A DNA stretch of 49,704 nucleotides, taken from assembly GCA_030647435.1 (NCBI GenBank), contig JAUSJX010000151.1:1-49704 (forward strand), in the 5' to 3' direction. The stretch is from Candidatus Rokuibacteriota bacterium (GTDB lineage Bacteria; Methylomirabilota; Methylomirabilia; Rokubacteriales; CSP1-6). Positions 1 to 49,704 of the stretch are shown piece by piece; the stretch's first letter is position 1; each line of letters starts with the position of its first letter. A program made the translations under genes and the position numbers. The notes beneath the pieces are model-generated. The model was given only the letters and a program-made list of their open reading frames with translations. It made no database searches and was not told the DNA's origin.

Positions 1-1
1 G

Positions 2-58
2 AGGCCGAACCTCAAACAGAAACAAGCGCTCGATCTGATCGAGACGATCAACGCGTAG
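2..58 (+). CDS. C-terminal tail of an upstream gene (partial)
   Basis: Frame 2 is open from the window edge to a TAG at 56-58. It encodes 18 residues ending LKQKQALDLIETINA, a plausible amphipathic helical C-terminus. The other two plus frames give no better reading. The piece is too short to assign a family. It is the only coding candidate in the first 96 bases, and 59-96 shows nothing else. Confidence 0.3.
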   Translation, partial: RPNLKQKQALDLIETINA

Positions 59-207
59 TCAGAAAACCAACATCGTCGGAGACCGCAAATGCATAATCCG
101 ACAGGATAATCACGCTGGAAGAAGGAAGGAACTTCAGTCTAATCGCCAGTCCCGTCGCGCTCCTAAAAGCGTTAACCTATACAGGCATCGAGGGAACTTT
201 AGGCTGG

Positions 208-1695
208 TTGGCGGTGTTGCGAGGCTTGCATGACACGTTTTTGCCAAATCTTCATCCGGACAAGATTCCATCTTTCTTACCTCCCCTTCTATTAGCCGTG
301 CTTGTGATTGTTTCATTGTCAAAATGGAAACATCTCAATCTCTTGCAACTGATTATTTTGCCGTTTTTGCTTCTGTATTTCTTGCTCACCAACGTCGCCC
401 AGCAATACTATATCTGGGTGCTGCCTTTCTTGTTTTTCGGGTCTTTCAGAGCCGCGTTGACGTATTCACTCGCGGGCGGCATAGCCGTGGCGGTGGCTTA
501 TTGGAAGGTTTACCCGCAGATTCTGTTTGGCTCCCTTCCGGTCGTGCATTTCCCGGATCAATATGTCCTTTGGCTGCACACTCTGCCTACCGGCATTTTC
601 TGGATAACGATCGGTTGGCTGATTGTTGAGGTCTGGTTTTCGAAAACGGCCATCGAGACGCGGGCGGTTGATTCAACATCCACGCTTCCGAATCCTCACG
701 GCGAATCTGCGGCTATTTTAAAAGATGGACATCCCTCCAGACCGTCTCAATTGGCGGGAACGTTTATATATGGGGTCATTGTGTCAGTTACGCTCGCGGA
801 AAGTATTTTCCTTTTCGGTCTGGACACGCATCATCCCTGGAAAATCCTCAAGGCAATCGGAATGCCATCTTCCGCGCACAAACGCGAATACACCTATTTT
901 CAGATTCCAAAAGCGGCTCTATGGAACAAAGGGTTCTTATGGTATGAGCCCGATTTGCGGAAACTGCATATTTTAGACGCGGAGGGCAAGCCGCCGAAGG
1001 AATTCGTATTTTATCATCCGGACACGCATGAGTCCCTCGACGTCACCGACATGGCTGTCGATTCCGAGAATAGAATTATCGTTTCCGATTGGCGGAAAGG
1101 TTTTTTGGGTGCATTCGATTTTGAGGGGCGTCTGGTCAGACACTTCGGTGGGGGCCTTCGAGCACCTACCCGTTTCGCGCTGGGACCCGATGATTCCGTA
1201 GTGGTCATCGACATCGGTCGTCAAGCCGTGCTGCTGTTTTCCAAGAGCGCCGAAATCATTCGCCAGTTCGACCATTCGTTCGGCGAAGGGGCGATTCCCA
1301 TCGAAAGTTTTGACGTCGGTTTAGATAAGGAAGAAAATATTTATATTCTGGATGGAGTCTCTCAAAGAATTTACGTGATCCGATCGAATGCCCGCTCCAA
1401 CAAATCATTTTCCGTGAATGCGTTCACCCGGGATACGCGCCTTTATGTGGACCCCAAGGGTTATCTTTGGTTGCTCAGCTTGGATAGCGCTCAAATTCCG
1501 ATTTATTCCCCTGATGGCGATAAAATCGATAAACTCGCGAATCCGCCGGGGCTTTTAAATCAGCCATTGGATACGCCTTCCGACATTCTCTTCGGCGCGG
1601 ATGGACAAATTTACGTCGCGGATGCCTGGCGATCTAAAATCTACGCAATCGATTTCGCCTACCGTCGCCCTTCCGATCCGAGGCCTGCCGAATAA
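208..1695 (+). CDS. GT-C-like membrane segment fused to NHL beta-propeller; 5' end probably broken
   Basis: Residues about 15-145 form at least four hydrophobic segments. A QQYYIWVLPF motif resembles the late membrane part of GT-C polyprenol-dependent glycosyltransferases. Residues about 215-490 form an NHL-type beta-propeller with repeated blades such as VTDMAVDSENRIIVSDW and PSDILFGADGQIYVADAW. The first usable start here is TTG 208, which has no convincing ribosome site. The frame stays open back to 97 and still reads like membrane protein (ALLKALTYTGIEGTLGWL, the usual GT-C layout of a Y-x-G and GxxGW segment). A TAA at 94-96 closes it and no ATG exists upstream. A full GT-C enzyme would need about 250 more N-terminal residues with the catalytic Asp loop, so I infer a truncated or decayed gene. 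Base composition is clearly lower in GC than after 1740, suggesting transfer. Function is unknown. Confidence 0.6.
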   Translation: MAVLRGLHDTFLPNLHPDKIPSFLPPLLLAVLVIVSLSKWKHLNLLQLIILPFLLLYFLLTNVAQQYYIWVLPFLFFGSFRAALTYSLAGGIAVAVAYWKVYPQILFGSLPVVHFPDQYVLWLHTLPTGIFWITIGWLIVEVWFSKTAIETRAVDSTSTLPNPHGESAAILKDGHPSRPSQLAGTFIYGVIVSVTLAESIFLFGLDTHHPWKILKAIGMPSSAHKREYTYFQIPKAALWNKGFLWYEPDLRKLHILDAEGKPPKEFVFYHPDTHESLDVTDMAVDSENRIIVSDWRKGFLGAFDFEGRLVRHFGGGLRAPTRFALGPDDSVVVIDIGRQAVLLFSKSAEIIRQFDHSFGEGAIPIESFDVGLDKEENIYILDGVSQRIYVIRSNARSNKSFSVNAFTRDTRLYVDPKGYLWLLSLDSAQIPIYSPDGDKIDKLANPPGLLNQPLDTPSDILFGADGQIYVADAWRSKIYAIDFAYRRPSDPRPAE

Positions 1696-1793
1696 AAGCA
1701 ATGCAGTCGGATTGCTCAGCTGACACTTTTTGATTATCGGCATATCTGTGACAAGGCAGACCCCGAGGGAAGACCCTCGGGCGAGGCGGCGCC

Positions 1794-1830
1794 ATGACTG
1801 AGAACGGGCGTTATGTTCTCTACGCTCTCG
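1794..1830 (+). repeat. Short diverged motif, copy A (MTENxxYVxYAL)
   Basis: These 37 bases match 2707-2743 at 30 positions by eye. Both copies start with ATGACTGAGAA and encode MTEN-x-x-YV-x-YAL. Four of the seven differences fall on third codon positions, hinting that the plus-strand reading was once coding. Copy A abuts the PIN fragment. I do not recognise the parent gene. Confidence 0.5.
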
Positions 1831-1988
1831 CGCCGGTGGACGAGCCTCTCGCGCTGGAGGCGGCCGACCTGTCTCTCGCCCATGGTCTCGCCATGGCCGA
1901 CTCGCTCGTGGACGCGACGGCGCGGCGCTTCGGGGCGACCCTCGTCACCCGCGACTCTGATTTCGAGGGGCCCCCGACACGGTCGTAG
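1794..1988 (+). pseudogene. VapC-like PIN-domain toxin, C-terminal fragment
   Basis: The 64-residue frame matches only the last third of a PIN-domain RNase: AHGLAMADSLVDATARRFG followed by TLVTRDSDFEG, carrying the ADxL and TxDxDF acidic positions. A VapC is about 130 residues, so the N-terminal half with the first catalytic Asp is gone. The frame instead begins with 12 residues (MTENGRYVLYAL) that recur at 2707, so the start appears to be a fusion made at a break point. No VapB antitoxin gene sits upstream. It is very probably inactive. Confidence 0.65.
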
Positions 1989-2068
1989 TGCGGTGACCTG
2001 AGATGAAGGCGTGAGCGGAGAACGTAAAGCGGAACATGGGCACGGATAATCACGATCGGCAGCACGAC

Positions 2069-2098
2069 GGCCTCCGAGGGGCAGTCCCTCTGGAGGCC
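2069..2098. terminator. GC-rich hairpin downstream of groEL remnant
   Basis: GGCCTCC and GGAGGCC arms pair and continue into an inner GAGGG/CCCTC stem with one bulged base and a 5-nt loop. It lies about 57 bases past the groEL stop on the minus strand. No T-run follows on either strand, so it may be a leftover terminator stem or simply a palindrome. The rest of 1989-2154 shows no gene. Confidence 0.35.
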
Positions 2099-2154
2099 GC
2101 AGTGCTGCGAAGGATCGAGGTCAGGCGCCGGCGCCCGGCCACCTCGGCGACGGG

Positions 2155-2706
2155 CTAGAAGTCGCCGCCGTGCGGCATGGAGGGCATGGCCGCCTGCTCC
2201 TCCTCCGCCAGGTCTGTGATGATCGCCTCGGTCGGCAGGAGCAGGGATGCCATCGACGCCGCATTCTGCAGCGCGACGCGCTCCACCTTCGTCGGGTCGA
2301 TGATCCCGGCCTGCATCATGTCGACGTACTCGTTCGACTCGGCGTCGAAGCCGTGCGCCACGTCCTTGGAGGACTTGACCTTCTCGACCACGACTGAGCC
2401 CTCGAGCCCGGCGTTCTGGACGATCTGCCGGATTGGCTCCTCGAGGGCACGCCGCACGATGCTGGCGCCGGTCGCCTCATCGCCGGAGAGCTTGAGGCTC
2501 TCGAGGGCCTTCGAGGCCCGGAGAAGCGCCACACCGCCGCCGGGCACGATGCCCTCCTCGACGGCCGCCCGCGTCGCGTTGAGGGCGTCCTCGACCCGCG
2601 CCTTCCTTTCCTTCATCTCCGTCTCCGTGGCGGCCCCCACCTTGACGATGGCGACGCCGCCCGCCAGCTTCGCGAGCCGCTCCTGGAGCTTCTCGCTGCC
2701 AAGGCG
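2155..2706 (-). pseudogene. groEL: GroEL chaperonin, C-terminal fragment
   Basis: The minus-strand frame carries the last about 182 residues of GroEL/Cpn60: [50 protein letters not shown], and a His/Gly-Met type tail ending MPHGGDF. GroEL is about 545 residues, so roughly two thirds (apical domain and N-terminal equatorial domain) are missing. Homology is clear up to about 2695 and lost at 2706, where copy B of the MTEN motif begins. The open frame runs on through that motif without homology. No groES is present. It is a recombination remnant; a functional groEL presumably lies elsewhere. Confidence 0.85.
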
Positions 2707-2784
2707 ATGACTGAGAATAGGCTTTATGTCATCTACGCCCTTGGGGCGTCTGCGTTGGTGCGATCGGCCGCTCTCAGCCTGTGA
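2707..2784 (+). repeat. Short diverged motif, copy B (25-codon frame)
   Basis: A 25-codon frame from ATG 2707 to TGA 2782 begins [12 protein letters not shown], matching copy A at 1794. It starts one base after the groEL fragment ends and overlaps the last bases of ilvD. I see no ribosome site strong enough to call it a gene, so I list it as a repeat or scar. Confidence 0.45.
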
Positions 2785-4468
2785 TCGCGCCCTCGGAGGC
2801 GTTCGACACGGTCTTGGCGTACTTGTGGAAGACGCCGCTCGTGTAGCGGGGCTTGGGTGCCTTCCACTTGGCCAGCCGCTTCTTCATCTCCGCGGCGGAG
2901 ATCTCCACGTCGAGCCGGCGCTTCTTGACGTCGATATGGATGATGTCGCCGCTCTTGATCGCGGCGATCGGCCCGCGCTCCGCGGCCTCCGGAACGATGT
3001 GGGCGATCATGAAGCCGTGCGTAGCGCCGGAGAATCGGCCATCCGTCATGAGCGCCACCGTGTCCCCGAGCCCCGCGCCCTGGAGCGCCCCCGTCACCTG
3101 CAGCATCTCGCGCATGCCGGGACCGCCCTTGGGGCCTTCGTAGCGGATGACGATGACGTCGTTCGGCTTGATCTTGCCTTTCTTGACCGCCGCGAAGGCG
3201 TTTTCCTCCCGCTCGAAGACCCGCGCCGGGCCGCGGTGGGAGTACCGTGCGTGGCCGGAGAGTTTGATGACGCAGCCTCCCGGGGCAACGTTGCCGCGAA
3301 GGATCGCGATCCCCCCGGTGGGCTTGAGCGCCTGCTTGAGGGACTTGATCACCTGCTGCCCCGGCGTCTCGGGCGCGGCCTGCGCCTCCTCGCCGATCGT
3401 ACGTCCGGTGACGGTCTTCTCGTTGGCGTGGAGCAGCCCCGCTTCGAGCAGCCGCTTCGCTACGACGGGCATGCCGCCCGCGTCGTACATCTCGGGCGCC
3501 GTGTAGTTGCCCCAGGGCTTGAGGTCGGCCAGCACGGGCGTCTTCTTCGACAGGCGATCGAAGTCGTCTATGGAGAGCTTGATGCCGAATTCCCTCGCCG
3601 TCGCCGGCAGGTGGAGGACGGCGTTCGTCGAGCCGCCGGTGGCAAGGACGCCGGCGATGGCGTTCTCGAAGCTCCGCCGTGTGACGAGCGAGCGCGGCGT
3701 GATCCCCTTGTTCACCAGCTCCATCACGCGCTTGCCGCACTCGACGGCGACCTCTTCCTTGCGCGGATCGATGGCCGGGATGCCGTTCCAGCCCATCGGC
3801 GACATGCCGAGCATCTCGTAGGCCGTCGACATGGTGTTGGCCGTGAACTGGCCGCCGCAGGCGCCGGCGCCGGGGCAGGCGTGGTCCTCCACGTCCTTGA
3901 GCACCTCGGCGGAGATCTTGCCGGCGTTGTAGGCGCCCACGGCCTCGAAGACGTCCTGGATGGTCAGGTTGCGGTTGGCGAACGGGCCTGTGGTCCCCGC
4001 ACAGCGCCCAAACATGATGGAGCCGCAGTAGAGCATGAGGCCCGGGATGTTGAGCCGTCCGAGCACCATGACCATGGCGGGGATGGTCTTGTCGCAGCCG
4101 GAGATGGTCACGATGCCGTCGAACATGTGGCTCCGGGCCACGAGCTCGACCGAGTCCGCCACCACCTCGCGGCTTATGAGCGAGCCCTTCATCCCCTCGG
4201 TGCCCATGGTGATACCGTCCGTGATGGAGATCGTGTTGACCTCGATGGGCGTGCCGCCGGCCGTGCGAATGCCCTGCATCACCTTCTCGGCGAGCTTCCG
4301 GTGGTTCCAGTTGCACGGCATCGTCCCGATCCAGGAGTGGGCGACGCCGATCTGCGGACGCGCCAGGTCCTGGTCGGAGAAGCCCACGGCCTTCATCATG
4401 GCTCGGGCCGGGGCGCGGTCGGCGCCTTCGAGGAGGACGCGGCTCTTGCGGCGGGGGTCGGTAGCCAT
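2774..4468 (-). CDS. ilvD: Dihydroxy-acid dehydratase
   Basis: IlvD converts 2,3-dihydroxy-isovalerate and -methylvalerate to the 2-keto acids of valine and isoleucine synthesis, using a cytoplasmic Fe-S cluster and Mg2+. At 564 residues it has the family length. The three cluster cysteines lie in MPCNWN (about 52), SGCDKT (about 123) and CPGAGACGG (about 190), and the catalytic Ser region reads DGRFSG. The ATG at 4468 has AGGAG 7 bases upstream; the GTG one codon earlier is too close to that site. It is the last gene of the long minus-strand run, about 40 bases after the deacetylase, with no other ilv gene nearby. Confidence 0.97.
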
Positions 4469-4508
4469 CACTGGACTCCTTTGTCGAATGAACGAGGTGC
4501 GGGCGATT

Positions 4509-5189
4509 CTACAGCAGGTCGCTGAGCGGAACCAGCGAATAGCCCTCCGCTCCCAGCATCCCGATCATCGCCGGCAGCGCCTCGACGAGGCGCGGCCCGG
4601 CGCCGGGCACGCCGTCGGCGTCGTGGAGGTCCACGATGGCCCCGGCCCTCACGCGTCTTCGAGCGCGCTCCACCTGCAGGGCGGGCGCAGCGGGGCGCCG
4701 CCCCTCCGTCTGCGCCGTCCAGAACACGCACGGCGTGCCGAGCCTCTGCAGCACGGGGAAGAGCGCGAGGTTCGTCATGCCCCAGGGCGGGCGGAAAAAC
4801 CGCGGCGGCGCGCCGGCGGCCTGGGAGATGGCCTCGTGCCCCTGGCTGACCTGGCGCGCGGTCTCCCGAGGTCCCGCGAGCCAGAGGCTCCGGTGGCTCC
4901 AGGTGTGGTTGCCGAGATCGTGGCCCGCGGCAGCGATGCGGCGGACCAGGGCGCCCGTCCGAGCCACCCGCTCGCCGATCAGGAAGAAGGTCGCCCTCAC
5001 GCCGTGGGCGGCCAGGATGTCCAGCACGCGCGGGGTGTGCTCCGGATCGGGGCCGTCGTCAAAGGTGAGGGCGACCTTCAGGCCCGCCCGCGGCCCACGC
5101 CACACGCTCCCCAACGTCAGCGCGTGGGAGCCCCAGGTATAGCCCGCCCAGAGCGCCGGCGCCGCGAGGAGCCAGGCCGCCGCGCTCAC
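4509..5189 (-). CDS. Polysaccharide deacetylase, NodB/CE4 family
   Basis: A metal-dependent de-N-acetylase acting on an acetylated sugar polymer, probably in the envelope. The 226-residue protein begins with a hydrophobic N-terminal segment (signal or anchor) and then a NodB domain. Motif 1 is TFDDGPD (about 42-48, base and metal Asp), motif 2 is NHTWSH (metal His pair), motif 3 is RPPWG, and motif 4 is the DLHD near the C-terminus. Its ATG overlaps the stop of the preceding glycosyltransferase by 4 bases (ATGA type), so the two are translationally coupled and may act on the same glycolipid or glycan. The substrate cannot be read from the sequence. Confidence 0.9.
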
Positions 5190-6331
5190 GATGCGCGCTC
5201 GCGCGCCAGCCTCTGGTCGCCGAGCACGAGGCCGACGATGTCCTGGGCGGCGCGCGGCCGGCGGTAGAGCCCGATGCGCTCGCGGATGTCACGCAGCAGC
5301 ACCGGGTCGCGCAGGGCGGCAGCGATGACCCGCTGGAGCTGCGCCCCGGACCCCGCCACGAGTCCGACGCCCGCCATGGCCGCGAATCGCTCGTTGCGCG
5401 CCTCCTGCCCCGGGAGCGAGCCGAAGCAGATGACCGGCAGCTCGGCGGCCAGCGCCTCCGCGAGGGTGAGCCCGCCGGCCTTGGTGACGAGGAAATCGGC
5501 GGCCGCCATCAGCTCGCGGATGTGATCCACGAATCCGAAGACCTTGACCCGGTTCTCGCGCCCTTCCGCGAGCCGTCTCAGCCGCGCCTCGAGACCCCGC
5601 TCGTGCCCGGCCACGAACACGGCCTGGAAGGACTGCTCCATGCCGAGGACGGCGCGCGCCGCCTCCTCGAGGCGGCCGAAGCCGCCGCCGGAACCATCCA
5701 TGAAGAGCAGCACCGGCAGCCGGGGCGAGAGCCCCAGCCCGAGGCGCGCGGCGGCGCGGTCGGGCTGCTGGAGAAACTCGCGCGCCACGGGGATGCCGGT
5801 CACGACCACGCCTTCCCGCGGCAAACCCTTGGCCGTCAGCTCGTGGGCGATCTCCTCGGCGGGCACGCAGTAGCGGTCCACGTGCGGGTGGATCCACTGC
5901 GTGTGCGCGACGAAGTCGGTGAAGACCGTCGTGTGCGGTGGAGTCGGCTCGCCGCGTGAGCGAAGGTACGAGAGCGCCGCCGCGGGCGTCGGCTGGACCG
6001 ACACCGCCTGGTCGAACTGCTGCGCGCGCAGCAGCCGGCGGAGCTTCCGCGCACCGACCCGATTGAACCCCAGCATGAAAGGCGACGAGACGCTGATCTG
6101 ATCGCCCAACCAGTAAGCCCCGCCCCAGAGGGCGGGCGCCCGGCGGAGGATGGTGTAGTAGAGCGCGCGGCTCCACTGGTCGAACTTCGGGTGGACGAGG
6201 TCACGGAAGTGGTCGACGACCGTCGGGAGCGCTCCGGCCCGGCGGAACTCGTCGGCGAGAACGCCGGCGGCGCGGGCGTGCCCCGAGCCGTACGAGGCCG
6301 TGAGGATGAGGACCCGCGGCTGCGTCCCCAT
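5186..6331 (-). CDS. MGDG-synthase-like diacylglycerol glycosyltransferase (GT28)
   Basis: At 381 residues it matches the MGDG synthase/UgtP family, which transfers Gal or Glc from UDP-sugar to diacylglycerol at the membrane. The N-terminus has ILTASYGSGHARAA, the family GSGH motif that begins the acceptor domain, then DHFRDLVHP. The C-terminal GT28 half includes LLFMDGSGGGFGRLEEA and the donor-binding FLVTKAGGLTLAEALA. The stop/start junction with the upstream hot-dog gene is a TGATG overlap and it overlaps the deacetylase by 4 bases. A UDP-GlcNAc or other donor cannot be excluded. It suggests membrane glycolipid synthesis. Confidence 0.85.
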   Translation of the reverse strand: MGTQPRVLILTASYGSGHARAAGVLADEFRRAGALPTVVDHFRDLVHPKFDQWSRALYYTILRRAPALWGGAYWLGDQISVSSPFMLGFNRVGARKLRRLLRAQQFDQAVSVQPTPAAALSYLRSRGEPTPPHTTVFTDFVAHTQWIHPHVDRYCVPAEEIAHELTAKGLPREGVVVTGIPVAREFLQQPDRAAARLGLGLSPRLPVLLFMDGSGGGFGRLEEAARAVLGMEQSFQAVFVAGHERGLEARLRRLAEGRENRVKVFGFVDHIRELMAAADFLVTKAGGLTLAEALAAELPVICFGSLPGQEARNERFAAMAGVGLVAGSGAQLQRVIAAALRDPVLLRDIRERIGLYRRPRAAQDIVGLVLGDQRLARERAS

Positions 6332-6759
6332 CAGGCGGCCGGCCGGCGCGCGACGAGCAGCGTCAGCTTGCCCGACTGCACGGTCTCGCCACGCTGGTTG
6401 ACGATGCGGCGCTCCTCGATGACCACCCCGCCCTCGCGCATGCTCCGCTTGGTCAGCGTCCGCGAGACGCTATGAATGGTGTCGCCGACTCTGACCGGCC
6501 GGAGGAAGCGCCACTCGAACCCCATGAAGGCCAGCACCGCCAGAGGCGGACGCGGCACGCGCCAGCCCAGGCCCGAGGACAGGCAGAGCGGGAGGAGCTC
6601 GGGCACCGCGCCCGGATCCCGCAGGGCGGCATCTCCGGTGACGCCCGAGAAGAGGGTCACGTGGGCGGCGGTGAGCGTGACGCCGGGGGTCTCGAGCGGC
6701 ACGCCCTTCTCCACGTCCTCGAAGTAGCACTGCGCCGGCTGGACGGCGGCTCCGCTCAC
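6331..6759 (-). CDS. MaoC-like hot-dog protein lacking the hydratase dyad
   Basis: This 142-residue protein has the hot-dog pattern of MaoC/HadB-type enoyl-CoA hydratases (YFEDVEKG start, VRVGDTIHS, ERRIVNQRGETVQSG). Where active members have GDxNPxHxD followed by an AHG helix, it reads GDAALRDPGAVPELL and LSSGLGWR, so the catalytic His is absent. The start is GTG 6759, which overlaps the TGA of the preceding MaoC gene (GTGA); the longer open frame upstream is a shadow. The pair likely forms a heterodimer like mycobacterial HadAB/HadBC, where one subunit catalyses and the other shapes the acyl tunnel. That pairing is inference. Confidence 0.8.
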   Translation of the reverse strand: MSGAAVQPAQCYFEDVEKGVPLETPGVTLTAAHVTLFSGVTGDAALRDPGAVPELLPLCLSSGLGWRVPRPPLAVLAFMGFEWRFLRPVRVGDTIHSVSRTLTKRSMREGGVVIEERRIVNQRGETVQSGKLTLLVARRPAA

Positions 6760-7208
6760 GGCTTCCGGCGCTCCACCACGTGCTCGGTCTCGCCCTCCTG
6801 CACGACTTCGCCTTGCTGGTTGACGAGCCGCCGCTCCACCGTGACGAGGCCGCGGCCCGCGTCGGGCCCGTCCCTCTTGGCGGCGATGCGCGAGAGGACG
6901 AGCACGGTATCGCCGATCTTGATCGGGCCCTTGAACTTCCACTTGAGGCCGCTGAGAAGGCCGTGCGCCGCGGCGGGCTCTCCCCGCGAGGCCAGGCCCT
7001 GCTGGATGCCGAGGCCCAGGAGCCCGTGGGCGATCCGTTCGCCGAAGATGGAGGTCTTCATGTGCTCGGCGTCGGTGTGGAGCACGTTGTAGTCGCCGCT
7101 GAGCCCGGCGAAGATGACGATGTCAGCTTCGGTGACGGTCCTCCCGGGAGAGGTGTACTCCTGCCCGACGACGAAATCCTCGAAGAACACGCCCTCCTGG
7201 CCGCTCAC
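6756..7208 (-). CDS. MaoC-family (R)-enoyl-CoA hydratase
   Basis: At 150 residues it has a single hot-dog fold with an intact hydratase motif: SGDYNVLHTD (catalytic Asp and His about residues 38-43) and GERIAHGLLGLG. The C-terminal strand reads ERRLVNQQGEVVQEGE, which is nearly the same wording as its neighbour, so the two are paralogues from a duplication. It probably hydrates a trans-2-enoyl-CoA (or ACP) in the cytoplasm. It overlaps the upstream ATPase gene and the downstream hot-dog gene by 4 bases each. The substrate is unknown. Confidence 0.88.
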   Translation of the reverse strand: MSGQEGVFFEDFVVGQEYTSPGRTVTEADIVIFAGLSGDYNVLHTDAEHMKTSIFGERIAHGLLGLGIQQGLASRGEPAAAHGLLSGLKWKFKGPIKIGDTVLVLSRIAAKRDGPDAGRGLVTVERRLVNQQGEVVQEGETEHVVERRKP

Positions 7209-8194
7209 TCAAAGAGCTTCCCGGCCGCCTCGCGGAGCATGTCGACCCCTCGCACCTCCCGGTCGAACAGCGGCACGACGGCGCGCACGCTCCCGTCGAA
7301 TTTTTCCCAGATGGTCTTCATGTGTTCGTCCTGCATCTCCATGCGGTTGAGGACGAATTCGGGAACGTCCTTCCCGAGCGCCTGCCGGTCCAGCAGCATG
7401 TTCACGATCACGCCGCCCACCGGGATGCCGAAATCGTGGAACCAGCCGATGAAGCGGGTGATGACGGCGATGGGGAGGGCCTCGGGGAGCGTCACGAAGA
7501 AGAAGGCGGTCTGCTGGGCGTCGGTCAGGAGCAGGCGCGCCTGCCCCATGCGGGTGCGGAACTGGAGGAGGTACCGCAGGAGCGGGTCGTCCTCCTTCTT
7601 CTTGGTGAAGGAGAGCATCTCGCGGAGCGTGCGCGCCTCCTCCCGGGACTTGAGCATCTTGTCCACCCAGAGGGAGTAGACCTTGGACATACCGAGCAGG
7701 CGCCGGGCGTTGGCGGTAGGCGCGGTGTCGAACACGTAGACGTCGTACTCGTTCTTGAGCATCATGTCGACCATGTTCTCGAACATGGCCGACTCCTCGA
7801 AGGCGGGGTTCATGGTGGCGGATTCGACGAAGTCGTCGGCCTTGGTCGAGATGTCCGCGAACTTGAGGAACCACTGGATCTTGTCGCGGATGTCCTTCTT
7901 GGAGCGCTCGATGGTCTCCCGGGTGTCGATCTCGTAGGCCCAGAAATTGGGCACGCCGGTGATGGCGGCGTGGCCGCCCGACACGTCCTGCCCGAGGAGA
8001 CCGGAGAGGCTGTGGACCGGGTTGGTCGAAGCGAGCAGCGTCCGCCGGCCCTGCCCGGCGAGCCAGAGGGCGGCCGCCCCGGCCAGCGCGGTCTTGCCCA
8101 CGCCGCCCTTGCCGCCGAAGAAGAAGAACTTGAGCGAGGGGTGCTCCTGCAGGTAGGCGCGCATCGAGGTCGTGACGGCGGCTTGGGCGCTCAT
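7205..8194 (-). CDS. ArsA/Get3-type ATPase, second of a pair
   Basis: A 329-residue SIMIBI-class ATPase with the deviant Walker A GGKGGVGKTA at about 27-36. Switch I reads STNPVHS in place of canonical DPAHS, so the catalytic Asp is Asn. Switch II reads DTAPTANA in place of DTAPTGH and keeps the Asp and the APT core. ArsA moves arsenite and Get3 handles tail-anchored membrane proteins. No arsenite-binding cysteines and no ArsB, ArsC or ArsR are present, so an arsenic role is unlikely. It overlaps the partner ATPase by 4 bases (ATGA). I infer a heterodimer; see the finding on complementary motif loss. Confidence 0.88.
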   Translation of the reverse strand: MSAQAAVTTSMRAYLQEHPSLKFFFFGGKGGVGKTALAGAAALWLAGQGRRTLLASTNPVHSLSGLLGQDVSGGHAAITGVPNFWAYEIDTRETIERSKKDIRDKIQWFLKFADISTKADDFVESATMNPAFEESAMFENMVDMMLKNEYDVYVFDTAPTANARRLLGMSKVYSLWVDKMLKSREEARTLREMLSFTKKKEDDPLLRYLLQFRTRMGQARLLLTDAQQTAFFFVTLPEALPIAVITRFIGWFHDFGIPVGGVIVNMLLDRQALGKDVPEFVLNRMEMQDEHMKTIWEKFDGSVRAVVPLFDREVRGVDMLREAAGKLFE

Positions 8195-9177
8195 GCCTTC
8201 GGCCCCTCCTCGAAGAGCCGCTTCGCCAGGCGCTCGATCATCGGCAGCCCGGTGATGTCGCGCTCCATTTCCGGCACGTGGGCCAGGATCTGGGCGCCGA
8301 AGGTGGACTGGATCTCCTTCATGTACCGCTGCTGCATCGTGATCCGGTTCCTCAGGTACTCGGGGATGCGGCCCGCCCCGAGGTCCGGCGGCAGGACCCG
8401 GTTGACCACGTATCCAGAGAGGGGCACGTCGAACTTGGCGAACAGCTCCGCGGCTTTCTTCGTGTCGAGGATGATCATCTCCTCCGGCACCAGCACGAAG
8501 AAGAAGGCTGTGCGGCTCTTGTCGGTCAGGATGCGGGAGGAGGCGTTGATCCGCTCCTTGATGTAGAGGAGCTCGCTGAGGATCTTGTCCTCCTCCATGG
8601 TCTCCTCACGGCGCATCGTCGCCGCCACCTGGTCGTACTGGCGCATCTCCTCGCGGAGCTTGGTGATCTTGTTGATCCACTCGTCGTACACCTTAGCCAT
8701 GGACAGGTAGTACAGCGCGTGACCGAGCGGCACCAGGTCGTAGATGTAGTAGTCGTAGTCGCCCTGGACGATGATGTCCACGACGGCGTCGAAGATGGCG
8801 CTCTCCTCCATGGCGGGCTCGGCGGAGGCGGCGGCGATGTAGTTGTCGATCTCCTCGGGGACGCGGTCGAAACCGTACATGTCCAGGATCTTCTTGCGGA
8901 TCTCCTCCTGGTAGTCCTTGATCCGCCGGTCGGCGTCCACTTCCTGGGCCCAGAGGTTCTGCATGATCGGCACCGGGCCCTTGCCGAAGATATCCTTCTG
9001 GAAGATGTCCGAGAGGCTGGCCTGCGGATCGACGGAGAAGAGGAGGACGCGCTTGCCCTGGCTGGCCAGCCAGAAAGCGCAGGTGGCGGAGAGCGTGGTC
9101 TTCCCGAGCCCGCCCTTGCCGCCGAACATGATGTACCGCCGGTCCGGCTGGCTCTCGAACACGGTTCTGAGCGACAT
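8191..9177 (-). CDS. ArsA/Get3-type ATPase, first of a pair
   Basis: A 328-residue paralogue of the next gene. Walker A is GGKGGLGKTT (about 19-28). Switch I reads DPQAS, keeping the catalytic Asp but with His replaced. Switch II reads DLVPLGH in place of DTAPTGH. The ATG at 9177 is chosen because GGAAGGAGG lies 4-5 bases upstream; the longer frame to 9213 is not needed. Like its partner it lacks metalloid-binding Cys pairs. Sitting directly behind two small hydrophobic proteins, it could be their membrane-targeting or cargo ATPase, as Get3 is for tail-anchored proteins. This role is inference; mycobacterial paired ArsA-like proteins are a possible parallel. Confidence 0.88.
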   Translation of the reverse strand: MSLRTVFESQPDRRYIMFGGKGGLGKTTLSATCAFWLASQGKRVLLFSVDPQASLSDIFQKDIFGKGPVPIMQNLWAQEVDADRRIKDYQEEIRKKILDMYGFDRVPEEIDNYIAAASAEPAMEESAIFDAVVDIIVQGDYDYYIYDLVPLGHALYYLSMAKVYDEWINKITKLREEMRQYDQVAATMRREETMEEDKILSELLYIKERINASSRILTDKSRTAFFFVLVPEEMIILDTKKAAELFAKFDVPLSGYVVNRVLPPDLGAGRIPEYLRNRITMQQRYMKEIQSTFGAQILAHVPEMERDITGLPMIERLAKRLFEEGPKA

Positions 9178-9248
9178 GGTGCCTCCTTCCGAAGCCCGCC
9201 CCGCGGGCGTCATGGCGACTCGTGAGGGCCGGGTCTACCCGCCGAAAG

Positions 9249-9524
9249 CTATCCGAGGACGTCGGTGATGTCGCGCTCGCGGAGCATGCGGCGCTTCCAC
9301 GAGGCGATCTGGGGCGTCACGTACGGCAGGAGCCTCAGAGAGTAGTAGGGCGGCAGGATCGGGACTCCCAAGAGGTCGCCCATGGTGATGAGGATGAAGA
9401 GGTGCTCCATGCTCGCCCGCGAGCGGACGGCGTGGCGGGTCATCTCGTGGGAGGACATCCCGTACACGATGTCCTTGAACACGCTCAGGATCCCGCCCTT
9501 CTTGGGCTTCTTTTCGTCAGCCAT
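9249..9524 (-). CDS. Small GVPILPP-motif protein, copy 2
   Basis: A 91-residue protein of unknown family. A basic N-terminus (KKPKKGG) is followed by a conserved block (YGMSSHEMTRH) and one hydrophobic stretch, about residues 38-70, built around GDLLGVPILPP and YSLRLLPYV, then a basic tail (WKRRMLRERD). It is a close paralogue of the protein encoded 20 bases upstream. The proline-rich centre suggests a re-entrant hairpin or monotopic membrane anchor rather than a plain transmembrane helix. It precedes the two ATPases on the same strand, so partner or client of those ATPases is the simplest guess. I know no assigned function. Confidence 0.8.
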   Translation of the reverse strand: MADEKKPKKGGILSVFKDIVYGMSSHEMTRHAVRSRASMEHLFILITMGDLLGVPILPPYYSLRLLPYVTPQIASWKRRMLRERDITDVLG

Positions 9525-9544
9525 GGGCCTTTCCCTGTCTTGGA

Positions 9545-9841
9545 TTAGACACCGTGCATATCATACTCTTCCTTCTCCCAGTACTCCCGCCGCTTCGCCA
9601 TGTGGCGCTTCCACCTGGCGATCTCGGGCACTACATACGGCAGCAGGCGCAGCGAGTAGACGGGCGGCAGTATCGGCACGCCGATCAGGTCGCCGAGCGT
9701 GACGACCATGAAGACCGCCTCCAGCTGATGGCGCATCTCCAGCGCGTGACGGGCGAACTCGTGGCCCGTCATCCCGTACATGAACTGCTTGACCGCCTCC
9801 CAGCCGGCGGACAGACGGTGCGTGAACGGTCGAGTCGCCAT
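9545..9841 (-). CDS. Small GVPILPP-motif protein, copy 1
   Basis: A 98-residue protein that aligns with the downstream copy along its whole centre: YGM-T-G-HE, RHA, then GDLIGVPILPP and YSLRLLPYV, then WKRHM. The N-terminal 15 residues and the acidic tail (YWEKEEYDMHGV) differ. It has the same single proline-interrupted hydrophobic segment. Two copies followed by two ATPases suggests that each duplicated together and that the module works as a two-by-two complex. It begins a run of nine closely spaced minus-strand genes ending at ilvD. The family is unrecognised. Confidence 0.8.
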   Translation of the reverse strand: MATRPFTHRLSAGWEAVKQFMYGMTGHEFARHALEMRHQLEAVFMVVTLGDLIGVPILPPVYSLRLLPYVVPEIARWKRHMAKRREYWEKEEYDMHGV

Positions 9842-9922
9842 GAACGCTGGCCTCGCGCCCGGCGGTGGGCCGGGGGAGGCTATCCTCCCCAGGCGCGCAC
9901 ATTGCCGCGCGGCGGCTGCCGG

Positions 9923-11716
9923 CTACCCGCCCGCGGGCGCGGCCTTCGGCGCGGGCGTCGGCCGGCGCAGATACTTCATGAAGGCGCGCCAGCCGTCAAT
10001 CCCGATGAATACCGCTGCGACCACGAGCAGCAGCGCCACCAGGACCATGAGCCCCGAGCCGACCATGGGCAGCATGCGGCCGGCCTCCCGGTTGGGCTGG
10101 TAGACGTTGAAGTAAACGTTGTAGGCGGTCACCAAGAGCGAGGCCACCGTGGTGACGTACATGAAGATCATCGGCAGCCCGGCGTAGAGCCAGTTCTTTC
10201 CCACGGACGCCAGCCACACCGTCACCAGCAAGAGCGACAGCGCAGCCATGAGCTGGTTGGCGCCGCCGAAGAGCTGCCAGAGATACACCCACGTCCCCGT
10301 CACCACCAGCAGGAGGGCCAGCAGGACGCAGATGATCGAGGACACGTGTTGGTTGCGGCAGGGCGGGATGACGTCGCCCAGCCACTCGGTGAGAGTGATG
10401 CGCATGACCCGGAAGATGAGCTGGGTGACCACGAGCACGATCACGATGAACGCCGCGAAGGCAAGCGACACGGCGTACTGGATCGGAACGCCCCAGACGC
10501 TGATGAAGCCGCCGAGCCCGTTGGCGAAGGCGCCGACAGGAGCGCCCTTGGCGCCAACCGACACGGCCAGCAGGGCGAGCAGCCCGAGCAGGAACTCGGT
10601 GAACATGGAGCCGCCGCCCACCGGCAGCATGTCAGCCTCGTTCTCGATCTGCCGCGCCGTGCCCACCGCGCCGAACAGCGCGTGCCAGCCCGAGATCGCG
10701 CCGCAGGCGATGGTCACGAACAGCATGGGCCACAGCGGCATGATGCCCGCCGGCCCGAGCTGGGGATTGAAGCCCTTGAAGGCCGGGATCTGGAACTGGG
10801 CGACCTCCGGCTTGATGAAGCTCGCCATGGCGGCGCCGCCCAGGCCGAGCACCATGGAGAGCGCGGTGATCCAGAAGCCCACGTAGACCACTGGCTGGGC
10901 CATGCGCCAGATGGGAAGAACCGAGCCGGCGTAGCAGAAGACGGAGATCGCGATGGCCCAGAAGAGGAGGCTCGGCATGATCTTGGCCTCGGCCCCCTTG
11001 AAACCGGCCAGCGTCGGGTCGAAGTACGTGACCAGCGGCGCGCCGCCGGTGAGCCCATTGAGCCAGCTGTTGAGCCCTTGGAAGGCGGGCTCGCTCCACG
11101 GGCCCGACATGATCGCCACGAGGGTGACACCGACGGTAAGGAGCGTGGCGCCCACCAGCCCCGTCTTCCACCGGTAGAGCATCTGGCCCAGCAGGAGCCC
11201 CATGGCGACCAGCATGATGATGCCGAAGTGGGTCCGCGGCTGTGAGTCCATCACCTGCGCCATGATGCTGACGAAGGCGCCGGTCACCAGCATGAGATAG
11301 AAGAAGATGAAGAGCAGCAGCAAGATCCGCGTGCGGGAGGAGACCAGCCGGTGCGCGATGGCGGACAGGCTGTTGCCCTCGTTCCGCACCGAGATCACGA
11401 TGGCGCTGTAGTCGCTGGCCCAGCCGATGAACGAGACCCCCAGCACCAGCCAGATGATGGACGGCAGCCACCCCCAAAGGGTCGCGGCCACGATGGCGCC
11501 CACGATAGGCCCGGCGGCCGCGATGGACTTGAAGTGGTAGCCGAAGAGGATGTTGCGGTTGGTCGGCATGAAGTCTACGCCGTCCATGTACAGCGTGGCC
11601 GGCGTGGCCCGCTTGGGATCCGACTGGATCACGTTGCGGTCGATCCGGCGGGCGTAGAGCGTGTACGCGAGGTACACGGTCACGGCCCCGATGATTACGG
11701 CCAGCAGAGTGTTCAT
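9923..11716 (-). CDS. cstA: Carbon starvation protein CstA, peptide/pyruvate transporter
   Basis: A 597-residue inner-membrane protein with about 15-16 hydrophobic segments. The CstA N-terminal signature is present: LYARRIDRNVI, TLYMDGVDFMPTNRNILFGYHFKSIAAAGPIVG, and WLVLGVSFIGWASDYSAI. Family members take up peptides or pyruvate under carbon limitation. The length is between the 480- and 700-residue forms. The start ATG 11716 has AAGGAG 8-10 bases upstream, and the longer frame to 11755 has no support. It lies 105 bases after the probable selenoprotein gene on the same strand. The usual small partner (YbdD type) is not seen beside it. Confidence 0.93.
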   Translation of the reverse strand: MNTLLAVIIGAVTVYLAYTLYARRIDRNVIQSDPKRATPATLYMDGVDFMPTNRNILFGYHFKSIAAAGPIVGAIVAATLWGWLPSIIWLVLGVSFIGWASDYSAIVISVRNEGNSLSAIAHRLVSSRTRILLLLFIFFYLMLVTGAFVSIMAQVMDSQPRTHFGIIMLVAMGLLLGQMLYRWKTGLVGATLLTVGVTLVAIMSGPWSEPAFQGLNSWLNGLTGGAPLVTYFDPTLAGFKGAEAKIMPSLLFWAIAISVFCYAGSVLPIWRMAQPVVYVGFWITALSMVLGLGGAAMASFIKPEVAQFQIPAFKGFNPQLGPAGIMPLWPMLFVTIACGAISGWHALFGAVGTARQIENEADMLPVGGGSMFTEFLLGLLALLAVSVGAKGAPVGAFANGLGGFISVWGVPIQYAVSLAFAAFIVIVLVVTQLIFRVMRITLTEWLGDVIPPCRNQHVSSIICVLLALLLVVTGTWVYLWQLFGGANQLMAALSLLLVTVWLASVGKNWLYAGLPMIFMYVTTVASLLVTAYNVYFNVYQPNREAGRMLPMVGSGLMVLVALLLVVAAVFIGIDGWRAFMKYLRRPTPAPKAAPAGG

Positions 11717-11821
11717 TCTGCCTTCTCCTTGTATGTATGTGCGGCAGTTGGTCACCGCCCGATCCTCACCGCGAAGAGACGCGTCGCCTCCTTTCCAGAT
11801 TTTGGGGGGCCTCCGCCCATT

Positions 11822-12223
11822 TCACGGTCCCGGCTGCCGGGCTGCCAGGCTCTCCGAGATCAGGGAATCCACCTTGGCGAAATCGTTCCCCACGTACTTC
11901 CTGCTGTCGACGATGAATGCGGGGTACCGGTTGAAACCACGAACCAGACATTTGAAGAAGCCTTCGATGGAAGCGGCATCCACGAGCCGGACCGTCACCC
12001 GCGATCCGTACCGGTGAGGCAGCCCGTGGGCCCACTGGGAAAGGGAATGGAATTCGGCCGCGAGGTCGTCCGGGAGCCCGGCGTCGAGCTGCTCCCTGTG
12101 GACCTTCTGACCCAGCCCGGCGACCTGCCAGGTCACCTCGCAGTGCTGTCAATGCTGGAAGTGGGTTGGGACGTATGTGATGACTTCGACGCGGAGCGGC
12201 CGATCGCGGGCGACACTGCCCAT
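11822..12223 (-). CDS. Probable selenoprotein, thioredoxin-fold with U-x-x-C
   Basis: Read from ATG 12223 the frame is 133 residues with one internal TGA at 12151-12149 (residue 25). Coding resumes at once with QHCEVTW. Reading the TGA as selenocysteine gives a beta strand (LRVEVITYVP), a U-x-x-C redox motif, helices, a second strand (VTVRLVDAAS) and a cis-proline strand (RYPAFIVD), which is a thioredoxin layout. Start support is an AGGGGG about 8 bases upstream. A 7-bp hairpin sits 11 bases past the TGA. The conventional alternative is a 104-residue protein from GTG 12136, which would lack strand 1 and the redox motif. A nonsense-mutated Cys codon (TGC/TGT to TGA) is the other option. It lies upstream of cstA on the same strand. 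The redox substrate is unknown. Confidence 0.7.
12119..12137 (-). promoter_or_regulatory. Candidate bacterial SECIS hairpin
   Basis: On the minus strand GGTGACC and GGTCGCC pair (7 bp, one G-U) around a 5-nt loop TGGCA. The apical loop begins 19 bases after the in-frame TGA and has G at its second position. Published descriptions of bacterial SECIS elements ask for a loop about 16-37 nt downstream with a G in its first two bases, so both conditions hold. Confidence 0.55.
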
Positions 12224-12244
12224 GGCCCATCCCCCTCTGTCTCG

Positions 12245-12272
12245 TTGACTCGGTCGGCCAGCATCCTATACC
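12245..12272 (+). promoter_or_regulatory. Candidate sigma-70 promoter for the small membrane gene
   Basis: TTGACT (12245-12250) and TATACC (12267-12272) are separated by 16 bases, placing transcription start near 12279, about 43 bases before ATG 12322. It lies in the divergent gap between the selenoprotein gene and the membrane protein gene. Confidence 0.5.
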
Positions 12273-12321
12273 TTCAGTCTCGGAACCGCAAGAATGCCGG
12301 GACATCCCGAGGCCGGGGGCG

Positions 12322-12600
12322 ATGAGAGACTCGGAGTGGCTGGACAAGGACGACACAGCGCTGGAGGAGCTCCTGGTGGAGCGCTGGCTCCACCGGGGCG
12401 GGATGCTTGCCATCATGCTCCTCTCGGCGGTCGCCACGACGTATCTCGGGATCCGGGGCGTGGCGACCACGGCCGACATGCTCACGATCGGCGCCCTGCT
12501 CGGCCTCGCCGCGGCTGCGGCCGTCGTAGCCTTCGTGATGCGGCTGACGGATAGAAGAATCCACCTGGAGCTGAGGCGGCGGAAGCGCGAGCGCGGCTGA
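12322..12600 (+). CDS. Small two-helix membrane protein
   Basis: A 92-residue protein with an acidic N-terminus (DKDDTALEELLVERW), two hydrophobic segments at about 27-45 and 51-75, and a strongly basic tail (RRRKRERG), suggesting a helical hairpin with both ends in the cytoplasm. No domain is recognised. The start has a weak GGGGG-rich site just upstream and a candidate promoter at 12245. The menaquinone genes follow 100 bases later behind their own promoter, so a functional link is not shown. Confidence 0.65.
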   Translation: MRDSEWLDKDDTALEELLVERWLHRGGMLAIMLLSAVATTYLGIRGVATTADMLTIGALLGLAAAAAVVAFVMRLTDRRIHLELRRRKRERG

Positions 12601-12631
12601 CCGCGCTACTGCCCCAAAGCTCCGGGATTCG

Positions 12632-12660
12632 TTGACAGCCGGCGGGGCGAAACTTAGAAT
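12632..12660 (+). promoter_or_regulatory. Sigma-70 promoter of the mqnE-mqnC operon
   Basis: A perfect -35 TTGACA (12632-12637) and a -10 TAGAAT (12655-12660) stand 17 bases apart. Start of transcription should be near 12667, 35 bases before the mqnE ATG. In a GC-rich genome such a match is unlikely by chance. Confidence 0.75.
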
Positions 12661-12701
12661 CAGTGCGAGCGGTCGGTCCACCTTAATCACCGGAGGCTCG
12701 A

Positions 12702-13805
12702 ATGGCTGTTGCCGTGACCGCTCCCCCCCTGCTTCGCGACTCCCGTCTCCTGCCCATCTGGGAGAAGGTCCGGCACGGCACCCGTCTCTCACGCGAAGAC
12801 GGCCTCGTGCTCTTCGAGACCGAAGACCTCCACGGTCTCGGGCGGATGGCGGACTTCGCCAAGTCGCGGCTGCACGGTGAGCAGGTCTTCTTCGTGATGA
12901 ACCGCTACGTCAACCCGACCAACATCTGCGTCCTGTCGTGCTCCTTCTGCGACTTCGCGCGGAAGAAGGGCGAGGAGGGCGCGTTCGAGAACTCCATCGA
13001 GGACGTGCTGGAGATGATCAAGCCCGGCACCCGCGAGGCGCACATCGTGGGCGGCCATCACCCCGACTGGCCCTTCGAGTACTACGAGCGGCTGATCGGG
13101 GCCATCCACGCCGCGCGGCCCGAGACTCAGATCAAGGCCTTCACGGCGGCCGAGATCGACTACCTCTGGCGCCGCTGGAAGATTGAGCCCCGCGAGGCGC
13201 TCACAAGGCTAAAGAAGGCGGGGCTCGACTCCATGCCGGGTGGCGGCGCGGAGATCTTCTCCAAGCGGCTCCAGAAGGAACTGCACTACACCGGGAAGGC
13301 GGATGCCGACCGCTGGCTCGAGATCCACGGCATCGCGCATTCCCTCGGGATCAAGACCAACGCGACCATGCTCTACGGCCACATCGAGACCATGGCCGAG
13401 CGGGTCGAGCACCTCGTGCGCCTGCGCGAGCAGCAGGACAAGAGCGGAGGCTTCCTCACCTTCATTCCCCTCGCCTACCAGGTCGGGACGACGAAGCTCG
13501 TGCCGCGCCAGACTCCGCCCACGGACGATCTCCGCACCATCGCGGCCTCGCGGCTCCTCCTCGACAACTTCCCGCACATCGAGGCCTACTGGGTCATGAT
13601 CGGCGAGGAAACCGCGTCGGTCGCGCTCAATTTCGGCGCGTCCGACGTCAACGGCACGCTGGAAGACGAGAAGATCGCCCACATGGCGCAGGCCGAGAGC
13701 CCCCCCGGCCTGGCCCAGGAGCAGATCCTTCGCATGATCCGCGACGCGGGCAAGGTCGCGGTCGAGCGGGATGCGCTCTACAACGTCGTCAAGGTCTGGA
13801 ACTAG
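12702..13805 (+). CDS. mqnE: Aminofutalosine synthase
   Basis: A radical SAM enzyme of the futalosine menaquinone pathway that joins SAM to 3-[(1-carboxyvinyl)oxy]benzoate to give aminofutalosine. The 367-residue protein has the cluster motif C-x3-C-x2-C (CVLSCSFC) at about 71-78, HIVGGHHPD, the PGGGAEIF substrate segment and TLYNV-like ERDALYNVVKVWN at the end. GGAGG lies 6 bases before ATG 12702. mqnC follows after 3 bases. The enzyme is typical of organisms making menaquinone without MenFDHCEB. Confidence 0.95.
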   Translation: MAVAVTAPPLLRDSRLLPIWEKVRHGTRLSREDGLVLFETEDLHGLGRMADFAKSRLHGEQVFFVMNRYVNPTNICVLSCSFCDFARKKGEEGAFENSIEDVLEMIKPGTREAHIVGGHHPDWPFEYYERLIGAIHAARPETQIKAFTAAEIDYLWRRWKIEPREALTRLKKAGLDSMPGGGAEIFSKRLQKELHYTGKADADRWLEIHGIAHSLGIKTNATMLYGHIETMAERVEHLVRLREQQDKSGGFLTFIPLAYQVGTTKLVPRQTPPTDDLRTIAASRLLLDNFPHIEAYWVMIGEETASVALNFGASDVNGTLEDEKIAHMAQAESPPGLAQEQILRMIRDAGKVAVERDALYNVVKVWN

Positions 13806-13808
13806 CCC

Positions 13809-14882
13809 GTGCTCGCCGAGATCCGCGCCAAGGTCGAGGCCGGCAAGCGGCTCGACCGCGCCGAAGGCCTGTGGCTCCTGACAGAAGCGCCCATACTCGA
13901 GGTCGGCGCGCTGGCGCAGGATGCGCGCTTCCGCGCCCATCCGGAGAAGCAGGTCAGCTTCGTCATCGACTCGAACCCCAACTACACCAACGTCTGCGTT
14001 ACCGATTGCCAGTTCTGCGCCTTCTACCGTAAGCCGGGCGACTCCGAGGCCTGGACGCTGACGGTCGAGGAGGTCCTCCAGAAGGTCGAGTTCGCCGCGA
14101 AGCAAGGCGCGACCACGGTGCTGCTCCAGGGCGGTCACAACCCCGCCCTTCCCCTCGAGTACTACCTGTCCCTGGTCAGCGAGACGCGGCGCCGCTTCCC
14201 GCAGGTGACGCCGCACTTCTTCACGGCCTCCGAGATCATGACGATGGCGGAGGTTTCATCGCTCTCCATGCCCGACGTCCTGGCTCGGCTCAAGGCGGCA
14301 GGCCAGACGACACTGCCGGGAGGCGGCGCCGAAGTGCTCTCCGAGCGGGTGCGCAAGCGCATCGAGCCCAAGAAGGGCGGGCCGCGGGCGTGGCTCGACG
14401 TCCACCGCGAGGCCCACCGACAGGGCTTCAAGTCCACCGCGACCATGATGTACGGCCACGTCGAGACGCCGGAGGATATCCTCGACCACTTCGACGCGAT
14501 CCGGGAGCTCCAGGACGAATCCGCGGGCTTCACCGCCTTCGTGCCGTGGTCCTTCAAGCCGGGCAACACGCTTCTCGAGAAGTGGATCAAGATCCACAAG
14601 GGGCCGAACGCGTATCTCCGGATGCTCGCCGCCTCCCGCCTCTACCTCGACAACTTCCCGCACGTGCAGGCCTCGTGGTTTTCCGAGGGCAAGCGGGCCG
14701 GACAGATCGCGCTGCACTGGGGGGCGGACGACTTCGGCGGCACGCTGTTCGAGGAAAACGTCCACGCCGCGGCCGACTACGTCAACAAGATCACGGTGGA
14801 CGAGATCGTGATGCTGATCCGCGATGCTGGCTTCACCCCCGTCCAGCGCACCACCGAGTACGAGATCCTCAAGGTCTACTGA
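13809..14882 (+). CDS. mqnC: Cyclic dehypoxanthine futalosine synthase
   Basis: The second radical SAM enzyme of the futalosine route, cyclising dehypoxanthine futalosine to the spiro product that MqnD uses. At 357 residues it has CVTDCQFC (C-x3-C-x2-C, about 63-70), LLQGGHNP, and the PGGGAEVLSERVRKRI segment. The start is GTG 13809, 3 bases after the mqnE stop, so the two are one operon. MqnE and MqnC are paralogues, and the LDNFPHVQASW block distinguishes MqnC. MqnB/futalosine hydrolase and MqnA are not in the window. Confidence 0.95.
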   Translation: MLAEIRAKVEAGKRLDRAEGLWLLTEAPILEVGALAQDARFRAHPEKQVSFVIDSNPNYTNVCVTDCQFCAFYRKPGDSEAWTLTVEEVLQKVEFAAKQGATTVLLQGGHNPALPLEYYLSLVSETRRRFPQVTPHFFTASEIMTMAEVSSLSMPDVLARLKAAGQTTLPGGGAEVLSERVRKRIEPKKGGPRAWLDVHREAHRQGFKSTATMMYGHVETPEDILDHFDAIRELQDESAGFTAFVPWSFKPGNTLLEKWIKIHKGPNAYLRMLAASRLYLDNFPHVQASWFSEGKRAGQIALHWGADDFGGTLFEENVHAAADYVNKITVDEIVMLIRDAGFTPVQRTTEYEILKVY

Positions 14883-14931
14883 TCACCCCTCACCCTGCCC
14901 TCTCCCCAGAGGGGAGAGGGAGAGTTGCGGG
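14883..14931. repeat. CCCTCTCC palindromic repeat, copy 1 (terminator position)
   Basis: A perfect 10-bp stem, CCCTCTCCCC (14898-14907) against GGGGAGAGGG (14911-14920) with loop AGA, preceded by CCCCTCACCCTG. The same unit occurs at 18133 and 42551. Here it fills the gap between convergent mqnC and mqnD and could serve as a bidirectional terminator. Confidence 0.85.
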
Positions 14932-15756
14932 CTAGATCGGATCGACGGGCGGGATGACCGGGATCAGCTTCTTGGCGTGGGCGATCGCGTAGAGACGCTC
15001 GAGGGCGGCCTTGCCGTCGGGGCCGAGGCGCTTCGTGTAGTCGTTGACGTACATCAAGACGAACTTCCTGCAGGTCTCCTTGTCGATCCCCCGGCCGTAT
15101 CGCATGGCGTATTCGAGCGCTTCGTCCTCGTGCGCGTAGGCGTAGTCGATCGACTCGCGCAGCGCCTGCGACAGCTTCCGGTGCACGGCGTCGCCCAGGT
15201 CGCGGCGCATGACGTTGATGCCGAGCGGCAGCGGCAGGCCCGACTCGCGCTCCCACTCCTGCCCCATGTCGAGCACTTTGACCAGGCCCATCTGCTGGTG
15301 CGTGATCTGCCCCTCGTGGATCAAGAGCCCGAGGTCGGCCTGCCCCTCGAGCACGGCCTTCGGGATCTTGTCGAAGGCGACCTCGATGATGGGCGGGTCG
15401 CCGACGTAGATCCTGAGCAGGAGCGCTGCGGTGGTGTGGCTGCCCGGAATGGCCACGACCTTCTTCTCGAGGTCCTGACGCGCGATGGGCTCCGTCGCGA
15501 CCAGGATGGGGCCGTAGCCCTTGCCCATCGAGGCGCCGGGATCCATCATCCGGTACTGCTCGTGCACCATGACGTACGTCGCGGCCGAGACGGCCGTCAC
15601 CTCGAGCTCGCCCGTTCGCGCTCGGCGGTTGAGCGACTCGATGTCCTCCAGCACGTGCTCGACCTCGATGCCTTCCGCCTTCACCTTGCCCGCGGTGAGC
15701 GCGTAGAACATGAAGGCGTCGTCGGGATCAGGGCTGTGGCCGATACGGATCAGCAT
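14932..15756 (-). CDS. mqnD: 1,4-dihydroxy-6-naphthoate synthase
   Basis: MqnD opens the cyclic futalosine product to 1,4-dihydroxy-6-naphthoate. The 274-residue protein has a periplasmic-binding-protein-like fold: IGHSPDPDDAFMFYAL at the N-terminus, then GASMGKGYGPI, and LIHEGQITHQQMG carrying the conserved His. The ATG at 15756 begins MLIRIGHSPDPD exactly as the family does; longer frames upstream are shadows. It is convergent to mqnE/mqnC, an unusual arrangement for pathway partners, and shares its strand with the PHP gene 46 bases upstream. Confidence 0.94.
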   Translation of the reverse strand: MLIRIGHSPDPDDAFMFYALTAGKVKAEGIEVEHVLEDIESLNRRARTGELEVTAVSAATYVMVHEQYRMMDPGASMGKGYGPILVATEPIARQDLEKKVVAIPGSHTTAALLLRIYVGDPPIIEVAFDKIPKAVLEGQADLGLLIHEGQITHQQMGLVKVLDMGQEWERESGLPLPLGINVMRRDLGDAVHRKLSQALRESIDYAYAHEDEALEYAMRYGRGIDKETCRKFVLMYVNDYTKRLGPDGKAALERLYAIAHAKKLIPVIPPVDPI

Positions 15757-15802
15757 CGCGTGGGAAGGGTACCACAGGGCCCTTGCGTATTGGGACGCGC
15801 GG

Positions 15803-16408
15803 TTAGTCCGAGAGGCCGAGGAGATCGAAGCCGCGCCCGTCGAGCGGGGCGAGCGCGGCGGTGAAGCCCAAGCGAAAGTCCCCCGCCTTGATGGCGCGGA
15901 TGATCGCGTCCGGGCTGCGCGCGGCGTCCACCTCGACCCAGGCGCGGCCGAACTCGTCGTCGCGGTGCGAATCATCGGTGGCGATCTTCGGCAGGCGGAT
16001 CAACTCCACATCGTGCTGGGCCTGGTAAACGCCCGTGTCGGTGATCTCGACCGCGTGGATCGGCAGCCCGTCCTCGCTGATGACGCCGATCCGGTAGAGG
16101 ATCTGCTTGACGTTCAGCCCGTAGCGCGCAGGGTGGTTCAGGACGTAGAGCGTCTCGCGATCGCCCACGATCTTGCCCACGTGCTGGGACAGCGGCCGGT
16201 AGTCCAGCTCGATGCCCGTCAGGACCAGCATGCGGTCGTCCCCGGAGGGAATGTTGAACCAGTAGTCGTCGCCGATGCGATCGTCGTGGTCGGTGATGGC
16301 CAGGAAGTCGTAGCCCAGCTCGCGGTAGCGCTCGACGACCTCTGCCACGGGCCGGCGCCCGTCGGAGAACGTGGTGTGGGCGTGAAGATTGCCCTTCAGG
16401 AGCGGCAT
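15803..16408 (-). CDS. PHP-domain metal-dependent phosphoesterase
   Basis: A 201-residue single PHP domain. Metal ligands sit in NLHAHTTFSDG (7-17), AITDHDD (about 38-44), NHPARYG and ATDDSH, covering the four conserved PHP motifs. Such stand-alone proteins include nucleoside 3',5'-bisphosphate phosphatases, but substrate cannot be told. ATG 16408 (MPLLKGNLHAHT) gives the usual short N-terminus. It lies 46 bases upstream of mqnD and 25 bases after a secreted protein gene on the same strand. Confidence 0.88.
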   Translation of the reverse strand: MPLLKGNLHAHTTFSDGRRPVAEVVERYRELGYDFLAITDHDDRIGDDYWFNIPSGDDRMLVLTGIELDYRPLSQHVGKIVGDRETLYVLNHPARYGLNVKQILYRIGVISEDGLPIHAVEITDTGVYQAQHDVELIRLPKIATDDSHRDDEFGRAWVEVDAARSPDAIIRAIKAGDFRLGFTAALAPLDGRGFDLLGLSD

Positions 16409-16433
16409 GGGCCGGTGGCCGGGTGCAGCGAGT

Positions 16434-16841
16434 TCAGCGTGGAGAGGCGACGGGCGTGACGACGGTCTTCCGGACGGGCCCGCCCCAGGTGATCGCGAAG
16501 CCGAAGCTGAGCCACCCCGGCTGCCGCATGCCCGCGGGCCCGTCGGTAGTGACGACGCCCACCGGCGAGCCCCACCCTGCGAGCCCCATGCGCCCGGTCG
16601 CCGTCTCCGTTGAGAAGGGCTCGATGAAGGCCGGATCGTAGTTGATAACGGGGTCGCCGCGGTAGGTGTCGGCGTCCCTCGGGCGCGTGATCTCGCTGCC
16701 CGGAACCTCTGGGCGGATGACCTCAAACTTGGGCGGAGCAGGCGCGGTCGTTTCGACCTCCAGGCCCTGCGCCACGGCCGCTCCCGCGCCCGCCAGCGAC
16801 AGCACCACCGTCACTACAACGCCCAGCATTTTCGGAGACAT
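16434..16841 (-). CDS. Secreted protein of unknown function
   Basis: A 135-residue protein with a Sec signal peptide at about 1-24 (MLGVVVTVVLSLAGAGAAVAQ, cleavage after AVAQ or AVA). The mature part is Pro-rich and Thr/Gly-rich with no recognised domain. It may contain a short beta-rich C-terminal part (WLSFGFAITWGG). The start could be ATG 16841 or 16829. It lies 44 bases after the CoA-transferase stop, so cotranscription with the genes on either side is possible. Confidence 0.7.
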   Translation of the reverse strand: MSPKMLGVVVTVVLSLAGAGAAVAQGLEVETTAPAPPKFEVIRPEVPGSEITRPRDADTYRGDPVINYDPAFIEPFSTETATGRMGLAGWGSPVGVVTTDGPAGMRQPGWLSFGFAITWGGPVRKTVVTPVASPR

Positions 16842-16885
16842 AGCCTAAGTCTCGCAGATAAGGCTCGAGTACGCAAGCAAATCCC

Positions 16886-19384
16886 CTAGCGAATCACGCC
16901 GTCCCGAATCAGACCTTTATACTCCTCCTTCTTGAGCCTCAGAAGGCCGCGAAAAACCTCGGCATTGTGCTCCCCCAGGCAGGGGGCCGCGCGCTCGATC
17001 TTGCCAGGGGTCTCGGAAAGCTTGATCGGCGACGTGTAGACCGCGAAGTCGCCCACAGCAGGATGCCTCACAGCACGGACTGTCCCCCGTGCACGGAAGT
17101 GCGGGTGATCCTGGTGAGCCTCGAGCCCCATCACCGGCGCGGCGGCAGCCCCGTGGGCCTGGCAGCGCGCCGTCGCCTCCTCGGCCGTGAGGGAGCAGGT
17201 CCATCGCGCGATCGCTCTGTCGAGCTCGCTCGCGCTGGCCTGTCGGCCCGAATGCGACGCGAAGCGCGCAGCGCCCGCCCAGGCGGGCCCGCCCATGGCA
17301 CGCGCGAGCCCGCGCCACTCGTCGTCTCCCGAGCAGGAGATGGCGACCCATCGGTCCTCGCCTGAGGACGGATATATCCCGTGGGGCGCCATGGAGGCGT
17401 GCCGCGAGCCTTCCGTATCCCAGACCCTGCCGTTCATCTCGAGATCCATCAGCGCCTCGCCGACGAGCCCCGCCGTCGCCTCGAGCTGGCTCATGTCGAT
17501 CCACTGGCCTTCACCCGGTCGCGCCCGGTGCGCGAGGGCTGCCAGCACGGCGAAGAAGCCGTGGTGCGCATTCGACGGGTCGCCGTAGCCGAGCGTCAGC
17601 GCCCCGAGCGTGCGCTCTCCCGCGTAGCCGATGAGGCGCTCGAGCCCGGAGAGGCTCGTGAGCGACGGCGCGAACGTGCGTACGTCCTCCCAGGGTCCGC
17701 CCGAGCCCACCGCCGAGCAGGAGATCATGACGAGGCCGGGACGGAGCGCGCTGAGCGCCGGGTAGTCGAGGCCCGCGGACCTGAGCACCGACGGCGAGAA
17801 GTTCTCGACAACCACGTCGGCTTCGGCCACCAGGCGCTTGAGAAGAGCCGGCGCGCTGGGATGGCGAAGGTCCACGGTGACTCCGAGCTTGCCGCGGTTG
17901 TACTGGTGGAAGAGCGGGACGCGGTCGACTTCGGCCGCCCGGGCCCCGAGCGCCTCGCTCACGTTTTCCCCTTCGCGAAGCGGCGTCGGGATGAGGCGGC
18001 AGTAGTCGAGCCGCTTCGACGACTCGACCTTGATGACTTCGGCGCCGAATTCGGCGAGGAGGCTCGACAGCACGGGCCCCACGGCGACCCAGCCAAAGTC
18101 GATGACGCGGAGGCCGGCGAGTGGTCTTCTAGCCTCCTCACCCTGCCCTCTCCCCATAGGGGAGAGGGTACTAGGTTGGCTCCCTCTCCCTGCCAGGGAG
18201 AGGGCCGGGGTGAGGGTTCCCTTCCCGAAGACTTCGGCGTTGTGCTGGCCGAGCGTGGGCGCGGGACGGCGGATCCGCCACGGAGTCTTGGAGAAGCGCC
18301 AGGGCGCGCCGGGATAGGTCAGCGGGCCCGTGTGCTCGCGATCCACCGTCACCCAGAAGCCGCGCGCGCCGAGCTGAGGGCAGGCCCGGACTTCAGCCGT
18401 GCTCCGCACCATCGCGAACGGGATGGCGAGCCGCCGGCACATCTCCTGGAGATCGGCGCTCGTGCCTTCTCCCAGCAGCGGCGCCAGCAGCGCGTCGCCC
18501 TCGTCCGGGTAGAGGCGTCCGAGGGCCGCGCGATCGCGGTAGCGCGGCTCCGCCGACCAGGCCGGCGCGCCGAGGGCGTCGATGAATTTCTTCCACGGCT
18601 GCCCGGAGCGCGTGATCATGCAGAGGTAGCCGTCTCGCGTGGGCAGGATGGTGTAGGGATAGAAGCCGCCCGAGCCCGACGCGCGATGGCCGGCGCGCTT
18701 CCACTCAAGCCCCGTCGCGGTGTAGAGCGGCGATGTGATGCCGCCGAAGAAAGCCATCACGTCGGCGGCCGCCACGTCCACGTGCTGCCCCCTGCCGGAG
18801 CTTCTTCGCGCGAGGAGCGCGAGCAGCACGCCGGCCGCCGCGTTGATTCCCGCCTGGAAATCCGGTTGCGAGCATGGAAGTGCAAGCGGCGGTCGTCCGG
18901 GCTCGCCGATGACGATGCTCGCGGCGCCGGCGGCCCCTGCCTGGAGCGCGTGGCCGCGGAAGTGCTTCCAGGGCCCTCGGTGGCCGAAGGTCGTGACGGA
19001 AGCGTGGACGAGACGGGGAAAGCGCGCGGCCGTATCGGCTGGGGACAGCGCCACGGCCCGCGCGCCATCCGGGTGAAGATCCTCGACGAGCGCGTCGGCA
19101 GAGGAGAGGAGCACGTCAAGGCGCTCCCGGTCGCCCGCGCGCGTCAGATCGAGGGTCACCCCCAGCTTGTTGGCGTTGAGCAGGCAGAAGAGCCCGCTCT
19201 TCTCCGGGTGCGGAATGTCTTTCGGAAACGGCCCGTGACGGCGCGAGGGATCGCCGCCCGGCGGCTCGACCTTGATGACCGTGGCGCCCAGATCGGCCAG
19301 AGAGCGGGCCGCGTAGGGCGCCCCGACGAACCCGCCGATCTCGACGACGACGATGCCGTCGAGCGCGCCCGGCGCCTCAGCCAA
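16886..19384 (-). CDS. Tandem CaiB/BaiF-family CoA-transferase, two domains joined by a repeat-derived linker
   Basis: An 832-residue fusion of two family III CoA-transferases. Domain 1 (about 1-388) begins LDGIVVVEIGGFVGAPYAARSL and carries QPDFQAG with the family catalytic Asp. Domain 2 (about 420-825) begins LAGLRVIDFGWVAVGPV with the Asp in GYGDPSNAHHG. Both end with LGxHNAEVF. These enzymes move CoA between carboxylic acids through an aspartyl-CoA anhydride. Single proteins are about 400 residues. The linker, residues about 390-418, is encoded by a palindromic repeat and reads LTPALSLAGRGS and TLSPMGRGQGEE. It overlaps the MmgE/PrpD gene by 8 bases and forms an operon with it and a MaoC gene. 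The substrate is unknown. Confidence 0.9.
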   Translation of the reverse strand: MAEAPGALDGIVVVEIGGFVGAPYAARSLADLGATVIKVEPPGGDPSRRHGPFPKDIPHPEKSGLFCLLNANKLGVTLDLTRAGDRERLDVLLSSADALVEDLHPDGARAVALSPADTAARFPRLVHASVTTFGHRGPWKHFRGHALQAGAAGAASIVIGEPGRPPLALPCSQPDFQAGINAAAGVLLALLARRSSGRGQHVDVAAADVMAFFGGITSPLYTATGLEWKRAGHRASGSGGFYPYTILPTRDGYLCMITRSGQPWKKFIDALGAPAWSAEPRYRDRAALGRLYPDEGDALLAPLLGEGTSADLQEMCRRLAIPFAMVRSTAEVRACPQLGARGFWVTVDREHTGPLTYPGAPWRFSKTPWRIRRPAPTLGQHNAEVFGKGTLTPALSLAGRGSQPSTLSPMGRGQGEEARRPLAGLRVIDFGWVAVGPVLSSLLAEFGAEVIKVESSKRLDYCRLIPTPLREGENVSEALGARAAEVDRVPLFHQYNRGKLGVTVDLRHPSAPALLKRLVAEADVVVENFSPSVLRSAGLDYPALSALRPGLVMISCSAVGSGGPWEDVRTFAPSLTSLSGLERLIGYAGERTLGALTLGYGDPSNAHHGFFAVLAALAHRARPGEGQWIDMSQLEATAGLVGEALMDLEMNGRVWDTEGSRHASMAPHGIYPSSGEDRWVAISCSGDDEWRGLARAMGGPAWAGAARFASHSGRQASASELDRAIARWTCSLTAEEATARCQAHGAAAAPVMGLEAHQDHPHFRARGTVRAVRHPAVGDFAVYTSPIKLSETPGKIERAAPCLGEHNAEVFRGLLRLKKEEYKGLIRDGVIR
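18133..18216. repeat. CCCTCTCC palindromic repeat, copy 2 (double hairpin inside a gene)
   Basis: Two stems in a row: CCCTCTCCCC/GGGGAGAGGG at 18146-18168 and CCCTCTCCCT/AGGGAGAGGG at 18182-18204, flanked by CCTCACCCTG and GGGGTGAGGG. The element lies in frame within the CoA-transferase gene and supplies its inter-domain linker. Confidence 0.85.
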
Positions 19385-20750
19385 GCCGGCAGAGAGCCAG
19401 GAGCGGGCCCAGGTCCCGGGCTCGCTCCATGCCGAGCACGGCGCTTTCGAGGTCGGAGACGCGGGGCGGCGGCAGGAGGCCCGCGGCGTTGTCGCGGAAC
19501 TTCGCGATCACCTCGTCGGGCGCGATCGGCCGATCGGGGCCGCCGCGCTGGCTCTCCTCGCGCGCCTCGAGCACCCTGCCGTCCGCGAGCCGCACCTTGA
19601 CCCAGCCGGGAAAGGTCCTCGGATAGGGCGAGGCGGGATCCACCGTGTACCGCACTCGAGCGGCCAGCGCGAGCACACGATCCTCCCGGATACTCTCCCT
19701 GGTGAAGGCGCCGATGCCCACGCGGTCCCCGCAGAGCGCCGCCGCGACACAGAACGCGAGACTGAACTTGGCGTCGTAGGGCGTCCGTGGCCGGAGCTTC
19801 GCGGCCACGGGCTCGCAGACGATGGGCACTTCCCCTGCGGGCACGAGGCACTCGATCTCCGCCACCTGCTCCGCCCTCAGGCCTTCGGTCCGCTTGAGGC
19901 GCGTCACGGCGTCGAGATAGGCGTGGTTGAAATGGCAGCACGGATATAGCTTGAACGAGCTCCGCAGCGTCTCCCACTCATCCCACAGATTCTTCAGGTG
20001 CTTCTCGATATCGGGCGCGTCACCAAGCGCGGCGCGGTAGAAGCCGAGCCGCCCCTCGAGAGCTGTCGCCGGTCCGGTGAAGCCCTCGCCCGCGAGCGCC
20101 GCCGCCTGTATCCCCGACTGCGCCGCCCATCCGGGGTGCAGCCGCTTGACCCAGGAGCCGTCTTCGAGGAACTCCATCACTCCCGAGGCCATGCTCGCCG
20201 CGATGCCGAGGGCCGCGGTCAGACGGTCGGCGTCGAGGCCCAGGGACTTCCCGGCGGCGAGCGCGGCCCCGAACGCTCCGCAGACCGCCGTGGCGTGCCA
20301 GCCCCGCTCGTGAAAGCGCCCGGGGGCCGCCATGCCGAGGCGGATCATGGACTCGTAGCCTGCGACCAGCGCCGTCAACGCGTCGCGGCCGCCCAGCCGC
20401 TCCGATTCGGCCAGGGCCAGCACCGCCGGCACCAGCACGGCTGAGGCATGACAGACCGAGTCCGCGTGGGTGTCGTCGAAGTCGAGGCCGTGGGCGAGGG
20501 CGCCGTTGGCGAGCGCGGCCTGGGGCGGCGCGGCCGTGAGCGGGGTGCCCCAGATGGTGCAGAGGCCGGGCCCTCCCCAGCGGGACGCGAGCGCCAGCAC
20601 GGAAGGCGCGTGCTCCTCCCGTGCGCCCGCCAGCGCGCAGCCTATCGTGTCGAGCACGCGGAGGGCCGCATTGTCCCGCACGGCAGCTGGGATGTCCTCG
20701 GCGCGGAGTCGCGCCGCCCACTCGCCAAGCGTCCGCGCGGCCGGCGTCAC
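19377..20750 (-). CDS. MmgE/PrpD family protein
   Basis: A 457-residue member of the MmgE/PrpD family (2-methylcitrate dehydratase and cis-aconitate decarboxylase relatives). Visible are the all-helical N-terminal domain (IPAAVRDNAALRVLDTIGCALAGA), the GLDFDDTHA motif with conserved Asp/His (about 88-96), and a C-terminal domain with HPGWAAQSG and KLYPCCHFNHAYLDA. The start overlaps the upstream MaoC stop by 4 bases. With a CoA-transferase and a MaoC hydratase in the same operon it probably belongs to breakdown of a di- or tricarboxylic acid. Methylcitrate or itaconate/mesaconate-type substrates are possible, but no lyase gene is present to decide. Confidence 0.88.
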   Translation of the reverse strand: MTPAARTLGEWAARLRAEDIPAAVRDNAALRVLDTIGCALAGAREEHAPSVLALASRWGGPGLCTIWGTPLTAAPPQAALANGALAHGLDFDDTHADSVCHASAVLVPAVLALAESERLGGRDALTALVAGYESMIRLGMAAPGRFHERGWHATAVCGAFGAALAAGKSLGLDADRLTAALGIAASMASGVMEFLEDGSWVKRLHPGWAAQSGIQAAALAGEGFTGPATALEGRLGFYRAALGDAPDIEKHLKNLWDEWETLRSSFKLYPCCHFNHAYLDAVTRLKRTEGLRAEQVAEIECLVPAGEVPIVCEPVAAKLRPRTPYDAKFSLAFCVAAALCGDRVGIGAFTRESIREDRVLALAARVRYTVDPASPYPRTFPGWVKVRLADGRVLEAREESQRGGPDRPIAPDEVIAKFRDNAAGLLPPPRVSDLESAVLGMERARDLGPLLALCRLG

Positions 20751-21850
20751 CTAGAACCGGACCGCTTCCCGCGCGGCAGCGCCACGGTAGCCGAGCCCTT
20801 GGCGGTGATGTCACCGTGTTGGTTCTCCGCGACGAGGTCCACGTCCACCAGCGACAGGCCGTCTTCCTCGCGCTTGCCGGTCACGATGCCGCGGCACCAG
20901 CTGACGTCCCCGATCAGGTTGTGGCGGCGGACCTGGGCCGAGAGCCTCTTGAGCTGGCCGTCATTGCCCATCCAGTTGGTCGCGACGTGGCCGAGCCACG
21001 CCACCCGCTCGGGGCCGTAGTCATAGGCGCCCGGCACGCCCACCGTCCGCGCGAACGCCTCGTCCCAGTGGACGCGCTCGGGCGGCTCAGGCACCCCGAA
21101 CGCGTTGGGGATGCCGAGCGCGGGGTGGCGCTCGATGAGATCGAACGCCAGCCCGTGCGCGCGCACGTAGAGGCTGCCCCACCCCTGGACGAACGCCACG
21201 ACCGACGTCACGGTCAGCGGGCCCTTGCAGACGGTCGGCAGGCTCTCCCCCACGTGGACATCGTCCCAGAACCGCGGCCTGGCTCCGCGGATCTCCTCAT
21301 TCCGGTAGAAGCGGGAGATTTTTTCGATCTCGTCCTCGCTATACCGGTGCGGCGCGACGTCCTTGTACTTGCCGCGCTCGCGCGCCGTGTCGCGCTCCGT
21401 CCGGAAGCACCACGAGTCGGCCTCGCAGACGGTCTCGCCGCGCTGGTTCGTGAAGGTCGTGCGGTACACCTGCTGGATGGCCCGCTTGGCGAACGCGGAG
21501 GGCTTCTCGATCACGTCCTTCAACACGCTCTCGCCGACGATCCGGTCTCCCTCCCGAACGGCGCGATGCCAGCGGAAGTCGGACCCCGCATACATGGCGT
21601 GGATGCCCGGCAGCCCGCCGACATAGCCCGAGACGATCCGGTCCATGGCGAAGAGGATGGTCGGCGGCGCCACGCCGGCCTCGGCCCAAAATGGATTGCG
21701 GTCGCCGATGCCGTGGGCCCAGTGGCGGATGGCATCCCGCGTCGCGACCTCGATGTAGGCCTCGGGACGGCGGACCGGCTGGCCGATGCGGGCTCTCAAC
21801 GCCGCCAGCGCCTCGGGGGTGATCGTGGGGAATCTGGCCGTCGTGGACAT
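20747..21850 (-). CDS. Two-domain MaoC-like acyl dehydratase (FAS1-like)
   Basis: A 367-residue double hot-dog protein. The N-terminal hot-dog (about 1-160) has HWAHGIGDRNPFW, where GDxNP is the hydratase loop, GIHAMYAGSDFRWHRAVREGD, and TNQRGETVCEAD. The C-terminal half (about 185-360) contains a second hot-dog with ENQHGDITAKGSATVALP. Relatives act on mesaconyl- or other branched enoyl-CoA. It is first in the operon with the MmgE/PrpD and CoA-transferase genes, and divergent from the lipoprotein gene at 21907. The precise substrate cannot be assigned. Confidence 0.82.
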   Translation of the reverse strand: MSTTARFPTITPEALAALRARIGQPVRRPEAYIEVATRDAIRHWAHGIGDRNPFWAEAGVAPPTILFAMDRIVSGYVGGLPGIHAMYAGSDFRWHRAVREGDRIVGESVLKDVIEKPSAFAKRAIQQVYRTTFTNQRGETVCEADSWCFRTERDTARERGKYKDVAPHRYSEDEIEKISRFYRNEEIRGARPRFWDDVHVGESLPTVCKGPLTVTSVVAFVQGWGSLYVRAHGLAFDLIERHPALGIPNAFGVPEPPERVHWDEAFARTVGVPGAYDYGPERVAWLGHVATNWMGNDGQLKRLSAQVRRHNLIGDVSWCRGIVTGKREEDGLSLVDVDLVAENQHGDITAKGSATVALPRGKRSGSR

Positions 21851-21906
21851 GGGGCGATTGTGGGCACGGTGGAGCCGCGGGTCAAGGAATCTTGTAGCAT
21901 CCCGCC

Positions 21907-22539
21907 ATGCGGCGCCATCGGTTCACAAAGTGGAATCTCGCGCTGGCGGCGCTGCTCGTCGCATCGGGCTGCGCGGGAGGCTTCGGGAGCGGAACGACCG
22001 CCTCCCGCGAGCCGGGCTTTCGCGCCACCTCGGTGCGCCGCCCTGCCCTCCTCGTGCGCGTGAGCGTTCCGGCCGAGCTGGACAAGCGCGAGCGCGATCG
22101 GATCCCCGAGAACTACGAGGCGGCAGTCGTGGAAGGGCTCGAGCGGGCCGGCGTCTTGGCTCTGGATATGATGTCCGTCCCGGGGTCGTCCGCGCGATCG
22201 CTCGAAGGGCTGGACAGGACCGCGGCGCTCAGCCGCGCGCGTGAGGCCGGCGCCGAGCAGCTCGTCATCGTGGACGCCCGTCTCTCCCAAGGCGACCTGA
22301 CCCACTGCAAGCAGTCGGGCCGGGCCCGCTCGGGCCCCACGACCTACTGGGATGTGGGCCTCGAGATCCGCCGCGTGGCCGACGGCCAGCCGCTCCTCGT
22401 GGAGCCGCCGGCGGAGGACCTGCGCGCGGTCGACGCGGAGCTCGACTGCAAGACGGGCCGCCTCATCCGGCGCAAGAGCATGGACGAGCTCATCACGGAC
22501 TCGGTCGGCCTCGTCCTGGCCCCATTTTCCTTCCGCTGA
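21907..22539 (+). CDS. Lipoprotein of unknown function
   Basis: A 210-residue protein with a basic N-terminus, a hydrophobic stretch and lipobox LVASGC (Cys about 22), so it is lipid-anchored in the cell envelope. The mature domain alternates strand and helix (ALLVRVSVPAE, YEAAVVEGLERAG, AEQLVIVDARLSQ), resembling the CsgG/LpoB-like fold of outer-membrane lipoproteins. That resemblance is weak. There is no partner gene that would name a system. Start ATG 21907 gives a clean signal. Confidence 0.75.
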   Translation: MRRHRFTKWNLALAALLVASGCAGGFGSGTTASREPGFRATSVRRPALLVRVSVPAELDKRERDRIPENYEAAVVEGLERAGVLALDMMSVPGSSARSLEGLDRTAALSRAREAGAEQLVIVDARLSQGDLTHCKQSGRARSGPTTYWDVGLEIRRVADGQPLLVEPPAEDLRAVDAELDCKTGRLIRRKSMDELITDSVGLVLAPFSFR

Positions 22540-22642
22540 AGACACTCCCACCAAGCCCCCGATTTCGTGTATTGTCTTCCCCATCGCCGCCCCAGCCCAC
22601 CGGGAGCGGGAGCAGCGACCAGCAGGACGAGGGAGCGAGGCC

Positions 22643-23128
22643 GTGCCCGACTTCATGGATCCGGCAAGTGGCGTCTTCGGCGAGGAAGCCTTCCACCAGC
22701 TCCTGACCCGCGAAGCCTCCCGCGCGACGCGCTACCAGGACTTCTTCTCCGTCTGCCTCGTGCGGCCCGACGGGCCAGAGCACGAGCCCGACCCGGCCAT
22801 GGAGCAGGCTGTGGCGCGCAAAATCACCCAGGTCCTCCGCTCCACGGACGTGGTCGCCCGCCTCCGGGACGGCATCGCCATCCTGCTGCTGAACACGCCG
22901 GACGCCGACGCCGCGCGCGTGGCCGAGCGCATCCGCGCCCACCTCGAGAACGTCTCCTTCCAGCCCGACCCGGCCGGGGCCGCGCGGCGCGTGACGCTCT
23001 CGATGGGGCTCGTCGCCTTCCCGCGGGACGGCCACAACGAGACCGTGCTCCTCTCGCGCGTCCAAAGCCGTCTCAAGGAAGCCGCCGAGCACGGCGGCAA
23101 CCGGGTCGTCGCCAGCGACGGCAGCTAG
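22643..23128 (+). CDS. Degenerate GGDEF-domain protein
   Basis: A 161-residue protein corresponding to one GGDEF (diguanylate cyclase) domain without a sensory partner. It keeps the frame of the fold: MDPASGVFGEEAFHQLLTREASRATRY for the N-terminal helix, DVVARLRDGIAILLLN where active enzymes have D-x-x-x-R-x-GGDEF, and TLSMGLVAFPRDG near the end. The signature GGDEF is replaced by RDGIA, so c-di-GMP synthesis is not expected; it may be a binder or simple scaffold. The start is GTG 22643 with GAGG upstream; ATG 22655 is an alternative. It ends at a strong bidirectional terminator. Confidence 0.8.
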   Translation: MPDFMDPASGVFGEEAFHQLLTREASRATRYQDFFSVCLVRPDGPEHEPDPAMEQAVARKITQVLRSTDVVARLRDGIAILLLNTPDADAARVAERIRAHLENVSFQPDPAGAARRVTLSMGLVAFPRDGHNETVLLSRVQSRLKEAAEHGGNRVVASDGS

Positions 23129-23149
23129 TCCGCCCGCCGCAGCAAATGA

Positions 23150-23177
23150 AAAGGCCGGGGATCTCTCCCCGGCCTTT
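23150..23177. terminator. Bidirectional terminator
   Basis: A perfect 11-bp stem, AAAGGCCGGGG (23150-23160) with CCCCGGCCTTT (23167-23177) and a 6-nt loop. It gives A-tract/T-tract ends on both strands, sitting between the convergent GGDEF gene and tRNA-Val. Confidence 0.8.
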
Positions 23178-23188
23178 GGTGTGTGCGA

Positions 23189-23264
23189 TGGTGGACGATA
23201 CTGGACTTGAACCAGTGACCCCCGGCATGTGAGGCCGGTGCTCTGCCAACTGAGCTAATCGTCC
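23189..23264 (-). tRNA. tRNA-Val (anticodon CAC)
   Basis: On the minus strand the 76 bases fold as a cloverleaf. The acceptor stem is GGACGAT/ATCGTCC, the D arm AGCTC-AGTTGG, the anticodon stem CCGGC/GCCGG with loop CTCACAT giving anticodon CAC, and the T arm holds GGTTCAAGTCC. Discriminator A and CCA are encoded. It reads GTG valine codons. Confidence 0.97.
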
Positions 23265-23415
23265 GTAGCACGGTTACGTTACACATATGCCGCCCGGGCG
23301 TCAACCCTCGCGCCGCGACCGAGGAGAAGCTTGCTGGCCCGGCGCGGGCGGGTGTAACCTATTTGAAGAGTTCACATTCCCACGTCGGCACCACGGAGGT
23401 CGCCACGGAGGTCCC

Positions 23416-23928
23416 ATGATGCGTTCCCTCGGCACACTGGTGGCGCTTCTGGTCCTGCTGGCCGCCGCGCCCGCGGGGGCGCAATCCAATGCAGCCATCG
23501 AGAAGGGCTCCTCCGTCAAGATCGAGTACACGCTCAAGGACGACAAGGGCGCGGTGCTCGACACCAACGCCGGCAAGGAGGCGCTGGCCTTCACGCAGGG
23601 CGCGCAGCAGATCATCCCGGGCCTGGACAAGGCGCTCCTGGGCATGAAACCAGGCGACAGCAAGAAGGTCACGGTCAAGCCGGAGGACGCCTATGGCGCC
23701 GTGGATCCCAAGGCCGAGGCCGAGGTGCCGAAGAACGCGCTGCCACAGGGCGCGGCCGTGGTGGGCACGCGCCTCCTGGCCCGCGGCCAGGATGGGCAGC
23801 CGCGTCCCGTCACCGTGAAGGCCGTCAAGGACACGACCGTGCTGCTCGACCTCAACCACCCGCTGGCGGGCAAGACGCTCTTCTTCGACGTCAAGGTGGT
23901 CTCGGTCGAACCGCCCGCAGCCAAGTAG
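23416..23928 (+). CDS. Exported FKBP-type peptidyl-prolyl isomerase
   Basis: A 170-residue protein with a signal peptide (LGTLVALLVLLAAAPAGAQ) followed by one SlyD-like FKBP domain: VKIEYTLKDDKGAVLDTN, ALAFTQGAQQIIPGLDKALLGMKPGD, the inserted flap EDAYGAVDPKAE, and LLDLNHPLAGKTLFFDVKV. It catalyses cis-trans proline isomerisation and acts as a folding helper in the periplasm. It lacks the His-rich SlyD tail. GGAGG at 23407 serves the two adjacent ATGs (23416 and 23419). A membrane protein gene follows after 9 bases. Confidence 0.92.
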   Translation: MMRSLGTLVALLVLLAAAPAGAQSNAAIEKGSSVKIEYTLKDDKGAVLDTNAGKEALAFTQGAQQIIPGLDKALLGMKPGDSKKVTVKPEDAYGAVDPKAEAEVPKNALPQGAAVVGTRLLARGQDGQPRPVTVKAVKDTTVLLDLNHPLAGKTLFFDVKVVSVEPPAAK

Positions 23929-23937
23929 ACTGATTTC

Positions 23938-25056
23938 GTGAGCACCCGCGCGAGCGATCTTCCCTTCGAAGCCGTCCCTACGCCGGCCGAGGCGCTGAGC
24001 GTCAAGCGCGCGACGCTCTGGGCGTTGCTGGCCTCGAAGGTCGTCACGGGCTGGGGCGTCCAGTGGGATATCCAGTGGCATGTCCTGATCGGCCGCGACT
24101 CGTTCTGGATCCCGCCGCACCTCATCACCTACGCCGGAGTCAGCGCGGCCGTGTTCCTCTCCTTCGGCGTGCTCTTCTGGGAGACCTGGCGCGGGACGGG
24201 CGACATGCGGGTGCTGGGGCTCCGCGGCAGCCCCGGCTTCCAGCTGGCCGCCTGGGGCATCGCGGTCACCATCATCGCCGCGCCCATCGACGACCTTTGG
24301 CACCGGCTCTTCGGCATCGACGTGACGCTCTGGAGCCCGCCGCATCTCATGGGCATCCTGGGCGCCGTCATCAATGCCTGGGCGTGTCTCACGATCACGC
24401 GTGAGGTCTACCCCGAGGGCGGCCGCGCGCGGCTCGCGGCCATGGTCCTCACGGGCGCGACGCTGTACGGCAGCCTCCACCTCGTCGTGGACCCGTCCTT
24501 CCGCATCGCCTACCTCTACGGCGGCGTCCGCTTCTACACCTTCGCGATTTTGGCCGCCGTGCTCCTGCCGCTGGCGCTCGTCCCGACGGCGCGGCTCTCG
24601 GGAAACCGCTGGACGCCGGCGCTCGTCCTCGTCGTCGTGGCGCTCGTCGGGACGGCGGGGCTCTGGGTCGCGCGCGTGGGCTTCGAGGTGATGCAGCCGG
24701 TGTCCGTCATCGAAGAGGAGATCGCCAAGGATCCCACCTCGCCCATCGCGGTGGCCAACATCACGGCGAGGAAGAACGGCGTGACGCCGGGACGGGTGGG
24801 CGGTCTGCCGCTCCTGTACATGGGCTCGGCAGCGGTCGTCGGGATGGCGCTGGTGGACGCCCGCCGCCGCCCCGTCGCGTCCACCGTCGCGTTCAGCCTC
24901 CTGCTGTTCATCGTCGGCGGCTGGTTCATCGCCGCGAGACCGGCCCTGGCCCCGATGGTCCCCGACGCCGGGCCCACGCTTGCCGCCTTCATCATCACCT
25001 TCGTCGCCGCCCTCGTGGGCGGAGCGGCCGCCAAGCGGCTGTCGGACGCCCTCTGA
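23938..25056 (+). CDS. Multi-pass membrane protein with duplicated W-H...PPHL motif
   Basis: A 372-residue protein with about nine or ten membrane segments. Two similar motifs face each other: WDIQWHVLIGRDSFWIPPHL (about 41-60) and DDLWHRLFGIDVTLWSPPHL (about 119-138), each D-x-x-W-H followed by a W-x-PPHL. Such paired His/Asp sites at membrane edges often bind metal or haem, but I recognise no named family. A long loop (about 255-290) separates the C-terminal helices. It starts at GTG 23938, 9 bases after the FKBP gene, and ends 2 bases before an SDR gene, so the three form an operon. Confidence 0.78.
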   Translation: MSTRASDLPFEAVPTPAEALSVKRATLWALLASKVVTGWGVQWDIQWHVLIGRDSFWIPPHLITYAGVSAAVFLSFGVLFWETWRGTGDMRVLGLRGSPGFQLAAWGIAVTIIAAPIDDLWHRLFGIDVTLWSPPHLMGILGAVINAWACLTITREVYPEGGRARLAAMVLTGATLYGSLHLVVDPSFRIAYLYGGVRFYTFAILAAVLLPLALVPTARLSGNRWTPALVLVVVALVGTAGLWVARVGFEVMQPVSVIEEEIAKDPTSPIAVANITARKNGVTPGRVGGLPLLYMGSAAVVGMALVDARRRPVASTVAFSLLLFIVGGWFIAARPALAPMVPDAGPTLAAFIITFVAALVGGAAAKRLSDAL

Positions 25057-25058
25057 GC

Positions 25059-25961
25059 ATGGCCCCGGCGAAGTCGGTCGTGATCACGGGCGCCTCTACC
25101 GGCATCGGCGCCGCGTGCGCGCTCCATCTGGACCAGTTGGGCTGGAGAGTCTTCGCGGGTGTGCGAAAGCAGGCCGATGCCGAGGCGCTCCGGGCCCAGG
25201 GCTCGGCGCGGCTCACGCCGATCTCGCTGGACGTCACGGACACCGTCTCGATCTCGACCGCGGCCAGCGCGGTCGCCGGCGCCGTCGGAGACGCCGGCCT
25301 CGCGGGACTCGTCAACAACGCGGGTATCGTGGTGCCGGGACCGATCGAGTTCCTTCCCCTGCCCGATTTGAGACGGCAGCTCGAGATCAACGTGGTCGGC
25401 CAAGTCGCGGTGACGCAGGCTTTCTTGCCTCTCATCCGGGCGGGCCGCGGCCGCATCGTCAACATGGGGTCGATCGCCGGCCGCATGGCCACGCCGTTCA
25501 CGGGCGCGTACGGCGCCTCCAAGTTCGCCCTCGAGGCGCTGACCGACGCGCTCCGACTCGAGCTCGCGCCCTGGGGCATCTCGGTGTCCATCATCGAGCC
25601 AGGCGCGGTCGCCACGCCCATCTGGGAGAAGTCCGCGAAGAACGCCGAGGCCATGCTTGGCGCCGTCCCCCCGGAGACCTTCGTGCTCTACGCGGAGGCG
25701 ATCGAGGCCGTGAAGAAGACGGCGGCGCACGCCGCGAAGAACGCCGTCTCCCCTGTCGACGTGGCGCGCGCCGTGGAGCACGCGCTCACGGCCGCGAAGC
25801 CCAGGACCCGCTACGTCGTCGGCCGCGAGGCCAAGATCCGGGCGGCGATGGCCCTCTTCGTCCCCGACCGCGTCCGCGACAGCCTGGTCGCCAAGGCCAT
25901 GCGTCTCCCAAAAACCGCTCCCTCAACTCCTCCGAAAGCCGGAGAAGGAGCCTGGGGCTAG
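25059..25961 (+). CDS. Short-chain dehydrogenase/reductase
   Basis: A classical SDR of 300 residues: cofactor loop TGASTGIG (10-17), NNAG (about 86-89), catalytic Ser in MGSIAG, YGASK (about 152-156) and the PGAVATP loop. The wording resembles retinol or 17-beta-hydroxysteroid dehydrogenase-like SDRs that use NAD(P). The last about 20 residues (TAPSTPPKAGEGAWG) are low-complexity and repeat-like and may be a late addition. It begins 2 bases after the membrane protein stop. Substrate unknown. Confidence 0.9.
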   Translation: MAPAKSVVITGASTGIGAACALHLDQLGWRVFAGVRKQADAEALRAQGSARLTPISLDVTDTVSISTAASAVAGAVGDAGLAGLVNNAGIVVPGPIEFLPLPDLRRQLEINVVGQVAVTQAFLPLIRAGRGRIVNMGSIAGRMATPFTGAYGASKFALEALTDALRLELAPWGISVSIIEPGAVATPIWEKSAKNAEAMLGAVPPETFVLYAEAIEAVKKTAAHAAKNAVSPVDVARAVEHALTAAKPRTRYVVGREAKIRAAMALFVPDRVRDSLVAKAMRLPKTAPSTPPKAGEGAWG

Positions 25962-26000
25962 CAGGCGGCTCAAAAGGGTCCAGATGCGAGGCGGCGCCCC

Positions 26001-26122
26001 GCTGTTCGAGTTGAACGACGGCGTATGCCGTCGTGAGACAAGGGCTGAGTTGATTCCGCAGACGAACCGTACGACTCTGTCTCAGCCCTCGCCTCGGGGC
26101 TCCGCCCCTCAGCTCGAACAGC
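26001..26122. other. Multi-helix palindromic element
   Basis: A 10-bp closing stem GCTGTTCGAG (26001-26010) with CTCGAACAGC (26113-26122) encloses three more stems: ACGACGGC/GCCGTCGT (26015-26034, loop GTAT), AGGGCTGAG (26041-26049) with CTCAGCCCT (26081-26089), and GGGGC/GCCCC (26096-26108). All pairings are exact. A competing pair TGAGACA (26034-26040) with TGTCTCA (26078-26084) overlaps stem 2. It lies between convergent genes. It may be a mobile palindromic repeat or a structured RNA. The remainder of 25962-26201 shows no gene. Confidence 0.7.
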
Positions 26123-26201
26123 CACGAGCCTGCGGCCGAGGGCGCCCCAAGAGTCTTCATGCTAAATGGCGCAGATGGGCCCTTTTCAGCCGCCTGACGG
26201 T

Positions 26202-26492
26202 TTACTCGCAGCGGACGTCGATGTCGCAGCCTTCGGCTTGGAGCTCCAGGAGGATGCGGCAGACCCGGTCCACGAACCGGCGCGCGGCCTCCTGCATCCG
26301 CTCGTACCCGCGGATCACCAGCGTGTACGGTATGTCCACGTCGTTGATCTGGCCTCCGCAGACGCTGTCGGCGAGCGCGCCGAGGCTGCGCCCGTGCGAC
26401 CTCGGAGACCCTACCGCCAGGAAAAAGGCGTCGTAGAAGTCGTCCTTGCTGCGCCAGTGAACCCCCTCCAGGACGATCTCTTTCCTCGCCAT
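26202..26492 (-). CDS. Barstar-like protein
   Basis: A 96-residue protein matching the barstar fold: EIVLEGVHWRSKDDFYDAFF for strand 1 and helix 1, SLGALADSVCGGQIND as the LDAL-x-D recognition helix and loop, then DIPYTLVIRGYERMQE, and a C-terminal strand. Barstars inhibit barnase-type RNases by the acidic recognition helix. No barnase gene is next to it, so it may be an orphan inhibitor or a regulator. It follows dapF by 20 bases on the same strand. Confidence 0.8.
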   Translation of the reverse strand: MARKEIVLEGVHWRSKDDFYDAFFLAVGSPRSHGRSLGALADSVCGGQINDVDIPYTLVIRGYERMQEAARRFVDRVCRILLELQAEGCDIDVRCE

Positions 26493-26512
26493 GTCGCAAG
26501 AGGACGCGCGGA

Positions 26513-27376
26513 CTAGGCCTTGAGCGCGTCCATGAGGTCGCGGGAGAAGGTGCCGGCGTAGACCTCCTCCACTGGGCCCTTCAGCCGGATGGACCAATCC
26601 GGCCGGACGTCCACCTCGAGCGCGCCGCCGGGCATCCGCACCGTGACAAGCCCGTGGTCGCACAATCCGTTCTTGACCGCCGCGCACGCGACGGCGGACG
26701 AGGACGAGCCCGACGCCAGCGTATAGCCTGCCCCGCGCTCCCAGATCAGGATGTCCACCTGCGAGCGCGACGCCACGCGCGCGAACTGGACGTTGGTGCG
26801 GTTGGGGAAGGCCGGGTGGCGCTCGATCTGCGGGCCGAGCGTCCTCACACGCGCCTCGTCCAGCGCGTCCACGAAGACCACGCAGTGCGGGTTGCCGACC
26901 GACACGGCCGTGACCAGGAACGTCTCTGCGCCTACCTGGAGCGGCACCTTCACCACCTCGCGCGGAGGTCCATTCATGGGGATCTCGGGAGCCACGAAGG
27001 TGCAGCGCCCCATCTCGACCGTGACGAGATTCATGCGCCCGTGGACGAGGTGGCAGTGGCACTCCACGCGCCCCCCCTTGGTGTCCACGGTGAACACGGG
27101 CTGCTTGGCGTGCCCGTGGTCCCAGAGGTACTTGGCGAAGATGCGGAGCCCGTTGCCGGACTTCTCGGCCTCGCTGCCGTCGGGATTCAAGATGCGCAGC
27201 CCGAAGTCGGCGCCCGTCCAGGCCGGCACCTTGAGCAGGATGCCGTCGGAACCCACGCCCCGGTTGCGGTCGCAGATCCGCACGATCTGCGGAACCGTCA
27301 GCGGCGCCGGCAGGTCACGTCCGTCAATGACGATGTAGTCGTTGCCGAGCCCGTGCCCCTTGACGAACGGAATCAT
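26513..27376 (-). CDS. dapF: Diaminopimelate-epimerase-like protein with both catalytic Cys replaced by Ser
   Basis: A 287-residue two-lobed PLP-independent epimerase. N lobe: GLGNDYIVID, GVGSDGIL, and NPDGSEAEKSGNGLR where the family has A-x-x-CGNG-x-R. C lobe: VGNPHCVVF, RTNVQFA, and ERGAGYTLASGSSSSAVA where the family has ERG-x-GET-x-ACG-x-G. Both thiols that act as acid/base pair are Ser, and the GET Glu is Tyr. Either it is not a working DAP epimerase or it works on another substrate. Length and fold are intact, so decay is not indicated. It overlaps the GT2 gene by 4 bases. Confidence 0.88.
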   Translation of the reverse strand: MIPFVKGHGLGNDYIVIDGRDLPAPLTVPQIVRICDRNRGVGSDGILLKVPAWTGADFGLRILNPDGSEAEKSGNGLRIFAKYLWDHGHAKQPVFTVDTKGGRVECHCHLVHGRMNLVTVEMGRCTFVAPEIPMNGPPREVVKVPLQVGAETFLVTAVSVGNPHCVVFVDALDEARVRTLGPQIERHPAFPNRTNVQFARVASRSQVDILIWERGAGYTLASGSSSSAVACAAVKNGLCDHGLVTVRMPGGALEVDVRPDWSIRLKGPVEEVYAGTFSRDLMDALKA

Positions 27377-28149
27377 ACGCTCGCTTTAGCACCCCGCTGA
27401 TTGATGTAGTTGAGGATGCGCTCCGGAAGCCCGCGCACGTCGCTCGGCAGACGGCGCCGCCATTTCCGGGCGAAGCGCGCCATGGCCTGCCGCCGCTGTT
27501 CCAAGTCCTCGGCGGCCGCCACGGGCGCGCGCTCCCCTGTACGCGTGCCGCCGCCCCGGTGGACGAAGCGCGCGTCCACGACGGCGCACGCAAGGCCTCG
27601 CTCCCGCACGGCGAAGGAGAGCTCCCGGTCGTAGCCGTGGAAGAAACCGTAGCCTTCGTCGAATCCGCCGATCTCGTCCAGGAGCGATCGGCGGAGGCAA
27701 AGGCAGACGCCGTCAACCGCCGCCACTTCGACCACGGGCGCCGGCATGCGGAGGTCCCCCTCGAGACAGTGGACGATGGTGCGCCCGACGTAGCGCCCGT
27801 CGCGCCTGACCCGCCGCGCTCCGTAGAGCCCCGCGAGCCCCACACGCCTGCCGTCGCCGAGTGCCGCCTCCAGCCGCTCGAGCCACGCGGGCTCACGCAT
27901 CTCGGTGTCGTTGTGGAGGAAACAGATCACCTCGCCTCCGGCCAGCCGCGTCCCCTGGTTGAGCGCGCTGATCAGTCCCACGTTGGCGGCGTTCCGCTCG
28001 TAGCGGAGCGGGAACAGCGGGGCGAAGCGGCGGAAATAGGCTTCGGTGCCGTCGGTCGAGCCGTTGTCCACCACGCAGAGCTCGAAGGGGACGGTGGTCG
28101 GCCGGAGGCTTTCCAGACAGGCCCGCGTGAGCGCCTCCTGGTTGTGCAC
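27373..28149 (-). CDS. Family 2 glycosyltransferase
   Basis: At least 258 residues of a GT-A fold: CVVDNGSTDGTEAYF (nucleotide-binding Asp), NVGLISALNQGTRLAGGEVICFLHNDTEM (DxD-like NDT), and GGFDEGYGFFHGYDRELSFAVRERG (acceptor ED-like region). It transfers a sugar from a nucleotide donor, probably cytoplasmic. The only usual start in frame is GTG 28149. The frame is open a further 20 codons upstream into gltA and contains SVVLVVHN, the expected first beta strand, but has no ATG, GTG or TTG. The true start may be CTG 28155 or another rare codon. Coupled to dapF-like gene by a 4-base overlap. Confidence 0.85.
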   Translation of the reverse strand: MHNQEALTRACLESLRPTTVPFELCVVDNGSTDGTEAYFRRFAPLFPLRYERNAANVGLISALNQGTRLAGGEVICFLHNDTEMREPAWLERLEAALGDGRRVGLAGLYGARRVRRDGRYVGRTIVHCLEGDLRMPAPVVEVAAVDGVCLCLRRSLLDEIGGFDEGYGFFHGYDRELSFAVRERGLACAVVDARFVHRGGGTRTGERAPVAAAEDLEQRRQAMARFARKWRRRLPSDVRGLPERILNYINQRGAKASV

Positions 28150-28174
28150 GACCAGGACGACGCTGGCGGCCGGG

Positions 28175-29317
28175 CTACCGCTGGGCGAGCGGGACGTACT
28201 TTTCGTTCGTCAGGCCCGTGTAGTCGGAGCGCGGCCGGATCAGGCGGTTGTTGCCGTGCTGCTCGAGCACGTGCGCGGCCCAGCCGGCGACCCGGCTCAT
28301 GGCGAAGATCGGCGTGAACTCGTCCGTCGAGATGCCCATGGACGCGTACGCCGCTCCCGAGTACAGATCCACGTTGGGGAAGATATGCTTCTCCGCGGAG
28401 ACCACGCGCGCCATGATGTCGAGGATCTCGACGTTGGCGGTGCTGCCGGCCTGCCTGCCGAGCTCGAGGGCGAGGCGCTTGAGGTGCTTGGCCCGCGGGT
28501 CCTCCACGCGGTAGACGCGGTGGCCGAAGCCCATGATGCGCGCCTTGTCGGCGAGCGCCTGGCGGATCCAGCGGTCGGCCTTGGCGGGGTCCTCGATCTT
28601 CTCGACCATCAGCATGACCTGCTCGTTGGCGCCGCCGTGCAGCGGGCCCTTGAGCGCGCCGATGCCGGACACCGCCGCCGAGTGAAGGTCGGAGAGCGTC
28701 GCGGCCGTTACGCGGGCGGCGAAGGTCGAGGCGTTGAACTCGTGGTCAGCGTGGAGGATCAGGGCCACGTCGAAGGTCTTGGTGGCCAGCGGGGTGGGCT
28801 TCTGGCCGCTCATCATGTAGACGAAGTTCCCCGCGAGCGACAGCCGCGGGTTGGGCGCGACCGGCGCCTTCCCGCTGCGGATGCGGTCCCAGGCCGCCAC
28901 GAGCGTCGGCATCTGCGCCGTCAACCGGATCGACTTGCGAAGCGTCGCCTCCCGGGAGTTGTCCGCGGCGTCCGGGTCGAAGGCCGACAGCGCCGACACG
29001 CCGGTTCTCAGGATCTCCATCGGCGTCGTCTTCTTCGGGAAGAGCCGGAGCATGGCGAGGAGCTTGGGCGGGAGCTTGCGATTGGCCGTCGAGGAGAGCG
29101 CCTTGACGTGGGCGTCCAGCTCCTTGCGCGTGGGCAGCCTGCCGTACCAGAGGAGGTACGTCACCTCCTCGAAGGTCGACTCCGCGACCAGGTCCTCCAC
29201 GTCGAAGCCCCGGTAGACCAGCCGGCCCTTGTGGCCGTCGATGAAGCAGACCTCCGAGGGAGAGACGACTACGTCTTCCAGACCGGCCTTCGTGGGATTG
29301 GCGGCGGCGTCGCTCAT
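28175..29317 (-). CDS. gltA: Citrate synthase (or 2-methylcitrate synthase)
   Basis: A 380-residue type I citrate synthase. The catalytic residues are His in HADHEFNAST (about 224-228), His in GFGHRVYRVEDPRA and Asp in VDLYSG. GPLHGGANE is also conserved. It condenses acetyl-CoA (or propionyl-CoA) with oxaloacetate. ATG 29317 (MSDAAANPTK) is chosen because it gives the family N-terminus; upstream residues in frame are low-complexity. The methylcitrate activity cannot be excluded, particularly as an MmgE/PrpD gene is in the window. A nested dyad lies in the divergent gap upstream. Confidence 0.94.
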   Translation of the reverse strand: MSDAAANPTKAGLEDVVVSPSEVCFIDGHKGRLVYRGFDVEDLVAESTFEEVTYLLWYGRLPTRKELDAHVKALSSTANRKLPPKLLAMLRLFPKKTTPMEILRTGVSALSAFDPDAADNSREATLRKSIRLTAQMPTLVAAWDRIRSGKAPVAPNPRLSLAGNFVYMMSGQKPTPLATKTFDVALILHADHEFNASTFAARVTAATLSDLHSAAVSGIGALKGPLHGGANEQVMLMVEKIEDPAKADRWIRQALADKARIMGFGHRVYRVEDPRAKHLKRLALELGRQAGSTANVEILDIMARVVSAEKHIFPNVDLYSGAAYASMGISTDEFTPIFAMSRVAGWAAHVLEQHGNNRLIRPRSDYTGLTNEKYVPLAQR

Positions 29318-29353
29318 GGCTCCACCCAGTCTCCTCGGCGTGCGGGATGACAG

Positions 29354-29420
29354 CGGTTGTCTTGTACCATACGGCCGAACCCTGAGCAACACTTCGGCCC
29401 AGTGCCAAACTGGACAACCG
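29354..29420. promoter_or_regulatory. Nested inverted repeats in the gltA/methyltransferase divergent gap
   Basis: CGGTTGTC (29354-29361) is mirrored by GACAACCG (29413-29420), and inside it GGCCGAA (29373-29379) by TTCGGCC (29393-29399). The dyads lie between divergent starts at 29317 and 29434, with TATACT at 29421-29426. They fit paired operator half-sites better than an RNA hairpin, because the arms are about 51 bases apart. Confidence 0.45.
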
Positions 29421-29433
29421 TATACTGCCCCGC

Positions 29434-30282
29434 ATGGACCGGCGCATTCCGTCCGTCGTGGACTTTTACAGCCGCCATCCGATCAGCGAGGGCCAGATCG
29501 TGGACGCCCTCCGCCGGCAGGGCAAGGACCTCGAACGCCTCCAGCCCGAAGACCTGTACGACCTCGACCAGGACCACTACGGGGGCCTCGAGGCCGTAGA
29601 GGCCCTGGCGCGGCGCGCGCGCATCGACGCCGCGAGCCGCGTCCTCGACATCTGCGCCGGGCTCTGCGGGCCCGCGCGGTTCATCGCCCGCCGCTGGGGC
29701 GCGCGCGTGACAGGGCTCGATCTCAACCCCGAGCGTGCGGCGGGCGCCCGCCGCCTGACCGCCCGGGTCGGCCTCGCTCGGCTCGTGCGGATGGTGCGGG
29801 GCGACGCGCAGAGCCTCCCCTTCGGGGCGCGGGCGTTCACCGCCGTGGTCAGCCAGGAAGGGCTCCTCCACATTCCGGACAAGGGCCGGGTGCTGGCGGA
29901 GTGCGGCCGCGTGCTGCTGTCGGGCGGACGCATCGCCTTCAGCGACTGGATCGTCACGGCGCGCCTCGCCGACGGCGAGCGGCGACGGCTCGAGGAGTGG
30001 ATGGCCGCGGTCACGCTCCAGAGCATCGCTGGCTATAAGGCACTTCTCGCGCGGGCCGGATTCGGCGCCATCGACGCCGAGGACCTCTCGGCTGAGTGGA
30101 TCGGCATTCTCAGGCGGCGGCTCGAGATGTACCGCGGCCTGCGGGCGGATACCGTAGCGAGACTGGGTCAGGCCCGCTACGACGAATACGATCAGCTCTA
30201 CGCGTTCTTCGTCGGGCTCGTCGAAGCGGGAAAACTCGGCGGGGCGCGCTTCAGCGCAACAGCCGGTCCAGCAGTTTCTTGA
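29434..30282 (+). CDS. SAM-dependent methyltransferase
   Basis: A 282-residue class I methyltransferase of the glycine/sarcosine/phosphoethanolamine N-methyltransferase type. QDHYGGLEAVEALARRA precedes motif I VLDICAGLCGPARF (about 69-82); the acidic motif II residue is in TGLDLNPE, motif III in GDAQSLPFGARAF and motif IV region SGGRIAFSDW. The C-terminal helix is long. It is divergent from gltA and converges on the AsmA gene, overlapping it by 32 bases at the stop ends. Methyl acceptor unknown. Confidence 0.88.
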   Translation: MDRRIPSVVDFYSRHPISEGQIVDALRRQGKDLERLQPEDLYDLDQDHYGGLEAVEALARRARIDAASRVLDICAGLCGPARFIARRWGARVTGLDLNPERAAGARRLTARVGLARLVRMVRGDAQSLPFGARAFTAVVSQEGLLHIPDKGRVLAECGRVLLSGGRIAFSDWIVTARLADGERRRLEEWMAAVTLQSIAGYKALLARAGFGAIDAEDLSAEWIGILRRRLEMYRGLRADTVARLGQARYDEYDQLYAFFVGLVEAGKLGGARFSATAGPAVS

Positions 30283-31846
30283 CCTGCTCGGGCTCCTTGA
30301 CCTTGACGCCCGTCGGGATGACCCGCAGCGAGCCGCCGCTGCCCGTCACCTGGGCGCGGAGCTGGTTCGATCCCTGGGTCGCGACCACGTTCATGTCCGT
30401 CCGGCCGTCCACAAGCGCGTAGGTCCCGGCCACCGCCACCTTCAGGTCCTTGCCTTGATAAAGGAGGTCGTCCGTGCGAAGCACACCGGCGGTGATCCGA
30501 TAGCTGCCCGTTATCGAGTCGAAATCGAGCGACGTCTTCCTCGATCCGGAGAATTTCCCCCGCAGCGCTTGGTCGACGACCGTGCCGGCCTCGAGGACGT
30601 CGCGCACGAGCTTGAGCGCGCCCTCGCCCACGACGCGGCCCTTGCCGATCTTGAGCCGGCCCGTACCGTTCATGCTGCGCCACACGTCCGCGGTGCGCAT
30701 CGACAGCTCTCCGGCGAGATCGAGCGGCCCCGATACGGCGAAGCCCTGGCAGAGATAGCCCTGGAGCACCGGCTGCAGCTCGACGCCGTTAATCGTGATG
30801 TGCGTAAGGTTCAGAAGCGGAGAGGGCTCGGTCAGCCCGGCCGTGAACGTGAGCGCCACCGAGCCCTTGCCGAGCTTCGCGCTGAGCGGCGCGCTCTCGA
30901 AGGCCGCAGGCTTGAGCAGCACAGGCATGCGCACGTCGTTGAACGCCAGCTGGCGCCGCGTGGGCGGCGGGCACTGGCTCCGCTCCTGACTCACGGTCAC
31001 GCGGCTCAGATCGAGCTGGCCCGTCGCGCCCAGCCGCGCCAGCGCGCCGGAGACCTGGAGTTTGCCCTTCACTGGACCCGAGACCTCGGGCGAAGCGGCG
31101 AAGAAAGCCCGTGCGAGCGGCGCGATGTCGGCGCCTTCCAGGTCGAGCGAGGCCTTGATGGGCATGTCGCCGGCACGCGTCCCGACGGTCATTCGCAGAT
31201 CGCGGAGCTTGAGGCCTCCCGGCTCGACGCGGGCCTCGCCGCGAATATCGAGGTCCGCGCCGCCGACACCCGCCACGGTCGCGTTGATGTCCTGGATCCG
31301 GACATCGCCGCGCTTGTCCCCGAGCCGCTTGACGTGGACGACGGCGTTCGTGAGGCTGATGCGCGAGACCATGACGCCGCCGACGGCGGTGGCACCGGGA
31401 ATTCCCGGCACGGCGCGGGGAGCGGTCTTCGGCAGCATCGCGGCACCGGCCAACGTGGCAACGTTCCACCGCCCGCCCTCCTCCACCAGCTCGACCTGCG
31501 CCTTGTCGAGCGTGATGCTCGCCAGCTCGATCTTGAGCGAGAGCAGCGGCCGCAGGCGCACGCGCACCTGCACCTCGCCCACCCGCAGCACTGGGCTTGT
31601 GCCGAAGTGCGGATCATCGGCGATCTCGAGCTCGCGGAGAGTCACGTTCGGCAAGGGGAGCAGCGAGACGGACAGCGAAGCGAACTTCACCGGGCGGCCC
31701 ACAACCTGCCCCGCCGCCTGGGCGACATGCGCGCGGAAGGCCGCGGTGTCGACCAGGCGTGGCAATAGCGTCAGCGTCCCCGCCGCGAGCAGCACAATCA
31801 CGGCGAAGACGATCAGCGACCAGCGGAGCCATTTCCGGCCGGCCAT
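30251..31846 (-). CDS. AsmA-family envelope protein
   Basis: A 531-residue protein with one N-terminal membrane helix (about 8-30) followed by a large periplasmic beta-rich domain. The AsmA N-terminal pattern is present: DTAAFRAHVAQAAGQVVGRPVKFASLSVSLLPLPNVTLRELEIADDPHFG. The C-terminal AsmA_2 block has LDFDSITGSYRITAGVLRTDDLLYQGKDLKV. AsmA-like proteins bridge inner and outer membrane and help move phospholipids. The name implies a Gram-negative envelope. It is last of four same-strand genes (33957 to 30251). Confidence 0.88.
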   Translation of the reverse strand: MAGRKWLRWSLIVFAVIVLLAAGTLTLLPRLVDTAAFRAHVAQAAGQVVGRPVKFASLSVSLLPLPNVTLRELEIADDPHFGTSPVLRVGEVQVRVRLRPLLSLKIELASITLDKAQVELVEEGGRWNVATLAGAAMLPKTAPRAVPGIPGATAVGGVMVSRISLTNAVVHVKRLGDKRGDVRIQDINATVAGVGGADLDIRGEARVEPGGLKLRDLRMTVGTRAGDMPIKASLDLEGADIAPLARAFFAASPEVSGPVKGKLQVSGALARLGATGQLDLSRVTVSQERSQCPPPTRRQLAFNDVRMPVLLKPAAFESAPLSAKLGKGSVALTFTAGLTEPSPLLNLTHITINGVELQPVLQGYLCQGFAVSGPLDLAGELSMRTADVWRSMNGTGRLKIGKGRVVGEGALKLVRDVLEAGTVVDQALRGKFSGSRKTSLDFDSITGSYRITAGVLRTDDLLYQGKDLKVAVAGTYALVDGRTDMNVVATQGSNQLRAQVTGSGGSLRVIPTGVKVKEPEQVKKLLDRLLR

Positions 31847-31864
31847 GTTCGTCGCTGCCCCGCG

Positions 31865-32833
31865 CTACGGGATCAGCAGGATTTTGCCGGTCGTCTTGCG
31901 ACCTTCCAACGCCTTGTGCGCCTCTGCGGCCTGGGCCAGCGGAAACTGGTGCTCGATGCGCAGCTTGACCTTGCCGTCGCGGATCCAGCCGAGGACCTCG
32001 CCGGCTCGCTGGAGCAGCTCCTCGCGGGCCGCGATGTGGTGGTTGAGGCTCGGCCGCTGGAGGAAGATGGACCCGCGCACGTTCAGGACCTGGAGGTCGA
32101 GCGGCGGCACGGCTCCGCTGGCCGCGCCGAACAGGATCATGAAGCCGCGCGGGCGGAGGCAGCTCAGGCTCTTGTCGAACGTGGTGGCGCCGACGCCGTC
32201 GTACACGACGTCCACGCCGCGCCCGCCGGTGATCCGCTTCACCTCAGGCTCGAAGTCCTGCTTGCTGTAGAGGATAACGTGGTCGGCCCCCGCCGCCTTC
32301 GCGAACGCCGCCTTCTCCTCGGTGGACACCGTGCCGATCACGGCGGCGCCCAGCATCTTGGCCATCTGGCAGAGCAGGAGGCCCATGCCGCCCGCCGCTG
32401 CGTGCACGAGGCACGTGTCGCCTTTCTTGAGCGGGTAGCTCGATTTCACCAGGTAGTGCGCCGTCATCCCCTGGAGCATGGCGGCCGCGCCGTCCTTCGG
32501 CGCCACCCCGGAGGGCAGCTTCACGAGCCGGTCGGCGGGCACTGCGGTCATCTGGGCGTAGGAGCCCGGCACGCCGGTCCATGCGACGGCGTCCCCGACC
32601 TTGACGTCGGTGACGCCTGCGCCGACGGCCGTCACGGCCCCGGCGCCCTCGAGGCCCAGAACCAGCGGCAGCGGGGCCTTGTAGACGCCCGTGCGGAAGT
32701 ACACATCGATGTAGTTGACGCCGGCGGCGGCGAGCTTGACGACGGCCTGGCCCGCGCCCGGCGTGGGCTCGGCGACGTCGTCGTACTGGAGCGCTTCGGG
32801 TCCTCCCGGTGTGTGGATCCGGATGGCTTTCAT
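31865..32833 (-). CDS. qor: NADPH:quinone oxidoreductase, zinc-less MDR family
   Basis: A 322-residue Qor-type medium-chain reductase with GroES-like N-terminal domain (EALQYDDVAEPTPGAGQAVVKLAAAGVNYIDVYFRTG) and Rossmann domain (VHAAAGGMGLLLCQMAKMLGA). It lacks zinc-ligand cysteines. It reduces quinones or enals with NADPH. The Y-x-D-V-Y pattern near 45 matches Qor. It begins 7 bases after the stop of a thioredoxin-like gene, so it is in an operon with it and AsmA. Confidence 0.92.
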   Translation of the reverse strand: MKAIRIHTPGGPEALQYDDVAEPTPGAGQAVVKLAAAGVNYIDVYFRTGVYKAPLPLVLGLEGAGAVTAVGAGVTDVKVGDAVAWTGVPGSYAQMTAVPADRLVKLPSGVAPKDGAAAMLQGMTAHYLVKSSYPLKKGDTCLVHAAAGGMGLLLCQMAKMLGAAVIGTVSTEEKAAFAKAAGADHVILYSKQDFEPEVKRITGGRGVDVVYDGVGATTFDKSLSCLRPRGFMILFGAASGAVPPLDLQVLNVRGSIFLQRPSLNHHIAAREELLQRAGEVLGWIRDGKVKLRIEHQFPLAQAAEAHKALEGRKTTGKILLIP

Positions 32834-32840
32834 GGCCGCC

Positions 32841-33344
32841 TCACGCCTTCAGGAGCGTACGGATTTCGCCCACAACGGCCTGCCGCCACGACTCGAGCTT
32901 CTCGGCGCGAAACGCCTTGCGCACCTCGAGCATTTTGGCCTCGAGCTCCTCGGTCACCTTGGGCGGCCGCTCCAGCAGCCGGGCAACCTCCGTCATGTTC
33001 TCGTCGAAAAACGCGAACACCGGGATGGACCGGAACATGTCCTTGTTCAGGTACTGGTCCATCAGGTCGGGGTTCTTGTCGCGCAGGAACACGCGGGTTT
33101 CGATGTTCGGGTTGCCCTCGATGAGCTTGAGGAGCACCGGGACGTTGTAGAGCGCGTCACCGCACCAGTCCTCGGTGATGATCATGCACTTGAGCTTCTT
33201 GCCGAGCGACTCGAGCGCCTTCTTGTCCTCGAGCTTGACCTTGATCTCGCCGAGGAACTTCACGAACGTGTCCTTGTTAGTGCCCATCTGATCGAGGTAC
33301 TGCTGGACCGTCATGCCCTGCGCGAACCGCTCCTTCGTGACCAT
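32841..33344 (-). CDS. Thioredoxin-like protein with single Cys (WCGDA)
   Basis: A 167-residue thioredoxin-fold protein. The strand CMIITEDWCGDALYNVPVLLKLIE matches the WC-x-x-C active-site region, but the second Cys is Ala (WCGDA). The cis-Pro strand is RSIPVFAFF. A single-Cys motif suggests a monothiol or peroxidase-like reaction, or binding only. A short helical N-terminus (MTVQQYLDQMGTNKDTFVKFLGE) precedes it. ATG 33344 has GGGAGA upstream. It lies 22 bases after the preceding secreted protein gene and 7 before qor. Confidence 0.85.
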   Translation of the reverse strand: MVTKERFAQGMTVQQYLDQMGTNKDTFVKFLGEIKVKLEDKKALESLGKKLKCMIITEDWCGDALYNVPVLLKLIEGNPNIETRVFLRDKNPDLMDQYLNKDMFRSIPVFAFFDENMTEVARLLERPPKVTEELEAKMLEVRKAFRAEKLESWRQAVVGEIRTLLKA

Positions 33345-33366
33345 CGGATCTCCCTGTGTGCCGCGC

Positions 33367-33957
33367 CTATCGCATCGCGGCCAGATCAACGGTGAACTTC
33401 GCGACCTCACGCTCGTCGGCGTCCTTGACCACCAGCACCACCCGGCCCTTCGGGTTCAGTCCCTCGGCCGGAAATACGTACAGGCACTGCGCCGCGTACC
33501 GCCCGTCGTCCTCGCGGAGCGCGGTGCGCTCGTTCTGCACGAAGCTCGCCTTCACCTCCTGCGCCCCCGCCACGAGCGTCGGCGCGTAGAAGCGGGCGAA
33601 ATCCGTCTTGCTGCCTCGCAGCGTCACCCGGAAGGCGAGCTTACCCCCGTAGTCCTTCATCAGTGCCTCGACGTCCTTGGGCTTGAGCTCCTGGCTGCGG
33701 AACGTCGAGTTGCGCGCCGCCAGTGCTAAGCGGTGGAACGGCGTTATGACGGTGAGCGTCTGCCCGGACGCGTCCTTGAGGCGCCATTCCGTCCCGAACT
33801 CCTCGACCACGACGCTCTTCTTGCCCGCGCGGACGGCCTGCTCGCGGTCGCGGTCCGTCAGCACGAACGACACGGCCTCGCCGGGCGCCACGCCGATCAG
33901 CCCCGCCGCCAGCGCCAGGAACGGAAGACACCCGTACCAAGAGGATCTGCGGCCCAT
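33367..33957 (-). CDS. Exported protein of unknown function
   Basis: A 196-residue protein with an N-terminal signal (LPFLALAAGLIGVAPGEA, cleavage near residue 27) and a beta-rich mature domain: VLTDRDREQAVRAGK, EWRLKDASGQTLTVITPFHRLA, LAFRVTLRGSKTDFARFYAPT and FTVDLAAMR at the end. I recognise no family. The long open frame upstream of 33957 is a shadow of other coding. It heads the thioredoxin-like/qor/asmA run and is divergent from the slp remnant. Confidence 0.72.
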   Translation of the reverse strand: MGRRSSWYGCLPFLALAAGLIGVAPGEAVSFVLTDRDREQAVRAGKKSVVVEEFGTEWRLKDASGQTLTVITPFHRLALAARNSTFRSQELKPKDVEALMKDYGGKLAFRVTLRGSKTDFARFYAPTLVAGAQEVKASFVQNERTALREDDGRYAAQCLYVFPAEGLNPKGRVVLVVKDADEREVAKFTVDLAAMR

Positions 33958-34027
33958 GTGAAAGCGTATTCTAGCACACGGCACGGCCGCCCTTGCGACG
34001 CCGCGCCTGCGGCGGTACAGTCTCTGC

Positions 34028-34329
34028 ATGCGCGCGCTCGTCTTTGTCGCGGTGTTCGTCGCGGGTTGTGCGACCTCGCCATTCCCAACGGCCGCTTCCT
34101 CGTGAGCACTCGAGAATTTCTCGACCCGGCAATCTATGCCCCGGGACGGCGGCTCACGGTCCTGGGCACCGTCGCCGGACGATCGGAGCGGCGCGTGGGC
34201 GACCCGCCATACGCCTATCCTGTGATCAGCGCCGAGCGCATCAAGCTCTGGCCCAAAGAAACTCCCTGGGTCGGCGGCGAGTACCCGCCGCTGCCGCTCG
34301 ACTCGCCCGTCCTGCCGTACACCCGATAG
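34028..34329 (+). pseudogene. slp: Slp-family outer-membrane lipoprotein, internally deleted
   Basis: ATG 34028 begins a lipoprotein signal with lipobox VFVAGC, read for 25 codons to a TGA at 34103. The Slp C-terminal half then continues in another frame: IPNGRFLVSTREFLDPAIYAPGRRLTVLGTVAG and YAYPVISAERIKLW, ending at 34329. The intervening about 80 residues of the Slp family are absent and the two pieces are out of frame. I read this as a deletion-made pseudogene; the order and strand of the parts are normal. Confidence 0.75.
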
Positions 34330-34349
34330 GAAGTCGAGATTTCGGGTGT

Positions 34350-35009
34350 CTAACGGACTGAGGTCCGGGAGGGTGGTCCAAAGACACGCCGCAGGACGAG
34401 GTGGGTAGGCGCGTAGAGCACGATCAGGTTGAACGCCACCATGCACAGGAACCAGAGCCGGGGCGCCATCAGCGTTTGGGGGTGCTTGTCGTCGAGTCCG
34501 TACACGTAGTTGAGGTTGACCGCCCAGTTAGGGTGACCGGCAGGGGGTGGCGGGGCCGGACCGAAAAGATAGGAAACGAGCAAGATCATAACTGCGGCCA
34601 CGGACTGTATCGGGAGCGCCCGCCGGTCGTAACCCAACCGCGAGAGCAACCACACAAGGACGAAGGGCAGCCAGCCATGAAACGACAAAAGCCCACGCAG
34701 AAACACGGGAATCTTCGAATCGAGGATGTAGCCGGTGACACCGGTTACGTGCACGCCCGCAACAAGTCGGCATAGAAGATCGATCACCCACAGTATCTGC
34801 GGCAGCGTGATGGCAATGGCCTGCATACTCACCAGCAGAGGGCTTTCGATCCAGATCGCGACACCGGTGACGAGCAACGCTACGTCACAGAAGTAGAAGA
34901 AGTTCCACGGGGTATAGGTCACCCAGTAGCACGGGACGAGGATAGCCACCAAGGACGAGTGAGCCACCTTCACCCAAGTTGGAATGCGTTGGCGCGGTGC
35001 CGCTGTCAT
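34350..35009 (-). CDS. Multi-pass membrane protein of unknown function
   Basis: A 219-residue protein with about six or seven membrane segments. Distinct loops include YTPWNFFYFCDVALL near the second segment, LDSKIPVFLRGLLSFHGWLPFVLVWLLSRLGYDRRALPIQ, and LNYVYGLDDKHPQTLMAPRLWF. Homologues with the PWNFxYFCD wording exist in environmental bacteria but have no assigned role that I know. ATG 35009 is the first good start. It is divergent from the periplasmic hydrolase gene with 66 bases between starts. GC is lower than in neighbours. Confidence 0.75.
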   Translation of the reverse strand: MTAAPRQRIPTWVKVAHSSLVAILVPCYWVTYTPWNFFYFCDVALLVTGVAIWIESPLLVSMQAIAITLPQILWVIDLLCRLVAGVHVTGVTGYILDSKIPVFLRGLLSFHGWLPFVLVWLLSRLGYDRRALPIQSVAAVMILLVSYLFGPAPPPPAGHPNWAVNLNYVYGLDDKHPQTLMAPRLWFLCMVAFNLIVLYAPTHLVLRRVFGPPSRTSVR

Positions 35010-35075
35010 GATGTATGTTGTCTCCGGGGCGCGGCCGCAAGGCGCCGCACGACCGGGAGGAAGCCGGCGAGGACC

Positions 35076-36377
35076 ATGCAACGGTTCTACCACACAAGGC
35101 AACGGGGGTTCTTCACGGTGCGCTTTCCTCTTATCGTATTGACAGCGCTATGCCTTTCTTGGAGTTCCGCCGAAGCCGACGACTACAGGTATCCGTATCA
35201 CGATCCCTATTTGGCGACGGTCACCACCGCCATTCTGGATGGCGATGGTCTCGCTCACCGCCCCAAGCGAGAGGTGGTCCACGTGCCCGGCCTCCCCGGC
35301 CGACATGATGTGCCTCTTCTCGAAGGACGCGACCAACTGAGTGTCGCCCTCTATCGCCAACACCATCCAGCGCCCTTGCTCTTCATTCTTTCTGGTATTG
35401 GATCCAACCCTTACTTCGGGCTTGCCTCGTATTTCGCCGGGCTTTTCTATCGCGAGGGCTCCCATGTGGTCATTTTGCCCTCCCCGATGAGCTGGAATTT
35501 CGCGTTGGCGGCCAGCCGAAGCGGCGCACCAGGCTACGCTCCGGAAGACGCGCGTGATCTCTATGACGCCATGCAAAAACTTCTTCCAATGCTAAGAATC
35601 CAATACGGGCTCGAGATAACCGGAATCAACTTCCTGGGGGCAAGCCTGGGGGCGCTTCAAGGCGCCTATCTGAGCGTGATCGATGCCGAGGAGCGGAAGA
35701 TCGGCATAGAAAAATTTCTTCTCGTGAACCCGCCACTCGATCTTTCTTATGCCTTCACGAAGGTTGATGAGTGGGAGGCGTTCCAGAACAGGTTTGGCAG
35801 GGACAAGTCCAAGAAACTCGTGGCGAAGGCACTTGGCATCGTCGAGTCCTTCTCCAAGGACAAGCGCGATGACCCCGCGGTCTTTGACAAGTTGGCCAAA
35901 GCCTTCGCCGGCTTCACGACGGAAGAGCTCCAGTTCCTCATTGCCGAGGATTTGCAATCTCTGCTTCCCGATCTCGTCTACGTCACGCAGGCGATTCAGG
36001 ATCAAAACGTTCTCAAAACGCCCAAGGACCAGGCCAGGAAGCGCCTCCAGGAAGCCAAGACGCTGACGTTCAGCGACTACAGCGAAAAGATCGCCGTGCC
36101 ATTGTGGAGGCTCCGGGCGGCGGAGCCGCAGGCTGATTCAGAGAGCTTCTGGAAGCGGGGATCCCTGGCGCCGATTCTCGGGCGGCTGCGCGGCTATTTA
36201 CCAGTGCAGTTCATGCATAACGCCGATGATTTCATTGCCCGCAGGAAATCAATCGAAGAGCTCAAAGACGGGTTGGGGGATCAAGTGACGCTGTATCCGT
36301 ATGGAGGACACCTCGGCAACCTCTGGTACCCGGAGAACAAGGAATACGTCCTGAGATTCTTCAGGACGCCCCGCTGA
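35076..36377 (+). CDS. Exported alpha/beta-hydrolase
   Basis: A 433-residue protein with a basic N-terminus and a signal peptide (FPLIVLTALCLSWSSAEA). The hydrolase core is visible: LLFILSGIGSNPYF (oxyanion region), nucleophile elbow GASLGA at about 185, an Asp candidate in HNADDF and His in GGHLGN near the C-terminus. It should be a serine esterase or lipase in the periplasm. A charged helical insertion (about 225-330) separates the elbow from the acid. GC content is lower than in flanking genes, as in the neighbour at 34350. Substrate unknown. Confidence 0.82.
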   Translation: MQRFYHTRQRGFFTVRFPLIVLTALCLSWSSAEADDYRYPYHDPYLATVTTAILDGDGLAHRPKREVVHVPGLPGRHDVPLLEGRDQLSVALYRQHHPAPLLFILSGIGSNPYFGLASYFAGLFYREGSHVVILPSPMSWNFALAASRSGAPGYAPEDARDLYDAMQKLLPMLRIQYGLEITGINFLGASLGALQGAYLSVIDAEERKIGIEKFLLVNPPLDLSYAFTKVDEWEAFQNRFGRDKSKKLVAKALGIVESFSKDKRDDPAVFDKLAKAFAGFTTEELQFLIAEDLQSLLPDLVYVTQAIQDQNVLKTPKDQARKRLQEAKTLTFSDYSEKIAVPLWRLRAAEPQADSESFWKRGSLAPILGRLRGYLPVQFMHNADDFIARRKSIEELKDGLGDQVTLYPYGGHLGNLWYPENKEYVLRFFRTPR

Positions 36378-36418
36378 ATCAGAGAGGCCCCGGCTGACTC
36401 CGCCTACTTGCCCCCCGC

Positions 36419-37714
36419 CTATTTACCAACGGTGACCGACGAGAATGTCGCCGGGTCCATGTAGGTCGTCGCCACGCGCCTGACGTCCGCGACGGTGACG
36501 CGCGAGATCCCCGCCTTGAAGCGATCGGGCCAGTCCAGGCCGAGCTGGTTCTCCTCCACCGCCACCAGGAGCCCCGCCATCTTGCCCGAGGTGTCGGTCC
36601 GGAGCGGGTAGCTGCCGATCAGGTACGCCTTGGCCAGCTCGAGCTCGCGCGCTGTGACGGGCTCGCGCGCCAGGCGCGCCAGCTCTTCCTTCACCAGGCG
36701 CACGGCCTCGTCCACGGCCTCGAGCCGTGTCTGGAGCCCCACAAAGTAGGACGAGCCGTAGCGACCGGGGCCGAGGCCGCTGTAGACGGAGTACGCAAGC
36801 CCGCGCTCCTCCCGCACCTTCGTGTAAAGCCGCGAGGCCGAGCCCCCGCCCAGGATGTAGTTCGCGACCACGAGCGGGAAATAATCGGGATGGTCCTGGC
36901 GTATCCCCGGCCGCGCCAGTGACACCGTCGCCTGCGTCAGGTTGCGCTCGATGCGACGCGCCTCGAGGGGCGGCGAGGCCGGCGCCTGTGGGATCGCGGG
37001 GCGGGGCGCGGCCGGCGCCGTCCACGCGCCGAAGCGCGCCAGCAGGTCGCGTCGGATCTCATCCCGGGTCACGTCGCCCACGACGGAGATCACGACAACG
37101 TCAGGCCGGTAGTTCTCGCGATGAAAAGCCACGACCTGCTCCCGCGTCAGGCGCCGCACCGACTCGACCGTGCCCGACACCGGCCGACTGTACGGGTGCC
37201 CCGGGTAGAGGAGCTGGGCCATCGCGCGGCCCGCCACGGTCTGCGGGTCCTGCTCCGAGCGCTGGATGCCCGCCGTGATCTCCTCGCTACGGCGCTTGAG
37301 CTCCGCCTCGGGGAAGGCGGGCTGGAGCAGCACCTCGGCGAGAAGATCGAGGCCCAGCGCCAGGTCCTTCCTCAGCACCGAGAGCCCGATCGTCGCGCCG
37401 TCCCGTGAGGCGTCACCCTCGAGACTGCCGCCGACGAACTCGATGGCCTGGTCGAGCTCCGGCCCCGTGCGCTTGGCGGTGCCGCGCGTCAGCAGGTCGG
37501 CGGTCAGGTTGGCGAGCCCGCCCGCGTCGGCCGGGTCGTAGACCGAGCCCGCGCGCACGTATGCGCGCACCACCACGATGGGGATGCTCGGTCGCTCGGC
37601 CACGAGCAGGACTACGCCGTTGGGCAGGACTTCGCGATGCGCAAGCGGGCCGGCAAAGGCCGGAACAGCCAGGGCCGCGAGCGCGATGCAGAGCGACAGG
37701 CGAAGAAATCGCAT
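36419..37714 (-). CDS. M16 peptidase-family protein without zinc site
   Basis: A 431-residue exported M16 (insulinase/pitrilysin) protein. Signal MRFLRLSLCIALAALAVPAFA. The active motif HxxEH is replaced (GGLANLTADLL), so it cannot bind zinc, but the R/Y pair characteristic of M16 C-domains is present in REERGLAYSVYSG. In M16B pairs such as mitochondrial MPP or bacterial two-gene sets, one subunit has HxxEH and the other R/Y; this is the second type. ATG 37714 is chosen because AGGGG lies 6 bases upstream. It ends the exporter operon begun by the zinc-bearing partner at 42162. Confidence 0.9.
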   Translation of the reverse strand: MRFLRLSLCIALAALAVPAFAGPLAHREVLPNGVVLLVAERPSIPIVVVRAYVRAGSVYDPADAGGLANLTADLLTRGTAKRTGPELDQAIEFVGGSLEGDASRDGATIGLSVLRKDLALGLDLLAEVLLQPAFPEAELKRRSEEITAGIQRSEQDPQTVAGRAMAQLLYPGHPYSRPVSGTVESVRRLTREQVVAFHRENYRPDVVVISVVGDVTRDEIRRDLLARFGAWTAPAAPRPAIPQAPASPPLEARRIERNLTQATVSLARPGIRQDHPDYFPLVVANYILGGGSASRLYTKVREERGLAYSVYSGLGPGRYGSSYFVGLQTRLEAVDEAVRLVKEELARLAREPVTARELELAKAYLIGSYPLRTDTSGKMAGLLVAVEENQLGLDWPDRFKAGISRVTVADVRRVATTYMDPATFSSVTVGK

Positions 37715-37723
37715 GGACACCCC

Positions 37724-38851
37724 TCAGTCGAGAGTCTTTCTGAACTTGAGCACGGCCAGCGAGAAGATGGCGACCCCGAAAATCACCAGCGGAATAAGGT
37801 TCGGCCACAGGTAGCCGAAGCCCACGCCCTTGAGGACGATGCCGCGGACGATGCGCAGGAAATAGGTCAGCGGGATGATGGAGGCGAGGTACTGGGCCGC
37901 CGTAGGCATCCCCTCGATCGGGAACAAAAGCCCGGACAGATATATGGACGGCAGGAAGGTCAAGAACGCCAGCTGCATCGCCGCCGGCACCGTGCGGGAG
38001 ACGGCGGAAATGAAGATGCCGATCCCGAGCGTGCCCAGCATGAATGTCGCCGAGAGCGCGTAGAGCAGCGGGAGGCTGCCGCGGATCGGGACGTCGAAGA
38101 CGAAGTGCGCGACGAGCAAGGCCATGGTCATCTGCCCATAGGCGACGACCAGGTTCGGGACGATCTTGCCCAGGAGCAGCTCCCAACGGCGGATCGGGCT
38201 CACGATCAGCGCCTCGAGCGTGCCCTTCTCGCGCTCGCGCACGATCGACACGGCCATCGCGGTGATCGTCGTCTGCATCAGGAGCGCCCCGATCAACCCG
38301 GGCACGATGAAGATGGCCGAGACGAGGTCGGGGTTGTACCAGGCGCGCACGCGGACGTCGAGCGGCGGCTCGCCCTGGCGGCCGAAGGACGTGCCCTCGA
38401 GCGTGCGGGTCATGATCTGGAGCGACCGCTGGGCGCCGAGCGACGCGGCGGCGTTCAGCGCCGAGGTCGCCACGAGCGGGTCGGAGGCGTCCACGATCAC
38501 CTGGACATCGGCGGACTGTCGGGAGAGCTGCCGCCCGAAGTCCGGCGGGATCACGACGCCGACCTTGGCCGTGCCCTGGTCGATAAGGCGCGTCAGCTCG
38601 CGATGGCTCGTCACCCAGAAGCGCACGTCGAAGTACTGGCTGTTGTCCATGGCCTCGAGGAAGCTCCGCGCCTCGGCGCTGCCCGACTGCTCGAAGACGG
38701 CCGTGGGCAGGTGCTTGACGTCCGTATTGATGGCCCAGCCGAAAATACCGAGCATCGCCACGGGCACGCCCAGCGCCAGGACGAGGGCGAGAACGTCCCG
38801 CCGGAGATGGATGAACTCCTTCACGATGATGCCGAGGAGCCGCGAGCCCAT
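37724..38851 (-). CDS. ABC-2 type exporter permease
   Basis: A 375-residue YhhJ/YbhS-like permease: one N-terminal helix (about 15-40), a periplasmic domain of about 150 residues (YFDVRFWVTSHRELTRLIDQG and onward), then five helices at about 180-370, with the ABC-2 signature VREREKGTLEALIVSPIRRWELLLGKIVP. It moves substrate outward with the ATPase encoded 2 bases upstream. Usually two such permeases pair; only one is here, so a homodimer is inferred. The M16 gene starts 9 bases downstream. Confidence 0.92.
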   Translation of the reverse strand: MGSRLLGIIVKEFIHLRRDVLALVLALGVPVAMLGIFGWAINTDVKHLPTAVFEQSGSAEARSFLEAMDNSQYFDVRFWVTSHRELTRLIDQGTAKVGVVIPPDFGRQLSRQSADVQVIVDASDPLVATSALNAAASLGAQRSLQIMTRTLEGTSFGRQGEPPLDVRVRAWYNPDLVSAIFIVPGLIGALLMQTTITAMAVSIVREREKGTLEALIVSPIRRWELLLGKIVPNLVVAYGQMTMALLVAHFVFDVPIRGSLPLLYALSATFMLGTLGIGIFISAVSRTVPAAMQLAFLTFLPSIYLSGLLFPIEGMPTAAQYLASIIPLTYFLRIVRGIVLKGVGFGYLWPNLIPLVIFGVAIFSLAVLKFRKTLD

Positions 38852-38853
38852 GG

Positions 38854-39831
38854 CTAGGGCGCCTCGAGCGCCCGCAGCTGCTCGCGGAGCCGCGCCTTGC
38901 GCTCCTTGTCCACGAAGGAGACGAACAGGTCTTCGACCGAGGGCTCGACGTCGTGGGCCCAGCGCACGCGCAGACCGGCCCGCTCCAGGAAGCCCTTGAC
39001 GTCCCCCGCCCCGGCCGCGCCCGTAGCCAGCACCACGCGAAGCCGCGTCCCGACCCGCAGCACCTCCTCGACCGCTTCCCAATCGGCCAGGAGATCGGAG
39101 GCGCGGCGCAGGTCCTCCACGTCCACCTCGATGACCGGGCGGCGGAACGTCTCGCTCTTGATGACGGCGGGCGACCCCTGCGCGATGAGCTTGCCCTCGT
39201 AGATGAAGCCGAGCGTGTCGCACAGCTCGGCCTCGTCCATGTAGTGGGTGGTGACGAGGATGGTGGTGCCGTGGTCGACCAGCCGTCGGATGAGCCCCCA
39301 GAAGTTTCTGCGCGAGACGGGGTCCACGCCCGCCGTCGGCTCGTCGAGGAAGATGAGCCGCGGGGCATGGACCAGGGCGCAGGCCAGGGCCAGCCGCTGG
39401 CGGTAGCCGCCGGACAGCGTGCCCGCGAGCTGGCGCTCCCGCTCCGCCAGGTCCGCCATCCGGACCATCTGCGCGATCCGCCCCGCGCGCTGGGCCCGAG
39501 GCACCTCGTACACGCGCGCGTAGAAGCTCAGGTTCTCCTCGACGCTCAGGTCGTCATAGAGCGAGAACTTCTGCGACATGTAGCCGATGACCGACTTGAT
39601 CCGCTCCGGCTCGGCCACGAGGTCGATGCCCAAGACGGTCCCGCCGCCCTCGGAGGGCTCGAGGATGCCGCAGAGCATCCGGAGCGTCGTCGACTTGCCC
39701 GCCCCGTTGGGCCCCAGGAAGCCGTACAGCTCCCCCGCCCGCACGCGCAGGTCGAGGTGGTCCACCGCGACGCGCTTGCCGAAGCGGCGTGTCAGCTGGC
39801 GCGTGACGACGGCGCAGCCGTCATCCGACAT
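38854..39831 (-). CDS. ABC-2 exporter ATPase
   Basis: A 325-residue ATPase: Walker A GPNGAGKST (about 40-48), Q-loop YMSQKFSLYDDLSVEENL, signature LSGGYRQRLALA, Walker B LIFLDEPTAGVDP and H-loop TTHYMDEAE. The C-terminal about 85 residues form the extension typical of multidrug or lipid exporters of this class. ATG 39831 overlaps the HlyD gene by 11 bases; longer frames are shadows. Drives the permease encoded next. Confidence 0.94.
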   Translation of the reverse strand: MSDDGCAVVTRQLTRRFGKRVAVDHLDLRVRAGELYGFLGPNGAGKSTTLRMLCGILEPSEGGGTVLGIDLVAEPERIKSVIGYMSQKFSLYDDLSVEENLSFYARVYEVPRAQRAGRIAQMVRMADLAERERQLAGTLSGGYRQRLALACALVHAPRLIFLDEPTAGVDPVSRRNFWGLIRRLVDHGTTILVTTHYMDEAELCDTLGFIYEGKLIAQGSPAVIKSETFRRPVIEVDVEDLRRASDLLADWEAVEEVLRVGTRLRVVLATGAAGAGDVKGFLERAGLRVRWAHDVEPSVEDLFVSFVDKERKARLREQLRALEAP

Positions 39832-40819
39832 CGGCGTCCGCGGGCAGCCCAGGCTTGAGCAGGCCGTCCGGGTTGTCGATCTGGATCTTGATGCGGAAGA
39901 CGAGGTTGACCCGCTCCTTCTTGGTCTGGACGTTGCGCGGGGTGAACTCCGCCTCGGAGGCGATCTCGATGAGGCGCCCGGTGAAGACGCGGTTGGGAAA
40001 GGCGTCCACGCGCAGCGCGGCCGTGTCACCGACCTTGAGCCGGCCCACCTCGGTCTCCGGCACGTAGGCGCGCAGCCACACGTCCTTCGGGTTGACGAGG
40101 GTCAGGATCGGCACGCCGGGGTTGGCGGTCTCCCCGGCCTCGAGGTTCTTCCTCAGCACCACGCCGTCGATGGGCGACACGACCACCGCTTCGCGCAGCC
40201 GGCTCTGGGCCTGGGCCAGCGCGGACTCGGCCTGCGTCACCTGCCAGCCCGCCGCGTCGATTTGGTCGGGGCGCGAGCCGGCGAGAAGGAGCGCGAGCCG
40301 CTCGCGGACGCTCCGCTCCTGCGCCTTGGCGACCTCGTACGCCTGCCGCGCCCGGTCCACATCCTGGGCCGCGATCAGGTTCTTCGTGTACAGCTGATCG
40401 CTGCGCTGGTATTCGAGCTCGGTCATGGTGCGCGTGGCCTCGGCGCTCGAGACGGCGGCCCGCGCATCCTCGATCTCCTGGGGCCGCGCCCCCTTCTGGA
40501 GATCGCGCAGCGTCGCCTGGGCCGAGCGCAGTGCCGCGTCCTGGCGCCTGACGTCGGCTGCCAGCTCGGAGCCGTCGAGGCGCACCAGCACCTGACCGCG
40601 CGTGACCCTGTCCCCCTCCTTGACGAGGCGCTCCAGGATGCGCCCGGTGATCTTGACGCTGACGTCCACCTGGGTCGCCTCGATGGTGCCTGTGACGGCG
40701 ACAGGCTTGGACACCCCGCCGCCCAGGTGGCGCGCGCCCCACGCGGCGGCGACGAACAGGGCGACCAGAAGAACGAGGCCTGCCGCCCCTTTGGCCCAGC
40801 GGGAACGCATGGCCTTCAC
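39821..40819 (-). CDS. HlyD-family periplasmic adaptor (YbhG-like)
   Basis: A 332-residue membrane fusion protein: N-terminal helix (GLVLLVALFVAAAWGARH), biotinyl-lipoyl half (VDVSVKITGRILERLVKEGDRVTRGQVLVRLDG), a coiled coil (about 85-200, SAQATLRDLQKGARPQEIEDA and LEYQRSDQLYTKNLI), then lipoyl half 2 and beta-barrel (VVSPIDGVVLRKNLEAGE, VWLRAYVPETEVGRLKVGD). It connects the ABC pump to the outer membrane. Start GTG 40819 overlaps the M16 stop (GTGA); ATG 40810 is possible. No TolC gene is adjacent. Confidence 0.92.
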   Translation of the reverse strand: MKAMRSRWAKGAAGLVLLVALFVAAAWGARHLGGGVSKPVAVTGTIEATQVDVSVKITGRILERLVKEGDRVTRGQVLVRLDGSELAADVRRQDAALRSAQATLRDLQKGARPQEIEDARAAVSSAEATRTMTELEYQRSDQLYTKNLIAAQDVDRARQAYEVAKAQERSVRERLALLLAGSRPDQIDAAGWQVTQAESALAQAQSRLREAVVVSPIDGVVLRKNLEAGETANPGVPILTLVNPKDVWLRAYVPETEVGRLKVGDTAALRVDAFPNRVFTGRLIEIASEAEFTPRNVQTKKERVNLVFRIKIQIDNPDGLLKPGLPADADVG

Positions 40820-42162
40820 TTGCCCGCGGCAGCGGGCGGCGCGCCGGGCAACAGGACGCCGACGGTGCGGCGGCCGGTCTGGAAGTAGGCGCGGGCCGCG
40901 CGCTGGAGATCAGCCGCCGTCACGTGGCGGATCAAGGGCACGAAGCTCTCGCTGTTCCGCCACGAGCCCGCCAGCTCGAAGCGGGCGAGGCTCGCGGCCC
41001 GCGAGTAGACCGAGTCCTGGCGCCAGACGAAGCCCGACTCGATCTGGTTCTTGGCGCGCTCGAGCTCCTCCTCGGGCACGGTCTCGCTCTTGACGCGCTC
41101 GATCTCGGCCATAATGGCCTGCTCGAGCACCTCGGGCGTCTGCCCGGGCAGCGGCGTGCCCGAGAACCAGAACAGGTTGGGGTCGTGCGAGAGGTAGGCG
41201 TAGTCGCCGCCAATGGAGAGCGCCAGCCTCCGCTCGTACACCAGCCTCCGGTACAGCCGCGAGGCCCGCCCCTCCTGAAGGATGGTCGACAGCAGCTCGA
41301 GAGCCGGGGCGTCCTTGGAGAGGTAGTTGGGGACGTGGAAGCCGATGTACACGATGGGCGCGCGCGCGTCCGCCTTGTAGACGACGACGCGGCGCTCGGC
41401 CAGCTGGGGCGGCTCGATCGCATCCATGGGCGGTGGCGCGGGGCCGCGCGGGATGCGGCCGAAGGTCTCGCGCGCCCGGGAGATCACGCGGCGCGAGTCT
41501 ACGTCGCCCGCCACCATGAGGAGAGCGTTGTCCGGCTGGTAGTGGCGGTTGTAGAAGGCGCGAAGCTCGGCTTGGCGGACGCGCAGGATGTCCTGCATCC
41601 ACCCGATCACGGGCCAGCCGTACGGGTGCGCCTTGTACGCGGCGGCGAGAAACTCTTCCGAGAGGTACCCGTCGGGGTCGTCCTCGGTGCGCGTGCGCCG
41701 CTCCTCCGCCACCACCTGCCGCTCCGAATCGATCTCCTTCGGGTCGAGCAGGAGGTTGCGCATGCGGTCGGCCTCGAGGCCCAGGACGAGGTCGACCCGG
41801 TCGGCGGCGATGTTGACGTAGTAGGACGTCACGTCGTGGGAGGTGAAGGCGTTGTCCTGCCCGCCGTTCCCCTCCACGATCCGCGCGAACTGGCCTTTCC
41901 CATGGGTCGGCGTCCCCTTGAACATCATGTGCTCGAGGAAGTGCGCGAGCCCGGTCGCCCCCGGGATCTCGTTTCGCGACCCAACCTTGTACCAGGTCTG
42001 GATGGTGGCGATGGGGCTCCGATGGTCCTCCAGGACCAGGATGCGAAGGCCGTTGTCGAGCACGACATCGGTGACGGGCGGCGCCTGCGCGGCGTGGGCG
42101 AGGGACACGGCCAGGCACGTCGCGGCGAGCGCGCAGGCCTTGAGCGCGTGTCGAAAGGGCAT
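40816..42162 (-). CDS. M16 zinc metallopeptidase
   Basis: A 448-residue exported peptidase. Signal peptide LKACALAATCLAVSLAHAA. Zinc motif HFLEH (about 73-77) in TGLAHFLEHMMFKGTP, with the downstream Glu ligand in SERQVVAEERRTRTEDDP (about 150). It lacks the R/Y-rich segment of its partner encoded at 36419, so active and structural subunits are separate. It starts the operon M16-HlyD-ATPase-permease-M16. It may process or clear a peptide moved by the exporter; that is inference. Two M16 genes side by side also occur in ordinary genomes without an exporter between them. Confidence 0.93.
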   Translation of the reverse strand: MPFRHALKACALAATCLAVSLAHAAQAPPVTDVVLDNGLRILVLEDHRSPIATIQTWYKVGSRNEIPGATGLAHFLEHMMFKGTPTHGKGQFARIVEGNGGQDNAFTSHDVTSYYVNIAADRVDLVLGLEADRMRNLLLDPKEIDSERQVVAEERRTRTEDDPDGYLSEEFLAAAYKAHPYGWPVIGWMQDILRVRQAELRAFYNRHYQPDNALLMVAGDVDSRRVISRARETFGRIPRGPAPPPMDAIEPPQLAERRVVVYKADARAPIVYIGFHVPNYLSKDAPALELLSTILQEGRASRLYRRLVYERRLALSIGGDYAYLSHDPNLFWFSGTPLPGQTPEVLEQAIMAEIERVKSETVPEEELERAKNQIESGFVWRQDSVYSRAASLARFELAGSWRNSESFVPLIRHVTAADLQRAARAYFQTGRRTVGVLLPGAPPAAAGK

Positions 42163-42238
42163 GGATCGATTATGCTACGGGCCCCTGCGCCCGGCAACCT
42201 TGGCGCCGGCCGTGCGAACCTTCACGCGGAGGTGTCCG

Positions 42239-42547
42239 ATGACCATCGTCTACCTCGCCCTGGCGGCGACGCTCGAGGTGTCGGGCGACTTCCTGATGCG
42301 CGTCGGACTGGGCGGACGGCGCTCCAGCCTGGTCGCGGGCGCTTGCGCCTTGGCCGCCTACGGCCTCCTCGTCAACCAGCCCGCGCTCGGTTTCGGCCGG
42401 ACGTTGGGCCTCTACATCGCGGTCTTCTTCGTCGTGAGCCAGGCCGTGGCCTTCTGGGTCGGCGGCGAGCGCCCGTCGCCGTCACTCTGGCTCGGCGGCG
42501 CCCTCATCGTCCTGGGCGGCCTGGTGATCCATTCCGGCCGGCCATAA
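42239..42547 (+). CDS. SMR/EamA-like small membrane protein
   Basis: A 102-residue protein with four membrane segments. Its first helix LALAATLEVSGDFLMRVGLGG resembles the SMR family, with Glu at the conserved position of EmrE Glu14. The last helix LGGALIVLGGLVIHSG has the SMR G-x-x-G pattern. Such proteins export cations or guanidinium as dimers. GGAGG lies 6 bases before ATG 42239. Divergent from the M16 operon and convergent with the glycosylase gene, with a repeat between. Confidence 0.8.
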   Translation: MTIVYLALAATLEVSGDFLMRVGLGGRRSSLVAGACALAAYGLLVNQPALGFGRTLGLYIAVFFVVSQAVAFWVGGERPSPSLWLGGALIVLGGLVIHSGRP

Positions 42548-42550
42548 GCG

Positions 42551-42595
42551 CTTCTCCCCCTCTCCCCCACTGGGGGAGAGGGTCAGGGTGAGGGG
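42551..42595. repeat. CCCTCTCC palindromic repeat, copy 3
   Basis: A perfect 11-bp stem CCCTCTCCCCC (42558-42568) and GGGGGAGAGGG (42572-42582) with loop ACT, followed by TCAGGGTGAGGGG. It separates convergent genes, can act as a terminator, and its end supplies the final codons of the glycosylase gene. Confidence 0.85.
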
Positions 42596-43305
42596 ACGCC
42601 TGCGAGGTGTTTCGCGGTGACAAATACCTGCCGCAGCATCGGGCGCGTGAGCCTGCCCGTGAAGGTGTTCTGCTGGCTCGGATGGAAGCTGCCCAGGAGC
42701 ACGGTGCCGTCGGGCATCGCCGAGCGGGCGCCGTGGCCGAAGCGCGGCAGCGGGCGGGGCAGCGGCAGCGCCGCGGCGCGCCGCGCGCGGAGATAGGCGT
42801 CCCACGCAATCTTGCCGAGGGCGACCACCACCCGCACGTCGCGGAGCAGCGCCAACTCTTCGAGCAGGTACGGCTGGCAGCGGAGCATCTCACCGGGCAG
42901 CGGCTTGTTTGCCGGCGGCGCGCAGCGGAGCGCGGCCGTGATGTAGGCGCCGCGGAGCGCGAGCCCGTCGCCGGCGTGGGTCGACGCCGGTTGATTGGCG
43001 AACCCCGACTCGTAGAGCGCGCGAAAGAGCCAGTCCCCGCTCCTGTCTCCCGTGAACATGCGCCCGGTGCGGTTGCCGCCGTGGGCGGCCGGTGCCAAAC
43101 CCACGATGAGGACGCACGCGCGAGGATCGCCGAAGGCCGGCAGCGGGCGCGCCCAGTAGGTCTGCCCGCGGTAGCGCCGCGGCGGGTCGGCCGCGGCCCC
43201 CTCGCGGTGCCTCACGAGCCGCGGGCAGAGCCGGCAGCGGACGATGCGCCGGGCCAGCGCGGCGAGCTTCCGCTCGTCCTCGGCGGTGACTTCGCGGCTA
43301 ATCAC
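42583..43305 (-). CDS. Uracil-DNA glycosylase, family 5 (UDGb)
   Basis: A 240-residue Fe-S glycosylase that removes uracil from DNA. Family 5 motif A is [19 protein letters not shown] (about 70-88), lacking the Asp/Asn water activator of families 1 and 4. Four cluster cysteines are CRLC (24-27) and C-x14-C in [19 protein letters not shown]. Motif B region [13 protein letters not shown] ends the domain. The last residues (GVPSP) are read from the palindromic repeat. A repair enzyme suited to a high-GC genome. Confidence 0.93.
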
Positions 43306-43319
43306 GGAAGCGCCCGCGG

Positions 43320-44495
43320 TTAATAGCTCGACGAGGGTCCAAAGATGCGTTGCGCCTCGATGGGCTCCGTGATGTTCTTGAGACGCACGGCACCGACAGG
43401 TTCAAGGCGGTAGCGGTCGCCGAGGCGCAGCACCGTTTCGGGCCCCGCCACGATCTGGCCGTCCTGCGCCAGGCCCGCCAGGCGGGCGGCCACCGCGGTG
43501 ACGAGCCCGGTCGCCGTGAAAGTCCAGCGCGTCCCGCGCCGCCCATCGAAGTGGGTCGACCCCACGTATGCGACGCCCGAGTTGATCCCGATGTGGATGG
43601 CGAGCGGCGTCTCCACCTCCGTATGGTTGAGCGCCTCGGTGAGCGCCAGCAGCATGAGCGCCGCGTCCACGGCATGGGTCGCGTGCTCCTGCGGCCCACC
43701 GTGTTGAAAGATGACCATGAGGCCGTCGCCCGCCGTCTCGTTGACGTCGCCGCCCGCCTCGGTCAGCCGGTCGAAGAAGCCCGAGAAGTAGCGCTCAACC
43801 AGGGCGTTCAGCGCGTGGGCGGGCAGGCGCTCGGCCAGCCGCGTGTAGCCGCTGATGTCCACGAAGAGGACCGTCACGTCGCGCTCGACCTTTGCGAGGT
43901 CCGACGCCTCCAGATTCGCCATGACCAGGCGTTTGACGGTTTCCGGAACGTAGTTCGAGAAGTGGTCTCGGGCGCGCTGCAGATCGCGGACCTTCTGGTC
44001 AATGGCGTGCTTGCGGGTGAGCGCGCTGTGGATCCGGGTGACCAGCTCGTGGTGGTGGAAGGGCTTGGTCACCACGTCGTCGACACCGCTCTCGAATGCG
44101 CGCACCCGGCTTTCCACGTCGGTGAGCGCCGTCACCATGAGAATCGGGAGCAAGCGTGTCGCCTCCCGCAGCCTGAGCGCCTGACACACGGCCACGCCGT
44201 CCATCACGGGCATCACGCAGTCGAGGAGGATCAGATCGGGTTGCTGGGCGGTGACGCGCTCGAGGGCTTCCCGGCCATCCCGCGCGCTCGAGACCTCGTA
44301 CCCCAGCCCCTCGAGGGCCTCGCACAGGTAGGCCACGATCTCCGGCTCGTCGTCCACCACGAGCACGCGCGACCGAGCCCCGCGGCGCGCGGCGGTCTCG
44401 GGCATGGCCCGGTCCGCCCGCTCCGAGGGATCGCCGAGCTCGCTCGCCATTCCATAGTCCCCGGCTGTGATGGAGACCCACTCGGCCTTGTACAT
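43320..44495 (-). CDS. Response regulator with class III adenylate/guanylate cyclase domain
   Basis: A 391-residue fusion. The receiver domain (about 42-160) carries VVDDEP, phospho-Asp in [13 protein letters not shown] and Lys in VVTKPF. A helical linker (about 165-200) includes [13 protein letters not shown]. The cyclase domain (about 208-385) has metal Asp in [14 protein letters not shown] and AGDGLMVIF. The purine-contacting Lys position is Glu (NETAGDG) and the Asn of VN-x-A-x-R-L is Thr (LVTAVAARL), so ATP cyclase activity is uncertain and substrate choice may be altered. GGAGGAAGGGG lies before ATG 44495. First of the signalling block with no paired kinase identified by position. Confidence 0.9.
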
Positions 44496-44571
44496 TACCC
44501 CTTCCTCCTCCCCGGAGACGCCACCGACGTGTCGCTCGCATCGGGGGTCGCGCGACCCGCTCGATGCAAGT

Positions 44572-45375
44572 CTACTTCGAGTCGGGGTCGATGCGGTCCA
44601 TCAGCAGGTGGACCTCGAGAACGGAGTCGAGGTACTTGAGGCTGAAGGGCTTGGTGATGTAGTCGGAGGCGCCACGGCCCAGCGCCGTCCGCGCCGACTC
44701 GATCTCCTCGATGGCCGTGACCATGATCACGCACGTCTCCGGCGCCATAGCTTTGACGCGGCGGAGCGTCTCCATGCCGCCGATGCCGGCCATCATGAGG
44801 TCGAGCAGCACGATGTGCGGCCGGTACTCCGGCATCCGCGCCATTGCCTCCTCGCCGTCGGCCGCCTCGAGCACATCGTAGCCCTTCTCCTGGAGGTGCT
44901 CGGACAGCATCTTCCGCAACTCGAGCTCGTCGTCCACCACCAGCACGCGGGCGCGGATGGGGCGAGGTCGGTGGGAGCCGTGCCCGGCGGCGAGGGCGGC
45001 GGGCGCCATGACGCCTACGCGCGCGAGCGCGTCCGAGAGCTTCGCCAAGTCCAGCGGCTTGGCGATCGCGGCGTCCACAGAGAGGCCGGCCTCGGTCACG
45101 AGGTCGAGCGCGTTGCCCATCCCGCTCACGAGGATCACGGCGATGCCCGGGTTGAGCGCCTTGATGCGGGCGAGGGCCCCGATGCCGCCCAGGCGGGGCA
45201 TGAAGAGATCCATCACGACCGCGCGGGGCATCCACTGCTTGGCCTGCAAAAAGGCCTCGACGCCGTTGGTGGCGGTGAGGACCACGAATCCCTGTAGGCC
45301 GAAGTACTCCTTGAGCAGATCCAACACCTCTGGCTCGTCGTCCACGCAGAGGATAGTCGCCGGCTGAAGCTCCAT
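44572..45375 (-). CDS. Tandem two-receiver response regulator
   Basis: A 267-residue protein made of two CheY-like receivers: the first (about 8-120) has CVDDEP, phospho-Asp in AVVMDLFMPRLGG and Lys in AIAKPL; the second (about 145-262) has VVDDEL, phospho-Asp in IVLLDLMMAGIGG and Lys in YITKPF. There is no output domain, so it likely relays phosphate. The second receiver lacks Glu at the EP motif (DDEL). ATG 45375 has AGGAG 8 bases upstream. A sigma-54-like promoter lies about 60 bases upstream. Confidence 0.9.
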   Translation of the reverse strand: MELQPATILCVDDEPEVLDLLKEYFGLQGFVVLTATNGVEAFLQAKQWMPRAVVMDLFMPRLGGIGALARIKALNPGIAVILVSGMGNALDLVTEAGLSVDAAIAKPLDLAKLSDALARVGVMAPAALAAGHGSHRPRPIRARVLVVDDELELRKMLSEHLQEKGYDVLEAADGEEAMARMPEYRPHIVLLDLMMAGIGGMETLRRVKAMAPETCVIMVTAIEEIESARTALGRGASDYITKPFSLKYLDSVLEVHLLMDRIDPDSK

Positions 45376-45785
45376 CCCAAGGCTCCTCTCTTCCCGCTCG
45401 TCGGCTCGGGCCAGCACTACTTCCAATGGTTACCGAAGCAGACCTCGTGCCAAAAGGGGGTGCCCTGCAAGTATCCGATTCTTCGGGAAATCGTGTGGCG
45501 TGCTCAGGTATCCGTTCAACTTCCGCCACGAAAGGGCGGCCGGTGGCGTCGAGGTTTGTCACCGCCATCCGTGACGGCCGCCACGGCTGCGTCAGAGGTG
45601 ACGTCAAGAGGTGTGTAAACGGGCCAGACGGCGGCCCTCCCGTTCTGCTTCTCTGCCCAAGGCTCCCAGCCAGGGCCACGTCGCGGAGGGGTGTCCACGG
45701 GTCACCGTTCCGCAGTGTCTGGAATCCAGCACCACCGTGGGCCGATCAAGGCCAGCGCCGGACACGGCGGCGATGATCGTCCTCC
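45376..45785. other. Intergenic region, 410 bases
   Basis: Between the hybrid kinase stop and the two-receiver gene start, both on the minus strand. Apart from the sigma-54-like element near 45436-45453 I see no gene. Short open frames on both strands lack family resemblance and ribosome sites. Confidence 0.6.
45436..45453 (-). promoter_or_regulatory. Candidate sigma-54 promoter (-24/-12)
   Basis: On the minus strand TTGGCACG, four bases, then CTGCTT. GG at -24 and GC at -12 are in the required phase, and only one base differs from the usual YTGGCACGrNNNTTGCW. Transcription would start near 45426, about 50 bases before ATG 45375. Confidence 0.5.
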
Positions 45786-48700
45786 TCAGCGAGACGGAGA
45801 AGGCGGCGCGGCGCCGCGCCCATCCGGGGCCCCAGCGGGTCCCGGAGGGAGGACCTGCGCCATCGCGCGGCGGAGTTGCTCGGGAACGAACGGCTTCACG
45901 ACGTATGGACGTCCGCTGCTCCGGAGGAACTCCCCGAGGACAGGATCGAGCGTATCCCCGGTCAGAAAGATCAGGCGCGCGCACGCCGCAGGCTGGCGTT
46001 GCTCCAGCGCCCGGTAGAACGCGATGCCGTCGAGATCGGGCATCCGGATGTCGCTCACAATGACGTCGTACGAGCGCGCCGCGAGACGCTCGAGGGCGGC
46101 CCGGCCGCTCGTGACCGTCTCGACCGTATGATGGTCGCCGGCGAGCACCTCGGCCACCAGGCTCGCGACCTCCGGCTCGTCGTCCGCGACGAGGATCCTG
46201 CACGGCGGGATCGGCGACGGCGCCCCGGGCGCCTCTGGCCCCGACGCTGGCTCGGGCGCCGGCTGGGCGGGCAGCTCGACCACGAACCGGGCGCCGCGCC
46301 CGGGGCGGCCGTCGACCCGGAGCGCGCCGCCGTGCTCCTCCGTGATCCCGCGGCAAAGGGCGAGGCCCAATCCCGTGCCCTGCCCGATCGGCTTGGTCGT
46401 GAAGAAGGGTTCGAAGATGCGGCGTTCGATGTCGGGCGGGATCCCGGGCCCGGTATCCTCGACCGCAAGGCTGACGAGCCCGCGCGGGGCCTCGTGGCGG
46501 GTCGTCACGGTGATCCGGCGCGTCTCGGCGCCGCGGACCGCGTGGTGGGCATTCGAGACGAGATTGATGATGACCTGCCCGAGCTGGTGGGCGTCCGCTT
46601 GGAATTCGGGGAGGTCCTCGGCCAACTCCAGACGGAGCTCCACGCCGTCGACCCGCAGGGGGTACGCGAGGATTTCCACGGCATCCCGGACGATCAGGTT
46701 CAGGGAGCTGGGCTCGCGCTCGGGGAAATGCTGGCGGGCCACGGCGAGGAAGTTCTTGACGATGCGCGCGCACCGCGCGGCGGCCTCCTCGATCTGAGTG
46801 GTGTGCCGGGCCAGCGCCTCGTCGCGGACCTGGGCTCGCAGCAGCGCGGCTCGCCCGACGACCACGGACAGTGGGTTGTTGAGCTCGTGGGCGACGCCCG
46901 CGAGGAGCGTGCTCATCGCCGCCAACTTCTCGTTCTGCGCGGCGAGTTCGTGCTGCCGCCGACTCTCCTCCTCCGCCCGCTTGCGCTCGGTGATGTCCTC
47001 GGAGAAGAGCATCAGGGCGGCCTGGCCGTTCCATGTCGTGGTGGCGAAAGTGCCTTCAACCGCAATCGCCCGCCCGTCCTTGGCCAGCACCATGTACTCA
47101 GCCGTCTCCAGCCCGGCCTCGCCGGCGAGACGGCGCCGGTACTTCTCAAGCATCGTGGCCCGATAATCCGGATGTACCAAGTCAACGATGGAAAACTGCG
47201 CGAGCTCCTCGACGGTGTAGCCCAGCAGCCGCGCAGCTTGGCGGTTGGCGAATACGCGGCATTCATCCTGAATGACCGCGATGCCGAAAGGCGCGTTGTC
47301 GGCGATGGCGCGCAGGCTCGCTTCGCTCTGCCGCACTGCCTCCTCCGCACGTTTGCGCTCGGTGACGTCGTCCATGAGGGCCAGCACGTGGGCGGTGCCA
47401 TCCTCAGTCGGCAGGACGGAGGTGGAAATGCTCACCAGCCGTGTGGTGCCGTCGGCGCGCGTGATGTCCCACTCCTCGTGGTGCAGGTTCTTGCCCTCGC
47501 GCACCTGGCCCATCCGCGCCGCGGCGCGCGCTCGGACCTCCGGGTCGGGATAGACGGTCTGATACCACCCGAGCCGGTTGATCTCCTCCATGGTGTAGCC
47601 GGTGATTCCCGTCATCCGGTCGTTCCAGAGGGTGAAGGCAACGTGGGGCGGCTCCGGAATCTCGTGCCGGACGCTCAGACCTTCTGCCGCGCTCCGGATG
47701 ATGGCGCTCTTGAACGCCTCCTCGGCGCGCAGCGCCTGCGCGACCCGCTGCTGCTCGGTGACGTCAACCAAGATGACCAACAGGAGGTCTTCATCTCCTG
47801 CCCGGAAGACCGTACAGCGTCCCATGACCCATGGGTCCTTGCCGAACGTGGTGTGGATCTGGAACTCGGATGCCTGCGGTTGTCGTGTGGTGATGGCTCG
47901 TTCTGCGAGGTCCATCAGGCCGGAGGCCTTCCACGAGTCCAGCGTGCGGAAGTTCTGGCTCTTGAGCTGCTCAGCCGTCGCACCGGCGATCGCGGCCGCC
48001 GTGTCATTGCAGGAGACGCATTCGCCGGTCAGTCTGTACGTCACGATCCCGACAGGTGCCGCCGTGACGAGGGTCGTATGGAAGGCCAGCGCCTCGGCCA
48101 GCGCTTGCTCTGCTTTCTTGCGCTCGGTGATGTCGCGGGCGACGGTGGACAGGAATTCGACCCGGCCATCGGGCGCCTTGTGGGCGAGAATGATCTGCGA
48201 GACTGGAATGAGTCTTCCGCTGCGACTCAGAAAGGCCGTCTCCCCCTTCCAGACGCCTTCGCGCAGGGCGGTCGAAATGCCCTCCTTCAGCACGAGGTCG
48301 GCGGCCCACGGAGGGTGGCTTCCGGCGAACGTGACGAGGGACGGACCGAGATCGTCCGGGACGTCCAGCATGCGGCGGGCCGCGGCGTTCAGAGAGAGGA
48401 CCCGCCCCTGCGGGTCGGCCATGGCGACGAAATCAGGACTCGCCTCCAGAACCGCGGCCAGCCGGGCTCGAGACCGTTCCGCGTCCTTGGCCGCCGTGAC
48501 GTCTCGCTTGATGGCGATGAAGTGCGTGATCGCGCCCTCGTCCCCCTGCACCGGGGTTATCGTCATCGCCTCGGTCGCCAGCCGGCCGTCCTTGTATCGG
48601 TTGACGATCTCACCCCGCCAGACGGCGCCCGCCAGGATGGTGTCCCACAGCCGCCGATAGAACTCGGGCTCGTGCTGCCCCGATTGGAGTCGGCGCGGGG

Positions 48701-49268
48701 ATCGCCCCACCACCTCTTCCGGCGCGTACCCGGTCAGGGCGCTGAACGCTCGGTTTACCCACTGGATCGTGCCGTCGCGGTCGGTGATGAGGATGGCGTC
48801 GGCGGCCGCCTCCAGCGCCGCACTCTGCACCCGGTTGAGGGAGGCCCTCTCGGTCTGGAGTACGCGGTGCAAGCGGCGGGTCTCGAGCAGGTTCCGCGCA
48901 CGCAGAAGGAGCTCGAGCCGATCGACCGGCTGGGTCAGAAAGTCATTCGCCCCGGCCGCCAGGGTGCGCCGACGGGCCTCCGGGGTCGCCTCGCCGGCCA
49001 CCACGAGGATCGGCAGGTAGGTCCGCGCTGGGCGCTGGTGGCGGAGGTCCTCGATGACCTGGACGCCCTCTCGATGCGGCATCCGCAGATCGAGGCACAG
49101 GAGATCCGGCTGGAGCTCCGCCACCAGGGTCAGGACCGCCCGCAGGTCCGTGGTGTTCCTGATATTGACATACCCGGCGTCCCGGAGAAGTCCCTCCAGC
49201 AGCAAGGGGGGGCTCGATTCGTCGGCGACGATCAGGATCTTGGCCCAGCCGGCAGGATCCGTGTTCAT
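45786..49268 (-). CDS. Multi-PAS hybrid sensor histidine kinase
   Basis: A 1160-residue cytoplasmic sensor with no membrane segment. Order: N-terminal receiver (about 10-130, phospho-Asp in LLCLDLRMP); five PAS/PAC sensor units (about 145-270, 270-395, 395-515, 520-650, 655-785), each ending in a DVTERK-like helix; HisKA domain with phospho-His in GVAHELNNPL (about 815); HATPase with N box NLVSNAHHAV, G1 VEDTGPGIPP and G2 GQGTGLGLALC; then a C-terminal receiver (about 1025-1140, phospho-Asp in VIVSDIRMPDLDG). It lies upstream of the two-receiver regulator, its likely partner. The ligands of the PAS units cannot be read from sequence. Confidence 0.95.
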   Translation of the reverse strand: MNTDPAGWAKILIVADESSPPLLLEGLLRDAGYVNIRNTTDLRAVLTLVAELQPDLLCLDLRMPHREGVQVIEDLRHQRPARTYLPILVVAGEATPEARRRTLAAGANDFLTQPVDRLELLLRARNLLETRRLHRVLQTERASLNRVQSAALEAAADAILITDRDGTIQWVNRAFSALTGYAPEEVVGRSPRRLQSGQHEPEFYRRLWDTILAGAVWRGEIVNRYKDGRLATEAMTITPVQGDEGAITHFIAIKRDVTAAKDAERSRARLAAVLEASPDFVAMADPQGRVLSLNAAARRMLDVPDDLGPSLVTFAGSHPPWAADLVLKEGISTALREGVWKGETAFLSRSGRLIPVSQIILAHKAPDGRVEFLSTVARDITERKKAEQALAEALAFHTTLVTAAPVGIVTYRLTGECVSCNDTAAAIAGATAEQLKSQNFRTLDSWKASGLMDLAERAITTRQPQASEFQIHTTFGKDPWVMGRCTVFRAGDEDLLLVILVDVTEQQRVAQALRAEEAFKSAIIRSAAEGLSVRHEIPEPPHVAFTLWNDRMTGITGYTMEEINRLGWYQTVYPDPEVRARAAARMGQVREGKNLHHEEWDITRADGTTRLVSISTSVLPTEDGTAHVLALMDDVTERKRAEEAVRQSEASLRAIADNAPFGIAVIQDECRVFANRQAARLLGYTVEELAQFSIVDLVHPDYRATMLEKYRRRLAGEAGLETAEYMVLAKDGRAIAVEGTFATTTWNGQAALMLFSEDITERKRAEEESRRQHELAAQNEKLAAMSTLLAGVAHELNNPLSVVVGRAALLRAQVRDEALARHTTQIEEAAARCARIVKNFLAVARQHFPEREPSSLNLIVRDAVEILAYPLRVDGVELRLELAEDLPEFQADAHQLGQVIINLVSNAHHAVRGAETRRITVTTRHEAPRGLVSLAVEDTGPGIPPDIERRIFEPFFTTKPIGQGTGLGLALCRGITEEHGGALRVDGRPGRGARFVVELPAQPAPEPASGPEAPGAPSPIPPCRILVADDEPEVASLVAEVLAGDHHTVETVTSGRAALERLAARSYDVIVSDIRMPDLDGIAFYRALEQRQPAACARLIFLTGDTLDPVLGEFLRSSGRPYVVKPFVPEQLRRAMAQVLPPGPAGAPDGRGAAPPSPSR

Positions 49269-49422
49269 GCGCAGGTCTCTCCGAGTCTCTCGTCAAGCCA
49301 CGCGTGTTCCCGCTGGGTCAGCGCGTCCGCCATCTCATCGAAGGCGCGCCATTTCACCCAGTAGCCCCGGCTTCGTGATCGACGAGAAGTGATCCCTTCC
49401 TCCCTTGACCCCACGTGGGCCG

Positions 49423-49704
49423 TCAGGGGACCGAAGGCGGAGATCCCGCGCCGCGGGCCGGTGAGCGGGCGTCCAGGGTCTCCCGGACCTTCCGCGCGAG
49501 TCTCATCGGCGTGAACGGCTTCCTGAGGAAGGCCAAGTCTCCCTGGAGGACGCCGGAGCGGAGGATGACATCGTCGGTGTGTCCCGACATGTACAGAACC
49601 CTCATCTCGGGCCGCCGCGCGGCGGACAGATGCTCGGCCAGCTTCCGCCCGCCCATCCCCGGCATCACGACATCGGTCAGCAGGAGATGGATGGGCCCGG
49701 GGTG
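49423..49704 (-). CDS. Receiver domain, C-terminal part (runs off the window)
   Basis: The minus-strand frame is open to the window edge and encodes 93 residues: LLLTDVVMPGMGGRKLAEHL with the phospho-Asp, VLYMSGHTDDV, and FLRKPFTP with the conserved Lys. The wording is typical of the last receiver of a hybrid histidine kinase. The rest of that protein lies beyond 49704. It is 154 bases upstream of the PAS kinase on the same strand. The gap shows nothing. Confidence 0.88.
   Translation of the reverse strand, partial: HPGPIHLLLTDVVMPGMGGRKLAEHLSAARRPEMRVLYMSGHTDDVILRSGVLQGDLAFLRKPFTPMRLARKVRETLDARSPARGAGSPPSVP

Follow-up and report, generated by a model that had tools for sequence, protein, structure and literature searches.

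A predicted thioredoxin-like selenoprotein encoded beside cstA in the Rokubacteria/Methylomirabilota group

We describe selX, a predicted selenoprotein gene on the reverse strand of a 49,704-nucleotide stretch of Candidatus Rokuibacteriota DNA (contig JAUSJX010000151.1, assembly GCA_030647435.1), hereafter the window. The explanation we favor, at a probability of roughly 0.8, is that selX is a real selenoprotein gene encoding a cytosolic oxidoreductase, with the CstA transport system as its dedicated client. An earlier note, made from the letters of the window, had read the gene as a probable selenoprotein, and this reading is supported: the selenocysteine machinery, a column of Sec and Cys among homologues, conserved flanks and the geometry of a bacterial SECIS (bSECIS) hairpin all agree with it. 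The features discussed below are collected in Table 1.

Table 1. Features of the selX-cstA block in the window.
Feature	Position	Strand	Remarks
selX, predicted thioredoxin-like selenoprotein, 133 aa	11822..12223	(-)	ATG 12223, Sec codon 25, stop TGA 11824-11822
UGA codon 25 (predicted Sec), opening the U-x-x-C motif HUQHC	12149..12151	(-)	TGA in 21 genes, TGC in 3 relatives
SECIS hairpin register 1, predicted	12119..12137	(-)	8 bp, loop GGC, loop 19 nt past UGA
SECIS hairpin register 2, alternative	12116..12132	(-)	6 bp, loop AGGUC, loop 22 nt past UGA; top-scoring in 9/21 genes
cstA, carbon-starvation/pyruvate-peptide transporter family	9923..11716	(-)	PF02554; 105 nt downstream of selX
smallA, 98 aa, without Pfam match, paralogue of smallB	9545..9841	(-)	block member
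smallB, 91 aa, without Pfam match	9249..9524	(-)	genome distribution nearly that of selX/cstA
ArsA1, ArsA-family ATPase	8191..9213	(-)	PF02374
ArsA2, second ArsA-family ATPase	7205..8194	(-)	PF02374

The UGA codon and its homologues

The single interruption of the selX frame is the TGA at codon 25, which is read locally as THFQH-U-QHCEV and more widely as MGSVARDRPLRVEVITYVPTHFQH-U-QHCEVTWQVAGLGQ. As the earlier note had described, the frame is otherwise open. It runs from an ATG preceded by the purine-rich stretch AGAGGGGG down to a stop behind the C-terminal residues QPGP. The placement of the TGA at the first position of a C-x-x-C motif was likewise borne out, since HUQHC in the window corresponds to HCQHC in relatives. 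Ordinary gene calling had been expected to miss or truncate the gene, and the list of open reading frames indeed gives only a truncated 104-aa frame from GTG 12136.

A search of 195 related genomes returned homologues in 19 other Methylomirabilota genomes. With the window's own genome counted, 21 genes in 19 genomes carry a TGA in frame at the identical codon, and three relatives have TGC (Cys) in its place, which gives the U/C column. Two of these Cys genes, L028 (G081) and L031 (G091), belong to a distant clade, and the third, L040, is a close relative whose product shares 68% identity with the window protein. None of the 21 TGA genes contains a frameshift or an additional stop. Differences between family members favor third codon positions both upstream (901/1592) and downstream of the UGA (524/1003 and 6851/13423), and single-base codon differences are mostly synonymous on both sides. 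The flanks of the TGA are conserved as protein, so that the scrambled frame which the earlier note had named as a sign against selenocysteine is not what relatives contain.

No further members came out when 95 genomes of the phylum were searched with the family profile, and in a scan of ~85,000 species genomes all of the matches were labelled Rokubacteria/Methylomirabilota, except for L040, which is labelled Deltaproteobacteria. The carriers in the Rokubacteria/Methylomirabilota group are soil and groundwater bacteria. When the family profile was run on 388 genomes outward from the window, three further weak matches appeared and none was accepted as family: L079 and L080 are membrane-anchored thioredoxin-like proteins that match over 46-53 positions only, and the third is a long open reading frame resembling GidA/MnmG. 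A search of plasmids for selX gave no match.

The Cys gene of L040 (5792-6184) lies beside a 79%-identical cstA, and the SelB of its genome is only ~48% identical to Rokubacterial SelB. Either the whole block was transferred horizontally or the contig was misbinned. Loss of the Sec machinery as the origin of this Cys is ruled out by the presence of selB in the same genome.

Several loci depart from the single-copy arrangement. In L034 (G019) and L037 (G031), tandem selX pairs lie upstream of cstA; both copies have the TGA, and the second copies read HURRCEITWQ. Behind cstA in L048:445-1223 (G091), one Cys-encoding and one Sec-encoding copy stand in tandem. At L127:250-640 (G081), a TGA copy behind the Cys form has apparently lost the stretch after the UGA, with its frame shifted, and would represent either a decayed gene or an assembly error. 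Finally, the selX at L043:8001-8363 (G040) is unlinked from cstA and is devoid of the resolving Cys (URHR), which possibly reflects a changed function.

The genome of the window encodes all four components of the selenocysteine machinery that the earlier note had named as a check. Its selC is a tRNA-Sec scoring 71.3 bits with a UCA anticodon, and it lies within 5 kb of selA (583.7 bits) and selB (380.2 bits) on contig C56. The selD gene is found on contig C98 (G000:C98:94090-95046, L076) and itself has an in-frame TGA, at ...CAG-U-ASK; selD genes of this kind are a known selenoprotein type. In the 19 other selX genomes, tRNA-Sec scored over the cut-off in 16 and SelB was found in 16. Both are missing from G036 (77% complete) and G091 (76% complete), the G013 assembly is short of tRNA-Sec only, and in G029 SelB is represented by a fragment lying where a contig ends. 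Because SelB is present in nearly all genomes of the family, its co-occurrence with selX is required but uninformative.

Could the codon nonetheless be an ordinary stop, with selX either decayed or made up of two units, a short peptide and, behind it, an independent 104-aa protein? A 104-aa open reading frame does exist, and TGA also serves as a normal stop in this genome, selX itself included. However, the 21 genes free of frameshifts and other stops, the conservation of both flanks as one protein, and the Cys that replaces the TGA in three relatives make this very improbable. Still less credible is the idea that the lineage has reassigned TGA, to Trp or Cys for instance, with no involvement of selenium. 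Such a code would leave the frame open, but selX terminates with TGA, its homologues have Cys rather than Trp at the position, and a full Sec system with a UCA-anticodon tRNA-Sec is present. Protein-level conservation on both flanks, the gene's own TGA stop and the Cys relatives together lead us to reject a real stop, decay and a reassigned code, and from these comparisons of sequence we regard it as almost certain that codon 25 specifies selenocysteine.

A hairpin behind the UGA

The published criteria for a bacterial SECIS element are a stem of 4-16 bp, a loop of 3-9 nt with a G in its first two bases, and a UGA-to-loop distance of 16-37 nt (PMC13188914). The hairpin that the earlier note had pointed out, of 7 bp with its loop 19 nt past the UGA, is present: it begins 11 nt after the UGA, has 8 bp here (7 bp without the outer pair) and carries a G first in the loop (ggtgacct-GGC-aggtcgcc). 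An alternative register, cctggc-AGGTC-gccggg, is formed from the same bases. Judged by the published geometry, the region fits a bSECIS, and so do all 21 of the TGA genes, related by descent and hence not independent counts, with stems of 6-9 bp and loops that lie 19, 20 or 22 nt beyond the UGA. Because the two overlapping registers fit different subsets of the genes, no single SECIS consensus emerged.

The hairpins of the 21 TGA genes have energies of -6.9 to -12.9 kcal/mol (-11.3 in the window), and those of the three Cys genes, at -0.4, -4.3 and -5.2 kcal/mol, are weak or absent. Relative to the bSECIS guideline of -7.5 kcal/mol, 10 of the 21 isolated hairpins are at or below it and the other 11 fall at -6.9 to -7.4, and the whole 45-nt segments behind the UGA all fold at -12 or below. 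These values have to be read with the caveat that G+C-rich RNA folds readily regardless: taken by itself, the window segment has an unexceptional fold (z -1.5), and over 45 nt even the Cys gene of L040 reaches -18.6.

When synonymous codons were shuffled gene by gene, the mean was -5.3 (sd 0.6) versus the observed -8.5, and 0 of 300 shuffles were as low. Nowhere in the gene is synonymous variation lower than across codons +5, +6, +8 and +9, and codons +5 to +9 are nearly invariant synonymously; among genes that keep the residue, the codon is ACC in 19/19, CAG in 18/18 and GTC in 16/17 cases. L040 illustrates this best: the protein near the site is almost unchanged (YYHCQHCEVTWQ), yet codon changes abolish the hairpin. 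The case for a SECIS element, itself a prediction from sequence, is carried by this comparative evidence rather than by the fold of the window.

The SelX protein and the cstA block

A model of SelX built with 23 sequences is of moderate confidence (pLDDT 74, pTM 0.67). Its predicted order, strand-helix-(helices)-strand-helix-strand-strand-helix, is that of thioredoxin-like proteins; a helix (residues 26-35) begins right after U25, and the invariant Pro101 stands right before a strand (residues 102-105). The best Foldseek matches in the PDB are thioredoxins, with E ~0.01 (best 0.0095, probability 1.00), probabilities of 0.9-1.0 and query-normalised TM scores of 0.34-0.49. Searches of Pfam, NCBIfam and PDB sequences, both with SelX alone and with the family, gave chance matches only. 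The thioredoxin fold with its Pro-strand, which the earlier note had recognized, is supported to the extent that a moderate-confidence model and Foldseek allow, without sequence-family matches, and the likeness of SelX to thioredoxin is on this modelling a fold assignment rather than family membership.

Invariant or near-invariant residues of the family are H24, C/U25, H27, C28, E29, P51, D82, G88, P101 and F103. We consider it highly probable that SelX is a thiol/selenol oxidoreductase. Because no signal peptide is apparent at its N-terminus, we infer a cytosolic location.

The position of selX upstream of cstA, which the earlier note had given, holds in the window (selX stop at 11822, cstA ATG at 11716) and recurs across the family of genomes to which the window belongs (f1). 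A cstA orthologue with at least 78% identity is found in 17/17 selX genomes of f1, and in 15 of these selX lies directly upstream of it on the same strand. The exceptions are G052, where selX and cstA are at contig ends, and G040, where they are on different contigs. Only G025 has a cstA orthologue without selX, and this is a fragment whose upstream side is cut by a contig end. The other 39 f1 genomes have neither selX nor a cstA orthologue, G021 having a diverged cstA (~36% identity). The co-occurrence of the two genes in f1 gives a Fisher p of 1.3e-13, a value without correction for descent. In a distant clade, f9, selX again adjoins cstA, but on its downstream side, and the cstA concerned is 43-49% identical.

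The remaining genes of the block, namely smallA, smallB and both ArsA genes, have nearly the same genome distribution as selX and cstA, so SelX could serve those instead. In f9 they are on other contigs than selX-cstA. Paralogues of smallA/smallB (9249-9841 in the window) are found in f9 near apparent ABC-transporter permease genes (L125:9454-9729 and L131:6285-6539), and for this reason these small proteins may be general transporter accessories. In G036 (L047:8434-10159), cstA is present as two adjoining pieces with a short stretch missing between them, owing to a frameshift, a deletion or an assembly error.

Two other views of SelX accept that it is a selenoprotein. It could be a general-purpose thioredoxin-like reductase whose adjacency to cstA reflects shared regulation or inheritance as a block. 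A comparison of CstA proteins found no cysteine pair private to SelX-associated CstA that might be a disulfide target, other block genes have much the same distribution, and G040 keeps selX apart from cstA; all of this agrees with such a general role. Against it, f9 couples selX to the 43-49% identical cstA in the opposite gene order and without smallB or the ArsA genes alongside, and even G040 retains both selX and cstA. We judge a general reductase unlikely. Alternatively, SelX could work with the two ArsA-family ATPases in handling metalloids or selenium, much as the arsenic chaperone ArsD, also of thioredoxin fold, partners ArsA. Two such ATPases do lie downstream in the same block, and selX genomes generally retain the pair. 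But in f9 the ArsA pair and smallB are elsewhere and selX has stayed with cstA, no ArsD family match was found in SelX, and SelX is laid out like an oxidoreductase, with its UxxC where helix 1 begins and an invariant Pro ahead of strand 3. This reading is more doubtful still than a general reductase.

In our estimation SelX is most likely a UxxC oxidoreductase of the cytosol that serves the CstA system specifically; of the parts of this reading, the tie to CstA is the less firm, being favored only somewhat over its absence. SelB and tRNA-Sec would read UGA 25 as selenocysteine, the selenolate of SelX would attack a disulfide or another oxidised group, and the cysteine of the UxxC motif would resolve the intermediate. 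The client would belong to the CstA transport system, as CstA itself or as its imported substrate; given that a SelX-specific cysteine pair in CstA was not found, that substrate or a neighbouring protein is an equally plausible client. Coupled as it is to cstA in presence, absence and gene neighbourhood, selX is a selenoprotein gene with a partner. The Sec-encoding selX and its 68%-identical Cys relative in L040, each beside the same operon, also offer a natural pair for comparing Sec with Cys.

Relation to known selenoproteins and CstA partners

SelX matches no family among the NCBIfam release 20 models, and no entry in Table 1 of a May 2026 review fits it; the model comparison covered those entries that have a domain model beyond a CDD or PANTHER identifier. 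Its novelty holds against Pfam, NCBIfam release 20 and that table, and within these catalogues SelX is a new family among thioredoxin-like UxxC selenoproteins, with its link to CstA as the distinctive trait. It adds a selenoprotein family missing from the profile libraries checked. The phylum concerned is uncultured, and the 2026 review credits it with the largest bacterial selenoproteome reported so far (PMC13188914). A Methylomirabilota genome with 63 predicted selenoproteins was described in a 2026 groundwater study (Deng et al., as cited in PMC13188914), and selX may already stand in the tables of that study without a name.

Other catalogued UxxC selenoproteins with thioredoxin-like character are the HUIPC-motif protein (NF047660), SaoT (NF040730), GOS_C (NF045500), DsbA-like proteins and the thiol:disulfide interchange protein; like SelX, they are mostly bioinformatic predictions. 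Their models gave no match to SelX at E up to 1 and none to the 23 family members at E up to 0.1. With thioredoxin (PF00085) and Sec-containing thioredoxins SelX shares the predicted fold, the U/C-x-x-C at the start of helix 1 and the Pro before strand 3. It differs from them in having no PF00085, other Pfam or NCBIfam match, in its linkage to cstA, in its HUxHC motif, and in a helical insertion (~residues 36-75) that separates helix 1 from the strand after it. The ArsD/ArsA pair offers another likeness, a thioredoxin-fold partner encoded near ArsA-family ATPases. ArsD uses vicinal cysteines, whereas SelX has UxxC, is without an ArsD family match and has lost its ArsA linkage in f9.

A functional parallel may be offered by an unrelated protein. 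CstA-dependent pyruvate uptake in E. coli needs the small protein YbdD (PMC5847655), and YbdD belongs to the DUF466 or "KCU-star" family (NF033934, PF04328), which includes selenoproteins (PMC13188914, PMC9312934). E. coli YbdD ends in RCC (Cys-Cys), and DUF466 proteins of other bacteria end in Cys-Sec. No DUF466/YbdD partner (PF04328) was found among the 95 genomes of the phylum searched, and SelX may substitute for partners of this type; by analogy, this suggests that SelX could fill a role comparable to that of YbdD. If so, what the partners of CstA do becomes testable as a redox question. More tentatively, CstA-type transporters might repeatedly be paired with a small Sec/Cys redox partner that gates or powers uptake. 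SelX would then be a selenium-dependent transporter subunit, and two unrelated proteins would have converged on one role. Both are small proteins encoded beside cstA, with Sec in some bacteria in the case of KCU-star, but SelX gives no match to the PF04328 or NF033934 profiles, is unrelated to KCU-star in sequence and size, and carries UxxC in place of the C-terminal Sec/Cys tail.
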